Below are positions 1 through 64,000 of a stretch of DNA of 64,000 nucleotides, in pieces; positions within the stretch are counted from its first letter, which is position 1, and every line of letters begins with the position of its first letter. The position numbers were made by a program, and so were the translations under genes. The notes beneath the pieces were generated by a model. The model saw only the letters and a list, made by a program, of their open reading frames with translations, did not search any database and had not been told where the DNA came from. The stretch is from Exophiala sp. HKRS030 (Eukaryota > Ascomycota > Eurotiomycetes > Chaetothyriales > Herpotrichiellaceae). The stretch is from the NCBI GenBank assembly GCA_023897205.1, contig JAHWDD010000007.1, positions 3,348,001 to 3,412,000 on the forward strand, given 5' to 3'.

Positions 1-1135
1 ATGGGTCCGAAACTTGCGCACTCTCCTCTCTGCCGCACCCGTTCATGGTTTCTTCTTTCGAATGTGATAATCCTACGTACCACCAACTTCTGAGACTTGA
101 CTACTTGGTCATGATGCAACAGTAGCTTAACCAGCAGGAGCAAGTAGAAAGTGTAACTACTTGTCCAGGTACTTGCTTAGATGTTGAGAAGGATGACTCG
201 TTTGCAGATCCGGGACAACGGAGCGAGTACCCAAGTTCTTGATAGTTCGATCGGTGCTTGTGTGTGGACCCCTTCGTTTATTGAGTTTCTTTCGCCTCGG
301 GTGAAACACACGTTGTTGTCGTTTTGAGTTAGTTGTCGTTAGTTGGTGGGACATTCTCTGCGGGAGCCATCCACCTAGGTGCCATCGGTGCCGTGGGTGC
401 TAATAATGACTCCATCCGGGATATCGTAGCGTCACCTCTGCTAACTAACTAACTTGGACATGTCTAAGTACACTTGGTACCTAGCAGTCCGCTTTTGCTA
501 GGCTACATCAATTTCTATCAAGCCTGCATCCATTGACTGCGATCAGGATTCCCATATCTCCTGGAATTCTCCCACGGCACGGAACGTGTACATCCCGAGT
601 ATTTACATTATAGCACCAACTTAACTAAACTAGGACGCGTGGGAGGGCACGATCTTCTGGCTCGAGGGGCTCCAAACCAAACTGCTCAGGTACCAGGATT
701 GATTGCAGTGTCATGATTCGTCGTATTAATCCTGGATGCCTGACAAGCTCGATACGCTCGCACGCCACAGGAACAGATTAGACCTCACGGGCGAGGCACT
801 CGACTTACGGATGGCACAGGGACCGAAAACACAGAATCTATTTTCTTTGTCCTCAATCTCTACTGGAGACTCCGTGCTGGTGCTTACGCTGACAACTGTC
901 AAGCAAGGGCAAAGACATCACTCTTAGCGAGGTTTTGTTAGAACAGCACTGTTAGCCCTGGGGCATCGGCACTGTTCATCCTTGCTTTCGGCACGCTGTA
1001 GATGGCTGGGATTGCATGTCGTCTGAAGAATCATTCGAGAGCCGCTCTTTCTCTTCGTCCCTGGTGGTAAAGGTTGCTGGAACACCCGTTGTTCTTCCTC
1101 TTAGTCGTCGCTAGTTTCATCTATGCACACACAAC
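1..1135. other. Intergenic, no gene supported
   Basis: No open frame here resembles a known protein. The segment contains short repeated words of the CTAACTAACTAAC and CCACCTAGGTGCC kind that also occur in other intergenic spans of this window. It includes the 5' flank of the acetyltransferase gene that starts at 1136. Confidence 0.5.
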
Positions 1136-2115
1136 ATGCCGATACGTGTAGCACGGTACTCCGACCTCGATCAGATCGTCAATCTGCTGGCGGCAAGTTT
1201 CTCGGGAGAAGAACTGCACGATCATATATTCCCATACCGTCGACAGTATCCTGTCGATTATCTTCGAGCTTGGCGGCAAAAGATCGCGGAGTGGTGGTGG
1301 GATTACGACAGACTTTGGGTCGTTAACTACGAAACAGTTGACGATGAGGCACGGAGAGCTAGGCAACCTGAGAGGTTGACGGGGTTGCCCAGTGGCATAG
1401 AGCTGGTCTAGGTACAGAAATGGTCTGGGGCGTCAGGTGGTGGGATCCAAGTAAGTGCAATTAATCTTCCTTTTGTCTAAGTCTTACGAACAAAGACTTT
1501 TTGTTGAGCGAAGAACTCAACGTCGAGGCGAACCCCTTCTACTTTAGCCTTGTATCAGCTACGTTCCGTTTATGATGACCACATGTGGACATTCTGGGCA
1601 AGACTAATTGGTCCTCCTCAGGACGGCTCATTGTCAAGCTTGTCACGCTTTACAACATCATTCAACGCAGTCTTTTCACGAACCGAGCAGAACGATCACC
1701 TTCAATAACCGATCCTGTTCCGTTGAACAAATGGAACTTCGGTCCTTCGATGTGGCCATTCGTCTCGCATCATTTCACGGAACCCCCGTATAGACGCAAT
1801 CATTGGGAATTGAGTGTGCTCGGGGTCCATCCTGATTTCCATAAACGTAGTATAGGTCGTAGTTTAGTAGCGTGGGGTCTCCAGAGAGCAAGGTCCGACG
1901 GCGTACCGGCTGTCGTGATCGGAGCCAAAGGCACAGAGAATTTCTATCAGAGATGTGGCTTCGAATTGTATGTGGGAGCATGTCCGGACCAGGAATACGT
2001 CGAATCTGAGGCTGTGGATCGTGGTACAGAACCATCCAGGATACGTAATCCGCTGAGAGTCAGAAATCTCGGTGGCGGAGCTATCATGTGGACCAGGGTG
2101 AAGGAGGACGAATGA
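1136..2115 (+). CDS. GNAT-family N-acetyltransferase (frame broken by a 1-nt deletion)
   Basis: Predicted acetyl-CoA-dependent N-acetyltransferase of the fungal GNAT superfamily; the substrate is unknown. Exon 1 is 1136-1450 and exon 2 is 1622-2115, with an intron at 1451-1621 (GTAAGT donor, CAG acceptor). The splice joins WWDP to RRLIVKLVTLYN, as usual in this family. Exon 2 holds the acetyl-CoA-binding segment: LGVHPDFHKRSIGRSLV corresponds to motif A, followed by FYQRCGFE near the C-terminus. The reading frame breaks in a run of four G at 1381-1384. Upstream the frame reads ...PERLTG, and the conserved VAQWHRAGLG lies in the next frame. One extra G restores continuity and gives an exact 269-residue protein. 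A small intron there is less likely because no good GT-AG pair fits. The start at 1136 gives MPIRVARYSDLDQI, a typical GNAT N-terminus. Family certain; the break is either a sequencing error or a real lesion. Confidence 0.85.
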
Positions 2116-2678
2116 GTCGGCCAAACGAGAGATCTGTCTCATTTCCTTTAGATAAAATCTGAGGCTTAAACGTCGCAGTGTTGGCATCTAGAAGAAACTG
2201 ACAAGAAGATTGAGCGTAAAGTATCGAGGCCGGAGTCAGCAAAATTTCTGCGTATTTCCGAGGACGGCCCTCAACGGCGTCTTCCCCACGGTTCTCCGTA
2301 TCAAGGTCATACTGGGGCAGACTCAATGATTCAACTTCGTCAAAGAGCTTCACCAGTACAGATATCATTGTCTTCACTGGGACTAGCATCTTTGAACTGT
2401 GTCCAATGTGGAGAAAGTGCTCGTTGACACATCTCTGTCCACGATGCAGTGCTATAACACATTCTTGCATCAGGTTAACGACCGATCAGTGATCTCGACA
2501 CTCCCGATCTGTTCAGGCCTCGGACAGTCAATTGCTTGTTTGATTCGGAGGGACTTATTGAGGGATCAGGTATCACCGGGTTTCGACGGTCAGGGGCTCA
2601 CATTATAATCCGTAGGTGTACAGAGCTACAGCTCTGACAGTCGCATCGCAAAAGTCAACAGCATTTCAAGAGGCCCAT
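2116..2678. other. Convergent intergenic segment
   Basis: Lies between the stops of the acetyltransferase (plus) and the DUF3405 gene (minus). An open frame on the minus strand at 2084-2470 has no recognisable similarity and overlaps the acetyltransferase end, so it is not called. Nothing else is seen. Confidence 0.5.
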
Positions 2679-4940
2679 TCATTCGTACTTGATTGGATGT
2701 AGAACCATCATGGGCAAACACATCCTTCCACCTCCCTCACCAAGCTCCCAGTCGATTTCGTCGTTATTGTGCTCTCTTCCCAACCATCGACGCCACAGGT
2801 ATCCTGAGAACAAGGCGTTTGAATAGTAGCTCGCCCCGCGGAAGACATGCTCGCCGGGTCCAAAGACGCTACCACCGGGACCATGGAAATGTCCTTCTCC
2901 GTGGTCCATGCCTGCGGCCCTGCCCTCGGCCCCAACTGGAGCATTATTAAAAATCTCATTGGCATGTTCGGCGGGCCAATCGCGATCAAAATAGACAGGT
3001 AGAGGTGCGTGAACAGCTTTGAGACCATAATGCAACGCAATGGAGGCCGGATACATTTCTGGGAACATGGTGTGTTTGTTGCGCAGTGTCTCCTCGTGCA
3101 TCAGGAGAAGAAGACGACGAGAAAGACGCGAAGCGGTGATGAGAGCAGCACGTGTTGGTGGACGCTCGGTGTCATGTTCTTGCACCCGATAACCAGTGAT
3201 GTCGTCGCGGAAAGCCCATTGGGTCCTTGAAGGGTCGAAGAGTGGATTGAATGTAATCAGATCTGTAATGGATGCCGTCGAATTTGAAATATTCTGATTT
3301 GGAATCTCGAAACGATGTGAGCGAGATAGTTGCGGGCCCGAGATAGGTTGCTCTCCCAAGGATTGCCATGTCTCATTGATGCTGTTGGCAAATTCGTCAT
3401 AGGAGTTATTGAAAAGCGAAGGTACGAAAAATTGTGACGATCTTTCCCACGCAAAATTTTTAGGTTGCTTGTCAGCCCATGTGGATATTTGATGAAGCAG
3501 ATCATGATAATGGCCAGTGACTCTAATATCCATTTCCCAATGCCAGAAATAGTCATATTCAGGATGATTCGAAGCAAAATGCTGGAAAGGAAAATGAAGT
3601 GATCGATAAGCTTCGTAGATGTCGCCGCCAGAGAAATTAATAATACTGTCAGGGAATGGTGGAGGATAAAGCACCTTCATCTGCGGAACAGACCAGAGAG
3701 TACCCATGCCTTGGAATTCGTCTGGTAAGCTTGCTTTTAGTACCTCATCATACGTTTCTGGTGAATCCCAAATGGGTATCGAATCGTTTTGAACGTGAAT
3801 CAGAAAGTGAACCGTGTATTGACCCCGGAAGACAAGGCAAGCTCGCTTATGATGGCACGTAGCATCAAGATATCATACTCGGTGTATTCGTAGGTGTTCC
3901 AGGTACGAATGACGAATGCAGTGGGAGATTTGATGAGGTCCGAATTGGATTTTGAGCATTGTTGCTGAGCAAGACTCCAATTGACTTTGCTAAAGTCGCG
4001 TCCGAGTTCACCACTCAATCCATCACTGTCGCCTCGCAGTTCCAGACCAAGCCCACCTTGAGCCCTGGTGAAGCCATAACCATACTGTGCGAAGCGATTG
4101 ATTCTGTCGTAACAAATGTCCTCGTTGATGCCCAGTGCCCTGTGCGATCCTAGTAGAGGTGCTGGAAATCCTTGTGGCAAACCTCGATAAGCTGAAATGG
4201 ATGGCGGCAAGATCTCTTGCTGCTCGTCAAGGTAACAGGGGGTCCACTGAGCATCCAACAGTGACGGAAGTGGTTCCAGCTCAGGCTCGGACTTGGATAC
4301 ATCTATCGACTCTGGTTCAAGGGATTGACCTAAATTATACTGTTGTTCAGGCAGGTAAGAAGTAAAAGGCACGATCGTTTTTCGGCCTCGGAAGAACCCG
4401 TGGAGTCTGTTGTCGCAGTGTCAGTGTCCGCTCGTTTGCAATCATATAAGACGGCTTGTGCGCAGTTCGTCCGCCAAGAAAAAGGGGCATTGCAACCTAC
4501 GTTGGAAATTGTTCCCACCAGAAAAATTCACGGTCATATCTTCCGGTTGACTGCCCAAGTGGTACTGTCTCAAGTTCATCTTCAAATTCGAGATTGTCGC
4601 CGCTCGTATCGGAAGGAAGTTGATTTATCAGATCATCATAGGGAAGAAGATCCTCGATGATGTCCGTATTTTCAAAAGTGTCCCGAACTTGGTCAAATGG
4701 GCTCTGGAGCCACAGAAATCCCAAAAGGCAAAGAACGAGAAATCCAGTTGCCGAGCATAACGCCTTCCGTGTGCGCAATCTTGAGCGATTGTGATGATGA
4801 TGATAAGCACGTCGTGGTCGTGGTGATCCAAAGGAGCTCAGTAATCCATCACTGTCATCCTCTGTATCGACTCCATGGCCATGTGAATCGAGGGCAATAT
4901 AATTCCGCGTGGTGAACTTAGGCAAGAGTTCCACAGGCAT
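2679..4940 (-). CDS. DUF3405 family membrane protein (frame broken by a 1-nt deletion)
   Basis: Fungal DUF3405 protein; the biochemical role is unknown, although the family has a glycosyltransferase-like look. Exon 1 is 4940-4501 and exon 2 is 4406-2679, with an intron at 4407-4500 (GTAGGT...ACAG). The start at 4940 gives MPVELLPKFTTRNYIAL, followed by a basic stretch and one hydrophobic membrane segment (TGFLVLCLLGFLWL, about residues 66-80), so a type II membrane protein is expected. The family core includes RTWNTYEYTEYDILMLRAIISEL, then VHFLIHVQND, MGTLWSVPQMK and YDYFWHWEMDIRVTGHY (read across the gene). At 3823-3826 (CCCC on plus, GGGG in the gene) the frame shifts: SSG is followed out of frame by QYTVHFLIHVQ. 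One added base restores SSGGQYTVHF and a 722-residue protein with total length divisible by three. Confidence 0.88.
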
Positions 4941-6176
4941 TCCAATTAGGCGGTGATGATGACGGTCGTCAGGCGCTCTGCCTGTGGTTCCACCTCTATG
5001 TGCGGGTTCACTTAAGGGGAGCCAAGTTTGGCGGGGCAGTGGACATGACAGAGCGACACGTGCGATAGGCTCCAAGACAGTTGAATTGTACTTGCGCAGA
5101 ACCCAGGTAGTATGCGCAAACCGTCGCCGATACTTTGGTATAGGTCTCGATGCAAATACGAAGATAGAAGGCAAACTCGCAAGTTTTGTTGAAGATTTGA
5201 TCATTCATTTTCTGCCACACCGATGGGGCTCCGAGCTACCTATGGCTTTTTGGCTCATCTAACTCAACTCGGTAGGTTATTAGGTCAAAGGGCCGAGGGC
5301 CGCAAGGAAGCCTGCAGTTTGATCAGGAATAGACGCTAGAATCGAATGATACTTCACCCGTGCCAAGGTCAAGCAGCGACCGGGTTGCGGATGGCTTGAG
5401 AAAGCGCAATTCTAGGTGGATTTGCAGGAGATGGGGGCAAATCCTTCACCTGGAATGTAACCGAGATGCTTAATGAATGGCCTTGAGCGGGCCGGAGGAC
5501 TCATTAACTAGGGCCAGAGAAGGACCTTTCCAGCACTCGCCCATGAGATGACTGGGGCTAAGGAGCCCTTATCTCCCCTAGGATCTTATGGTTTTGCCAC
5601 GAGATTAAATCGCAATTCCCATTTGATGGCGAGTGGCGCTTGGAAACCACCGGTTTTCTTGGCTAGCGAGGCTCTAGAACAAAACGGTAAATGGAAAACC
5701 TCGTGTCCTCAGTCCTTGGGGTTAGGGCCTTCAGACGGTCGACCCAAGGCACTGAGGTATCCGATGATGGCCTTGGAATTGATGGGTTTTAGTTAGCTAA
5801 CTAGGGGAGACCGAATGAAATGGTGCCCGACTTAGGTAAACGGTCGCTCACTCTCCTTCCTCGACGTGATGCTGAGTCCTGAGTCTTCCATGAAGACTTG
5901 CCCTCGTTGAGACGTGCCTCACGTGCCTTCATGAGAACATCTATCCATAGAGTCCAGCTTTCGTGCACTTTACCCTCGTCTCCTCACGTTGCTCGACGCC
6001 AGCAACAATTACAATTAGTCATCCATATTAACATTTATGACACTTGCTCAATCCAGGATGTTTCGAAGGATCAGGATCAGGATCAGGGATCGAATCCTTC
6101 CTGTCGCAAATCTTACATTTTCGCTTCCCCTTTTATGCAGATTGAACGGTTTGTGATATTGAAACAATCCTCCAAA
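4941..6176. other. Intergenic, no gene supported
   Basis: Divergent spacer between the DUF3405 gene and the SDR gene. Contains short words such as TTAGCTAACTAGGG near 5790 that recur in other spacers. A GATCAG tandem repeat of about four units lies near 6068-6092 in the presumed 5' leader of the SDR gene. No protein-like open frame was recognised. Confidence 0.5.
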
Positions 6177-7010
6177 ATGCCAACCGCCGTCGTGACTGGA
6201 GCGAACAGTGGCATTGCCCACGCCTTTGCCAAAATCCTGGTTGATGAGGTTAGCACTTTCGTCCCGTTGTTCAATACCTACCTCATATAGAGCCGACCGT
6301 CAGATGACCATGAGGTAGGGATACAAAGTCTATGCATTAGACAAAGATCAAGGCGAGGGTCTCGCTGCACTTTCCTCCAAGGCCAGCACAGGCACGCTGG
6401 ACGTGACCTCGGTCGAGTCCATTTTGAAGTTCAAAGGCGATCTCCAGGACGAGACAATCGATCTCTTACTCAACATTGCAGGTTCGTTTCCAACATCGGG
6501 CTAACCGTCTATAGGACAAAAAGAATCTAATCAATAAAACAAACAGGAGTCGCCTCTGGGACCGACAAAGACGGCCTGGAGACGACAAACATTGGCATTC
6601 TACAGCAGACGTTCGCAGTCAATACGTTTGGTCCCTTGCTGCTAACACAGGCACTACTTCCCAATCTGTTGCAGTCGCCCAACCCAAAGATCGGGATTGT
6701 ATCAAGCCGCGTTGGATCCGTGGGCGATAATAGCACAGGCGGACATTATGCTTATCGCGCATCCAAGGCGGCAGTCAATTCCATCGGCAAAAGCCTGGCG
6801 GTCGACTTGAAAGACAAGGGCGTCGTCGTGACGATTCTGCATCCGGGCATCGTCAAGACCAATATCTTTCCCCAGGGCACCACTATCCCGCCAGGTGCTG
6901 TGGAGCCCGAGGAGGCTGCAAGGAAGCTCTGGGAGAATATTGTCACTAAGAAGGGCATCGAGCAGACAGGCAAGTTCTGGCATAGGGAAGGCCATGAGTT
7001 GCCTTGGTAA
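6177..7010 (+). CDS. Short-chain dehydrogenase/reductase (C-factor-like)
   Basis: NAD(P)-dependent short-chain dehydrogenase, 232 residues, probably cytosolic; the substrate is unknown. Exons are 6177-6248, 6319-6481 and 6547-7010. The introns (6249-6318 and 6482-6546) are both GT-AG and restore the frame exactly. The N-terminal nucleotide-binding loop reads TGANSGIAHAFA, a variant of TGxxxGxG in which the last Gly is Ala. NIAG marks the NAG-type motif. The catalytic Tyr-Lys pair is Y148 and K152 in YRASK, with VSSRVGS providing the catalytic Ser. HPGIVKTNIF is the usual PG segment after beta-6. It lies upstream of, and in the same direction as, the flavin oxidoreductase at 7907, with which it may form a metabolic group. 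The size and CsgA-like C-terminal half point to the short C-factor-like subgroup. Confidence 0.88.
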
Positions 7011-7906
7011 TTGCCTGGGTGAGGTGAGTATATAACTTCATATGTGTATATATTCATCTTTTGTATAAGACACATGGACACAGATTTACAGACCGAGTAT
7101 ACTGATATTTGTAGTCCTCGATATCGTCAATAATGAACGAAGATTTTTCGTCTCTCTATGATCTTCTCCATAAGTCAATGTGTCTTGGTTCCACAGGCAG
7201 AAAAAAGATCCCCCTCCCACCCCCCACCACCTCCGCCTTCGAACCGCTGATACCGGAGCTGGCCATTCTCGGCAATCGGCCCTGATTCTGCCATATTTTC
7301 TTGTTCGAATTCCTTACCCCAAAAGAATCGCAAAGTTTCTGTTTCTCCATCTCGTCGCTCAAATCACCTCGGCAAAGTGTGTTGGGGCACAGATAATTCG
7401 TGATTTGTACGGAGTCCAACCGGTTACCCTCTACCCTCTATGCTGTTTTGTCAGCCATAATTGCGTTATCATGTTTAGTGGTGTCTATTTCTCCCTGGGC
7501 CGTCCTATCATTGTGCAATAATATACTGCTTATATCACTTGCGATCCTTCGTTGAAGGCCTGTCTTAGAAATCAACAATTTTCGTGCATCACGTCAGGGA
7601 CTCTTGAAGATCGCTGACTCGGCTGAAGACGCGCCCTTTAGCTTCGTCATCGCTTGCCTTGTTACAGCTTACACGACTCTCGAGTTCATTTTTTATTTAT
7701 CCGGATTGAGGAGGCCAGGTAGACATTCATTGAACGGAGAAGCTTGATCGATTGTACTAAAGCAACGATCACACGCTGGGAGTAACTTTTCTCGCTATTG
7801 ACCCGGAATCTTTTAAATATCGTCCATGCTGTTGTCAAGTCAAGATTAACATTTTACATTTTCTCAAATCTGGTTGCTGAACAACTCATTACCCAAAAGC
7901 ACCGCA
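7011..7906. other. Spacer before the flavin oxidoreductase
   Basis: About 0.9 kb with no recognised coding sequence. A C-rich stretch (CCCCCTCCCACCCCCC) lies near 7210. The 3' half should contain the promoter and leader of the gene at 7907. Confidence 0.45.
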
Positions 7907-9277
7907 ATGGCGTCCGCAATCACTGATCCCGGCATCAACGCTGGGGTCGAGAACATCCCCTACTTCACACCAAAGCACCAAAGCGACCCCGGTGTGCCCT
8001 TTGACCCATCAAAGCCCACACCCACGCTGTTTACTCCCCTCAAGATCCGCGGCGCCACGTTGCGCAACCGCATCATTGTTGCGCCCATGTGCCAGTACAG
8101 CACAGCGCCAACTGGACCAGATGCCGGAAAGTTGACCGATTATCACATCGCGACTCTGGGTCATTACGCCTTGAAAGGCGCTAGCTTGGTTTTCATCGAA
8201 GCCACCGGTGTTCAGCCAAACGGTCGCATCTCTCCTAACTGCCCTGGCCTCTGGAGTGATGACCAGATCGAAAGCTTCAAACGTGTCTCCGATTTCATCC
8301 GATCACAAGGTGCCCTTTCCGGTATTCAGCTTGCCCATGCTGGCCGCAAGGCGAGTACTGTACCACCTTGGGTAGCCGGCCGACTAGGTAAACCCACGGG
8401 AGCACGCGCAACCAGAGAAGCAGGTGGATGGCCAGAGGATGTGGTTGGCCCAATGGGGGGGCCAGGTGAGACTTGGGATGGGAAGGGCGAAGAAGGTGGC
8501 TTTTATGCGCCACGTCAACTCTCTGTCGCAGATATCCAAGACCTAGTCCAAGCATTTGCAGATGCTGCACGACGCGCTATCAAAGCCGGTATCGACGTTA
8601 TTGAGATTCACTCTGCCCATGGCTATCTCTTACATCAATTCATCAGCCCTGTGACAAACAGGAGAACCGATCAATATGGTGGGTCTTTTGAAAATCGAAC
8701 ACGCATCTTAATCGAGGTGATTGAGGCGATCCGCAAGGCCATACCCGAAACAACACCTCTGTTTCTACGCATCAGCTCTACTGAGTGGTTAGATGAGAGC
8801 GAGGTCGGCAAGAAGTTCGGTAGCTGGACTGTTGAAGATACCATTCGCCTTGCCCGTCTCCTACCAGCTCTTGGGGTAGACTTGTTGGACGTGAGCTCCG
8901 GCGGCAACCATCCAGAACAACGTATCAACATGTTCGCATCTAAAGATTACCAGACCAAGATCGCAAATCAAATTCGTCAAGATATGAAAGCCTCCAAATT
9001 GCAGCTTCTCATCGGAGCCGTTGGCTTGATTACCGAGGCCGAGCAAGCCAAAAACATTGTAGATGATGGTACAACCGAGGCGAGCATCGGGGAGGAGGCT
9101 GCGGCAGCCAAAGCCATGACGGAGCAAGGTCCCGGAAAAGAGCCGATGGCTGATGTTATCCTCGTTGCGAGACAGTTCATGCGCGAACCGGAATGGGTGT
9201 TGAGAGTTGCGTGGAAATTAGGTCTTGATGTGGCATGGCCAAATCAATTTCTGCGGGTGAGGTTTCCAAAGTTGTGA
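7907..9277 (+). CDS. NADH:flavin oxidoreductase, old yellow enzyme family (YqjM-like)
   Basis: FMN-dependent ene-reductase of the class III (YqjM-like) old yellow enzyme family. It reduces activated C=C bonds with NAD(P)H. Single exon, 456 residues from ATG 7907 (MASAITDPGIN); an in-frame ATG 33 nt upstream is possible but less likely. After an N-terminal extension the barrel begins with LFTPLKIRGATLRNRIIVAPMCQYS. The Cys in PMCQYS is the redox-sensing residue typical of YqjM-type enzymes. IQLAHAGRKA, the substrate-binding histidines in HSAHGYLLHQF, and NRRTDQYGGS are all present. The C-terminal half carries the phosphate-binding region, with an acidic/Ala insertion (EASIGEEAAAAKA) before the conserved ADVILVARQFMREP. 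It sits between an SDR gene and a Zn2Cys6 regulator, which suggests a shared pathway. Confidence 0.95.
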   Translation: MASAITDPGINAGVENIPYFTPKHQSDPGVPFDPSKPTPTLFTPLKIRGATLRNRIIVAPMCQYSTAPTGPDAGKLTDYHIATLGHYALKGASLVFIEATGVQPNGRISPNCPGLWSDDQIESFKRVSDFIRSQGALSGIQLAHAGRKASTVPPWVAGRLGKPTGARATREAGGWPEDVVGPMGGPGETWDGKGEEGGFYAPRQLSVADIQDLVQAFADAARRAIKAGIDVIEIHSAHGYLLHQFISPVTNRRTDQYGGSFENRTRILIEVIEAIRKAIPETTPLFLRISSTEWLDESEVGKKFGSWTVEDTIRLARLLPALGVDLLDVSSGGNHPEQRINMFASKDYQTKIANQIRQDMKASKLQLLIGAVGLITEAEQAKNIVDDGTTEASIGEEAAAAKAMTEQGPGKEPMADVILVARQFMREPEWVLRVAWKLGLDVAWPNQFLRVRFPKL

Positions 9278-9579
9278 ACTGGGAGCCTATCGATCGAGCT
9301 TGGTGAACCAGCACCATGATACAGAGTGACGTTTGCATTCGCAGCATAGAGCACACAGTGAGACAGCTTTAGATTTAGGGATTAGAGAGTAGTTGCCGGC
9401 GATCGTGCATGTAGTAACCCGAGATGTGGATGTATAGTTTAGCATTACCAATTCAGAACTTGACTTTCCAGAACTGGTGTGTTCGTGTTTGAAAGGGATA
9501 TGTGAAAGTCCATAGAGACCTAAACGCGACATATATGTTGATCTGTCGCAGTTGGCAAATTGATTGCAGTTCTGAGCTT
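9278..9579. other. Convergent spacer
   Basis: Short region between the stops of the flavin oxidoreductase and the Zn2Cys6 factor. No gene or repeat seen. Confidence 0.5.
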
Positions 9580-12067
9580 TCAACACAATTCGAGCCAGTC
9601 CAAATTGACAAGGTGTTGACTGTACCAGGCATCATCGATAAAATCTGTGCCGTGTGGGTTAAATTGGCTGAACTCCATCTGAGATGCGTTTGGCTGCACA
9701 GTGTTCATCTCAAGGTTGATAGCTTGTGAGTTTGCAAGACGAGATCCAGTTGTTTGCGCACGTAACGACTTCAAGACTTGGATGGCTCTAGGGGCCGATT
9801 GAATCTGTTGCTTGTAGTGTTCCATGATGGATAGGCATCGGTGCCAATTGATCTCGAATGAAGGTTGTATGAGGTCTTCATCCACTAGTGGACAGTTCAA
9901 GCCGGCGAGAAGAATCGTCGCCGCAGCAAAAGTGACTACAAGGTGTAAGAATATGGTTCTGCCAACAAATGAGGGAACCTCGCAACTTACAATACACCGA
10001 ATGCCAACCTGAACTGCGATAGGTAGTGTCAAGATGCTGGTGCAGACACTCGATCAAATATTGAGCAGTCTTGATACAAAGGTTGCAACAACTCTTGACT
10101 ATTTCCGCATCCAATGAAGTTGGTTTGATTGTAGCAGCAGTTAGTTCCGAACGTCTTTTCGTGGCCACAAGAAGGAGAGGTCGCAGTAGAAGTACTCGCG
10201 TATAGAGATAGCTGTGGCAGTATCCATTAGTTTCGCTCGAATACCCTAGCCGCGCCACGTACCGACAATATAAAACCTGCTCCTGGATTTGAACACTGGT
10301 ATTTTGTTCCTTGGGAGCACGACATGCCGAAATTGCACCGCGAATGTAGTCCGGGACAGTGTCAGCAAATTCTTCGAGTCGGCGATTCAAGACCAAAACT
10401 TTGGAGATCATCTCTCGAACATGAGAATCGTCCTCACCCTTGCCATCGAGGTCCTTGCTTAGATGCTCCGCGTAGAAGAAATTCAGAATTTCGTCCAAGA
10501 TGCTGAACAAGTTTGAAGATGATATAAGTAAAGCAAGGCGTGATGGAATATGGCTGGGTTGTTGGCCTTGGCCTTCAGCCAGTAGATATTCGTCATCGAT
10601 CAACGCCGGCAACGGTACGTCCCAGTTCTTGGTCACCATGGTCGGCCGTCCAAAGGTCATGGAGACCAATCTGTGAAAGTCAGTTTAGTCAAAGGGTACA
10701 TATAATGGAAGTGGCGTACTTGTCCAGAACGACGCATGAATGCCAGATCCTGCGCCTCATCTCTCTATTTACCTGACTCTCCGGTCTGGTCTTAGTCATG
10801 TCAAGATGTAGACCCAAACTCTGCGCTGTTCTAATGGCGAGTCCAATCACGTTCCAACATCTGCTAGCATATTGGGTCGACTGAAGATAGACTCCTGTGA
10901 GCACAAGCATTTGCACCAATGACACAGATATTGAATCAAGCATATCATAGACAAAGATCTTTCGCGACCTCTGGTAGAAGTCGTCGGCAATGGCAACCTT
11001 GTGCTGGGGTGCCACTGAATGACTGAATTGACAACCAATGGACAACACCAGGTTCAACGTAGAAGCAAATATGACTTCATTGACATCTGACAAGTCGCCA
11101 TCAGTACCCTTGCCGTCGTCACTTGACCATAGCTGCGAGTATTTCTCCATGAAAGAAGTTTTGTGAAGAACAGGAAAGAGTGGGTGGATGAACTCCCAAT
11201 AGCATTGGACATAGTCATTTGCGGTTTTGCGTGGAGGTAGCAGGAATGCCCTGGCATCTCTTTCGAGCATGGGCACTGGCTGAGCCGTGACTGGTCGATC
11301 AGCCTGAAAACGATGCCCTGCATGGCGAGGACCATGTTGAGTGCCATGGTCTGTACTGATGACACGGTTGGTTCGCTCACTTGCTCCGTGAGTAAAACTG
11401 CGGACAAAGGCAATGGTCGACGAACCACCATAAACTAGATGATCTTCCGAAGACGTCGTGACAGTGGCCAAGGCGTCGACTTCGTGGGTCACATGATCGA
11501 CGTGTGGTCGGCCTACAGAAGAATGCAGTTGGACAGGTCCAGTAGACGATGAGATTCCTGACGGGGATGTGGGAGAATCATCTCCCTGATGATAGCCTGG
11601 GACGGCTTTGGCTGGAGCCTGAGTGGAATCTGCATGAAGCATTAGTTGGAGTGCTCCGGATACGTGACCAAAACGTACAAGTGGTTGTTTCCCTAGTCCG
11701 GTGGAAATATTCCGTCTCGCTGTCTCGCTGGTCTGCTTGGCTAGACGGTATCAACGTCAGGGTGGAAAACTCTGAGTGGACTGGGGCGTAATTACATCTG
11801 CTCCTCATCGGCAACGTTCATATATACACAGGTGGCACCAACCCCGCGACCTGTGCAAGCGCGACAGATGGGAAGTGTTCCATCACAACGGGTCTTCCGT
11901 CTTCGACAAGCCCGGCATGCAAGCCTCACCTTTCGCCTCTTGGGCTTTGGGACTTCGAAGTTCTGTGAATGGCTATCCCTGCCTGGTGAGATGGTCACCG
12001 AGGTCGGTGTCAGTACAGTTCCATGTTGAGGTGTGGCTGGTTGGGTGTCTGAAAGGCTGTTGGACAT
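9580..12067 (-). CDS. Zn2Cys6 fungal-type transcription factor with Fungal_trans domain
   Basis: Binuclear zinc-cluster activator or repressor, 742 residues, nuclear. Exons (minus) are 12067-11796, 11740-11679, 11629-10720, 10670-10263, 10211-9991 and 9935-9580. The introns are 11741-11795, 11630-11678, 10671-10719, 10212-10262 and 9936-9990. All are GT-AG and 49-55 nt, and the summed length is divisible by three. ATG 12067 (MSNSLSDTQP) precedes a basic run (KPKRRKVR) and the cluster CRACRRRKTRCDG...CRACTG...TCVY. The middle domain shows the Fungal_trans signature around YWEFIHPLFPVLHKTSFMEKY and LGLHLD, then RRRIWHSCVVLDKLVSMTFGRP across an intron. YLYTRVLLLRPLLL and GWHSVYFTFAAATILLAG follow. 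The gene is flanked by oxidoreductases and diverges from a membrane-protein gene, so it may regulate this block. The first two introns were placed by frame restoration only. Confidence 0.9.
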
Positions 12068-12736
12068 GGCCACTCGTTGATATGTATTCCCCCACACACA
12101 ACACTTTCCTCTGTCCGTCGCTAACGTAGATCTTGACACCGGGAAGAGGATTCAAAGATAACAGAATCCGGAGAAGACTCGTGGCTCTTCCAAAAACCCA
12201 AGCTGGGGATTGCCAGGACCTTGAGGTGCGTGGGTGCTCCATCCGAGGAAGATCCGTGAGGGGATTCGAGGTGTCTAATGATCCAACGTAGTCGTCGAAG
12301 TCTTTCCGAGATACAGCGGATCATAAACTCCGGAGCTGCCGTTGTGCGAACGACCAAAACTTCGGATGTCCGTATATATATTCATTCCCATTACTCCGTA
12401 CACTTTGTGGCATATCTTGTGTATAAATTTGTACATCGACACATGGATTGTTCCAATGTAATATCCATGTCACAATCGGCCAATCGATTTGAAATACGTC
12501 TAGCTTTGGCCCTGGCCACTTCCTAGAGCCGTTGACTCGACAATAAGCGATTGGCTGGCCTCGAAGATCATGTCTGCCTTCTTGGCTTTCGACTGATGCC
12601 TAGCCTGCATGCCTTGATATAAGACCTGTGGCAGTCTCTGAGTAGAATCACTTTGAATCCTCAAGGTATTTCAAATCGAAAATACGCAACCAGCAGCCAA
12701 TATTTCCTCAAAACCATCGCACAACTTGATAACAAC
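12068..12736. other. Bidirectional promoter region
   Basis: Divergent spacer of 670 bp between the Zn2Cys6 factor (minus) and the four-TM protein (plus). It should hold both promoters. No distinct operator could be picked out by eye. Confidence 0.4.
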
Positions 12737-13264
12737 ATGGCCGATTCTTCCCCTTACCGTTCTCATCCCTTGTTTGTTCCGAGGATCATTCTTCTGTCAA
12801 ACACCATAAGCGCGGCAGCTGCTGCTATTGCCATCGCTTATGTCTCTTATGCTGCATTCCGAAGCATATGGACGGTCTATCTGCTACTCTTCTTCCTATC
12901 CGCCTTTGCAGTGTACTACGATCTTGCAGAATGGGCTATCCATAAATCCCATGATTCCGAAAGCACCCCTCCTGTCTCGAATTTCAGCTTGCTCGGCGAC
13001 TTCATGTTCGCCACAACCTTCATTGCGCTCTACGTTTTCCAACTTGTGAATATCAGGGGCCACTTCCACCGCTATCATGGACCAGCCCTCATCATCTGGG
13101 CTTCGATCCCTACCCTGATTTCGGTCTTGGTACATTCATACTGCTTTGGTAAACAGCTTGAGAGGACTGGCTATGGCTCTTCATTGCCTTGGGGAAGGAA
13201 GACGGGGCATATCAGGATCGAGGGCGAGGGGCCAGCCATATCAACCGTCGACGCTGACGCTTGA
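12737..13264 (+). CDS. Small four-TM membrane protein, unknown
   Basis: Predicted integral membrane protein of 175 residues, single exon, from ATG 12737 (MADSSPYRSHPL, in AACAACATGG context). Four hydrophobic segments are visible: ILLSNTISAAAAAIAIAYV, TVYLLLFFLSAFAVYYDL, FMFATTFIALYVFQLV and ALIIWASIPTLISVLVHSY. The topology resembles fungal MARVEL-like proteins, but no diagnostic motif was recognised, so no function is assigned. The C-terminal tail is short and polar. It is transcribed divergently from the Zn2Cys6 factor, so co-regulation is possible. Confidence 0.7.
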   Translation: MADSSPYRSHPLFVPRIILLSNTISAAAAAIAIAYVSYAAFRSIWTVYLLLFFLSAFAVYYDLAEWAIHKSHDSESTPPVSNFSLLGDFMFATTFIALYVFQLVNIRGHFHRYHGPALIIWASIPTLISVLVHSYCFGKQLERTGYGSSLPWGRKTGHIRIEGEGPAISTVDADA

Positions 13265-13663
13265 ATGAATACAGTCTATACCAGACACTGAAAAATTCCA
13301 ACTGTCATTGACATGACTTTGGCGTTCATCTCTCCTTATGCACATGAGCTGCAGATCTGGGTGGCATCGCAGATCAAATTAACTCATACGCCTCATTGCT
13401 CGACCTTCATTCTTTGAACGGAACTCACCATATGCGGAAGGATTATCCAGAAACGCATCTGATCACTCCAACACGGTCACTTACAGGCTGGGCAGTCCGC
13501 CAGGTAAACATGGCCGATTTGCCGCCACTTGAGTCGGAAATTCATCGCTGGCTGGCCAGTGGGCCATACATGCATTCTCTTTCAGTCACTCTTTTACGAA
13601 TGTTGTCCAACTAATATACTACAATGAATATTCAGGGCGAAGAGCAGATAGCTCAGTCGCGCA
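13265..13663. other. Convergent spacer
   Basis: Between the four-TM protein and the FAD monooxygenase gene. An open frame at 13396-13614 has no resemblance to known proteins. Nothing else is seen. Confidence 0.5.
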
Positions 13664-15080
13664 TCACAAGCTTGGCCTCACCGACAGCTTCTTCCCCAGA
13701 TCTTCCTTTGCCTGCTGCGTCATCTCGCCGATATCAATATTGTTGATGATTCCATTCCTGCGATTAATCTCTGCCTCGATCTTTCTGAAATCATCGCCAA
13801 CGCCATCAGCTCGCCACTCATAACAATCACCGATGAATCTGCTACTCTGTACTAACCACTGCCCTCGGTCTTTGCGAATTGCGTCAAACGCAGCTAATGC
13901 GGCCTCGAGGTCGGAATGGCTCTGAACTCTTTCATCCGCTAGCAGCTCGGCCATGATCACGCTATCCTCGATACAAAACCCAGCACCGGCGCCATGGTGC
14001 GGTGAAGTCGCATGTGCTGCATCCCCAGAGATTGCTATCCTGCCTTTATGAAAGGTCGAGACTGGATTTTCCGCGAGATCGAAAATTGCCCACTGACGAG
14101 AATGTCAGCCTGTGCATGATTATGCTTATCGGTTTGGCCAAGGACTTACCACATCCAGATCTGCCTTTGTCAATTTCAGCAAGTTGAGCACATTAGCGCC
14201 ATACCCGCTGAAGTCTCGCAGAGCGTCTTCCCGTGTCGCCGGCCTCGTCAGTTTCTGATAGTCAGGCCAGTCGTCCTTTGTGGTGCGGAATGCTACAATA
14301 TTCAAGATCTCGCCATGATTGACCGCGAACGTCAGCACATGGCCATCTGGACCCATCTATATTGCCCGTTAGCCTTCTCCGCCCAGCCGATAGCGATTGC
14401 ATGATACCCACATGCATGCAAGAGTTCTTGGCTCTTTCCTCTCCAATGACCTCGATTGCTTTGTCCATGGGCACCAGTCCCCGGTAAGCATATTTATGTG
14501 TATATGTCGGATATGCCGCAGGGTCGTTGGCGCCAACAATGAGCTGCCGCACTTTTGACTTGATGCCATCGCAACCAATGACGACATCAGCCTCTGCTCT
14601 CGAGCCGTCCATAAAGCGTAGCTCCAACCTCCCGTCGCTCTTTGTCGTGATGTCCTCCAGCCTCTTGCCGAACTTTGCAATCTTCTTCGGAATCAGCTTA
14701 ACCATCTCATCGAGGAACCTCGCCCTATGCACCCCGGTCTGTCCCAGACTGTTTGTGATGGTGAAAGCCGCCTGCTGGTGTCCATCGGCATTCTGGTCGT
14801 ACCCGTTCAAATAGTCAAACCATACATTCTTCTTCGACGGCCAGACATTTTGTGTGCACACTTTTTCGAAAGCTTCGTAAATCCCGTCATGGCATGCTTT
14901 CATCGCCTGTACAGCGTTCGGACTGAATGATACGCCTGCGCCGACTTCGCCGAACTGTGGCGCTTGCTCGTAGATCGTGACAGGGACGTTGCGCGCATTG
15001 AGCGCTATGGCTAGAGTCACGCCGGCAATACCTCCGCCGATGATGGCAACTTCAAACTTCTTCTTCGCTACGCCCATCAT
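13664..15080 (-). CDS. FAD-dependent aromatic-ring monooxygenase (salicylate hydroxylase-like)
   Basis: Class A flavoprotein monooxygenase, 434 residues, likely using NAD(P)H and O2 on an aromatic or polyketide-type substrate. Exons are 15080-14412, 14356-14150 and 14092-13664. The introns are 14357-14411 (GTGGGT...ATAG) and 14093-14149 (GTAAGT...TCAG). The N-terminal Rossmann motif is AIIGGGIAGVTLAIAL. VGAGVSFSPNAVQAM matches the salicylate-hydroxylase subgroup. DVVIGCDGIKSKVR is the DG motif, and GDAAHATSPHHGAGAG is the FAD ribityl-binding GD motif. The second Met (15077) is an alternative start. The protein lacks a signal peptide. It neighbours a multicopper oxidase on the same strand and an old yellow enzyme/SDR pair upstream, fitting a catabolic or secondary-metabolite group. 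Confidence 0.93.
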
Positions 15081-15635
15081 GAATCTAACACACTAGTCAA
15101 AGAAACTGTAGATATAGATGTAAATCGTCACCCGTATCGACTAAATTTTGGTCAATCGAGGCGTGCTGATGGCTAGTTTTACAGATTGCAAGCGATACTG
15201 AGCTGTATTCTCACCAGACGACGTCAAGGTATTATAAGGTTATAGCGGCATACAAGCGCCGGATCATTGAATGAGACGGGCGACGGGTAGAGTGCTTTGA
15301 AAATGCAATAAGCCTTCGGGATGGTCGGGATGATGGTGGCCATATCCATTCGATCGTACGCATTTCCTCGGGATCGGGTTGAATGAGGTGACTAGCATCA
15401 TACATGGCTTCGCAGATAATCCCGACGCCCAATCTTTGGAGTAAATCAAAGCAACCTGGAGAAATGAATATGAATTTCGCTCGTTGTCGAGACCGAGGAA
15501 GACTTGTACGGCGTCTGCAAAACGGAATATAAGTTGTACATAAAAGCCCGAGGAACCCTTCCATAATCCTGGCACACGTACCAGTACTACCAATTGTATC
15601 CAACCCTGGCCGCCACCGACCCAATTCTGACAGCT
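15081..15635. other. Spacer between monooxygenase and multicopper oxidase
   Basis: Contains a minus-strand open frame of about 130 codons (15232-15624). One segment (FISPGCFDLLQRLGVG) faintly recalls FAD-monooxygenase N-termini, but the similarity is too weak to call a relic. Confidence 0.3.
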
Positions 15636-17573
15636 CTATCCGAAATACCTTGCCCTCATCACATCGTCTTCCGCACCTTCAGTCCCGACGACATTTCCCC
15701 CATAAACAAAGTACCCATCTAGAACACCATCCACGGGCTCGGTATGGGCTCGGATCTGTTCCGAAGTTCCGAAGACCCAGACGATCGACTGGCCCATAAT
15801 GATATGCTGCAAGATATGGCAGTGCATCATCCAGACGCCGACATTGGCTTCAGTTACACGGAATCGCCAGACTCTCCAGCCATCCCAGTCCCCTGGCTCG
15901 GAACTCTGTCGATATCTGTGCAACAATGTTGTATCCCGCCGTGACCCAGGCCAAGGCGATCCATTGACGGTATGTACGCGAAGAAGTTCCTGATGCGCTT
16001 CAGGCGTGTAAACTCCTGGTCCAGATCCCAGATCCCAATATGGCCCACCATGTGCGTGGAGAGGATGTGAACCATAGATGCCGAGGGGAAAGGACGCAGC
16101 GTTCTGCCAAATGATTTCAATAACCTCCCCAATCTTCGCCGGGTAAGTATGAGTAACAGGATCATATCCTGGCTGGACCTCGTTGTTCTGTGCCCTTTCA
16201 TAGTCAGGCTCGGCTCCGTTGATTGTGCCATGGGAGAGAACCTGGACCAAATATGGGACTGGTGCAGTGCTTCCAGTCGGGTATTGATCGTGCCATGATT
16301 CCCCATTGCTCTTCATTTCGGTGAAGCCCGAGGAATCATTCGAAAACTGCAATGTTGAGATGGTGATACGTCGAGTGACTTCATCGGAAGTGGGTGGCGG
16401 TGCATACCCGGGCAAGGTTGGGTTAACGAAAGCATATTCAAGCCAGGATGTCACTTTATCCGGGAGTTCGAGAAGCGACGACGTGGGAACGACTTGTGAA
16501 CCTGCAGAATGGGAAGCTTCTGAAGACGTTACATTTGAAAGATCCGGAATCGTCTCGTTGTTGCGGAGTTTATAGGTCAAGAGAGCCCAAGCCCTTGTTA
16601 GTGTGTCTGCCTCTCTGCTCTCGGCCTGGATCCAGAAGTCGGTTTTACCATTCAGCAACATGAGCTCTTCCTCGGACTTTGTCTTGAGCAGGAAGCTGAA
16701 TCGCTGCCCAGTTCCACCTTGCATATACGACGTCTGGATCGGAACAACGTAAGAATTGTCCGTCTCAATGACGGTGAGGTTCTGATGTTCTTCAATGCCC
16801 AACAACACCAGTGACATGGCCGTGGCGCTGATGAGGCGAACTCGGTACGTCTTGTTCGGTTCGACCTCCAAATTGAAAGGATAACACGATTTGTCTTCCA
16901 CTGGAATGGATTCAATGGCATTGACTCTCCCACTACGGCCATTAATCAATAACGATACTGGATCTCCAGGCCAGGACCAAGGCCTAGAAGTGAGTTGAGC
17001 CTCAATTGCATGGTCTTCAGCCGCATAGTAATCTCCAAGCAGGAGTATTCGTTCTTCATCGTAATGGTAGGGTGGAGGGCCGGCATCCTTTACTATCAAT
17101 GCTCCAACGGCTGTCACAGCTTGAAACCCAACATGTGAATGGTAATACGAGGTTCCAGCTTCGTGAGCTTTCGGATGTACTTCATAATCGAAGAACCGTC
17201 CTGGAGGAATCGGCCACTGTGAAGCTTGCGGTGATCCATCGGCATAGGGTGCCGCCGCGAGTGAAAGTCCATGCCAATGCTGTCCATGTTATTAGCAGTT
17301 ATCCTTTCATCTCTTCATCACAGATGTTAAGATACTAACAATAGTGGCATTGACATCTGCATCATTATATACCCTAACCCAGGAAGTGACGTCCGGCTCG
17401 AGATATAACGGGGGTGCTGGGTACGTGCCATTGATCAATGTGGATACACGCGGTCGACAATCCTGCTGGATTGTGCCAACAGTGATGCGAAGTACATGGT
17501 CTGGCACGAAGGCGGCATCGGCTACAAGGAACACCAGCAGGAGGAAGGATACGGCTAACACATCAAGGGCCAT
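15636..17573 (-). CDS. Secreted multicopper oxidase (laccase/ascorbate-oxidase-like)
   Basis: Three-cupredoxin multicopper oxidase, 625 residues, oxidising phenolic or other reducing substrates with four-electron reduction of O2. Exon 1 is 17573-17340 and exon 2 is 17279-15636; the intron 17280-17339 joins NATI to HWHGLS. The N-terminus (MALDVLAVSFLLLVFLVADA) is a signal peptide, so secretion or vacuolar entry is expected. Copper motifs in order are HWHG and HSHVG in domain 1, then HPLHAHG and HCHILQH in domain 3. The residue five after the last His is Gln (HIIMGQ), where Met, Leu or Phe is usual as the T1 axial residue. Many N-glycosylation sequons occur. It may act with the neighbouring monooxygenase, or in pigment or phenolic metabolism. 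Confidence 0.93.
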
Positions 17574-19050
17574 GCTCGAACTTCAGCAAGTCCCACGGAA
17601 CTTGTCTAAACATATGTGCAACATGGCGGGAGCTAACGGACTACCATACCAATATATATTCGTTCAAGAGAACGACCAAGAGCTCGCTAGCGACTACCAG
17701 TGTTTCGTAGATCGTCCCCCGTTGCTATCGTGGATTGCGTGGCCAAGGCGATAATGAATATCATACGACGACACCGGAGATTTTCAGGGCACGTCTTGAT
17801 CCACGAACACCGAGTTTGGAGTGCGGAGGCATGATAGTAAGGGGACTTGGGGGTGACAGTGTCTTGCTTGGGTCATCATGGAGCCACAAAGCATGTCCAT
17901 AAGGCATGCGGCAGATTAGATCGGAAACAATATTTGATTTGGTAAATAGATGAGAAAGGACTTAGTAGGTCGGAACTCCGTCAGGAAATATCCTAAATGT
18001 CTTGACGCGCACTTGAATGATCTGAGCTGTGCAACGCCATGTGAGACATGATATTTGGTAGTATGAGCATTTGGAATTAGACCAACCAACGACCTAGTTC
18101 CAATTCAGGCCATATCACGATTTTATGATTGTCATCTACAGCCTGCAGATGTGAAATGCAAACTCTGGTCTGGGAGTGACTAGCTCGAAGCATATCTATC
18201 ATCTCTTCAGTATCGAACTGCGTATTCGCGTCGTTGTGGATGACAGTTGGCGGGTGACTAGATCATAGTGTGTCTGCAGGAATAACGATTCGTATGAGAT
18301 CAGGGCAGCGAGTGACACATGCGATGATGATGAACAGCACTGCAAAATCAAAGATACTAGTTTTACGGATGGTATTTGTGTAAATCCTCATCCACACATA
18401 CTACCTCAATCCCACCCCAACCGTCATCGGGTTTCTCGATTCTCAGCCCTCTGCAGTGAATGTCAATCTAAGTCTTTGTGCTAGAGTACAATTGCAATAA
18501 CTGTTTCGCATTCCCACCCATCCCTGCTCGGTTCCACCCCTCCACACAGCATGTGCCCGTCATGCGCACCTTTGACCCATGATAGGGAGCCTCTGCGTTC
18601 GGCTTAGGCATCACCTTCCGCCTCTGCGCACTTCCTGGAGACCTGGTCTCGTCTCATGACGATGATTCATTCTATTCTTCCATGGAGCATCCCTTCCTTT
18701 TACTTTTCATGCATGCAGTCCACCAAATTTCAACCGATCATTTGTTGTGATTAAGAAAAAAAGAACGAAAAATTCCACCCAACGCCGTCGCTAATGATTT
18801 GAACATGTTTTTTGGGAATAAGACATTGCTGGCCAAGAATGTGGAGAGAATGGGACGATCATCGTGGAAACGTGTCATTCTCCGCCAAAGACAATTTGGG
18901 GGGCCGTTTAAAGGTGCATTGAAACAAGATACCAATATCGAGGAGAATACCATTTGATAGAAGGTCAAATTAATGGATCCATCTGATAGTTCCCAATTGA
19001 ATTGGCAGCGTAGTGATCAATAAGATCACGTGGTGATAATACAGAGACTC
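17574..19050. other. Intergenic, no gene supported
   Basis: About 1.5 kb between the multicopper oxidase start and the RPB1 stop. It should contain the oxidase promoter and the RPB1 3' UTR. No convincing open frame, tRNA or repeat was found. Confidence 0.5.
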
Positions 19051-22000
19051 TCAGTCCTCTTTGGGTGAAGTTGGCGAGTATTGTGGGCTGTTTGGAGAAT
19101 ATTGCGGGCTACTGACAGCACCAGGTCGAGTCTGTGGACTTCTAGGAGAAGCATTGTACATAGGACTCGTTGGCGAGTACGAAGGACTTGTTGGGGATGT
19201 CGGACTGGTCGGGCTATAGGTTGGCGACGTGGGGGAATAGCTCGGCGATGTGGGAGACTGCTTATTGCCAGCTCCACCATACATTGGACTTGTCGGGCTA
19301 TACATCGGTGACGTAGGGCTATAGACCGGGGAGGTAGGTGAAGTTGGTGAAGTTGGGCTGAAAGCTGGAGAGGTTGGCGAATAGCTTGGCGATGTAGGCG
19401 AACCACCATATGCTGGAGATGTGGGTGAGTAGTTTGGCGAGGTGGGAGAATAACTTGGCGACGTCGGCGAATTGTAGCCTGGAGAAGTCGGGGAGTAGGC
19501 AGGCGACGTAGGCGTGAATGCAGGACTTGCTGGGCTGAAAGATGGCGATGTTGGACCAAAGCCGGGACTTGTGGCACCAAACATCGGTGACGTCGGAGAA
19601 TAACCAGCTGTGGGAGAAAAGCTGGGTGAGCTTGGGCTCGTTCCGAAGCCGCCAGCAGGGGAGTAACCTCCGGGACTTCGAGCGCCGAAAGGACTGAAGC
19701 CACCTGAGGTACCGTAGCCTGGTTGGTATTCCGAGAAACCACCTGGAGTCTCTGAACCCGTAGCAATGGGGGAGAATGAAGCACCATAGTCTGGCGACCC
19801 AAGATAGTTGTTGTCTTGCATTGGGGAACCAGAGTCGTATGGAGTCGCCGCTCCTTCAATGAGCTGTTGGTTGCCCTTGACACCGATCGCACCCCCAAGA
19901 CCGAGAGTAGAGTTATCTGAGACAACAGTTGCTAGGAGGTTGTGGTCAAGCATGATTTCCATCGTTCCAGTACCAACAGGAGCGACTTGTCCCAAAATCA
20001 AATTCTCCGAAACTCCTCGACAATCGTCAAGCTCACCAAATGCGGCAGCCTCAAGCAGAATTTCGACGGTCTGTTCAAAGGAGCAACGCATGAGCGCACC
20101 AGTATCAGATCGATTGATACCATGACGAGTAACAGCCATGATATAACCTCGTGCAGTCATAACGTCGCAAAGAATACCCAAGTGGCGAGCATTGACATAA
20201 GAACCATCGAACGACAAGACTTGAGTCAACTCTCGCATGATAGCAGCTCGGGCAGCTTCAATTCCAAGAACCTCAAAGATCTCAGTAAATCTGTTGCTGT
20301 ATGTTCGAGATGTGTCAACGCCTTCGATAGCTAGAACTTTGGCGAAAGCGCTACCGCTAGTTTCCAAGACATACTCATTACATCGAGGATCGCCTTTCGC
20401 CATGAACACGGAGTTGTCTTCTGCAATAATCGCACGCGCCTTTTGATCAATGAAGGCACGAGAGACACCAGGGACACCATGGAAGGTCAAATGATCAAGC
20501 ATTTCGTTCAAGAAGCGACGTAGAACCTCATCATCTTCTTTGCGATCGTCGTCCTCATCCTTACCGTAATTTTGGACGAGTCGAATTCGAATGACTTGAT
20601 CATCCGCGTTGATGTCGCTGAAGATGACTGAGAGATCTTTTCCATAGGTTGACTTGATTCTTGCAGCGACGTCCTGGATATTGAGACCTTTGTCAAGAAG
20701 TTTAGCACGACTCAGGGTAATGCGAAGAAGCCATTTGGAATGAGCCGCAAGATCCTGATCAGAATCTTCTGGGATAATGAAGTACGACTCAACCATGTCC
20801 AAATCTTCGGGAATAATGGTACTTTGGATATCAGGATCGTACCAAAGTTCACAAGTTTCGGCGACTGAGCGCAAATTTGTATGTTGAACCCGACTTCGCA
20901 GCAATTTCGCGGCCTCTTTGTCGCCGGTTTGATCAGGTAGTTGATAAACCGTCATCGAAGGTGTGCGAATGTTTGCCGACACGTTCAGAATCTCCTTGAG
21001 ACGAGGAACACCTAGCGTGACGTTTTTCGCAGACACACCTGTGAAATGGAATGTGTTTAATGTCATCTGAGTAGCGGGTTCACCAATTGACTGAGCTGCA
21101 AGTACACCAACCATCTCGCCTGGATTAGCCGCAGCGGCAATGAAACGGCTCTCGACAGCACCAATGATGTTGTCGAAAGCTAGTCTGTTGAGACCGTGTT
21201 CAAGTACAAGTCGCTTGAAGGCCAATCGCGAACGAAGTTGTGCTTTGAGGAGAAGTGTTGCGTTGGACTGAGCCTCAAGAGAGATAGGATCGTCGCCACG
21301 GACCACAATCAATCGTTGCAAGAGTTGTTTGACAGAAGTCAGTGCATGACGTGGATCGAGATCGGTCTTGTCTCCTCGACGAATCTTGAAATTCTTTTGT
21401 GCTTGATCAATGATGCGACCAATGTTCAGGGGTAGCTGCATTGAGTCTTCAGTACCCTTGCCCATTTTTCGGAGGAAGTCACGAGCTTCACGAAGTTCTT
21501 CGAGCTCCTCGTCGAACATTTCTTGCAATTCGGTGTCACCTTGTATTTCTCGAGCCTGCAATAGTTTGCCCCTCCAAAGCGAGACATCACCACTCATTAA
21601 GTCAACTGCAAACCGATTGTTGAATGCTTTGTCGGACATGGTGATAATGTCAACCTTTTGATTTTCAATATGCGCACCGTCGAGTCCGTCTTCACCATAG
21701 ATGAATTGGACAATATTGCCACGACTATCGCGGATAGTTCCGTCGTATTTGACAGTAACCTCTTCCAATGCTTTGACAAGTCGACGCTGAATATATCCAG
21801 TCTCGGCAGTTTTGACAGCGGTATCAATCAGACCCTCACGACCGGCCATGGCGTGGAAGAAGAATTCGGTTGGAGTCAAGCCTCTGAGATACGAGTTCTC
21901 CACGAAGCCTCTGGATGGTGCAGAGTAATCGTCCTTTGCGAAGTGAGGCAGAGTGCGATACTTGAAGCCAAAAGGGATACGCTTGCCTTCGACGGCCTGC

Positions 22001-24447
22001 TGACCCACGATAGCCATCATCTGGGCAATATTGATGGTTGAACCTTTGGAGCCGGCACGGGCCATAGTGATAGCATTGTTGAGATCTTTCAAGCTGTCTT
22101 CCGTTGCAGTACCAGCTTGGTCACGCGCTTGATTGAGTGCATTCATGACTTTGCTCTCGAATGTCTGGCGCACGTTCATTCCGGGAGCGGGTTCAAGCTC
22201 TTCGTTGTAAGCGAGAGCAGAGATTTCCTCGACTTCTTTCTTCTTCGAGTCAATGGCATACTGAACTTTCTCGACGGTCTGCTGATCAGGAACCGTGTCC
22301 CCAACACCAATACTGAAGCCGTTATGTAATAGCCAATAGTTGATGACAGTTTGTGCACCATTGAAGAAAGCCATGGCAGCCTCATGTCCGAACTCATTGA
22401 AGATGGTATGAATAATACCACCTGCACTTGTACCGACGAACTTCTTGCTGAAAAGACCGAACATCAAGTTGCCATCAAGAACCATCAAGCCAGTATCGTT
22501 TGTAGGTACGTATGGGTCTTCACCCTTCGCATCCAATCGCTCAAGGTTGAGTTGTGCTGGGAGTACCATGCTGATCATTTGCTTACCCGACCAGCGGGCT
22601 GTAGGCTTGATGATTGCAGGCTGTGGAATCACCCCGTCCCAGTCAGGAACCCAAAGCATAACATTCATGACTTGTTCTCGGTTCAAGAAGACATCTCGGC
22701 GGCAAATCTTGTAGATTCCAGCAAGAGTATCTTGTACAATGCCCATCAAAGGACCATTGCGTTGTGGTGACACAATGTTGAGTGGCACCATGCAGAGGTT
22801 GGCCAATTCGGCTCGAGACTCCTCACTCTGAGGCACGTGCAAATTCATTTCATCACCATCAAAATCGGCGTTGTATGGCGTCGTGACTGACAGGTTGAGT
22901 CGGAAGGTAGAATAAGGCATGACGCGAACGCGATGAGCCATCATAGATTCCTTGTGCAGCGACGGCTGACGATTGAAAAGGATTACATCGCCATCCTGGA
23001 TGTGGCGTTCAACTTTCCAGCCATACTGCAGATTCAGTTCTCCAGAGCGTTTGTGATGTCGTAGATCAATTCTCTCACCAGTGTCGCGAATGACATATCG
23101 CGCACCTGGGTGCTCGGTGGGACCGTTGGCAACCAGACGTTTAAGCTTTTCAATGTTGAAAGGCGTCACAGTCTCTGGGTAAGTCAAGGTACGGGCGATG
23201 CTTCGTGGAACACCAACTTCATCCAAGGATAAGTTGGGGTCACCAGTGATGACTGTACGTGCAGAGAAGTCGACACGCTTGCCCATGAGATTTTGGCGTA
23301 GTCTGCCCTCTTTGCCCTTCAGTCGAGCTCGAATAGACTTGATCGGTCTCCCACTCTTGTGCTGAGCTTTATCCAAGCCGGCGATTTCGTTGTCCATGTA
23401 GGTGGCGATGTGGTATTGAAGAAGGTCCTGGAGATCAACTTTGATATGATCTGGAGTGCCATCCACTTCGGTACGCAGGACGGCTTGGTTTGCACGGATA
23501 ATATCACCCAGCTTGAACGTAAGATCGTCTTCGCCACGAGAACCTTGTCCACTTCCGTCGACACTGATGCTGGGTCGAACGGGTGGAGGTGGGACTGGAA
23601 GTGAGGACAAGATCATCCACTCCGGTCGGGCGTAGTCCACACTCAATCCCATCTGTTCCAAAGTCTCGTCCGTCAGTGTACGGAAAGTTCGCAAGACCTC
23701 TGTAGGGAAGATTCGCTTTTTGTCCGGGGTGATGTCCTCGTCATCTTCTCCTTTGCGTGCCTTCCAGGTGGCCCACAACTGCAAGCCCGTTCTTCTGATT
23801 TCTGGCTGTGCATTGCCACAACCACCGTGCTTAGGTGCAGCTGGAGCCTTCAACGGCTGATCAGGATCCTCGGGAGGATCGGCTTCACAGATCAATCTAG
23901 GCTTACTCAATCTCCATACCTCTTCAAAGCGTCTCTTCTTGTCTCGGAGAGAAATGGCGTGTCGGAGTTCCTCAGACTGGTTCGAGAATTGTTAGCATAA
24001 CGCACAAGGAAATTATTAGTGAGTTGGTAGACCAACATCAAGAGCCTTGATTTTGCCACAATTGTGGCAGACTGTCTCCAGAATCTTTTTGACTCGAGCC
24101 ATGAAGCCATAATGATAGACGGGAGTGGCTAGCTTGATGACTCCAAAATGGCCAGGACACTCAGCCATGTTTTCTTCACAAGTGTTGCACTTGAAATTGC
24201 GATCGATTGTTCCAAGATGAGGATCGTTCGGACCTTTCTCTCGAGGTCTGAGGCGTTGCTCATCCCTGAATCAAATGTCAGAAAAACATATCAATGGATT
24301 GGTTTTATTATCTACATACATCGTCTCAGGATATTCGATGTCGATGACCGCGAGGCGTTCGGATTCTTTGGCCGAGAAGAGGCCAAACCGAATTTCTTCA
24401 ACGGTGCGCACAGGCGCGCTCGAGTATGCGAAATTGAGGTTCGCCAT
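19051..24447 (-). CDS. RPB1: DNA-directed RNA polymerase II largest subunit
   Basis: Catalytic largest subunit of RNA polymerase II, 1760 residues, nuclear. Exons (minus) are 24447-24320, 24265-24037 and 23976-19051; the introns are 24266-24319 (GTATGT...TCAG) and 23977-24036 (GTTGGT...CCAG). The N-terminus [19 protein letters not shown] is typical. Zinc-binding [16 protein letters not shown] and [11 protein letters not shown] lie in exon 2. The Mg-binding catalytic loop [12 protein letters not shown] is near residue 485. [18 protein letters not shown] is the trigger-loop region. The C-terminal domain from about residue 1550 has roughly 25 heptads. The first ones are degenerate ([21 protein letters not shown]), later ones are canonical YSPTSPS-type, with TSP and glycine-rich spacers in between. 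No frameshift was seen in 5.3 kb of coding sequence. Confidence 0.98.
19060..19700 (-). repeat. CTD heptapeptide-coding repeat
   Basis: Tandem 21-nt repeats encoding YSPTSPx variants at the C-terminus of RPB1. Units are interrupted by TSP triplets ([10 protein letters not shown]) and short Gly/Ala spacers. They are the landing platform for CTD kinases and phosphatases, including the SSU72 product encoded at 59329-60359. Confidence 0.95.
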
Positions 24448-25537
24448 GATTGCGATTGTATCCTTGGGAGACGATGATTACTTTTCGAACGATCTTTGAT
24501 GATCGTAGTGCCTACGCAGATGACTGCGCGTCGTGGTCAGATGCGACCTCCGCCCTCTTGGGCCACCCAAACAACCACTCTTTCGCCAGCTGCGCTTATG
24601 ACCAATTTTTCTTCTCGTGATCCAAAACTTCCAGGGATATGACCGTCTCGTCGGCTAGAACGTGAGGACTCGTGCGCGCGATCGATTCGGGATGGTATGG
24701 GTAGGTTGGTGATGAGGGAAGAGGATGAAGTTGTTGTGAGAATGCCAGGTCTGCCTAAAAATTCAAAGCGCAGGAGGTGCCAAGGAATTCCTGTCAACCG
24801 GATGCGGAACAACGTTGTGCCGACGTGTGCTGTGGCGAGTTGTGAGTCAACGTAAACAAATCAGGCTTGAGAGAGCACTCGATCTATTCTTCGCCCAACG
24901 GATCTATTGACAATGCCTTGCTGCCTAGATTGCTCAGGAACCAAGAAGCGTAAGAAAGTTCAGGCTTTTGATGACTACGGTGCATTCCGGCGCAGCAAAC
25001 CTCTGCGAACACGTGAAGAACAGAGTGGAATGCCGCCAGGTTGATTGTTTCAACATAGGTCGGTTTGTAGCACAAAGAACCCATGATTCTAGAAATCACG
25101 GATGCGGCCAGGTTCAGTAAAGAGTTTGTCTAGGGACATGGGATCGGTGATAGCAGGAACGAGTGATATGTAGTTCATTACCGCCACAATAAGTGAATCC
25201 TTAGGCTATCGAGCACGACAGGCATTTTTTGAAGCTGCATACCTATATGTATATTTGATCACATGGAGATCCGGTTCTACATCACGAGAAGATGCCATTC
25301 CAGTGATCTGTCGCATATTGACCGACACGTGCCTGTAACTTCGAGCGAATGGTGCGAATGTACCACCCCGGGCCCCTGAGAGATAGGGGCTTCGAACTTC
25401 TGCTAGATCACGTGTCGTAGAACCACATCAAGCACGTGATTCTGGGAAGAACAAGAACTCGGACGACAACCATAACGCGAATAGTTGACATTAATCCACG
25501 TATACCTGACCTTTACATCTGCAAATGCAACAGAACA
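24448..25537. other. Bidirectional promoter region of RPB1 and SWD1
   Basis: Divergent spacer of about 1.1 kb. No protein-like open frame was recognised. It should contain the two housekeeping promoters; no clear TATA element was identified by eye. Confidence 0.45.
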
Positions 25538-27177
25538 ATGAATCTTGCACTGATAGATCCCTTTCAACTAGCTCAGGACTCTCCTGATGCTCTGACCAAC
25601 GATCTCAGTGAGTTCGCATTCATCTGCCTCTAACTAGTGGCATCAGTTCAGAAATTGACCGCAGTAGGATCTGGCCATGCCACAACTTTAAGATTCAATC
25701 GCAAAGGCGAATATCTGGCATCAGGTAGGGTTGATGGCAAAGTGGTGGTCTGGTGAGTATCTCCTTTGGCATTTATCATACACGATACGGACGAGTGCCG
25801 TGTCTCGAAACACGACTATCGTTCTCGGGGCTAATTTGATCAATCAGGGATATGGAAACATATGGTGTTGGAATGAAACTGCACGGTCATTGGAAGCAGA
25901 TTCAGGGTTTGAGGTATGAGATTTAACGTTGTCGAAAACCACTCAGCTTGGTAATCACTAACATGAATGTTGTAAGCTGGTCGCGCTGTGGAAGATATCT
26001 CTTGTCTTCATCGCAAGACTGTCGAGCTTGCTTGTGGGACCTGAAGACCCAAGAACGAATAAGGATCGTGAAGTTTGAGGCACCAATTTACACGGCAGAA
26101 CTGCATCCCTATAATCGAAACTTATTCGTCGCGTCATTATTCGAGGATCGTCCTCATTTGGTCGACACTACAGATAGTGTTCCAAAGAAGTACATACTGC
26201 CCACAACACCGCTGACGGACGGCGTCTCACGTTCCGATGACAAGCAAGCGACTACTGCGGCAATCTTCTCAACACTGGGAAACCATATCATCACTGGAAC
26301 CTCGAAAGGCTACATCAACATCATTGAAACCGAGTCACGAAAAATCATTCATTCCACCAAAATCTCCACAGGCCTCATTTCCCTTCTTCGATTGACAGCC
26401 AACGGCCGTCAACTCCTGGTCAACAGCACCGATCGTATCATCCGCACCATCAACATTCCTGACCTATCACTCATCACACCTTCGACCGCACCGGCACTGG
26501 AAGCCGCTGGAGAAGATGACCAAACCGATCCAGCCACGCTCGCCGAGAACATCAATCTTTCAGTTGAACACAAATTTCAAGATCTGGTCAATCGCCTTCG
26601 CTGGAATCACTGTGCATTCAGTCATTCATCTGCAACTGGTATTGCCGACTACGTGACAGCATCGACGTATATGAAAAAGGACATCTACATCTGGGAACTA
26701 CGAACGAATTCACTTCTTCGAATCCTCGAAAATCGTGAGGAACCTGCCATCATCGAATGGCATCCTTCTCGACCTCTTCTGGCGTGTACAAGCATCGAGA
26801 CCGGAAGTATTCAGATCTGGGGAATCGAGCCACAGCAGAAATGGTCGGCTCTGGCACCGGATTTCACCGAAGTGACGGAGAACGTCGAATATGTGGAGCG
26901 CGAGGACGAATTTGACACTTACCCACAAGAAGAACATCAAAAGCGTCGATTGGACCGTGAAGATGAAATAATAGATGTCTTGACGATTGAGAAAAAAGTT
27001 GGAGAAGAGGACAGTTTTGTCTTGCCCATGCTGTACAATGTTGAGGACAGTGATGACGATGATCAAGAATTGATCCGCATGGGTGTAGGCACGATGCGGA
27101 AAAAGGACATCAACGAGGGCAAGGAGTATGAAAACGATGCCGACGAGATTGTGAGGAATGCTCGGAAGCGAAAGTAG
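25538..27177 (+). CDS. SWD1: COMPASS complex WD40 subunit Swd1 (RbBP5 orthologue)
   Basis: WD40-repeat subunit of the Set1/COMPASS histone H3K4 methyltransferase, 480 residues, nuclear. Exons are 25538-25607, 25647-25752, 25848-25913 and 25977-27177. The introns are 25608-25646 (only 39 nt, with CTAAC), 25753-25847 and 25914-25976. The protein begins MNLALIDPFQ, followed by WD repeats such as GSGHATTLRFNRKGEYLASGRVDGKVVVWDMET and SWSRCGRYLLSSSQDCRACLWDL (across exons). The family-specific region includes PAIIEWHPSRPLLAC and the acidic tail DSDDDDQELIRMG. The C-terminus is basic (RNARKRK). The summed exon length is divisible by three. The gene is divergent from RPB1, and COMPASS associates with elongating polymerase II, so the pair is functionally related. 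Confidence 0.94.
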
Positions 27178-27513
27178 AGCTCTCGCACCAGCACAGAGAC
27201 CTTGCAGAGAAGATGAACATCCGTCATACCACGACCTGAGCAATATCACCGATAACGATCATGCAACTGGAGCCACGGACTTCACGCCCCTCCGCGAACA
27301 GAAAGAAATGAAGTCATGTCATCAGCGTTTCTGTCACTTCAGCTTCTACATTGGATCCATCACCTGGACTTCCTTCACAAAGCTGCCTATCCAGATCGAT
27401 TTCGAAGTTACCAGCCCAATGACCACTGTGAAAGCCCAACAAGTCGGCTTAAAGAACACAAAAACGCCCTCGGCGACGCATCCTTCCCAACCCAAACCTC
27501 GTATGCCGTGTTT
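27178..27513. other. Convergent spacer
   Basis: Short spacer between SWD1 and the Cys-rich membrane protein gene, holding both 3' UTRs. Nothing else seen. Confidence 0.5.
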
Positions 27514-28595
27514 TCAGCCCTGAAGCTCGGTCCTACTTATTTTCTGTGTCGAATCTGCCTCCACCGGCCGTACCGTACCAGCAGGCAACTGTCGCTCGCC
27601 ATGGTACGTCACATTCGACGATTCCCAACCAGAACTAGGACTTCCAAAGTGACTTCCAGAGGTTGGCTTCTCGGGTAATCCAGTAACCGCAACACCACTG
27701 CCACGAACACGCATCTGCTTCTTCTCCCTGAGAAGCAGAAAAGAAAGTATTCCTATCACAACAAGCAGAGGAATCCCCACACCAAGCCCGGCGCCCAATC
27801 CCGTGGTCAACACCTTGCTGTCCATATCTGACTTGGTGACGAGATCGAGACTAGACTCGCTTGTCGCTGTGGCGGTGGCGGTGGCGGTGATTGTGATCAA
27901 GGTTCCAGAAAAGGCGCTATACACCGTCACCGTCTGTGACGCCACAGGCGCAACAGTCTGCGTCTGGACGTCGCTAACAGCAGCGATAGTGTAACCCGGA
28001 GCAAAGGCCGATCCATTCTGCACGAGCGCCACATCTGCGATCTTGATAAGTTTCACGCCGGGATCCTGGCAGCAAGAAGTGGTGTTTCCGCCGTCGGAAC
28101 AACACCAATTATTCCCGGTGCAGCGATACAAGGTGCTCAGATCGTTGAGGCGATTATTGTCGTCGAGACATCCCTGGAAACATGATCCGTCGGCCCAAGT
28201 CTTGTCGGTGCAGAATCCCGTGTTGAGCGAACTATCCCACTAGAAAGAAGAGAAACAAGAAAGAATGAGCCACATGTACCGTTTCTCCGTTGACTGTGCA
28301 TAGACATATATCTACGCACAAAAAAACCCATAGATAATGAAAATGTGAAAGCAGATTCAGGACTACATACCTTGTAAAAACACAATCCATTCGTCAAACA
28401 GACACCATCCTGATCGCAACAATGGGTCGAAGAGCCGCCGTCGTTGGCAGTGCACGGCTTGTAACCTTGTCTCAGGGTGCCTGTGCCGTCTGGATTGAAA
28501 CACGTGGAGCTCTGAGCCAGGACGAAGACGCGCCAACATGGCGAAAGAACGAGTAAGACAACAGTTGCGACAGTAGGGAGAGGCAGCCATGCCAT
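27514..28595 (-). CDS. Cys-rich single-pass membrane protein (Mid2-like architecture)
   Basis: Predicted type I plasma-membrane or wall-sensor-like protein, 316 residues. Exon 1 is 28595-28371 and exon 2 is 28239-27514; the intron 28240-28370 (GTATGT...CTAG, 131 nt) is the longest clear protein-gene intron here after that of the acetyltransferase. The signal peptide is MAWLPLPTVATVVLLVL. The ectodomain holds regularly spaced cysteines (STHCCDQDGVCL, NNWCCSDGG, TTSCCQDPG) and then a Ser/Thr-rich juxtamembrane region with a TATATATAT run. The membrane segment is GLGAGLGVGIPLLVVIGILSFLLL, followed by the basic stop-transfer REKKQMRVRG. The cytoplasmic tail is short. This layout is common in filamentous ascomycetes. 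A role in wall sensing is inference only. Confidence 0.82.
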
Positions 28596-30184
28596 ATTTT
28601 CTCTTCTCTTCTTTCCTTTCTTAACTATGCTGTCGACTAGTTAGATCAACAAAGCAAGCCGATGAACAGGCTTAGAAAGAAGCATGCATAGGCAATGTAA
28701 CAACAAACACAAGAGATGTGAAAAAGTAGATAGTCCGTAAGTAGGCAAGGACCATTTAGGCCCCGTTGTAGTCCTCACTGTATCTCCTTACAGTATGTAC
28801 TGTACATACACAAATCTCGCCGCGAAGGGCCAAAGGCAATATGTCAAGGATCCGTCCCTGTTGTCCACACGAAACCATATATTATGTATACCAAGGCGAA
28901 GGCGAACGCCTCAAATTAGCCCCCTCAACAAACAAAATAGTAAAAAACGCTCTCTCCGGCCATAGAAACATGATACACCCACTTTCCCCCGTTGTCGACA
29001 TCCAGGATCAAGGCAATGTGCATACCAAACAAAAGCCTAACATTGAGTTGCGATTCACTGATTCGACAGCAACAGAGCCAGCGCGCGGGCGCGAGCGAGC
29101 GAGCAGGTCGTCCGTGGTCGTCCAAGCAAAAGATGGCATTCTGAGTTTTTTTGTCCCGGTCTTAACCTGACGACGACAGGGATGCTGTAACCTTCTCCTT
29201 GTTTCATCTTTCTCATCTTTTCACGCACCTTTCCGAAAACAACTCATACCTACCTACCTAATTCCCTACAGTAGAAACCTTGAGTCTTTGACGCTGTGGC
29301 GCCTCTGACTTGTCTACTGTACGGTACAGTACACTAGTAAGGATCCTCGATCACTATTCATCAACGGCCCTGCTCTGACCGTGGCCGTGGCCGTGGCCAT
29401 TACAGTCTGTATGTATGTATGTATAGCTGAGTGGGTGAGCGGGCGGGCGGCTGGAACACGGCAATGCATGCGAAAAGGCTTCGACGCCAGACGGCGCCTG
29501 GCGTTGGGGCGGGAAGCTTCTGCGCGAAGTTTGATGATTGCGCCGAAACTTTTGTGGTCACTGGGTCACTGGTAAGTGAGGCTCGCATGCGGATGGCTCG
29601 CCTTATTTACAGTACATAGTGTAGAACATGCTTAGTTCGATATTCTATGGGTTTTTAATGTGAAATTTACGATAGCGATGATCGTGCGTGTTGACAAGGC
29701 TGTTGGGCTTGGTGTGGGTAAGACGTTGAGACGTTCGTGGACGTTTCGTCAGTATAGTGTTCCAGATCAGCATGTCAAGACATGCTGGCATTGTATGTAT
29801 AGCACTCGATTGAGATCACCGCAGGTGATATTGCTGGAGTTTAGGATGCGTCGTCCTCGTCGTGATAAGCTAAGACGCTATGCTTGATGTCGGGCGATTT
29901 CCAGACTGTTTCTAGAGACAGTGCTACTCGAAGTGATGACAGGAACGTAGGCTCTATGTGGAATCTGTTGCAGATACGATTGTGGAAATGTGCTTGGGGA
30001 TCTTGGGATTATGGGAATGATGATGGCAAATTCTTAATATATATAACATGTACAGACAGCAGAAGGCTAAGCTTGAATGTGGATGACTGAGAAAACTGCC
30101 AGCGGCGAGCTGGGACAATGACATCCGATGTGACTGACCCATTGGAACTCCTATCACTCTTGAATTAGTATTCCAAAACTCCTG
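28596..30184. other. Long intergenic region
   Basis: About 1.6 kb. It holds simple repeats: GTGGCC units near 29382-29398, GTATGTATGTATG near 29409 and GAGCGAGCGAGCAG near 29092. It also has TACCTACCTACCTAA words near 29248 and the palindromic CTGTACGGTACAGTACA near 29320. Open frames here are short and unrecognised. Confidence 0.5.
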
Positions 30185-31317
30185 TCATATCTTAGTCTCT
30201 TTCGGTTGCTGCAATCTGACACACCCTTCTTGTGTGCAAGTCGCAATTAAAATACCGTCTTTGCTCCAGATTCTCTGGACGACCAAACCTCTACCATCAC
30301 CGGCCCATGGACTCTCCATTTCAGTCAACATCCACTCATCCGCCCTAAATGCACGTGGATTGTGGAAGAAGATGGCGTGGTCGAGCGAAACCATCATTCC
30401 GATCTTGCGATCATCTTTGGCAGCAGCTTTGCCAAATTGTTTGTTCTCTTCGTCCTCCTCGCGTGCGATTTCCTCGAGATACTTGCGCATCTGGTCCTTT
30501 TCCTCTTCGGAGCCCTTGAACCCTTTGATGGTGGCTTCGATGCTCTTGGGGTTGGCGAACCGCATCAGATTGTGTACACGAGCGACTGTGCCGACAAAAT
30601 AGCTGTCCGACATGTAAGCCAATGCGGAGAGATGTGCTTGGTGATTGTCTCCTGGTTGGTTGGCGCGTACACCGTTGGCGATTTCCTGTTCACGTACGTT
30701 CGGCGGACAATCACTGATACGTCCGCGAGCGCGAATCCACTGGCGTAACTTGCGTTCGGATGGGTCTGCATGTCGGGTTGCCCCAGCACGTACACTCTCG
30801 AACGGCCGGTCGTCGACTGCACCGCTGGATTTGAATTGCCAGAAATCGGAATTTCCGTCAAGTTCTGGTGGAGGAGTGATATCGGTGGGTATTCGTGATG
30901 CGTGTTCCACTTTGCTGATTCCACCAGAGCCTTCTTTCATGAATGAGAGAGTTGTGGTGAAGATACACTTTCCCCTTTGTCGGGCCTGCACTGTGCGTGT
31001 GATGAAGCTTTTGCCGTCTCGAACTCGCTCGACATGATAGAGAATGGGGATTTCGGAGTTTCCGGCAAGCACAAAGTAGCAGTGCATACTGTGGACGGTG
31101 AAATCTGGTGGAATGGTGGCTTGAGCGGCGGACAAGCACTGTGCTATGGCAGCACCGCCGAAGATGCCTCGAGCGCCGGGCGGATGCCATAAAGGACGGG
31201 CATTTGTATAGATATCGGGGCCAATGTCTAGCAGTGGTAGGAGAGAGAGGACATTTTCTATGGGAGAGTGGTGGGGAGATTCTTGGGTGGCTTGATCAAA
31301 GTGGCATGGGTAGACAT
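30185..31317 (-). CDS. Acyl-CoA thioesterase II (TesB/Tes1 family; frame broken near start)
   Basis: Hydrolyses acyl-CoAs to free acid and CoA; fungal TesB-type enzymes usually act in peroxisomes. Double hot-dog fold. The body from about residue 30 reads DIGPDIYTNARPLWHPPGARGIFGG (split here), MHCYFVLAGNSEIPILYHVERVRDGKSF, RWIRARGRI-like and LAYMSDSYFVGTV, with SLDHAIFFHNP in the second hot dog. That segment carries the Asp and the nearby Thr/Gln region of the active site. The only suitable ATG, 31317 (MSTHATLIKPPKNLP), is in another frame. A run of four C in the gene (GGGG at plus 31273-31276) is where one extra base joins it to HHSPIENVL. This gives 377 residues and a length divisible by three. 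The C-terminus (KETKI) is not a canonical peroxisomal PTS1. Confidence 0.88.
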
Positions 31318-32059
31318 ATTGAGGACTCGTGGAAGGTGGATGTGAGAAAAGAGTAGAAAGGAGCGATCGATCGAGGTTGCTATGAGTGACGGCCGATCCG
31401 TACGAATGTCATGCAGCAGTTGTTCCTTGACTAGCTGTTCGCCTGGATATAGATAGCAGAGAGGAGCAGGCAGATGTTATAGGAAAAGTAGAAAGATTGC
31501 ACAATGGAGCGCGTCGGAGAAGATGCAAGATTCAGCTGCAGGATGAGGTAGTGGAATTTATTCGGAGGATGAATAATTGGCACGGTTATGTAGAAATGCC
31601 GGCGCAGTTCTCGCAGGATGTCTCATGTCAGAACTTGACTGGGCATGACATGAGATGAGATCTGAGGCTTTCTTCTCTCTTGAGATCCCAAGATGTCCAT
31701 TGAGGCCGAGCCGAGGTTCATGTCACGTGCAGACCAGGCACCCCGGTTGGGGCTCGGGTCCGCGAGCAGCCCCAGGGTGCCCCAGGCAGCCCACGGTAGC
31801 CCCAAAGGTGGCCAATATGAGCCTGGCAACGTAGTCTTTCAGTGGAACCAAAAAAGTATAGAAAGGAGTATCCAAAGTTCATCAGAATGCAAAGCATCGC
31901 GATTCTTTATATTGAATATATCCACCCACAATAGTATAAATCAACATCTTGGCATATGTCACATATCACGTCCTTCACCCAGTAGGTGGCCCAAGACTTT
32001 CCCAAACGCCTCGCTAAACCATACAAACCGACTTTTCTCCATTACAATACATGTTCAAA
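31318..32059. other. Intergenic, no gene supported
   Basis: Upstream region of the thioesterase and 3' flank of the next gene. A GC-rich CAGCCCCAGGGTGCCCCAGG stretch lies near 31769. No gene recognised. Confidence 0.45.
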
Positions 32060-33096
32060 TTATGCATAACGAGATGTCGTGTTGAAATAGGTCGATGGCT
32101 GTGATCCGGTGGAAACGCCTGGGGTTCCAGACCACCCCCCTTCACTTCCCAGACCAGGGGTAGTGGCTGATATGATGGATGAACGCTCTATCTCTTCTCG
32201 CCGTCGTTCTCGAGGATTTTTGAAAGATTCCACGGGAGGGCTTCGATCTCGTGCTAACCGGTGCAAAATGTTGAACTTGCTCGGACTCGACGGCAAACTG
32301 CCAGCGCGGGGTCTCGTTGCTGGAAGCAACTGCGAAAGATCACTTTCTTCTCCTGGTAGGTCGATATGATATGTGCTCGGGGTATGGGTAGCACGGATAG
32401 GTGAGTCGGCAGATTCGCGAGTCAACAGTAGGCGAAGTAATTGGCGACGTTGTGCTTCGTCTTCGGGATGTCGAGATGGTCGGAATGATGAGGCTGATTC
32501 ATGCTATGCATGCTGTACCTGTTGTCCATAGGCAGTAGCTCACTGGTAGACGTTGCATCTCCATAGTTGACATGCGAACCGACGTCCCACCTTTGCACAT
32601 GCTGTCTTCGATTTTTGTCCAATTTTCTGATGGCGCGTAATTTTCGATAGGCAATGTAAGAGAGTAAACCCGTGATTATGGTGGTAACCCCAGACGTAAT
32701 CAGAGGGACAAATATATATGCCCTTGAAGGGAGACTCAAATCCCTGTGAGAGGCGTGGTTTGTGACGGTGACAAAGATACCCAACAAGGAGGAACTGAAC
32801 GAGGGGAGCAGCACGGCGTCGAAAGCGAAAAGTAGACTTCGACTGATGAAGGCTGCCAGGACACTGATGGCGTAGCCTGATATGATCATTGCAGAAGCAA
32901 GGGCAACGACCGCGGCTTTGGAGGGTCTGAGATCATCGTCGTTGGAGGTGGAGGCCATTGCAAACAAAACATAGCCTCCCAATTGTAGCCATGATGCAAC
33001 AAGGGCAACCGCCCGGTAGTAAGATGGTAAAGCGTCTCTTTCGGTATATAAATCGAAGATTGTTTCCTGGAGTCGATTAGAAGAGCGAAACATTCT
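32060..33096 (-). CDS. Four-TM fungal membrane protein, unknown
   Basis: Predicted membrane protein of 328 residues; no function recognised. Exon 1 is 33096-32544 and exon 2 is 32493-32060; the intron 32494-32543 (50 nt, GTGAGC...TCAG) switches frame exactly and joins GDATST to TSSFRPSRHPEDEAQRRQLL. ATG 33096 (MFRSSNRLQETIFDLY) is preferred. The frame stays open further upstream through a Pro-rich, low-complexity stretch that looks like leader. Four hydrophobic helices are YYRAVALVASWLQLGGYVLF, AVVALASAMIISGYAISVLA, LLPSFSSSLLGIFVTV and FVPLITSGVTTIITGLLSYI. A basic juxtamembrane segment (RKLRAIRKLDKNRRQ) and a long Ser/Pro-rich, probably disordered cytoplasmic tail follow. Confidence 0.72.
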
Positions 33097-34858
33097 CTTT
33101 GAGCCGGTGGGATAGGGCGAAATGAGACATTCAGAACGGCAGGAAAGGCAGGTAATCTGCGATAGGATGGACTGGTCAAGATCAAGAGGGTCGGCGACGA
33201 CAACGATGCGGTAAAGGACTTGTAGAGAGCGGACGTAGTGGACAGAGGGATTGATTGCCTGAGAAGGTGGCTGAGTAGGAGGAGGACGAGGCGTTGGGTG
33301 AGTTGATACTTGAGAGGCGGGTAAGACAGTAAGCAGGCTCACGATTGCACAAACAGCACGAGGCGAGCCGTTGGTTGCGTAGCGTAGCGTTGCGTGCAGG
33401 AAGGTAAGTAAGTCAATCAGTATGTGATGAAATGAAAGATTTCACGGCAAACGAAGGTGAGGGACGGTGTGTAAGACGAAAGCTGAAGAGAAAATGGTAC
33501 GGTGCAACATGGTCTGAAGCTGAAAAGATTTGGCAAGGCCAGGCACGGATGAGGTTGATGGCGGTGATCATCTTGACAAAGCCAGAGGCCCACGCAAGCC
33601 TGGCAAACCCACGCAGCGCAGCGCAGGCTCAAGATCAACCGCGCGATCGCAGCACGATTTGAGTACCTAGTAGGTAGTGCCAGGTCTAGTTAGTGTCAGG
33701 TCTAGTTAAGTTAACCGTTTAAGGGACCAGGGCTGCAAGGCGCCGAGACTGCAACGCTGCACTGCGGGTCGGACTTGAGGCTACATGGAGCATTAGTTGA
33801 GTTGAGCCTGCTCCGGAGAGCCTAGGTATGTACTCACGGTACTGTACGGAGTAGAGCCCCTAGAAGTTCGCCTTGGGCCTTGGCACGAGTTGGACGTTTC
33901 CGCTGCCTTCTCCGCCTACTATTAGGGACAAAGTTAGGGACTCTGGGCCACCTGGGCAGGGACCCAACTAGTTAGTTGGTTAATTGTGTAGCCAAAGCGC
34001 CCACTTGGTTTTTAAGCCTTGCGCACGTTCGATGCCCAAGAAAGCCCGATCCCCGGAGGTACCTAACTTAGTAACTAGGGGCTTAAGCGTGCTTAAGCCT
34101 ACCTCACCCATTCTCCGTTGACTCTTGGAACTCAAAGTGTACTCTGTATTTAACGATTACGAGTACGAACTTTGCTGCCATCGACCCAGTCTGATGCATG
34201 CAATTCCTCCTGTTGAGTGCCCATCGCTTCTATCCAGTCCTGGCTTTTATATCGTGGCAGATGTTGGGAGTAAAGGCGAGCAGGTCTTTATTGTAGTGGG
34301 TGGTAAATAATGTACTGTAGCTGACGCGGTGTCTGTGACGGTGACGATGACGCACCGAGCTCGCCGTTGGAGGCTGCAGCCCTAAGTATGGAGCTGTGAG
34401 AGGCCAAGGCTTATTTGGAGCTAATATTAGGTACTTGTGGCATTATTATACGGCGTACGTACGTGGCCGTGGCCCGTGCGGAACAATAGGTTACCCAGGC
34501 CTGAGCGTGGCTGCATACTAACTACCTACTCCTAGGCAGTAAGTATTCAATAACCCCAAGGCTATTGGAATTCAGAAGTCACGAAGCCCTTGGGGTAGAG
34601 GCTACTAAGTACTTAGCAAGTAACAAGCGCCACTTTGTCCAGCAAATCAGGCATGATTCAAGGACCAACTGGGAGGGCTAACTAATTAACTTAGTTACAT
34701 CCCTCAGAAGGACTTGTTCGCTACGGTGCTGTCCAGCTTACCAACTCTTCCGAAATTTCAGTTCCACAGTTTTCATTGTTCAAGCCTCGTACGTACGGAG
34801 TAGATTAGAATTCATCTCTCAGAAAGACAGCAAGCAAACACCAACCTCCCCATTCTTG
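33097..34858. other. Long intergenic region rich in TACCTA/TTAACT words
   Basis: About 1.8 kb without a supported gene. It is dense in short palindromic or near-palindromic words: AGTACCTAGTAGGTAGTG, GTCTAGTTAAGTTAACC, GAGGTACCTAACTTAGTAAC and CTAATTAACTTAGTTAC. The same vocabulary fills 54750-55735 and parts of 1-700 and 58240-58400. Confidence 0.6.
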
Positions 34859-35593
34859 TCATTTGTCCTTGTCCTTGTCTTTGCCGAGCGGAGTCCTATC
34901 CCCGGTTCGTAAACCCTCAAGATACTCAGGATAACTTCCATATACACCCACCCATCTCGCAACCCAAGAAGCAATCCGCAAGATCAAATGTGTCACCGTC
35001 CAGCTGATCCATCCACTATCACCACCACGCACAAACACCGGATAATTATCCCACGTCCAAAATATGGTAAACAGTTGAAGGATGACCACCCACTTCTCGA
35101 CCCAAGCACCCACCAGCGGCCATCCTCTGATGGGCCATGGAAGCTCATATAACCGACTCGGATCCTCCTCTGTCAAGAAGGAATTCAACATGCGGAAAAA
35201 GGCCTCCTTGTCTCCATCCGCCGGCACCGTCCATTCATGCACGACGAGATCGTCGCCATCCTGATCACGGTTATTCTCTTGTTTCGAACCAGGAACTCGC
35301 CGCCACTCGTGCACCGCATACTTGGGCACTGCAATGATGCCATCTTGCGCGGTATATTCCTTTGTGACTGAACCCAGTGTCACGAGAGCTCGGCCTCGCT
35401 GGATCTGTAGATACTCAGTGTGCTTCTCGTGCCAGTGCGGCCCGGACGTCCACTGCGATCCCGGTGGTACCGTAATGGTCACACGGTGTGCTTGCGACAA
35501 GCCATACGTGACTGCTTCCGGTCCGGACCTGTTGAAGATCTTGGTCGTTGTTGTAGTCGTTCTCTTGATTCCCATGGTGATAGGTGAATGCAT
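34859..35593 (-). CDS. Cupin-domain protein
   Basis: Single-exon protein of 244 residues (or 238 if the ATG at 35575 is used). The N-terminal half is a small single-domain cupin. SGPHWHEKHTEYLQIQRGRALV gives the metal-binding HxH...E motif 1, and VPKYAVHEWRR supplies the motif 2 His. The C-terminal half is aromatic and hydrophobic (WVVILQLFTIFWTWDNYPVF, then THLILRIASWVARWVGVYGSYPEY), so it may associate with membranes. The tail is repetitive Lys-Asp (GKDKDKDK). The family includes many secondary-metabolism and stress-associated cupins. Substrate and reaction cannot be read from the sequence. No signal peptide is present. Confidence 0.82.
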   Translation of the reverse strand: MHSPITMGIKRTTTTTTKIFNRSGPEAVTYGLSQAHRVTITVPPGSQWTSGPHWHEKHTEYLQIQRGRALVTLGSVTKEYTAQDGIIAVPKYAVHEWRRVPGSKQENNRDQDGDDLVVHEWTVPADGDKEAFFRMLNSFLTEEDPSRLYELPWPIRGWPLVGAWVEKWVVILQLFTIFWTWDNYPVFVRGGDSGWISWTVTHLILRIASWVARWVGVYGSYPEYLEGLRTGDRTPLGKDKDKDK

Positions 35594-36313
35594 GCAACTT
35601 TTGTGCTATTGTTTCAGTCGCTCTGGGGTTTTTGAGGTCAAGGTTTCAAATATCTCCTTTGAATCAAGCTGGAACCTTTCTCATTGTCGTCCGACAAGTT
35701 TGTACATACATATATCGTGAGTACCTACTAAGAGCGTACTCAGACCCGATGACTAAGGCTTGCCTATATGTGACATTCGACGGAGCGGTTCCGCGTGTGC
35801 TCTTGAAGATGACAAGACATCAATGCGAGATCGCCATTTGCCCTAGACTTAAAAGCTGGACGCCACTCGACAATTGTTACCGAGATAGGTACATGAGTAA
35901 TAACCTGTGCTGGAGCGGAATACTGTACCACTGGATTGGAGGTTTCGCCAACTGCCTGCTACCTCTGCAGGACATTCCCAAGACAGTCTGATAATCTTCA
36001 CAACGAGAATCGCTGGTCCAGGGCGGTCGATGCCGTCATCTTTGCGAGTTTCGCCATGATTTCAAAATGCTACAATAATGGATGGCGACATATCGAGGAG
36101 GGGCTGGATCGCGCATCCACCAGCACTTTGAAGGTTGTGGCCTGGAGACTAACGTCTTGCTTGTAGTGACTAGCAATGCGCAGACGAACAAAATACAGCT
36201 TTCAAGCATATTTGTCCAGCCCTTCCGACTTAGTCTAGGTACTCTTGGAAGGAATACCAAACCTCCTATCAATTCCGGCCCCTAGACTAGTCCCAGCTCA
36301 TTGACTACAAGCT
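35594..36313. other. Intergenic, upstream of the FMN-dehydrogenase relic
   Basis: No part of the missing N-terminal half of the adjacent pseudogene could be recognised here. Open frames are unrecognised. It includes the cupin promoter. Confidence 0.45.
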
Positions 36314-36982
36314 GATAGTATGGCACTAAATGCGAATTACAACATCACTATCTCTATGTTGAATCGTGCCAAAAAGGTCGGCTTCTCAGCCTTGGTCGTC
36401 ACTTTGGACATGAACAGCGGCTATAATCCATTCTTGGGCAGTGATAAGATCGGTATCGCTGTGGGGTTTACAGATCCGGTCTTCCAAGAACAGTTCAAGA
36501 AGAAGTACGGTGTAGAAGTCGAGCACGACGAGGGAGCCGCTGCAGCTGAGTAGACCAAAACCATCTTTCCTGGTTTCAGCCACGGCTGGGAAGACGTCAA
36601 ATTCTTGCAAGAACACTGGGATGGGCCGATCATCCTGAAAGGTATTCAGACAGTAGCAGACGCCAAGAAGGTCGTTGAGGTCGGCGCTCAGGCGACCGTA
36701 GTGAGCAATCACAGTGTCCGTCAATCTGACGGCGGTGTATCAAGTCTTGGTGTTCTGCCTAGAATCGTGGACGCGGTTGGTGGAGATCTCGATGTCATAT
36801 TCGACTCGGGAGTCTGCTGCGGAGTTGATATAGCCAAAGCTCTTGCACTTGGCGCGAAAATGGTCCTTATTGGTCGTCCATATATCTATGGGCTTGTCTT
36901 GGGTGGGAAGGCTGGCGTTAGTCATGTAATCATGTCACTCCTGGGAGACCTAGAATTGACACTACATCTGGTCGGCATTTGA
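36314..36982 (+). pseudogene. FMN-dependent alpha-hydroxyacid dehydrogenase relic (lactate monooxygenase-like)
   Basis: C-terminal half of an FMN-dependent alpha-hydroxyacid dehydrogenase such as L-lactate 2-monooxygenase or cytochrome b2-type dehydrogenase. Recognisable pieces are ISMLNRAKKVGFSALVVTLD, GYNPFLGSDKIGIAVGFTDP, WEDVKFLQEHWDGPIILKGI, ALALGAKMVLIGRPYIYGL and GKAGVSHVIMSLLGDLELTL. Damage visible: about 12 residues are missing after VVTLD; a TAG at 36551-36553 sits where the family has Trp (AAAEW, a G-to-A change); the substrate-binding SNHGGRQ has become SNHSVRQ; and DSGVRCG has become DSGVCCG. The whole N-terminal half is absent. C-to-T and G-to-A changes suggest mutation by RIP or simple decay. 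Confidence 0.88.
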
Positions 36983-37635
36983 TCTGTATTGCCAGATGTA
37001 TTCAATCGGGATATGTCGGTGAGAGAGGCTGATCTCTGGCATCAGGATCTGGAGCAATCCTCTGTCCACTGACCAAATACTGTTCGAGAGGGAGAACTCA
37101 AGCGCGATCTTCTTGGGAAAGCTCCCTTTACCGATCGTCTTTAGAAGAGAGGAATTTCTATCGTCGGTGATCGTCTTGGAGATAGTTGATCCATGAGAGC
37201 TGCGGGACAGCATTTAAGCCGGCTGACAGCATAGGAGCAAGAGAATCTGGCGACATTCCCCATAAAGATGTAGCTAAAAGTTCCATAACCATTCTTGAAT
37301 GGTATTATGATCCATCGCCAACTGTTTAGGGCGTCTGTGCTAGGTTTGAATATGGATTGACGGAGCATTTCCATAGTTGACCTGTTAATCCAAGTTGGTT
37401 AGCGTCTGCCTCCAAAATGGTCCTTTTCCTCAGGCTTTTTGGCTGTCCGAAGCTCAGATAGATTGAGAAGATAATGTGACTGGTTCTTTTAGGCATTGCC
37501 CCCGTATTCTTAGGCTTGGACGGTGAACCGTAAAACCACTGTAGGGAGTGCTTCTCTGGCCCCAGCGGCCTCATCATGAAACAACTGGAAAGTGATGTCG
37601 ATCTACTGACCTTTTGTCAATCAATATCTCAAGCA
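36983..37635. other. Convergent spacer
   Basis: Between the FMN-dehydrogenase relic and the RRP7 stop. No gene recognised; the open frames lack similarity to known proteins. Confidence 0.45.
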
Positions 37636-38620
37636 TCATTCTGGCTGTACCATACATTAGTTTCGAAGTCTTATATGCTGCCTTGAAGGGTAGTCTCACC
37701 TGTAACTTGCTTCGTCGCTGCCTCATCTCATTTACCTTCCGCTTGTCGTCCTCAAACTTTTTAAGCATCTCATAGTGCTCTTCTTTCCTCTTCTCGCGCA
37801 TTTGGAATCTGTAGAAATCTTCTAGACCCTTGTTCTTCTCCTTGGCCTTCTCAGCCAGTTCCTTTGCTTCTTCCATACGCGCACCACCCTTGGAACCTCT
37901 TGTAACAGTGATGAAGCCATCTTCATCTGGTAATTGTCGTTTCCTCGCGTTTTCTTTGGATCTTGCTTCTTCGATTTGAGCGTATGCAGTCATAAAACCA
38001 TTGACACTGCGAAGGAGTTCTTTTCTTGAGGGATACTGAAGATGCTTGTGATGCTCGTATCGAGTCAAACCGAGGCGAGATGCATTACTTTTGTTGCTCT
38101 CCCATCTAACTTCTCTGCCTTCCTTGACTGCCTTTTTGGTGGCTCGCAGCGTAAGTTCCATGCTCGCCCGGTCAACGAAAACAATGACGGCGGTGGAGCC
38201 TGTTCGGTGAACTTCACTGTCAAAGGTTTGGGGAAGAGAGTATGTGTCTAAACCAGCCTCAAGTTCGTCTGCTGTCATGCGCTTCCTCTTTCGGCTGGTC
38301 AAAGACACCACGCCTGCGCCACTTGGAACATTTTCCGCAAAATGGACCTTTTCTATTCGACCACCATCAATTTGATTTGTAAATAAGTCCCGCAATGATT
38401 GTAGCGAGGATGAGACCGGTAAGTTGATCAGGAATATTGATCTGGGCGAATCTTGGTCGGGAACTTGTGGATCATGGGGTCGTAGGTAGAGGTAATGCTT
38501 CGTTTCTTTTGGATATGATGGACGTGATGAGAAGGTCAGAGGTAGGACAATACAGCCCCCTAGCTCTCGGGGAGTTTCACCATAATGATGTGCTGCGACC
38601 AAAGAATCTATAGCATTCAC
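37636..38620 (-). CDS. RRP7: Ribosomal RNA-processing protein 7
   Basis: Nucleolar small-subunit processome factor required for 18S rRNA maturation, 309 residues. Exon 1 is 38620-37700. The intron is 37645-37699 (GTGAGA, CTAAT, ACAG). The last exon is only 9 nt, 37644-37636, encoding Pro-Glu-stop; this gives the family-typical ending ...RQRRSKLQPE. Without this splice the frame would run on for about 35 unrelated residues. The N-terminal half holds an RRM-like domain (SIFLINLPVSSSLQSLRDLF). The C-terminal RRP7 domain is LEDFYRFQMREKRKEEHYEML followed by KKFEDDKRKVNEMRQRR (split). The basic central linker contains KRKRM. Identification is strong from the C-terminal helix. Confidence 0.92.
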
Positions 38621-39100
38621 GTTGAAATGCTCATCCTATCAACTTTTCCGGGAACTGAGGGGAAAAAGTTGTTGGAGATATAAAGGCTTGGCACATCAAA
38701 ACTCGGAGGAGGTAAAGTACCTTGCCAGGGCGCCACCGAGTTATCATACTCTAGCAGAAGATCTGCATAGAACACGCTTGCAAGATTTTGAAGAGCGTGC
38801 CGTTCTCAATCATCTCCGCTCAGACCTTGATCTCTGCTGAGTGTGTGCCTATCCTGCCGTTTGCCACACCCGTTCACCTTCGGATGCCCCCTTCAGCATA
38901 CTCTTGCTTGAAATAGCACACTTGGTATGTCCCTTTACAAATGACGAACAACTTGCTTTGGCATGTCAGACACGGTTTCAAGTAGTCGACAAGTTGATGT
39001 CTCATCACCACAACTGGAACCAAAAGTCTTTACGCTTGGAGGAACATAGTATCAAACGAAGCATTTTCTACTTTGATGTTGTTGCCCTAAATGGTCCTCG
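38621..39100. other. Intergenic, RRP7 5' flank
   Basis: RRP7 promoter side and 3' flank of the tail-anchored protein gene. Open frames of 72-87 codons on the plus strand have no recognised similarity. Confidence 0.45.
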
Positions 39101-40171
39101 CTAACGTGAAGGATGATATGCTTTGTACACTTGTAAGGCACCTTCAATACAAGCGATGATCGTCAACACAAATACAACTATGGCAATCCAGAAAGTCCAC
39201 CATTGCACAGGGTTGCGGTTGTCCCGCCAGACTTGCAGAATACCCCTGGGCTGATGCTCGTCGAAGACTTCTTTTGCAATGATAATGCGGTCACCCCAGA
39301 ACTTGAAATCGTGGATATGTCGCTCTGAGGCTTTCAAGTGCGGGCAGCCGCCACAACGAGGATCAATCTTTCGCTTTTGCTGTATGGATTTCAACCAAGA
39401 CTTCGTTGACCCATCAGCAATTGGGAGTAGTAGGGCTAATGTTCGGCGAGTCTCTTCGATGAATCCATTGGGGAACATCTTTCCAATGGCCGATTGCTCA
39501 TAGAGATCAAGAACGGTGACGCAATGAAAGATAGCAATATCGGAATCATTGCCCTTCACTTCGAGATGTTCAGCCAGATTGCGAGTCCACTGCATGTTTA
39601 TGCCGGCGACCTCTGCAAAGGTTCTGGCATTGAAAGAACGTGGCATCCGAAAGTCATCCTTTTGAGTCGATTTAGTCGCAATCGTTCGCTCGAAGAACTC
39701 CTGCAGCGTCTCTGCAGACTTCCACTCTCTCAGATCTACGAAGAGTGCTGCTCTGCCCGTAAAATCGACGCATTCTGCCGCTATGGTAGCATCCGAGCCA
39801 GCAGGAAGAAATTGCAGCAAAGCTTCCTCACAAATACTTCGCGCCCCTTTTCCCAATTGTTGAATTGTATCGCAGACATGTCTGTGGGTACAGACTTTCA
39901 TTACGGGGCTGATATTGGAGCAGCATTGATGGTAGTGATGGAAATAGAACTCATATTTCGTTGCATCTTCACTTGTCCAAGGATCAGGCAGCTGTGTTGT
40001 CCATCCAGACTCCAGGAATTGTTTCTGGCTCGAGTGAGCAAGTCGGGAATCAGAGAGCAAAGGCGTGTCCAGTGTTGCATGGCCTGTATACGATGATCGG
40101 CCATGTTTCTTCGACGACAACTTGTGCAACATTCTAGAAATCTTTCTACACCAGGACCGAAAGCACGACAT
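39101..40171 (-). CDS. Fungal tail-anchored protein of unknown function
   Basis: Single-exon protein of 356 residues from ATG 40171. No catalytic domain recognised. The C-terminal part carries conserved-looking stretches: CGGCPHLKASERHIHDFKFW, GDRIIIAKEVFDEHQPRGIL and QVWRDNRNPVQWWTFWIA. The last leads into one membrane helix (WIAIVVFVLTIIACIEGALQ), and the protein ends QVYKAYHPSR. This C-terminal layout (WRDxRNxxQWxTFW plus one TM) is one I associate with lineage-variable filamentous-fungal proteins. The N-terminus is basic and Cys/Ser-rich. It lies head-to-head with the trypsin-fold/zinc-finger gene at 40647. Function unknown. Confidence 0.75.
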   Translation of the reverse strand: MSCFRSWCRKISRMLHKLSSKKHGRSSYTGHATLDTPLLSDSRLAHSSQKQFLESGWTTQLPDPWTSEDATKYEFYFHHYHQCCSNISPVMKVCTHRHVCDTIQQLGKGARSICEEALLQFLPAGSDATIAAECVDFTGRAALFVDLREWKSAETLQEFFERTIATKSTQKDDFRMPRSFNARTFAEVAGINMQWTRNLAEHLEVKGNDSDIAIFHCVTVLDLYEQSAIGKMFPNGFIEETRRTLALLLPIADGSTKSWLKSIQQKRKIDPRCGGCPHLKASERHIHDFKFWGDRIIIAKEVFDEHQPRGILQVWRDNRNPVQWWTFWIAIVVFVLTIIACIEGALQVYKAYHPSR

Positions 40172-40646
40172 GGAAATAATGATACAAACTTACACAATGA
40201 GAATTGACTTGAGCCTCGTAATCAGGACAAGATTGCGGCTGCATGTGAGAACCGAACCAGCAGTAACAAGCTAGCTTAGAAAATTCGGCAGCCTCACAGT
40301 GGGCTGAAGTCGAGTGCCCGCATGTGTTTGCTGCTGCTGGAGAGGCTGTATCTCGTTTTGATGAGGCGCAGCCACAAACATATGCAATACCCATGCAAGC
40401 CAAGATTCAAAGAACCAGGCAATGCCCGCGGGTCAGGTGAGTACTTATTAAGTCCCAGAAGTCTGAATTTGTGCTCTTTGGTGAAGATAGTTCATAATGT
40501 TCACCTGACGAACAGGCTACCCGCTGGCTCCTCGACCAGACGGTGATTAGCATCCACGTTACTTCTCAGGCACTCCAGAGTCTGGTTCTGGTGAGTACTC
40601 CTGTGTTACAATTTCTACGTTCGCGGAGCAAATTCTTGAGCACGCA
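40172..40646. other. Divergent spacer
   Basis: Separates the tail-anchored protein gene from the trypsin-fold/zinc-finger gene and should hold both promoters. Nothing distinctive seen. Confidence 0.45.
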
Positions 40647-43600
40647 ATGAGCGCCAACAGCCTTACGGCGACCATGGTTCGCCAGCCTAAGGCTACAACT
40701 CTCATCACGACTCTGTTGAAACTACCAGACTCCTGGCCTGACCCATTGGAGTCCATTGATCTTACCGTTCCAGAGTCAGTAATCAGGGAACGAATAACTT
40801 TCGTCGAGCACTACTTTTGGGCCATCAAGGGACGTGCTCTAGCCGCATATTCATCAATACAGGACAAGATTAAAGACTGCTTATCCTGTAGAGACGATCT
40901 GTTCGAGGGCGAGACCGAGTCTGCCCTACCCTCGAGTATCGATTGCTATATGGTTGGTCGGAAAAAGGAGAAATCTCGGCCCTGTATTACCGTCAGCTGC
41001 CAGAGTAAGATATACTGTCACAAGGCAATCAATGTCATCAAGGAGAGCGACTGGTGGATCTGCTTTAGCAAGGAGTTCCCAGGCTTCAAGTTCATCCATC
41101 TTCGGAATCGGCCTCGACCCATTCGAATGGCGAACCTTGGGGATGGTGATATTTTCGTCTACACCTCTCAGCTTGATCAGCATGGCTATGGAGCACCATT
41201 ATTCTTCTTCCCATCCGAGAGTCCAACATACACCACAACTCGCCATCCTGACTCAACTTTGGGTGGTATAGTCCATCTAGATGGTGAGCCATATGGGCTT
41301 ACGGTAGCACACGCTGTACGGAAGCAGGAGCACGAAATCATTGATGACAGCGATCTCGCTGACGATTGTGATGCGTTTTCGACATTTTCGTTCATGGACG
41401 ACTCAGATGACGACTATGAGTCTGATTCCGATAGAAGCACTGGAACCCCAGAGAATGACTCTTCCTCAACGAATGACTTATCTGAACAACAACCATTGGC
41501 GCGCATGCCTATCACAAATGCTGAGGTACAGACCACAGTTCCGCTTTCTCTCAAGCGTGTGGGAAAGGTTATACTTTCATCCGGTGGGTCTGCCTCAGAT
41601 GAGGTAGATTGGGCCCTGATTGAACTCGATCGGGAGTGGAAAGAATATCACAACGTTAATGGGAAAGTGCCGGACGTCGGCTCGACAATCACTACGAAGC
41701 ACGGAGGCCATAATCAAGGTGTGGGTGTTTTGAAGGTTGTCCCTGAGCTTCCGCTGTTGGACCAGGCTAAGCCAGTCTACTCATTTGACTGTGCGACCCA
41801 TGAAGTCAATGGCGTTTTGAAGACAAATCAGACCCTCGTCCGCCTCAAGGGCTCCCAAGCATTCCTATCGCTTTACAACATCCAACTTATGGAGAATATG
41901 CATGTTGGTGACTGCGGAACGTGGATCATTGACTCTGACGACAACTGGTACGGACATATCGTGGCCGGCAACTCACTCTCCAGAGTTGCCTACGTTGCTC
42001 CTGGTTACAAGATTCAGCGAGCGATTGAGATGTCAACAACAAAACAACTCACGTTCATGAAGATGATCGCACCATCTCCAAGCCACGTGCAGATATTGAA
42101 TGACGAGCTGGAGAGCTTTGATAGAACGGAAGATGTGCAATCTCATGAGGTAAATGCACGTGCTCGATCCGCACAATCATCCAATACCGTACGCAAATCG
42201 GACGAAAAGATATCCCGCCCCCAATCTCTCTTTGACAGTCATCTCTCAACAGATCAGGTTATACCGGCTAAAGGGAATGCCTATTCAGAGGAGGATATCA
42301 CGAAACAGGATTTAACAAATAATCCAACCTCTCCAATGCCTGATACTTCTGACGATCACATCTTCAAATCAACAGGTGAAGATTTAGTTGTGGAAGATTT
42401 AAAGAAGCCACCCCAGACTCCGATGAATACACAGAGCAATAACAGCGCGGCGATATCTGATACCCTTGTCAGAACGGTGGTGGCTTCCGGGTCTACGGAT
42501 ACGGCAGTGAAGCAGGATATCCCTGGATGTTATCCATGCGAAAAGTGCGACTGGACTTACTTTGATCCACAGCTATATGCCGAGCACATTCTTGAGCACG
42601 CAAATCAAATACCTTACGAGTGTCTTTTTCCCGACTGTAACGAGAATTTCTATACCCACGGTGACTTGAAGAACCACCTACACATGAATCATGATATCCA
42701 ATGGCCGGTTGGCGATGAAAGGCACGCGTTCGTGGCAAACCGAAGGGTCTCTGGAGTTCAGGCCAGCCAGAAAAAACTGCGAAGATCTCTTTCCACAGGA
42801 GATGCGAAAAGCAGAGCAAGGGAGACCTCACTCGAACCGCTTCAAAACGCAGGTAGTGACCTGTACACTGCTGCCTTGTACATTCCCGGAAGCACTGTTC
42901 AGAATCCGGACTATCTCCCACTGTCGTCTCCACCGATGTTCTCTAAAACTCCTCGCCCCGAAGAATTAGACAGCCTCGACAACAGATACAAGTTCCGGAG
43001 ATACCCAATGCTGAAAAAAGCAGTCTAGTGCCTCTCATGCCTGTGCCAGATGCCCCTATACCAGTTGTCCCACTCAGCTTTCCTGACGAGACTTACCAAA
43101 CCCTGTATCATTCTCCGGGCGGCTGTGTCGAGTGTCGTCAAAGACTCATTGCATGTGATTCTGCTATGAACCATATCAGACCCTGCAGCTCCTGTTTCCG
43201 GCTCAACCTACTATGCGTCCCTGCAACTGGGGACTCTAATCGCGGAGGCTTTGTCTTCCAGGCAAACCTTGAACCTCTACCTGAGGTAGGGACTGGTCTG
43301 ACTTATCAGGAGCCTCGTCCTAATTCATACTATCCTCCTTCATCATATCGCGGTCCTGCACAGTTATGGCCCTCTGATGTACCTGTCGCCAGGAAGTCCG
43401 CTTCTGAAATTATGGACCCAACTATTGTTCAGGTAGCAAGTTCGAGGCAAGGCGAAAGATCCACACCTAGGAAGCTCACATCATACTCTGTAGGAACAAG
43501 TGCTACCCAAGTTGCAGGTGTTGCCACGCAGACCACTCCGCAGCGTACGACCAGGCCTGCATTACTGTCGCAGAGAGAAGCGGAGGCGGAAGAATACCAA

Positions 43601-44127
43601 CGAAGACGGACGGAGGCGGCGAACAAGCTGACCATTGAAGCCCTCCGTCATCTCAACGTGCGCAATACGGGCCGGAGTAGCACGAGCTCGGGCACAGTTC
43701 AAGTTCAAGATCCGAAAGGTCGAGTATTTTCAGCTATCAATCCTCATCCAGAGATTCCTCCACGACTACGTCAAGCATGCTACCTGGCAGTGGTACCATG
43801 AACATTACTCTAGCTAATGGAATCACCATTGCTGTGCCTTCGAACTCCAACGTTGAGGTCGGTCGGAATTTCACCATCAATATTGGAGGTGTTGCCGTCT
43901 CAAAAGAAGGAGGCGGTTCGAAACAACAGTCTAATCGGTCTGTTCCTGCTGCCCAAGCAAGTCCGCAGGAGAGAGAGCGGCAACCATATCGTCTACGCCA
44001 TGTTTCGATGAACGGTCCCTCGTCGAAAATTAGCTCCGTAGCAGCAGCCAAGTCCAACAAGGTAGGGGCAGACCCAGACCCAGACCGACAGGGAAATTCC
44101 AAGCAGGCTAGTCCAGACTACCTTTAG
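40647..44127 (+). CDS. Trypsin-fold protein with C2H2 and Zn2Cys6-like fingers (probably one gene, frame broken)
   Basis: The frame 40647-43028 encodes 793 residues. A chymotrypsin-fold domain has candidate triad residues His about 221 (GLTVAHAV), Asp about 319 (EVDWALIELD) and Cys about 422 (VGDCGTWIID), where Ser is expected. GHIVAGNSLSRVAYVAPGYK follows, as in fungal S1-like domains. Two C2H2 fingers lie at about 630-685 (CEKCDWTYFDP...HILEH and CLFPDCNENF...HMNH). The stop at 43026 is followed in another frame by a Zn2Cys6-like motif (CVECRQRLIAC...CSSCFRLNLLC), and then by a further frame to 44127 (NITLANGITIAVPSNSN). Adding one base at C4 42956-42959 and one at T4 43727-43730 makes a single 1160-residue frame, but these joins are less certain than in the other genes. 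Function unknown; a regulatory or defence-type role is speculation. Confidence 0.68.
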
Positions 44128-44225
44128 GTAAAAGACGCTGGTCTCTGATTGCAGTTGAAAACCTGGCCACGGTCTGAAGCTGCTGGCAGGAGTTTGTGAG
44201 ATTAACGATACCTGATTAAACCAAC

Positions 44226-45816
44226 TCATGTAGGATCACTCTTCTCCACATTTTCCCACTGGATCAGAAATTCGTCCTCGAAAAGTTCTTCCGCGGAAGG
44301 CCTATCTTCGGGAAGCCAGCGTAGAATTTTGCAGGAGAGGCCAAGGAGTAGCTCCTTATCCTTTCCTTCCAGACACTTTTCGCGTGTTTCGAGGGTCTGA
44401 TGCGGGATTGGCGTGGAGGCGATCCAATTACCTTTAATTGTCAACGAATTCATCCCAGTTGAGACATCTATTCTAGTGTCGCCAGTGCAGGTCTTACTCA
44501 CCTTCAGAGTCCCAGTAACGACGGCATCTGTCACTGCGTTCCAGAAAAGTCCTCGGGGAGGTCCCATGAGGGACACCATTTCTGCAAGATGCTGCTCATC
44601 ATCAAGATGGCCATCCCTCACTGCACGGAAAAGACGACCTCCTTCGAACAGGTCCCAGATCTTATCTTTTGTGTCAGTAAAGATGTAAGGAGAAATGTTG
44701 GAGCACTAGTTCCCATACCATAACTCCGACAGACCATATATCTATCTTAGAGTCCCAGTCCATGCCAAGTACTATTTCAGGCGCTCTATAAACCCCAGGC
44801 ATGACATCGCCAGTGTGCTTCTGCCCTGGCTCTCCCAAGCGCGCAGCACCAAAGTCGGAAATGACCGGCTCGCCAAAGGTTATCGGCATAGTGTAAGAAA
44901 GGTGGATGATTCGATCGGCCTGGACCTTGCGCGGAGATGGATTCTCCAATTCCGCTCGCTCAACCTTTGCGAGTGTAGCGGCGTCTTTAATGCCGAGAAG
45001 GATGTTGTTCGGCGATATGTCTGGGATAGAATTCAGCTGAGAAGATCACCAGAGGTACCGAACGACAAGGACAGACCTGTATGCACCACGCCCGCTTGGT
45101 GCAAGAAATCCAATCCAAGCAAAATCATTAGTAAGCTTTGTTGCAAGAGGTCTTTACTCAAAGCCTTCTCTGGGAGCTGATTGCGGAGATCGGTGTAGGT
45201 CCAGCCCAAAGGAGCGAAGACTAAGCATTGATGAGAGCCATGAGCGCCTTTGATCTGGAAGTTGTCAAGAACCACGCGTAGTCTTGCTCTGCCAGGATGA
45301 TCTGCGTCGATCGATTTGATATAAGAAGAGATTGCTACCTCGTTGGTGGGCCCTTCTCCAGCGGTGCAAACCTTCAGTGTGAGAAGGACGTTTTCTCTAC
45401 AGAGTGGATAGCCAAACGTTTAGAACGACGCCGCGAAAGACCCAGGGACTGGAGAGAACATACTTGAGATCCCGGCAGAGCCATACCGTGGAGGCGGTCC
45501 CAAAGCCGAGCTTGGCGAGGACCTGGTATCTGGAATCGAAGACATCGCCGAGCCGCACAGGGTAGAACTTTTCGGCCTTGTAGTTGGGGATTGTTTCCTC
45601 CTCGACCTGCACGCAGAGAGGAAGTGACCGAAAGCCATGGCGTGGAAAATTGCGCGCTTGACTTGCAGTTGTCCTAGCCTGTCTCACTATCCCTAGCAGA
45701 CCACGCTGTGAGGCGATTCGGGGACAAGGCTGCGCAGACGTCCAATGCGCGATGGCAGAAGGTGGACATAGTTGGGTCCTGCTGATCAGTAGAATAGTCG
45801 ACTGTTTTCCTTTCAT
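44226..45816 (-). CDS. SRPK-like serine/threonine protein kinase (frame broken by a 1-nt deletion)
   Basis: Fungal SR-protein-kinase-like kinase, 446 residues. Exons (minus) are 45816-45464, 45396-45077, 45020-44719, 44660-44502 and 44431-44226. The introns are 45397-45463, 45021-45076, 44661-44718 and 44432-44501, all GT-AG. Family landmarks in order: [35 protein letters not shown] (P-loop), [12 protein letters not shown] (catalytic loop HTD for HRD, formed across an intron), [11 protein letters not shown] (DFG), [32 protein letters not shown], and EDKELLLG-type C-lobe with [12 protein letters not shown]. After LMGPP the frame is wrong. One extra base in the G4 at plus 44555-44558 gives [11 protein letters not shown]...RYWDSEGNW and a length divisible by three. 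The N-terminal about 60 residues may be a targeting or disordered leader. Confidence 0.88.
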
Positions 45817-46288
45817 CGGCGAAAGAAATGGCAAGTCTTAGAAGAAGATAAGAAAGTGATAGACAAGTATGTTGCCGTCATGAAATCACTCTATGGCCGT
45901 CCAGTCTACGGAGAAAAGGCGCTCAACAAGTGCAACGGCACAGTAAACCAGATATTCTTCGTATCGCGCCACTGGCATAGAATGCTACTCTGTCAAATCT
46001 CTCATCAACTTTCGATGAATGGTTAGATGATGGTGAACGCGGGACGTGCAGTGCGTGTCTTGCCGCCTCATCTACAGTAAACCACGAACTGTAGTGACCA
46101 AGGGCATGCGGTTCGTATTATAGCTGTAGCATTCCAGATCAGTACTAGCTTCGGTCTACCTAACAACTAAGCCTAATATGGATGCGCTAGTGGAGTTAAC
46201 TCTCCGGGTCAGGTACGGGATATATTCATTATTCAACAGCTTTCTGCTTCAATTTACAGTCCTGCAACTTTCATTCATCGCCACCAAA
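45817..46288. other. Divergent spacer between the kinase and ATP12
   Basis: About 470 bp and presumably both promoters. No further gene seen. Confidence 0.45.
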
Positions 46289-47451
46289 ATGACAAATCCA
46301 GCGTTACGGATAGGCTCGAGAGCCCTTCGAGTTAGTCAGAATCACTGCTCAATCGGCCGACTATCAAACCCCATTAATCCACCAACTCCGCTCCGATCAA
46401 TATCAACCACCCCATGCCGACTTGCAACAGCCCTCCCCATCACCGGCGCGGGTCCCCCACCTAGTGCTCCTGTCCCCAGCCCTCAACATACAGCGACCGA
46501 ATATCAGAACGAAAGAGAAAAGCCGACCTTCTTGAGAAAGGCAAAGAAATCCGTGCAGGCCAACAGCAAGCAGCCAACCCATCCAAGAACAAGAATCCAC
46601 TCAAACGCCGCTTCTGGAAGGAAGTACATGTGAAAGAAGCACCCAATGGAGCCGGCTACCATATATACCTAGACACGCGACCGGTGAAGACACCGAGTAA
46701 ATCCATCCTAACAATTCCGAAATCGAAACCACACCTCGCGCACGCCATTGCAATCGAGTGGGATCTGCTGGAATCCGCACAACAAGCCCTCAAGAACCAT
46801 TTCATCCCCATGACGTCGATCGCCGCAAGAGCACAAGAAATCCTCGAGACGGAATCCGCCGGCGGGGAGAACAGCAGTGCGGCACGAGACGACATCATCA
46901 AAGTGATGATGCGCTATCTCGACACCGACACACTCCTCTGCTGGGCGCCGGAACACAACTCGCACGACGCGGGCCTGGTGGAACAACACTCGGACCGAGT
47001 CGAGTCGCTGCGGCAGATCCAGATCAAGACGGCCAAACCCATCATCGGCCACCTGAACACGACAGTGTGGCCCGGCGTCGAACTTAAACCGACTCTGGAC
47101 GAAGGCTCGATCCTGCCCGTGCGCCAGAGCGAAGTCACACGCAGCATTATCCAAGGCTGGATCGCGGGTCTGCCGGCGTACGAGCTGGCAGCTCTCGAAC
47201 GCGCCGTTTTGGCTGGGAAAAGCCTCCTCATCGGCGCCAGGCTGTTGATCGAGTGGAGCGAGGAATTCAGGCATCTACAGCGAACCACCGACTCTCGCTT
47301 CGGTATCGAGGAGGCTGCTGCCGCCAGTAGTCTCGAAGTCAAGTGGCAGACCGGCATGTGGGGTGAAGTCGAGGATACCCATGATGTGGAGAATGAGGAT
47401 CTCCGGAGACAGCTGGGTAGTGCGATTCTCTTGATCAGTGGTGTCAAATGA
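46289..47451 (+). CDS. ATP12: ATP synthase F1 assembly chaperone Atp12 (frame broken by a 1-nt deletion)
   Basis: Mitochondrial chaperone that binds the F1 alpha subunit during ATP synthase assembly; 387 residues. ATG 46289 (MTNPALRIGSRALRVSQN) starts an Arg/Ser-rich mitochondrial presequence (RSISTTPCRLATAL). The family core includes KRRFWKEVHVKEAPNGAGYHI, YLDTRPVKTPSKSIL, AIAIEWDLLESAQQ, MTSIAARAQEI, YLDTDTLLCWAPE and IIQGWIAGLPAYELAALERA. The presequence part (TATEYQNERE) and the rest (KADLLEKGKEIRAGQQ) are in different frames. A run of four A at 46518-46521 needs one more A to join them, making the length a multiple of three. Because Atp12 is needed for respiration and is normally single copy, a sequencing deletion is the simplest reading. 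No intron is needed. Confidence 0.92.
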
Positions 47452-47950
47452 GATGGGACCTCACAGGACAGGACTGGCTGTCTCGCTTGAGATATTGTAT
47501 ATATACATATAGATAGCATGGAATTCGAGAGTACAAAAGCATGTAGACGGCATCCACTGGTTCTGGACGGGACCTTTGCAGCGATATGACGCTATCAGCA
47601 GCTTACCACTAGACCTGCTCCAACTGCAGTGCCTCTCCTGGCAAAAATTGTACACAATACAAAACCTACTGCGCGTCGTGCGAGACGGCCACTTACATTT
47701 CTCTTTCCACGTGAGGACTTCGCGGGTAGATTGTTGAGAACAAGGGCCGGGTGAGCTTGAACTGGAGATTTTCAGACCTCTTTAAAATTTGCGTCATGTT
47801 GATAATCTTTGAGATGTCTACGATATAGCTAGGGTGATATCCACAGATCCAATACCATGACAAAGTGACCAACATCAGTATCCGCTTAGACCCGGGATCG
47901 CAAAGACCGGGCTTTGCACGACTTTGTAAGTCGGACAATGCTCGAAAGAT
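47452..47950. other. Convergent spacer
   Basis: 3' flanks of ATP12 and the PMP3-type gene. Nothing recognised. Confidence 0.45.
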
Positions 47951-48532
47951 TCAATCACAGTCAGTAATCAACCTCGTCGTCATAATACCGCGTCCTTTCC
48001 CTCCTAGCCGCCCTCCCGCTCGTCGCTCTCGTGACAGTCCTCCTATTCCCCTCCCGCTTGCAACCCTGATTTCCTTGAACGGACTGCCGTCATCCCACTC
48101 TTCGACGCGATCGACAGTCGGACTACGACTGCTCAAAGCACTCAACGGGCTCGTCCAGCCACTTCCGCTTCCGCTTCCGCTGCCCGTGGCAGCCTTCCTA
48201 GCCCTGCGAGACTTGGCCGCTTTCTCGTCCTCAGCCGCAATCTTCAATTTCTCGGCCTCGCGCCAGCCGACGCCGCCGGTGTTGACTTTTTCCGAGTAGA
48301 TGCCGCCTCGCTTGCGGCCCGGGTACACGCCGCGGCGGGCTTTGCGCTTGCGGTTGAAGTAGGTCATGCTGATGTAGAAGCCGTGCACGTGCGAGGGGAT
48401 CACGGCGAGCAGGAATAGGATGCTGTTGATGAAGCAGTCTTGGTTGGGCCCGCAGAGGAGCATTACTGCCAAGGGCGGGAAGAAGATGTTGAGCATGGCG
48501 ATGATGAGACGCTTGAATAGCGGGACGCGCAT
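47951..48532 (-). CDS. PMP3/UPF0057 family membrane protein with long C-terminal tail
   Basis: Proteolipid-type membrane protein of 193 residues, from ATG 48532. The N-terminal about 60 residues are a PMP3 (UPF0057) domain with two membrane helices (FKRLIIAMLNIFFPPLAVML and INSILFLLAVIPSHVHGFYI) separated by CGPNQDC. PMP3 proteins are small plasma-membrane proteins that affect membrane potential and cation tolerance. Here the domain is followed by a basic segment (NRKRKARRGVYPGRKRGG) and about 120 residues of Gly/Ser/Arg-rich tail including SGSGSGSG. Yeast Pmp3 has about 55 residues, so this is the extended filamentous-fungal form. The tail end is plausible but could hide an unrecognised intron. 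Confidence 0.85.
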   Translation of the reverse strand: MRVPLFKRLIIAMLNIFFPPLAVMLLCGPNQDCFINSILFLLAVIPSHVHGFYISMTYFNRKRKARRGVYPGRKRGGIYSEKVNTGGVGWREAEKLKIAAEDEKAAKSRRARKAATGSGSGSGSGWTSPLSALSSRSPTVDRVEEWDDGSPFKEIRVASGRGIGGLSRERRAGGRLGGKGRGIMTTRLITDCD

Positions 48533-49410
48533 TGTTGCGGTGGTGAATGGGGTTGGGGTTTGGGTTGGCGGATCTCGTAGGGGAGGTTTGTGGATTTGGT
48601 TCTTGATAGAGCTTGGGGCCCGAGGTTGGCAACGTTGAGCAGGTGGTGAGGTGGGATTTGCTCACGTTCGTGATTGGTAGCTGGAGACGACTGCTTGTGG
48701 AAGATGCCTTGGGTCAACTGGAGTGCTGGATGCTTGGGAAGACAGTGAGTCAATGATGTCTGATGAACCAGATCACACCACGGTCAGGACCGTCTTCAAG
48801 TCATGTGCATCAAGATGCGTCTTCTGGGAGCTCTGTCTTTACGACGAGAAACCTGAAAATCCAGGCCGCGCTCGATGGGGCAGATGTGGCAGGTTAAGTA
48901 TGAGCCGCACAAGGAACAAAATGTCACGAAACCAAATGTACAAGCGTCGAGGCTGACTGCTGAGTATATAGTGGAAGTGATGGCAGTGCCACGCACATCA
49001 TCATGGTCCTTTCAGGGCCACGGTACATCTTACCTTGAAAATCCAGGCACTTTGCAAGGGACCAAGAATCTACCGTGAATTGCTTATAGGTGGGATATGG
49101 AAGATCTCATGCAGTAAAAACATGGAAGTGGACCAGATGTGCAGAAGGGACCAGACTCGGGGCGACTGCCAAGACCATTCTTATCCAGAGCGGAGTCAGG
49201 CTGATAACGTGTCTTGCGTGTCCCTGAGTCTGGGATTCGGGAGAGACAACGATCGTTGAGGAACCAGCCGAGGACAAGGAGAAAAGTCGTTTCGACAATA
49301 ACGGAATAATGTACGTCGATCAACCGGCAGAGGGCCATTGAGAAGGCGAGGCTGGACGAGCGGAGGAGGAAAGGAAGAGAACTTTGGGGTCTTGGTCGAT
49401 ATAAGCCTTG
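48533..49410. other. Intergenic flank of the transposon relic
   Basis: No gene recognised. A minus-strand open frame at 49320-49508 runs through the left inverted repeat, but its similarity is limited to that repeat. Confidence 0.45.
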
Positions 49411-49464
49411 TATCCCCTCCGCACCTGAAATTTGAATGTTAGCGCGCCCCACATCTCGTATCCT
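49411..49464 (+). repeat. Left inverted repeat of the piggyBac-type element
   Basis: About 54 bp, nearly identical as reverse complement to 51554-51607. Core words are GAAATTTGAATGTTAGCGCG and CCCCACATCTCG. Confidence 0.85.
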
Positions 49465-49585
49465 TTGACCTTCCTGTCGCCAACTTTGCACCGCGACGAC
49501 GACCTCATTTTTACTCCGTTCGTGGTGTAACTAGGTTTATTCGATTTGTCTCATCGCCCTCTATCGAGCCATCCTATTTTCATTA

Positions 49586-51330
49586 TGAGCCAAGCGCGTT
49601 TTATTAATGATCTCGGTAAATTTCAAGAAGTTGCGGAATCTCGTGCATTATAGATTTCGGGCAAGTCGACGACTGAGAAGTCGATTCTAAGCCGACAGTA
49701 ATAACTTGAGGCTATTATACAGGCATAGCCTAAATATTAACCTCCTATTTAAGTGATTTATTGACCTTTCCTATTGCGAGATGCCTTACCGACCTCGCTG
49801 TCGCCAATGCGCCTGTTTTTGTCTCTTTTTCAGCCGGTCCTTGACCTCCTTCTCTATTACACGAATATTGCCGCTAATCGATAGAGAAATCCTTAAAAGA
49901 GTTAGAATAGGATTATAATAACCGAAATGAGATACTGGCTTATTGTAAAGCTAAGGATGTCTCTATAACTGTCTATAGGCATAAAAATAGCCTCTTTTTG
50001 GTCGATCTCGCATCATCTACCTCTTCCACTTAGTCGAGATCGATTCCTCGCGATTGAACGATATCTTTGTGTCTCTTTATCATCTCAGCCTCCTACAGAT
50101 TATCCTCCTTGGTTTTAGCGAGTTGCCGACGCGCTAGAAGCCTTCCGCAAGTGCCTACAAGAGTTCCTCCTTCCTGGGAGTTATTTAGCTGTTGACGAGT
50201 CGAGCCTTAAGTTCTACGGGCGTAGCAGGCATATCTTTCGCTTAGATTATAAACCTGACAAATCTGGCTTTGTTATCTACATAATTGTAAGTTATGGAGG
50301 AGTAATTTACGACTTCCTCGTCTCCTTACCGAAGGATAGGATAGAGGCTATTCCTCGCGATAGAATCACAGTTAATTTAGCAATAAGGTTAATAAGAGTA
50401 AGGAAATAAGGCACAATAGGAGCGACAGTAACTGAGGTTTACCTATTAATAATAAAGAGTGTTGTGTATACCCTAGTTCATCGACTAACTCACTTATCTT
50501 ATCGATCTTAGGGCCTTATATTCCTTTACTTTATAGATAACCTCTTTACTGACTCTTACTTAGTAAGAGCCCTGTTATTACTTAATGTCGCTATCTGTAG
50601 AACGATAAGGCGTAACGCGCTAGGCCTAGACCCTCTCCTGCGCGCTATTACCTCTCCTGAGTCGAGAATCCTCGCCGACGACTCGATTACCTATCGAATC
50701 TATGACGATAAGGTCCTCACTGTCGTCTGGAGAGACCCTGAACGACAGCACTTAGTACTTTTCTGTATAATAGCCTTTCCTCTATATTATAGAGAGTTAG
50801 CACTACGAAAAAGTCGCTTTACAATAGGCTAACCACTTAGGTTAGGCCTTATAAGGATTATAGTTAAGCAACCCTTATTTGCGGTGCAATACAACCTTCA
50901 TATGGGCTACGTCGACGTCGCTAATTATTTCCGCAAGATACATAGCGTTAGGAGGCCTAAATAAGCTAAATGGACGAAGGTTTTCATCGATTGGATGATT
51001 AACACGGCCTCTATTAATGCCTTTTTAGCCTAGAAATAGGCTTACTCTGTTATCGACGAGGGATACCGAGAACGAGAGTTTTTTATGAAAGACTTAATTT
51101 TAGGGCTTCTAGAGAGTCCTGATATTACGCATAGGCCGTTACAACGAGCAAAAAGCACTTACTGTCGCTGGAATCGCTGTTAGGCGTCGACTTACAGGCC
51201 TCGACAGGCACTCGGTGAGATCGACTTAAATAGGCGTTAACTACCGTCGCGCAGGATATTCGGCTACTGCGAATTCTGTAAGATCCCCCTGTGTATCGAC
51301 AAAGGCTACTTTTAGGCCTTTCACCAGGCT
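49586..51330 (+). pseudogene. PiggyBac (DDE_Tnp_1_7) transposase relic
   Basis: Broken transposase readable only in pieces across stops and shifts. Recognised pieces in order: LAIERYLCVS; SYLAVDESSLKFYGRSRHIF, containing the first catalytic Asp of the DDE triad (VDES); YIIVSYGGVIYDFLVSLPK; FIDNLFTDSYLVRALL, with the second Asp region; RRNALGLDPLL; DDKVLTVVWRDPE; YNLHMGYVDVANYF, with the third Asp context; and a terminal Cys-rich FGYCEFCKIPLC. These match the fungal piggyBac-derived transposase order. Numerous in-frame stops show that it is inactive. The excess of TA suggests RIP-type mutation. Confidence 0.85.
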
Positions 51331-51553
51331 AAAAACCTCCCTTGGTTAATACCTAAGTGCATGGAAAGGAAATAGATGTATTCCTAGGTATATCACGTGT
51401 TACACAACTTTACAACACCACAAAATCTCTATACACTAAAAAAATGGAGCAAAATTTGTATCATTCGGTAGAGAATTGTAAGTACTATTAATGACATTAA
51501 TTACATCATCTCAACTCTATTCCTCATAGAAAAATGGGTGAGAAACGAAATTA

Positions 51554-51607
51554 CAGGATGCGAGATGTGGGGCGCGCTAACATTCAAATTTCAGGTGCGG
51601 AGGGGAT
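51554..51607 (-). repeat. Right inverted repeat of the piggyBac-type element
   Basis: Reverse complement of 49411-49464 with essentially one mismatch over about 54 bp. Similarity stops abruptly on both sides. Confidence 0.85.
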
Positions 51608-52506
51608 GTCATCTGGTCAGAACGGTCAAGTCGAGACGAGGTCTGTGGCACTGACAATGTGGCTAGAGGAAATACTAACCATAATGGGATGGTGATCGTG
51701 GCGCAGCACCGAGGTCAACATGGATGTCGAGATCAAAGACTTGTGATTGATCAAGTGTCTTCCTGCTTCGGGGTTTTCTGGCCCAAGAGATGCTTCTAGA
51801 TCTCACGTCGAGTTCTCAAGTCTAGGACAGCGGATCAGATATCATCGCTTGTCTGGGTATATTGCAGATGTTGATCATGGCAAGGCAGAACGAGTATATG
51901 TCCATCTGAGGAAGTGATAAGCGCATGGAGAGGGGCACCGAAAACGCTGAATTCATACGTTCTAGGTCTGACATATATCCATCTCTACTCAATATCGAAG
52001 TTTTGAGGATGATGTGGCTCTCCCATATCGGCAATCGTGAAAGAGCATCGCTAGAACGGAGACAATCTCCGAAGAAACGCTGGCCAACCCGAGAGATGAG
52101 ACCTTTCAGACCCTTTAAACACAGAATCTGGCACGGACCGCTTCTAGAATTGTAGGAAGCTCCCGCGAACCGTACGAAAGTCAAAAGGTGATCGAATCAA
52201 GCACCGATCCATACACGATGCGGTGGCATGCCTACAGGATTTGGCAATATCCCGATTCCCAGCAGACTTGTCCTGCTGAGTAAATAATTTGCTTAGATCT
52301 ATGGCTAAGCTACCTAGAATATAGATAGCGATATAGCTATCATACATGGTCAAGCATTTGCCCTGAACCAGTCATTTCATCTAAGTCGACAACCCTTGAG
52401 AGCGATTCATGTGCTCTAAGGATCCATGATCGTACAACATTAACATGTGAGGTTCTCGTGGATCATCCGATAATTTTGCTCGCATATCCCCATCCGTGAT
52501 TGACTG
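51608..52506. other. Intergenic, no gene supported
   Basis: Contains a minus-strand open frame of 120 codons (51822-52184) with no recognised similarity and no supporting context. 3' flank of NBP2. Confidence 0.4.
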
Positions 52507-53856
52507 TCAGCTCGTGGAATCCTTGTAGTCTCGTTGTGGTGGGACAGTTGGAGTGGTGGCATCGTCGAATTTTCCAGCACGGGGATACGGACTGAAATCT
52601 CGGGTACTGGTACTAAAGGTCGATTGTACCGGAGGATGCTTCTCAGTTGGATTACTCCCAGTACTGCCTTTCAAGGCATGCTGGGGAAATTCGTGATTGT
52701 TGGGGACAGGTGTACTCATGGAACTCTGCTCAGCTGAGATGGGACTTGTCACCTCGGTAGTATTGTCATCGCTCTCTAGTGTGACCGAATTCAAGCCATG
52801 TAGACCTCCCTCGATGTCGCGTAGTAGTCTGACAAATTCTTCTGGAACAAGGCCGCTTTCTCCTGTTCTGGGATCCTCGGCCACCAACCATCCTTGACCA
52901 TGACGATATGACACCAAAATGACCTGGCCTTCTTTCAAAGGCAATTCATTCTGGTGTTCACTTTCGAAATCAAACAAGGCCACTGCCTTTCCGTGCATTT
53001 CTTCGTCTGGGCTTGCAATGGTAAATGAATAATCTTTGGAGAAGCGCGCATTGTCATCGCCGTCTGAATATTCTTCTTCTTCTGATGCGGGTTCTTGGAT
53101 GGGGAATTGCGGTGAACGATTTCTCTGTAATGGCTTTGCAAAGTTTGAATCTCGATGCTGGGGTTGTTGAGGGAATCGTAGAGTTTTGTGATGAAAGGTT
53201 TCGACGGCATCACCTGGCCCATCCAAGTCCGGCTGTTGACCCCCGGCGCTTATGATGAAGCCTCGATCAGGGCCAGCGGCACCTGGCGAACGACCTCGTT
53301 CGTTGGACTTGTTCTTTTTATGCCTGCTTGTGGTTACAATGGGGGATTGTATGTCCTCGTCTTCGCTGTAGGGCGGACCCCCATCGGTAAAGGTCATTGC
53401 AGGAAGTCTATCGCGTTGGTTCAGGGACTGATTGGTCTCTGATATCCATGGCGGTGTGGCAGACCACTGTCCTCGACCTTCTTCCCAAGTGGAAACTGCG
53501 GGATCTGATAACCGTCTTGGTTCGCTGGCTGGTGTGGATAGACCTGAAGGAACAGCAGGAGGGCCATAGTGTAGAGGATGTGTAGGTAAATATGCAAAAT
53601 CGCGTACGAGGGTATATGGCAGGCTTGAATGAAAGATGGGAAAGACGTGAGAGGAGGGTCGCGACTGGGGCTGTTGTGAAGTTTTCGAGTTTGTGGAGAA
53701 GGAAGACATGCGCCTTTCGGCATAGGATGTAGGTCTCTGGGCGTGAGTGCGTCGAGGGTTAGGAGTTGTTATCAGTGGAGGAAGTGATGGAGGAGAAGTA
53801 GGTTGACCGCTGAGGGGAGGTGACATGGTGGGTGGCGAGGCTGTAATGGTGGCCAT
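52507..53856 (-). CDS. NBP2: SH3-domain adaptor Nbp2-like
   Basis: Fungal orthologue-type protein of Nap1-binding protein 2, an SH3 adaptor that links PP2C phosphatase to MAP-kinase (HOG and cell-wall) pathways in yeast. 449 residues, single exon, ATG 53856 (MATITASPPTMSPPL). The N-terminal about 60 residues are Pro/Ser-rich. A conserved segment, RDFAYLPTHPLHYGPP, follows at about residue 84. The SH3 domain lies at about residues 287-350: GKAVALFDFESEHQNELPLK, EGQVILVSYRHGQGWLVAED, and ESGLVPEEFVRLL. The C-terminal tail is Ser/Thr/Pro-rich and probably disordered. The SH3 match is strong; the Nbp2 identity rests on the conserved N-terminal segment plus SH3 arrangement. Confidence 0.85.
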   Translation of the reverse strand: MATITASPPTMSPPLSGQPTSPPSLPPLITTPNPRRTHAQRPTSYAERRMSSFSTNSKTSQQPQSRPSSHVFPIFHSSLPYTLVRDFAYLPTHPLHYGPPAVPSGLSTPASEPRRLSDPAVSTWEEGRGQWSATPPWISETNQSLNQRDRLPAMTFTDGGPPYSEDEDIQSPIVTTSRHKKNKSNERGRSPGAAGPDRGFIISAGGQQPDLDGPGDAVETFHHKTLRFPQQPQHRDSNFAKPLQRNRSPQFPIQEPASEEEEYSDGDDNARFSKDYSFTIASPDEEMHGKAVALFDFESEHQNELPLKEGQVILVSYRHGQGWLVAEDPRTGESGLVPEEFVRLLRDIEGGLHGLNSVTLESDDNTTEVTSPISAEQSSMSTPVPNNHEFPQHALKGSTGSNPTEKHPPVQSTFSTSTRDFSPYPRAGKFDDATTPTVPPQRDYKDSTS

Positions 53857-54525
53857 GTTGATCTGAGAGAAAGACAAAATGGCTATGAGGGTCGCCTGAG
53901 ACGGCGGCTGGGGTGAGGATAAAGATGAGATGGAAGGAGAAGACTCGAAGGAAGTCGAGTGGTGGTGGTGTCGTTGGTGGACAAAGGAAGGCGGCTATTA
54001 GCAAGGTGGAGGTGGTGAGGGCGGCAAAGGAAAGGCGGTTGCGGAACAGAGGACGGAGGGTGTAAAGTCAGTCAGGTATGCAGCGGTTGTTCTCAATGGA
54101 GGCGGGTTTCTGGGTAATGGCGAGAGATGGTGAAGAAGCGGGTGTGTGTAGGGAGTAGATGCGCCGCGCCGCGTGATGAGTGCCGTTGTGTAGAGAGTGG
54201 GTTGGTTGAGGGTCAAAGGGTAGATGGAATGATTAGAGTGGTCAAGGATCGAGGGTCGAGAGTCGACAGCGACAGCGACAGGATAAAGGAAGGAATCCAC
54301 ATCGACTGCAAGTAGTAAGTACTCGGTAGTTGCACTTTGATTGGGAGGAAAATGGATTTGATCGAAGTGGAGGGGAAGGAGTAGGAAGGAGTTGAAGGAG
54401 ACTCCAGTTGCCTAAGCAAGATTATGTGGAATCCTGGTGAAGGTGAAGATGAGGATGAGAATGAGAATGAGACGTGGTTGGGAAAGTCGGGAATCGCAGA
54501 GTAGAGATTCAGGTTGAACAATGTG

Positions 54526-54550
54526 AATGGATGGATGGATGGATGGATGA
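54526..54550 (+). repeat. GATG tetranucleotide microsatellite
   Basis: About six uninterrupted units of ATGG/GATG in the NBP2 upstream region. Confidence 0.9.
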
Positions 54551-54613
54551 TTTGTGGTCGAATCGAGAGTCGAGATTATTGTAAAGTGGCCCAAGTCTAA
54601 ATATAGGAATGAG

Positions 54614-54660
54614 AATAGGCATAGGCAATAGGCATGGGCATGGGCATAGCGATAGGCACC
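54614..54660 (+). repeat. GGCATA/GGCATG imperfect hexanucleotide repeat
   Basis: About seven imperfect copies of a six-base unit (AGGCAT/GGGCAT), interrupted by GCAATA and GCGATA variants. Confidence 0.85.
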
Positions 54661-55735
54661 TGTTTAGGGGCAGGAATACGAATAGGAACAGAAATACCAT
54701 AGGTGCCATGGGATTATGGGCCGAAACGCCCGCCTTCAAAGTTGTAACTAACTTGACTGTAAGTACCAGGTACCTGTATTTGCTCTATGGAGCATGGAGT
54801 ACAGAATACCAAGTACTCTCCTCTGACCTACCTAATGTATATATGTACATACCTAGAGAGGGTGCAATACTAGGCAGGTAGGTACTTAAGTTAAGTACCT
54901 AGTAGGTAGGTCGTAATGATGTATTTATTTAACAATTGATGGTTGATAGTTGGACGAGACGAGATCACCGAGTACAACTTAATCCGTCACTTTAGATTGA
55001 GGCTCGAGGGCGCAAAGTACTTACCTGGGCAGCAAACTAACTAACAGACTAGCGTAGGTAAGTAAGTACTACCAAGTGCACCGTACTGTGTGCACTATAC
55101 ATTACCTTGGGTAGTTAGCACCTCTCAGCTGCTTTCAACTAAGTTGACTAACAACCTATGTAGTTAACTAGTAGCTTAACCCATTCGTACTTCTAGGTTA
55201 GCTAGAACAGAGAACCTACCAGGTGCGTGCAGGTGCTACCCACCCACCTGAATACCCTTAGGTAACTACATGGCACCTGCATGGTACCCAAGGTACATAC
55301 CTACCAAGGTACCTAGGTAGATACATACCCATGTACTCGTGCCTATCCTGGAGTTTAACTGTCCTTGCCCAGGGCTCTTGGGAGCCTTAGCCGTGGCCCT
55401 TGGCCCCTGGGCAGTAACGCAGTTACCAAGTTACAGTACCATCGGCGCCTCGGGCTTTTGTCTGCCTCTGACTCTCCTCTTCATCAACTACCGCCAGCCT
55501 GCCGACGAAGCGTGGAATCAACTTGGGCACGTACATTGTTAATGAGGTCGAATACTTCTACAGCACCCGTCCCGTCGTGCCTGTCTAACTAACTTAGTTG
55601 ACTAGCATTCATAACTCGACCAAATCGAAACAATTCAGCTGAGCACCAAACCCAAGCATGTCATTCTCCATCTCCCCATCCCACAAAGCCTCAGCTTTTC
55701 GTCATTACCTAGCTGGTGCCTAGGTGCGTACATAT

Positions 55736-57433
55736 TCATTCGGACTCGCCGTTTTCTTTCCCATCCACTTGTCCTTTCCGATCGAGTTCCTTGTGATGCT
55801 GATCAATCCCTTCCTGCCCAAATCCTTTTTGTCTTCCGAGCTCATCAAGGGACATGGATACAATCAAGTCTTGTCCGAACTTTAATTCCACGCCAGCCTT
55901 TGTGAAGAATATAACCGTCTTTTCGTTGTTCCCCAACGCCGAGAGACAGTCTTTCCTCACCTTCCACGGTACCAAAAACTTGAGCGCACGTCTCTCTTCC
56001 GACAAGTGCAGTGAGACATACCCTCTTGCCGTGAGTGTCACCTCCTCTCCATCCCAAAATTCTTTGAATTCAAACCCATATCTGACAGCATTTCGGCGGC
56101 GATTAGCTGAAGCGAATTTCCCCGACTGTCGCAAACTTTGGGAGATGCTGTCATCGATTTTGGTACGAAGAGCCCTGGCAACGGACTGGCCTGAGTCGAG
56201 CAGCTTGAAAACATCCTCGTGCAGCATCGTACTGGCCCAGCCCAGGAAGGCAGAATCGTATTCGAGGACTGTGAGTGTTCTCTTGAGGTCTGCTTCCAAT
56301 TTGACGTACTCGTGCACTTCTTTGAGTGGAGCGCTGCCTGGTATACCCTTTCGAAATTTTGCTTGTGTCTCGCTGAAAGACATTTGGTCGTGCGGGATGG
56401 CTAAAAGCCACATCAAGAAGTTCAGAGAAGCATCCAATCGTACAGAGACTTGGCCAGCAGTATTCGGGTTGAACATCATTACCGATGGATGGTCGACAAA
56501 CGCTGTTACACGCCGCACATTTTGGTCTTCGAAGAGAACTTCAAAGGTGATTGACGCACCATCTCCAAGTTTGACATTCAGATCTTTGGCCGAATGTTTT
56601 CTGCCTTTTTGATATTGCTCTCTCGCACAACGCCCGCCAATGATCAGGAAAGGGAGTGGCAAGATCTCCAGAATCCGGTGAGACATCTGGTTATGCAACC
56701 AGAGCTTTTCCTTCTTCCATTGTGAGGCAGGACAAGTCGATTTCCGTCCTCGTGCCCGACCCTCTCCTCTCCAATGCCAATCATACGCAAAAACAACATC
56801 CTGGTTCAAGCCCTTTTTGGAAAGCAGTTGAATGGTCGGGCTGCCTTCGTCCCAGAAATGGCTAACTCCACCCTCTTTCGACTGACAGTGTAGTATTGGT
56901 CCAAGGTCGTTATCCGGATCACCCGCAGGTTGTGCAATTCCATTCACGTCCTCTTGGGTAAGGCTTATCTCTTGTGTACGGAAATTTTCGATCTCGTGGG
57001 TCAGCAGTTGTCGAACTTCCGTCGTATTATGGTCCGTGTCTTTCTCTTGAAGAAAACAAATAAACGAATCCAGCTCCTTCGCATCAAGCCCCAGGACCAC
57101 TTCTCTGGCGAATTGTAAAGCGACATCCGAGCCTCCAAGACTGATTCCTTTCCAGGGTTCTTCTGAGCCCATGGTCTCTTGAGAAACTGGGTTCAATTTG
57201 TGTTCAGGGTTGAAGTTGTTTGAAGCATGGGCTTGTCCAGTGTCAGTCGTCGAAGAATTTTGTCTATTGCGTTTTCGATGTGTTGCAATGTCGGGCTCGG
57301 TTCTCTGTCTTCTCTGTTTCATTTTGGAGGAGCGGAAGTTGCAAAGATTTTCATACACAAAGCTCACGATATCACCGCCCTTTCCGGACTCCAGGCACTC
57401 TGCTGAGTGGACCAGAGACGAGGAGGCCTGCAT
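55736..57433 (-). CDS. Uncharacterised fungal protein, 565 residues
   Basis: Long single-exon open frame with consistent protein-like composition; ATG 57433 gives MQASSSLVHSAECLESGK. I do not recognise the family. The N-terminal about 90 residues are basic and probably disordered (KMKQRRQRTEPDIATHRKRN looks like a nuclear localisation signal). The middle contains HFWDEGSPTIQLLSKKGLNQ, VFAYDWHWRGEGRARGRKS and a hydrophobic stretch (RILEILPLPFLIIGG). The C-terminal half, with alternating hydrophobics and charged helices (LRTKIDDSISQSLRQSGKFA), ends in a very acidic/basic mixed tail (KELDRKGQVDGKENGESE). No signal peptide. A short helix LQFAREVVLGLDAKELDSFI could be structural. No frameshift or intron is evident. 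Confidence 0.6.
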   Translation of the reverse strand: MQASSSLVHSAECLESGKGGDIVSFVYENLCNFRSSKMKQRRQRTEPDIATHRKRNRQNSSTTDTGQAHASNNFNPEHKLNPVSQETMGSEEPWKGISLGGSDVALQFAREVVLGLDAKELDSFICFLQEKDTDHNTTEVRQLLTHEIENFRTQEISLTQEDVNGIAQPAGDPDNDLGPILHCQSKEGGVSHFWDEGSPTIQLLSKKGLNQDVVFAYDWHWRGEGRARGRKSTCPASQWKKEKLWLHNQMSHRILEILPLPFLIIGGRCAREQYQKGRKHSAKDLNVKLGDGASITFEVLFEDQNVRRVTAFVDHPSVMMFNPNTAGQVSVRLDASLNFLMWLLAIPHDQMSFSETQAKFRKGIPGSAPLKEVHEYVKLEADLKRTLTVLEYDSAFLGWASTMLHEDVFKLLDSGQSVARALRTKIDDSISQSLRQSGKFASANRRRNAVRYGFEFKEFWDGEEVTLTARGYVSLHLSEERRALKFLVPWKVRKDCLSALGNNEKTVIFFTKAGVELKFGQDLIVSMSLDELGRQKGFGQEGIDQHHKELDRKGQVDGKENGESE

Positions 57434-57945
57434 GATATCAAATGCACACAGCAGGGAGCGGAAGGATTGAGATGACAATGGTGACAGAAATAGGAATGAG
57501 AATGGAACTGGAATTGGAAGAGATGTGGGCGTACAACCTCACCACGACGAGCGATCAAAATAGGCGGCGAAAGATTCACTTGAATTGGGAAACAGTGCAG
57601 GCAGTCTTCGACTCACCGTTCAGGACTGGCAGTGTCTGGAAGACAAGCAACTTCACCAAGGCTCGGCAGTGAATGAACCACACCGGTAACGTTGCTTTGT
57701 CGGGTTTGAACTGCACATCGAGATTGATGCATTGTACGACTCCTTATCGTGTGGACTTGTGGTGAAATATACTATGCACTGAAATCTAAGCATAGATATA
57801 ACTTTTAATAACACGTCTGCTACCGCCAAGCTTTGGCCAACGAACCTTGATTTTCAATGTATCAGGGCTGCTCGCGAAGCAATAAATCTCAACGCAAAGA
57901 ATATGAAACTCCACCGCCTCCTACGCAAACCCAAAAAATAGAAAC
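57434..57945. other. Intergenic between the unknown gene and the tRNA
   Basis: Promoter side of the gene ending at 57433 and the 3' flank of the tRNA. No other feature recognised. Confidence 0.45.
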
Positions 57946-57951
57946 AAAAAA
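57946..57951 (-). terminator. RNA polymerase III terminator (T6)
   Basis: Six consecutive T on the minus strand, starting five bases after the discriminator base of the tRNA-Phe. This is a normal polymerase III stop signal and argues that the tRNA is a pol III unit. Confidence 0.85.
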
Positions 57952-57992
57952 GTGACTGCGGCCACTGTGGATTGAACACAGGACTTTAACAT

Positions 57993-58010
57993 TTGGTGAA
58001 CCGAAGTATA
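57993..58010 (-). other. Canonical tRNA intron (position 37/38)
   Basis: Eighteen bases beginning TATACTTCGG directly after G37, at the standard eukaryotic tRNA intron site. The CTTC can pair with the GAAG of the anticodon loop, as needed by the tRNA splicing endonuclease. Confidence 0.8.
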
Positions 58011-58019
58011 CTTCAGTCT

Positions 58020-58070
58020 CTGCGAAGAGTTAGATGATGATGATAGACGAATATCTCAAGTTATACTTAC
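58020..58070 (-). other. Insert II in tRNA-Phe: spliceosomal-type intron, 51 nt
   Basis: Starts GTAAGTAT (ideal 5' splice site), carries CATCTAACTC (CTAAC branch site) 11 nt before the end and finishes CTTCGCAG. It lies between tRNA positions 28 and 29. Length and signals match the protein-gene introns of this window. The A28 left by the GT-AG junction pairs with U42. Confidence 0.75.
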
Positions 58071-58083
58071 TACGCTCTCCCAA

Positions 58084-58132
58084 CTATTCCTAGTGTTAGG
58101 AAGTGAAAATTTTGGCGAAAGTAGGCTCTTAC
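58084..58132 (-). other. Insert I in tRNA-Phe: spliceosomal-type intron, 49 nt
   Basis: Starts GTAAGAGC, carries TTCCTAACAC (CTAAC branch site) and ends GGAATAG. Exact removal joins TAGCTCAG to TTGGGAGAGC, the universal tRNA-Phe D-arm sequence and the pol III A box. An earlier AG (CACTAG) would leave six extra bases, so the second AG fits better. Confidence 0.75.
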
Positions 58133-58147
58133 CTGAGCTATAGCCGC

Positions 58148-59328
58148 ATGCTTCTTGTTGGAGTGAATTCGTTCATTTTATTATATAATCAAGTGAATAA
58201 TTACTGCCATAAATTACCCGGACACGTGATATTAGCTTGCGGCTGTGGGGTCAGAGTAGTAGGTTGGCCGAGTACCTAGCTAGTTTTGTCGACTCCGTAG
58301 GCCAAGGCACCTACACGATATACCCTGCCTCGCCTACAGCTTAGGCAGTGAGCCTTATCCGACTACTTTAAGACTACCAAGGTACCTAAGATGTTCACGG
58401 ATGTTCTTACAGATGCTAACATCGTCCTTGGCTCATGAGATCTCCGATTGGCGGCTAACACTGCACTGCTACACCTTGCAAGCATCTAACAAATAAGCAC
58501 TTGATGGTAAAAAGTACGTTAGAAGACTTTAGCAAACAGACACTAAATCAGGAGCCTTGTATGATATTGTAGAGGAAATCCCGGAAGGGAACCGAGCTTC
58601 CTGCAGCCGCCGTCGCTGAGCGCTGAGAGTAAGAGCCGCGAGATCTATGTCAAGGCATTAGATCTTCTGACCTCTGCTCACCATTCCAAACGAAGTCGTC
58701 GTCCAAAAGAACTTTTGTATTTACACCTTTAGGGGCCTCTATCCTCCCTGGAATTTTGAGCTGACCTTGTAACTTTGAATATCTCGGGCTTAGACGCCTT
58801 GCGTAACTGTGAACTGTTGCCATACACGATTCTGGATACCCTCATCCGGTCCTTCAGCCTTCCCCTTGTTCTTTCCTTGGCACAGCCTCGTCCACCAGCC
58901 AACTTCCGCAGCCCTGTGGAATTTTCAGCCTTGCACTTACAACTTTGGCCTCTCCACATTTCGCACGTTCACTACATCCACCACACCTACCACACTCACA
59001 ACGCTTACAACGCTTACAACGCTTACAACAGTATCTAAGGTCATAGATCTTACAGACCTCGACTTGTCAGATCAACCCTAAAAGGTACGTCTGCCGTCAT
59101 CTGCAGTAGCCTAAGCACTTTGTCTCTATCTTATTCCGTGATGATCAATTTATTGGAGCTGTCCTAATTCACCTTGAGGATACTTCATAATACGCAAAAT
59201 ATACAACCAATCTGAATCGTATCATCGTCTCCCAATATCCCAACTAAATTACAAATACTGGCCACTGACTCTCCTCTCGCTGTAGCAGAAAATCGTCATG
59301 ATTTGTTGAACCCATTGAACCAACTACA
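58148..59328. other. Intergenic between tRNA-Phe and SSU72
   Basis: About 1.2 kb. The first part has TACCTAGCTAG and CCAAGGTACCTAAG words. The rest is probably the SSU72 promoter and leader, with open frames on the plus strand at 58775-59081 that look like leader sequence rather than a gene. Confidence 0.5.
58998..59030 (+). repeat. ACAACGCTT nine-base tandem repeat
   Basis: Three full units plus part of a fourth, upstream of SSU72. Confidence 0.9.
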
Positions 59329-60359
59329 ATGTCGGTTGATCCTCGACTTGCCCGCCGTCAAGCTGCGGCAGCCCAATCTACCACGCCTCAACCTCAACCG
59401 CAACCTCAACCGCATCCTCAGCTACAAGTTCCAGTCTCAGTTCCAGTCCCAAGCCCGAGCCCAGCGCCAGCCTCAGCGCCAGTCTCAGCACCAGTGCCCG
59501 CCTCATTAGCTCCTCCAGTACAATCACCACAACCTCTCCCCTCGACCCCCATCAGTCTGGACGGTAATGGCGAAAATCCTCCACAAACTACTCCTCCTTC
59601 CAACACAACCGCTCCTCCCACAGCCAACACAAACATCAACGAGTCCTTCAAATTAAAGTTCTGCACCGTCTGTGCCAGTAACAACAACCGGAGCATGGAA
59701 GCGCATCTCCGCTTATCCACATCTTCCCACGCCTACCCTGTCATCTCTTTCGGCACAGGCTCTTACGTTCGACTCCCTGGACCTTCCATTTCCCAACCTC
59801 AAGTTTATACCTTCAATAATACGTCTTATGCTAAAATGCACGACGAGCTCCAGGCACAAGACGCAAGACTATATCGAAACAATGGTATTCTCAATATGTT
59901 GGATCGAAACCGCAATATCAAATGGGGCCCGAGAGATTCCACGATTGGATTGCAGGGGCTGCTCGCATTGATGCCTTGAACAGAGGTGATAAAGGTGCGG
60001 CAGGCGCAGAAGGCGGTGTAGTCGATGTCATCTTTACATGCGAAGAACGATGTTGGGATGCTGTGGTTGACAACCTTCTCGATCGGGGTGCACCACTCAA
60101 CCGGCCTGTTCACGTCTTCAACGTCGACATCAAGGATAATCATGAGGAAGCATTGATAGGCGGTGGAGCCATCCTCGAACTAGCAGATGCGCTCAACGAA
60201 GCCGCCAATCAGGAACGCCAAATCAGTGGAAGTGCCGGGTGGGAGAATGGCTCAGGATTAGCAAGGATGACTTTTGACGAGCGTGTCCCTGATATTCTCG
60301 CCAGTTGGCAGGAGAGGTGGCCTTCCTTACCGGCTCAATGGACGTTGTCCTGGTTATAG
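59329..60359 (+). CDS. SSU72: RNA polymerase II CTD phosphatase Ssu72 (frame broken by a 1-nt deletion)
   Basis: Cys-based phosphatase that removes phosphate from Ser5/Ser7 of the RPB1 C-terminal domain and acts in 3'-end processing. 343 residues from ATG 59329 ([16 protein letters not shown]). The N-terminal about 100 residues are a fungal low-complexity extension with Gln-Pro repeats. The catalytic domain begins [17 protein letters not shown], with the CX5R signature (CASNNNR). [16 protein letters not shown] and [18 protein letters not shown] follow. After GP the frame shifts: the conserved [17 protein letters not shown] lies in the next frame and continues to [36 protein letters not shown] and the stop at 60359. 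One more G in the G4 run at 59924-59927 joins them (length then divisible by three). An essential gene in yeast, so sequencing error is likely. Confidence 0.94.
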
Positions 60360-60659
60360 AACCGCTGGGACTTACCAAGTCACCTGAGTTCCCAAGGCAA
60401 AGGATCTTGAAGTTCCTTTGTCTTTCTTACTAGGAGCGAAGGCGTTCGGAGGCGTTGGATCATGCTGCTTGATAGTCAAGTCGTTGTATTTTCGAACAAC
60501 GGAATGTTATGCCTCTTCTAAGCAATCTTAGACACAAGAATTTAATCTTAAGTACCGTGTGAATCGATATCGGCATCCAGTTAGATTCTTGTGATAGCAC
60601 AATATGCCCTATATTTCGTTTCCGTATTCTATTCTTCCCATTCGTGGGGAAAATACATT

Positions 60660-60815
60660 GCCTCCGCGTGCAAGATTTAAAAGTTTATCCGTACGTATTG
60701 ACCTTTTCGTTAATGATTTCTTAAATATCACTCCGATGATGATAAAGTTAGTTGTGTTCGATTCCTCGACCCTTTCTCTATCATCTCGTATAAATTCATC
60801 TTAGGTAGCTTAACA
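60660..60815 (+). repeat. Left arm of an AT-rich foldback (inverted) repeat
   Basis: About 150 bp with roughly 70 percent identity by eye to the reverse complement of 60895-61050. Shared words are AGATTT, TATTGA and TTCGATTCCTC. Differences are largely transitions, suggesting decay by C-to-T mutation. Confidence 0.6.
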
Positions 60816-60894
60816 ATTATATATAGTACTAAGGGAAAAGATTAATCTCTTGAGGAAAGTTTTTATCTTTTACTAGTTGATTTATATTAGTCTT

Positions 60895-61050
60895 ACCCAA
60901 TAAGCGACGTTGGTAAAATTTATATTAGAAAATAGAGAAAAGACAGAGGAATCGAATAAAGGTGACCTTATTCTTGGAGTAATGTTTGTAAAGACATTAG
61001 TTAAAGGATCAATATCTGGAGGTAAATATTCAAATCTGGCATACAGAAGG
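60895..61050 (-). repeat. Right arm of the foldback repeat
   Basis: Reverse-complement partner of 60660-60815, separated by an AT-rich spacer of about 80 bp. Probably a degraded miniature inverted-repeat element or the paired ends of an old insertion. Confidence 0.6.
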
Positions 61051-61172
61051 GATAACCTTTCTCTGTCTTGTTCTTGTTCTTGTGTAGGTATATACATATA
61101 TATCGTATGCAAAGAACCAAATCTACCAGCTCCGCCCGACCGTCCCATCCCATCGCACGGTCTCCCGATACT

Positions 61173-62255
61173 CTATAATTTACTCTCTTTTTCTTTGTCC
61201 TGTTCCTTCTCCCTCCCCTCCCTCAATATATCCCTCCTCAACCCGACCTCGACCTGTCGCGGGCCCTCCTTGGCGAACCTGACAAGTACCACATGCTCCC
61301 ACTCTCCTTTCAAGCCGGACCCAGCCAATTCCGGCCCTGGCTTGTCCAACGATAAAACCTGTCTCTTGTCTTCGCGTCCAAATTGCAAGCCGATCGGACT
61401 GATGAACTTGTCCCTCCACGCGGGCCACTCGTTCGGCTTACCGCCCGCCCCACTCGTGCCGCCTTGCTCAATGATTTTCTGCAGCTTGCCTCGTTTCCCG
61501 AGAACCACGTCTTCGGTCTCGGGCGTGCCGGTGGGAAGACCGGCGTCTAAGATGTCTGCGATCAGATAAAGGAGTAGGAACTGTGGCGGAAACAAGATGA
61601 TGTCGCCGGAGCGGGCTCGTTCTAACCACTGGCTGGCGCGCCGCCATTCGGGCGCCATCGTCTCGACCTTGTCGCCCGTAGCTCGCGTGCTTGGGTTGCC
61701 GCTCTCGCCCACGTCGACGAAGTACACGTACATCTGTGTGGTGAAGCGCTTGGGCACGTTCGGCGGTGTCACCCAGTGCGTGAACGGGATCAGGCGGTCC
61801 GTGTCGAGAACAGCGGCGTCGCCGCCAATCGATGCCAGCCACGACTTGAACCCCTGTTTACCCGAGTGCACAGCCTCACGCCCAGAGCGCCGCTGTTCGC
61901 GTGATACTGAGAGCAGAGAGCTGGCGTCCTTGTGTCCGCGTGCGAGTAGGATCCCGGTTTCTTCGAAGAGTTCTCGGATCGCGCCTGTGCGGTATGCGGA
62001 TGAGTCGAGGTGCCGGTTGATGTCGGTTGGAGATGAGGGCAGTTCACCGTCGGATGGTTCAAGGTTGCCGCCGGGGAAGACATGGGCCGAGGGGAATGCC
62101 GATGATGTTTGCACCCGGTGGAGAAGGAGAATTTCGTTGGATGGTGAAATCACAATCACGCTGGCGCTGGGGCTTGCTGGTGCAGGGTCTTTTTGCGTCG
62201 TGTATGAGCGAATTTCGAATTTGGGTTTTGGCCCTGCGGATTTGGGAGGCGCCAT
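61173..62255 (-). CDS. Nudix hydrolase, NUDT19-like, with peroxisomal SKL signal
   Basis: Predicted diphosphatase of the Nudix superfamily, 360 residues from ATG 62255 (MAPPKSAGPKPKFEIRS). The Nudix box is present with an insertion typical of the NUDT19/Nudt7-like group: HVFPGGNLEPSD, then about 20 residues, then AIRELFEETGILLARG (REx2EExG core). The C-terminus ends KEKESKL; SKL is a canonical peroxisomal PTS1, consistent with CoA or acyl-CoA diphosphatase activity in peroxisomes. The open frame continues in frame to an ATG at 62567, adding 104 residues rich in Arg, Ser and Leu that could act as a mitochondrial presequence. No intron is needed. Confidence 0.88.
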   Translation of the reverse strand: MAPPKSAGPKPKFEIRSYTTQKDPAPASPSASVIVISPSNEILLLHRVQTSSAFPSAHVFPGGNLEPSDGELPSSPTDINRHLDSSAYRTGAIRELFEETGILLARGHKDASSLLSVSREQRRSGREAVHSGKQGFKSWLASIGGDAAVLDTDRLIPFTHWVTPPNVPKRFTTQMYVYFVDVGESGNPSTRATGDKVETMAPEWRRASQWLERARSGDIILFPPQFLLLYLIADILDAGLPTGTPETEDVVLGKRGKLQKIIEQGGTSGAGGKPNEWPAWRDKFISPIGLQFGREDKRQVLSLDKPGPELAGSGLKGEWEHVVLVRFAKEGPRQVEVGLRRDILREGREKEQDKEKESKL

Positions 62256-63312
62256 TGTGATGCTGGTAGTTTGGGAGTTGGGAGACAGGTGTTGAAGTCG
62301 ATGTTTGCTAGGCCTGACTCCGGCGCGAAAGGCCCGAGTATGGACGAGTCTTCTAGACTGCGGCGTGGGATGTCTCGCTCGAGCAGTTGAGTATGCTGAT
62401 CCGTGAAGAATATGTATAGATTGGGACAATGCCGGTAGCGGGTGAAGAGTACTGTCGATGTGTTTGCACTGGTCTAGAAGAGATCTAAAAGAAGCCGAGA
62501 CAGATGATGCTCGATAACCAGACAATATTGACACTGAGCGAAAGACTTCCGCTGACACACCATGCATTGAGCGAAGAAATCGACTTTCAGCGAACGGGGT
62601 AAAATGTCAAGAAAAAAGATAGTACCGAGGGATACGAAAGAGGCTGTAATGTTTGCGATTGCTACCATGTGAGATGATGTTGTGGTGATTCGGGTTTCGG
62701 TGGTTGTAGCCGTGAGGTGGAGAATCGCACAACGAAAGGCCGAGGCTGCTTTCTCCAACTTCAGCTTCTTTGAATTGCCATTTTGATTTGACGACAAGCA
62801 CTGGAAATCACGGCACGACTGCTTGAGTCGCCGTGCTTGGCGCGGCGGGGAGTTGGCATCACCGAGGCTTAAAATTGATGGCGATCGTGTCGTGGTCTTG
62901 GTCTATGACTTGATTTTTGGGATGCCATCACAGACTCGAGAGAACCGACTGACAATATTGATGGCAATGGTCATGTGAGATGATGGACTGAAGCTCTGGT
63001 AGAATCTGCAAGTATTCAAACAAGATACTCAGAGTGATATTGAAGGAATAACAAGGCCATGGATGAAAGACTTCTTGGATATTCGATTGAAGTATGTACC
63101 GATTCGAAACTGAGGGCATCTGTTAAGCCAACGTAGATACTTTTCTTCCAAAGAGCACCTTATTTTGTGTTCAAGCGTGAGCCCTTTTATATAAATTCAT
63201 TACACATCACAAATCAATTCTCTGCCGAATAATCAAGCGTCAGAAACCTCTGCAACGCCTGCCCACGCCCTGCTTTATGCCACTCCCCTTCGTGCTTGAA
63301 TGGATTTCTCAA
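62256..63312. other. Spacer between IMP dehydrogenase and the Nudix gene
   Basis: The part up to 62567 may be the alternative N-terminal extension of the Nudix gene. The remainder shows no recognised gene. Confidence 0.45.
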
Positions 63313-64000
63313 TCAAGAGTATAGCTTCTTGTCGAAACTATCCAGTCCATGAACGTTACCTTCGGCTTGAGCACTCACTGTTCGAAGCTCAAATCGAACC
63401 TTGCCACTGATGACATCTTCTCGAAGCTCAACCAGGCTCCTGCTTCCAATGTCTTGGAGAGAATGTTGAAGCCCGGCAATCAGGTAGGGAACGAACTTGG
63501 TAACCGAACCTCGATCCAAGACAGAGCCAGATACACCTTGGGCGACCAAAAGTCGATCACCTTCGGAGAAATATCTAGCGGTGCCAGCATTGCTGGCTTT
63601 GGAGTCCTTAGCTCCTCCACCAGCTTTCTTGTCCTCCATAGCGTCAATACTTCCCATACCACGGTATGCTTTGACGAGTTTGCCTTCACGGCTGACAAAG
63701 TAGTTACCAGGTGACTCAGTTGTACCGGCAAGGAGACCTCCCATCATAACAGTAGAAGCGCCCATGGCAAGCCCTTTAACAATGTGTCCCACGTTTTGAA
63801 TGCCACCATCTGCGATGCACGGAACACCGAAACGGGCAGCAAACGATGAAACAGCAAACACGGCGGCTGCTTGAGGTCGACCCACTGCCATAACCTCTTG
63901 TGTGATGCATGCACTTCCACTTCCCATACCGATACGAAGTCCATCAGCGCCAGCAGCAATCAAACTAGCAGCTTGGTCTCGAGTCACCACATTTCCGGCG
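63313..64000 (-). CDS. Inosine-5'-monophosphate dehydrogenase, C-terminal part (runs off the window)
   Basis: Catalyses NAD-dependent oxidation of IMP to XMP, the committed step of GTP synthesis. About 229 codons of the C-terminal barrel are visible; the gene continues beyond base 64000. Motifs: [20 protein letters not shown], the catalytic-loop [18 protein letters not shown] with the active-site Cys, [32 protein letters not shown], the flap region [35 protein letters not shown] and the K+-site-proximal [20 protein letters not shown]. The stop is at 63313-63315. No intron occurs in this part. Identification is unequivocal. Confidence 0.97.

Follow-up and report, generated by a model that had tools for sequence, protein, structure and literature searches.

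Introduction

Introns between nucleotides 37 and 38 of nuclear tRNAs (the 37/38 position) are excised by the tRNA endonuclease, and U6 snRNA is a product of RNA polymerase III (Pol III). By published account, nuclear tRNA introns occur at 37/38 and nowhere else (PMC3978253), and reviews treat other tRNA insertions as rare or pseudogenic, with nucleomorphs and one red alga as exceptions (PMC3978253, PMC4090602). In Cyanidioschyzon merolae and in the Guillardia theta nucleomorph, tRNA introns at ectopic positions are attributed to the tRNA endonuclease (PMC3978253, PMC4090602). The U6 snRNA of Schizosaccharomyces pombe has an mRNA-type intron which is removed from a Pol III transcript by the spliceosome (PMC8917221), so a Pol III transcript can be a spliceosome substrate. 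Fungal U3 snoRNA introns have GT-AG or GC-AG ends and an RCTRAY branch motif, average 92 nt and rarely occur two to a gene (PMC5832005). Lichen-fungus rDNA has ectopic spliceosomal introns, and one of these, of 57 bp, was removed by yeast from its Pol I transcripts (PMC8527467).

Within the open PubMed Central literature we found spliceosomal introns reported for no nuclear tRNA gene. This agrees with the preliminary description of the locus studied here, which knew of no established nuclear case. The apparent mRNA-type introns in tRNA genes of many isotypes that we describe below seem to be unreported within the open literature searched.

Results

A tRNA-Phe gene with two additional inserts

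The window, meaning the whole 64,000-nt stretch of DNA that was analysed, contains a tRNA-Phe(GAA) gene on the minus strand with the following parts.

58176..58187, minus strand: TATATAATAAAA, possible TATA element, about 30-40 nt upstream of the tRNA-Phe gene
57957..58147, minus strand: tRNA-Phe(GAA) gene with its complete precursor of 191 nt; the joined form is tRNA-Phe(gaa) by ARAGORN
58133..58147, minus strand: exon 1, tRNA nt 1-15, GCGGCTATAGCTCAG
58084..58132, minus strand: spliceosomal-type intron 1, 49 nt, GTAAGA...CCTAAC...TAG, branch A 58096, after nt 15
58071..58083, minus strand: exon 2, tRNA nt 16-28, TTGGGAGAGCGTA
58020..58070, minus strand: spliceosomal-type intron 2, 51 nt, GTAAGT...TCTAAC...CAG, branch A 58030, after nt 28
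58011..58019, minus strand: exon 3, tRNA nt 29-37, anticodon GAA, AGACTGAAG
57993..58010, minus strand: canonical-type 37/38 tRNA intron, 18 nt, after nt 37
57957..57992, minus strand: exon 4, tRNA nt 38-73, ATGTTAAAGTCCTGTGTTCAATCCACAGTGGCCGCA, with intact B box core GTTCAATCC
57946..57951, minus strand: T6 run, judged from the sequence a likely Pol III terminator, beginning six bases past the gene end

The preliminary description had reported two inserts, 49 nt after nucleotide 15 and 51 nt after nucleotide 28, with GTAAG, CTAAC and AG signals, as well as an 18-nt intron at 37/38. We found all three in the sequence, the last at 58010-57993. It had further claimed that removal of the inserts gives a standard 73-nt tRNA-Phe(GAA). 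This stands in part: the joined form is 73 nt long, is called as tRNA-Phe by ARAGORN and pairs 7/7 in the acceptor stem, 4/4 in the D stem and 5/5 in the T stem. However, the anticodon stem pairs 4/5, with a G30-G40 mismatch (27-31 TAAGA against 39-43 TGTTA) that had been overlooked. Given this mismatch the window copy may be weak or decaying, and is perhaps weaker than either of the other two tRNA-Phe genes that we found.

In the unspliced window no tRNA was reported by ARAGORN under default settings or by Rfam cmscan at gathering scores. When introns of up to 200 nt were allowed, ARAGORN named the unspliced gene as a tRNA-Val. Insert 1 can be placed in three ways that leave the same product and insert 2 in one way, and exactly one placement of each is GT-AG. 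The position of intron 1 is common to both other tRNA-Phe genes found (L054 and L154), and the position of intron 2 is that of the third L054 intron. The single GT-AG placement of each insert, together with the same signals and shared positions in two other tRNA-Phe genes, suggests that the inserts are more than chance.

We also considered and rejected group I and group II introns; the window gene gave no match to either in Rfam at gathering scores, and 47-65 nt, the length range of the whole intron set below, is too short for such an intron. The 580-aa ORF adjoining the tRNA gene (window 55736-57478, minus strand) matched no Pfam family at E 0.001.

Spliceosomal-type introns in 25 tRNA genes of one genome

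The genome searched was one assembly of 59.8 Mb in 50 contigs. For one window protein, the named homologues with the best scores come from Exophiala, Capronia and Rhinocladiella (best named identity 72%), genera of the Chaetothyriales, and on this one protein the fungus most likely belongs to that order. The Rfam tRNA model, with 63 of 1707 candidates scored, gave 42 hits (L006-L008, L009-L047), of which 35 have by our own reading a canonical-position intron of 7 to about 53 nt. Two of the 42, both tRNA-Arg(TCT), carry a GTAAG..CTAAY..AG insert at the same place in the variable loop, each with a different sequence. A tRNA-Phe pattern returned seven matches. Two were tRNA genes, namely the window gene and L054, which has three spliceosomal-type inserts plus a 37/38 intron; the other five form only 2-3/5 T-stem pairs and were rejected as tRNA genes. 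A third tRNA-Phe gene, L154, has one GC-AG and one GT-AG intron. Patterns for the T arm with a following T run gave 85, 39, 40 and 21 matches, all of which were listed; reading the DNA upstream of the tRNA-like ones then yielded the remaining interrupted genes, L154 among them. The loop pattern CTBTCA for Glu and Asp gave 40 matches, none of which looked like a Glu or Asp gene on visual inspection, since the loop reads TTGTCA in the Asp genes found and TTCTCA in the Glu gene L119. A further Asp pattern gave three tRNA-Asp genes among 100 of its 104 matches, all three interrupted.

These searches found 31 spliceosomal-type introns in 25 tRNA genes and one in a U6 gene, 32 introns in all. We count about 75 credible tRNA genes: the 42 Rfam-model hits, 23 further interrupted genes (window gene included) and 10 uninterrupted pattern finds judged by eye only (L088, L119, L121, L133, L135, L138, L139, L146, L148, L151). 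Of these, about a third (25 of about 75, in an incomplete repertoire) are interrupted, and no Lys-CTT, Trp or Glu-TTC gene was found in these non-exhaustive searches. The proposal of spliceosomal-type introns in a nuclear tRNA gene thus gains support and, on sequence grounds, appears to extend to 25 genes; the preliminary description had suggested a search of other tRNAs for GTAAGT...CTAAC...AG inserts, and the 31 introns in the same genome are its outcome. It had also named several intact tRNA-Phe genes elsewhere, taken together with a lack of spliced RNA, as the mark of a pseudogene. As to intact genes, the opposite was found within the reach of the searches, as L054 and L154 also carry such introns.

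Every copy found of several isotypes is interrupted. This is so for tRNA-Phe (3/3) and complete tRNA-Asp genes (3/3), a fourth Asp locus (L099) being a 3' part with its own insert, and also for Arg-TCT (2/2), Ala-AGC (2/2) and the single Lys-TTT, Gly-TCC and Leu-CAA genes. The anticodon GAA serves the Phe codons, and GTC serves those for Asp. An intact tRNA-Phe gene would be expected to score in the Rfam-model search and to surface in the tRNA-Phe pattern, neither of which proves absence.

Left out of the counts were L147 (Arg-TCG, TT..AG first intron), L149 (Thr-like, doubtful 5' half), L099, L122/L158 (3' part of an Asn-like gene), the tRNA-like elements L129/L130/L134, the five tRNA-Phe pattern matches, and pattern matches with an unpaired T arm or acceptor or judged by eye not to be tRNA. 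L147 (G000:C4:2955510-2955950) resembles a tRNA-Arg(TCG) gene with two inserts, one starting TTGAGT and then one of the form GTGAGT..CTAAT..TAG; the first perhaps has a broken splice site. At G000:C2:904800-905500 (L157; also L099/L105) an interrupted tRNA-Asp gene is closely followed downstream by a further tRNA-Asp 3' part. This part has a GTATGT..CTAAT..TAG insert of its own in the anticodon stem, and the arrangement looks like a partial tandem duplication. L129 and L130 (G000:C6:3268950-3270950) are clustered tRNA-like elements whose ends, of the GGCGATA/TGTCGCC type, pair with each other across about 160-280 nt. No GT-AG inserts were recognised in these two, which are possibly tRNA-derived repeats; L134 has only the T arm type in common with them.

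Splice signals and intron positions

We found that 31 of the 32 introns have GT-AG ends and one has GC-AG ends, and that position +5 is G in 31/32. The branch motif YTNAY is present in 32/32, with CTAAY within the last 25 nt in 30/32, and the branch A (that of CTAAY where present) lies 9-19 nt before the intron end. Intron length is 47-65 nt. Endonuclease-type introns in the same genes served as a control: 0/22 have the form GY..AG and 1/22 has CTAAY. Pro-AGG L127 has a 37/38 intron that this control set leaves out. For L116, L140 and L156 the 3' end in the set is 1-2 bases off the end in the joined form, while the starts are unaffected.

The 32 introns have 80 placements that would leave the same product, and for each intron exactly one is GY-AG. 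The chance product for these placements is roughly 10^-57, a figure that assumes independent introns and ignores that such signals were sought.

The preliminary description had likened the inserts to coding introns of the window, which holds for the two compared, both from RPB1.

24266..24319, minus strand: RPB1 coding intron, 54 nt, GTATGT..CTGAC..CAG; the downstream ORF was identified as RPB1
23977..24036, minus strand: RPB1 coding intron, 60 nt, GTTGGT..CTAAC..CAG

These two, the only coding introns compared, resemble the tRNA-gene introns in size and signals, and the second begins GTTGGT as does the first L054 intron. Several features of U2-type introns were found together: GT-AG or GC-AG ends with an extended 5' site, a branch motif, a restored product and likeness to coding introns (the two of RPB1).

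The 31 tRNA introns lie after nt 15 (eight), nt 45 (four), nt 17, 24 and 28 (three each) and nt 14 (two), with single cases after nt 11, 12, 19, 22, 23, 26, 31 and 53. The nt-15 intron occurs in all three tRNA-Phe genes and the nt-28 intron in two of them and in Lys-TTT. AG precedes the intron in 10 of the 32. Sixteen of the 31 follow nt 11-19, inside the A box or bordering on it. None of the 31 lies in the B box, which is partly by construction because the patterns required an intact T loop; the same applies to the T runs.

Sequence similarity between introns at shared positions was weighed against shuffled sequences, which reach the observed alignment score in 97/500 and 460/500 trials for the pairs of the window gene and L054 and in 22/500 for the Arg-TCT pair. 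The Arg-TCT pair may retain a trace of common origin. Introns that share a position and have largely unrelated bodies suggest that the signals are kept and the rest diverges. Introner-like copying was rejected: no intron family was seen, and the best all-against-all BLAST match of the 32 introns spans 13 nt (E 8.5e-4) in the branch region.

Joined products and copies without the intron

ARAGORN gave the expected isotype for the joined forms of 25/25 genes and for the precursors of 1/25 with introns of up to 200 nt allowed. The joined forms show a cloverleaf, anticodon and invariant bases (with the 4/5 anticodon stem in the window gene), and keep 508 of 525 stem pairs. Of the 17 misses, 11 fall in the D stem, never more than one per gene, so that this stem stands at 3/4 in 11/25 joined tRNAs. 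The weak members are Ala L118 (T stem 4/5, irregular T arm), Asn L137 and Ala L115 (acceptor 6/7), and His L116 and Met L152 (anticodon stem 4/5).

For seven interrupted genes the same genome also contains copies with no intron, and comparison with these supports the intron boundaries independently. Joined Pro-CGG L096 is identical to L088 at 71/72 nt, Pro-AGG L127 to L135 at 70/72 and Leu-TAA L140 to L037 at 83/84; the matches are weaker for Asn (69/74), Cys (63/72), Ser-GCT (66/81) and Ile-AAT (61/74). The three tRNA-Asp genes yield one identical 72-nt product, with the intron after nt 17 in L105 and after nt 24 in L117 and L131. Among the three Phe copies and the two Arg-TCT copies the acceptor stems differ, yet each pairs 7/7.

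Other small RNA genes and upstream elements

One U6 gene (L161, G000:C5:2143871-2144024) has a 53-nt GTTCGT..CTAAC..CAG intron at a site that is empty in L160 (G000:C5:5283494-5283592), the only other U6 gene found, which has no intron. The 5S rRNA genes have no insert in 20/20 hits of 120-124 nt (47 of 2940 candidates scored), and no 5.8S rRNA reached threshold in the assembly (39 of 1936 candidates scored). TATA-like words occur upstream of 8 of the 25 interrupted tRNA genes, and so no common upstream element is established.

Discussion

Our data suggest, with a probability of about 0.9, that the two window inserts are ordinary U2-type spliceosomal introns removed by the spliceosome and that they are one case of a genome-wide set. 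For the interrupted genes in general, transcription by Pol III is likely. Pol III would use the intact B box, aided by the A box remnant and in some genes by an upstream TATA element, and would stop at the T run. The spliceosome would read GTAAGT/CTAAC/CAG on the tRNA precursor as it does on a pre-mRNA and join the exons. Cloverleaf folding and end processing would follow only then, and tRNA endonuclease and ligase would afterwards excise the 37/38 intron. We place spliceosomal joining before the 37/38 cut because the tRNA endonuclease requires a folded tRNA. Against this reading are the G30-G40 mismatch of the window copy, the weak pairs of some other members, the TT..AG insert of L147 and the uninterrupted 5S rRNA, and it is drawn from one genome and from non-exhaustive gene searches.

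The consequence would be that the spliceosome is an obligatory tRNA processor here: a second class of tRNA intron would have spread through roughly one in three of the tRNA genes found, all tRNA-Phe and tRNA-Asp genes would depend on the spliceosome, and single precursors would pass through both spliceosome and tRNA endonuclease. We regard this as likely. The window copy itself probably yields a working tRNA. If the introns are spliced, translation depends on the spliceosome directly and not only through its mRNAs, and short Pol III transcripts would be broadly usable as spliceosome substrates. The copies without the intron in the same genome would offer a natural system for the study of intron gain. 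In such a genome tRNA finders may miss or misname essential tRNA genes, as the ARAGORN result for precursors (1/25 right) illustrates.

The alternative that survives best overlaps with this one: the introns are spliceosomal and removed by the spliceosome, and the functional precursors are Pol II transcripts, either independent or read-through. Splicing by the spliceosome normally goes with Pol II transcription, and the 16 of 31 introns inside or bordering the A box fit such an origin. However, the genes have close T runs and an intact B box. Our pattern searches demanded both, but the two Arg-TCT genes came from the Rfam-model search, which made no such demand, and they too have a T run and an intact B box. 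The U6 snRNA of S. pombe, spliced by the spliceosome as a Pol III product (PMC8917221), also speaks against this alternative, and we consider Pol II precursors unlikely.

Could the interrupted loci instead be dead tRNA copies with incidental inserts, in a cell that relies on intact genes elsewhere? The G30-G40 mismatch of the window gene and the weak pair in a few other members are what such decay might leave, a review states that eukaryotic tRNA genes with insertions at odd positions are usually taken as pseudogenes (PMC4090602), and the gene searches were non-exhaustive (63/1707 candidates for the Rfam tRNA model). Yet 508/525 stem pairs hold, and the acceptor stems that differ among the Phe and Arg-TCT copies still pair 7/7. 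All three Phe, three complete Asp, two Arg-TCT and two Ala-AGC genes found are interrupted, and decay would not yield GY-AG ends with a branch motif in 32/32 introns. We therefore hold dead copies to be very improbable.

Just as hard to credit, and placed slightly lower, is the idea that the inserts are endonuclease-type (bulge-helix-bulge) introns at odd positions, as in C. merolae and cryptophyte nucleomorphs. Ectopic tRNA introns do exist, several per gene, and many of those in nucleomorphs have no defined bulge-helix-bulge (PMC3978253, PMC4090602). Guillardia introns, as given in the cited source, are 3-24 nt long (PMC4090602), whereas those found here are 47-65 nt with GT, +5 G, CTAAY and AG. 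The 37/38 introns of the same genes have no GY..AG in 22/22 cases, and all 31 spliceosomal-type tRNA introns lie away from 37/38 (after nt 11-53), the position at which the separate endonuclease-type introns do lie. An assembly or annotation artefact can practically be dismissed, as 25 separate loci have one signal set and differing insert sequences.

How, then, do U2-type introns in tRNA genes compare with the described systems? The proposed case shares with S. pombe U6 a spliceosomal intron carried by a short transcript of Pol III, and one U6 gene of this genome has such an intron too. The difference is that the hosts here are tRNA genes of many isotypes with up to three introns each, most of which also have an endonuclease-type intron. 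Lichen rDNA introns are similar as spliceosomal introns in a non-mRNA gene, but they belong to rRNA and to Pol I. C. merolae and the G. theta nucleomorph also have more than one intron per tRNA gene, outside 37/38 (PMC3978253, PMC4090602). In contrast to the introns found here, the cited parts of these sources mention no GT-AG ends or branch site for them, and in Guillardia they measure 3-24 nt. Fungal U3 snoRNA introns have similar consensus motifs and likewise occur with intron-bearing and intron-less copies within one genome (PMC5832005), but in contrast to the tRNA genes described here they concern one RNA family, average 92 nt and rarely number two (PMC5832005).
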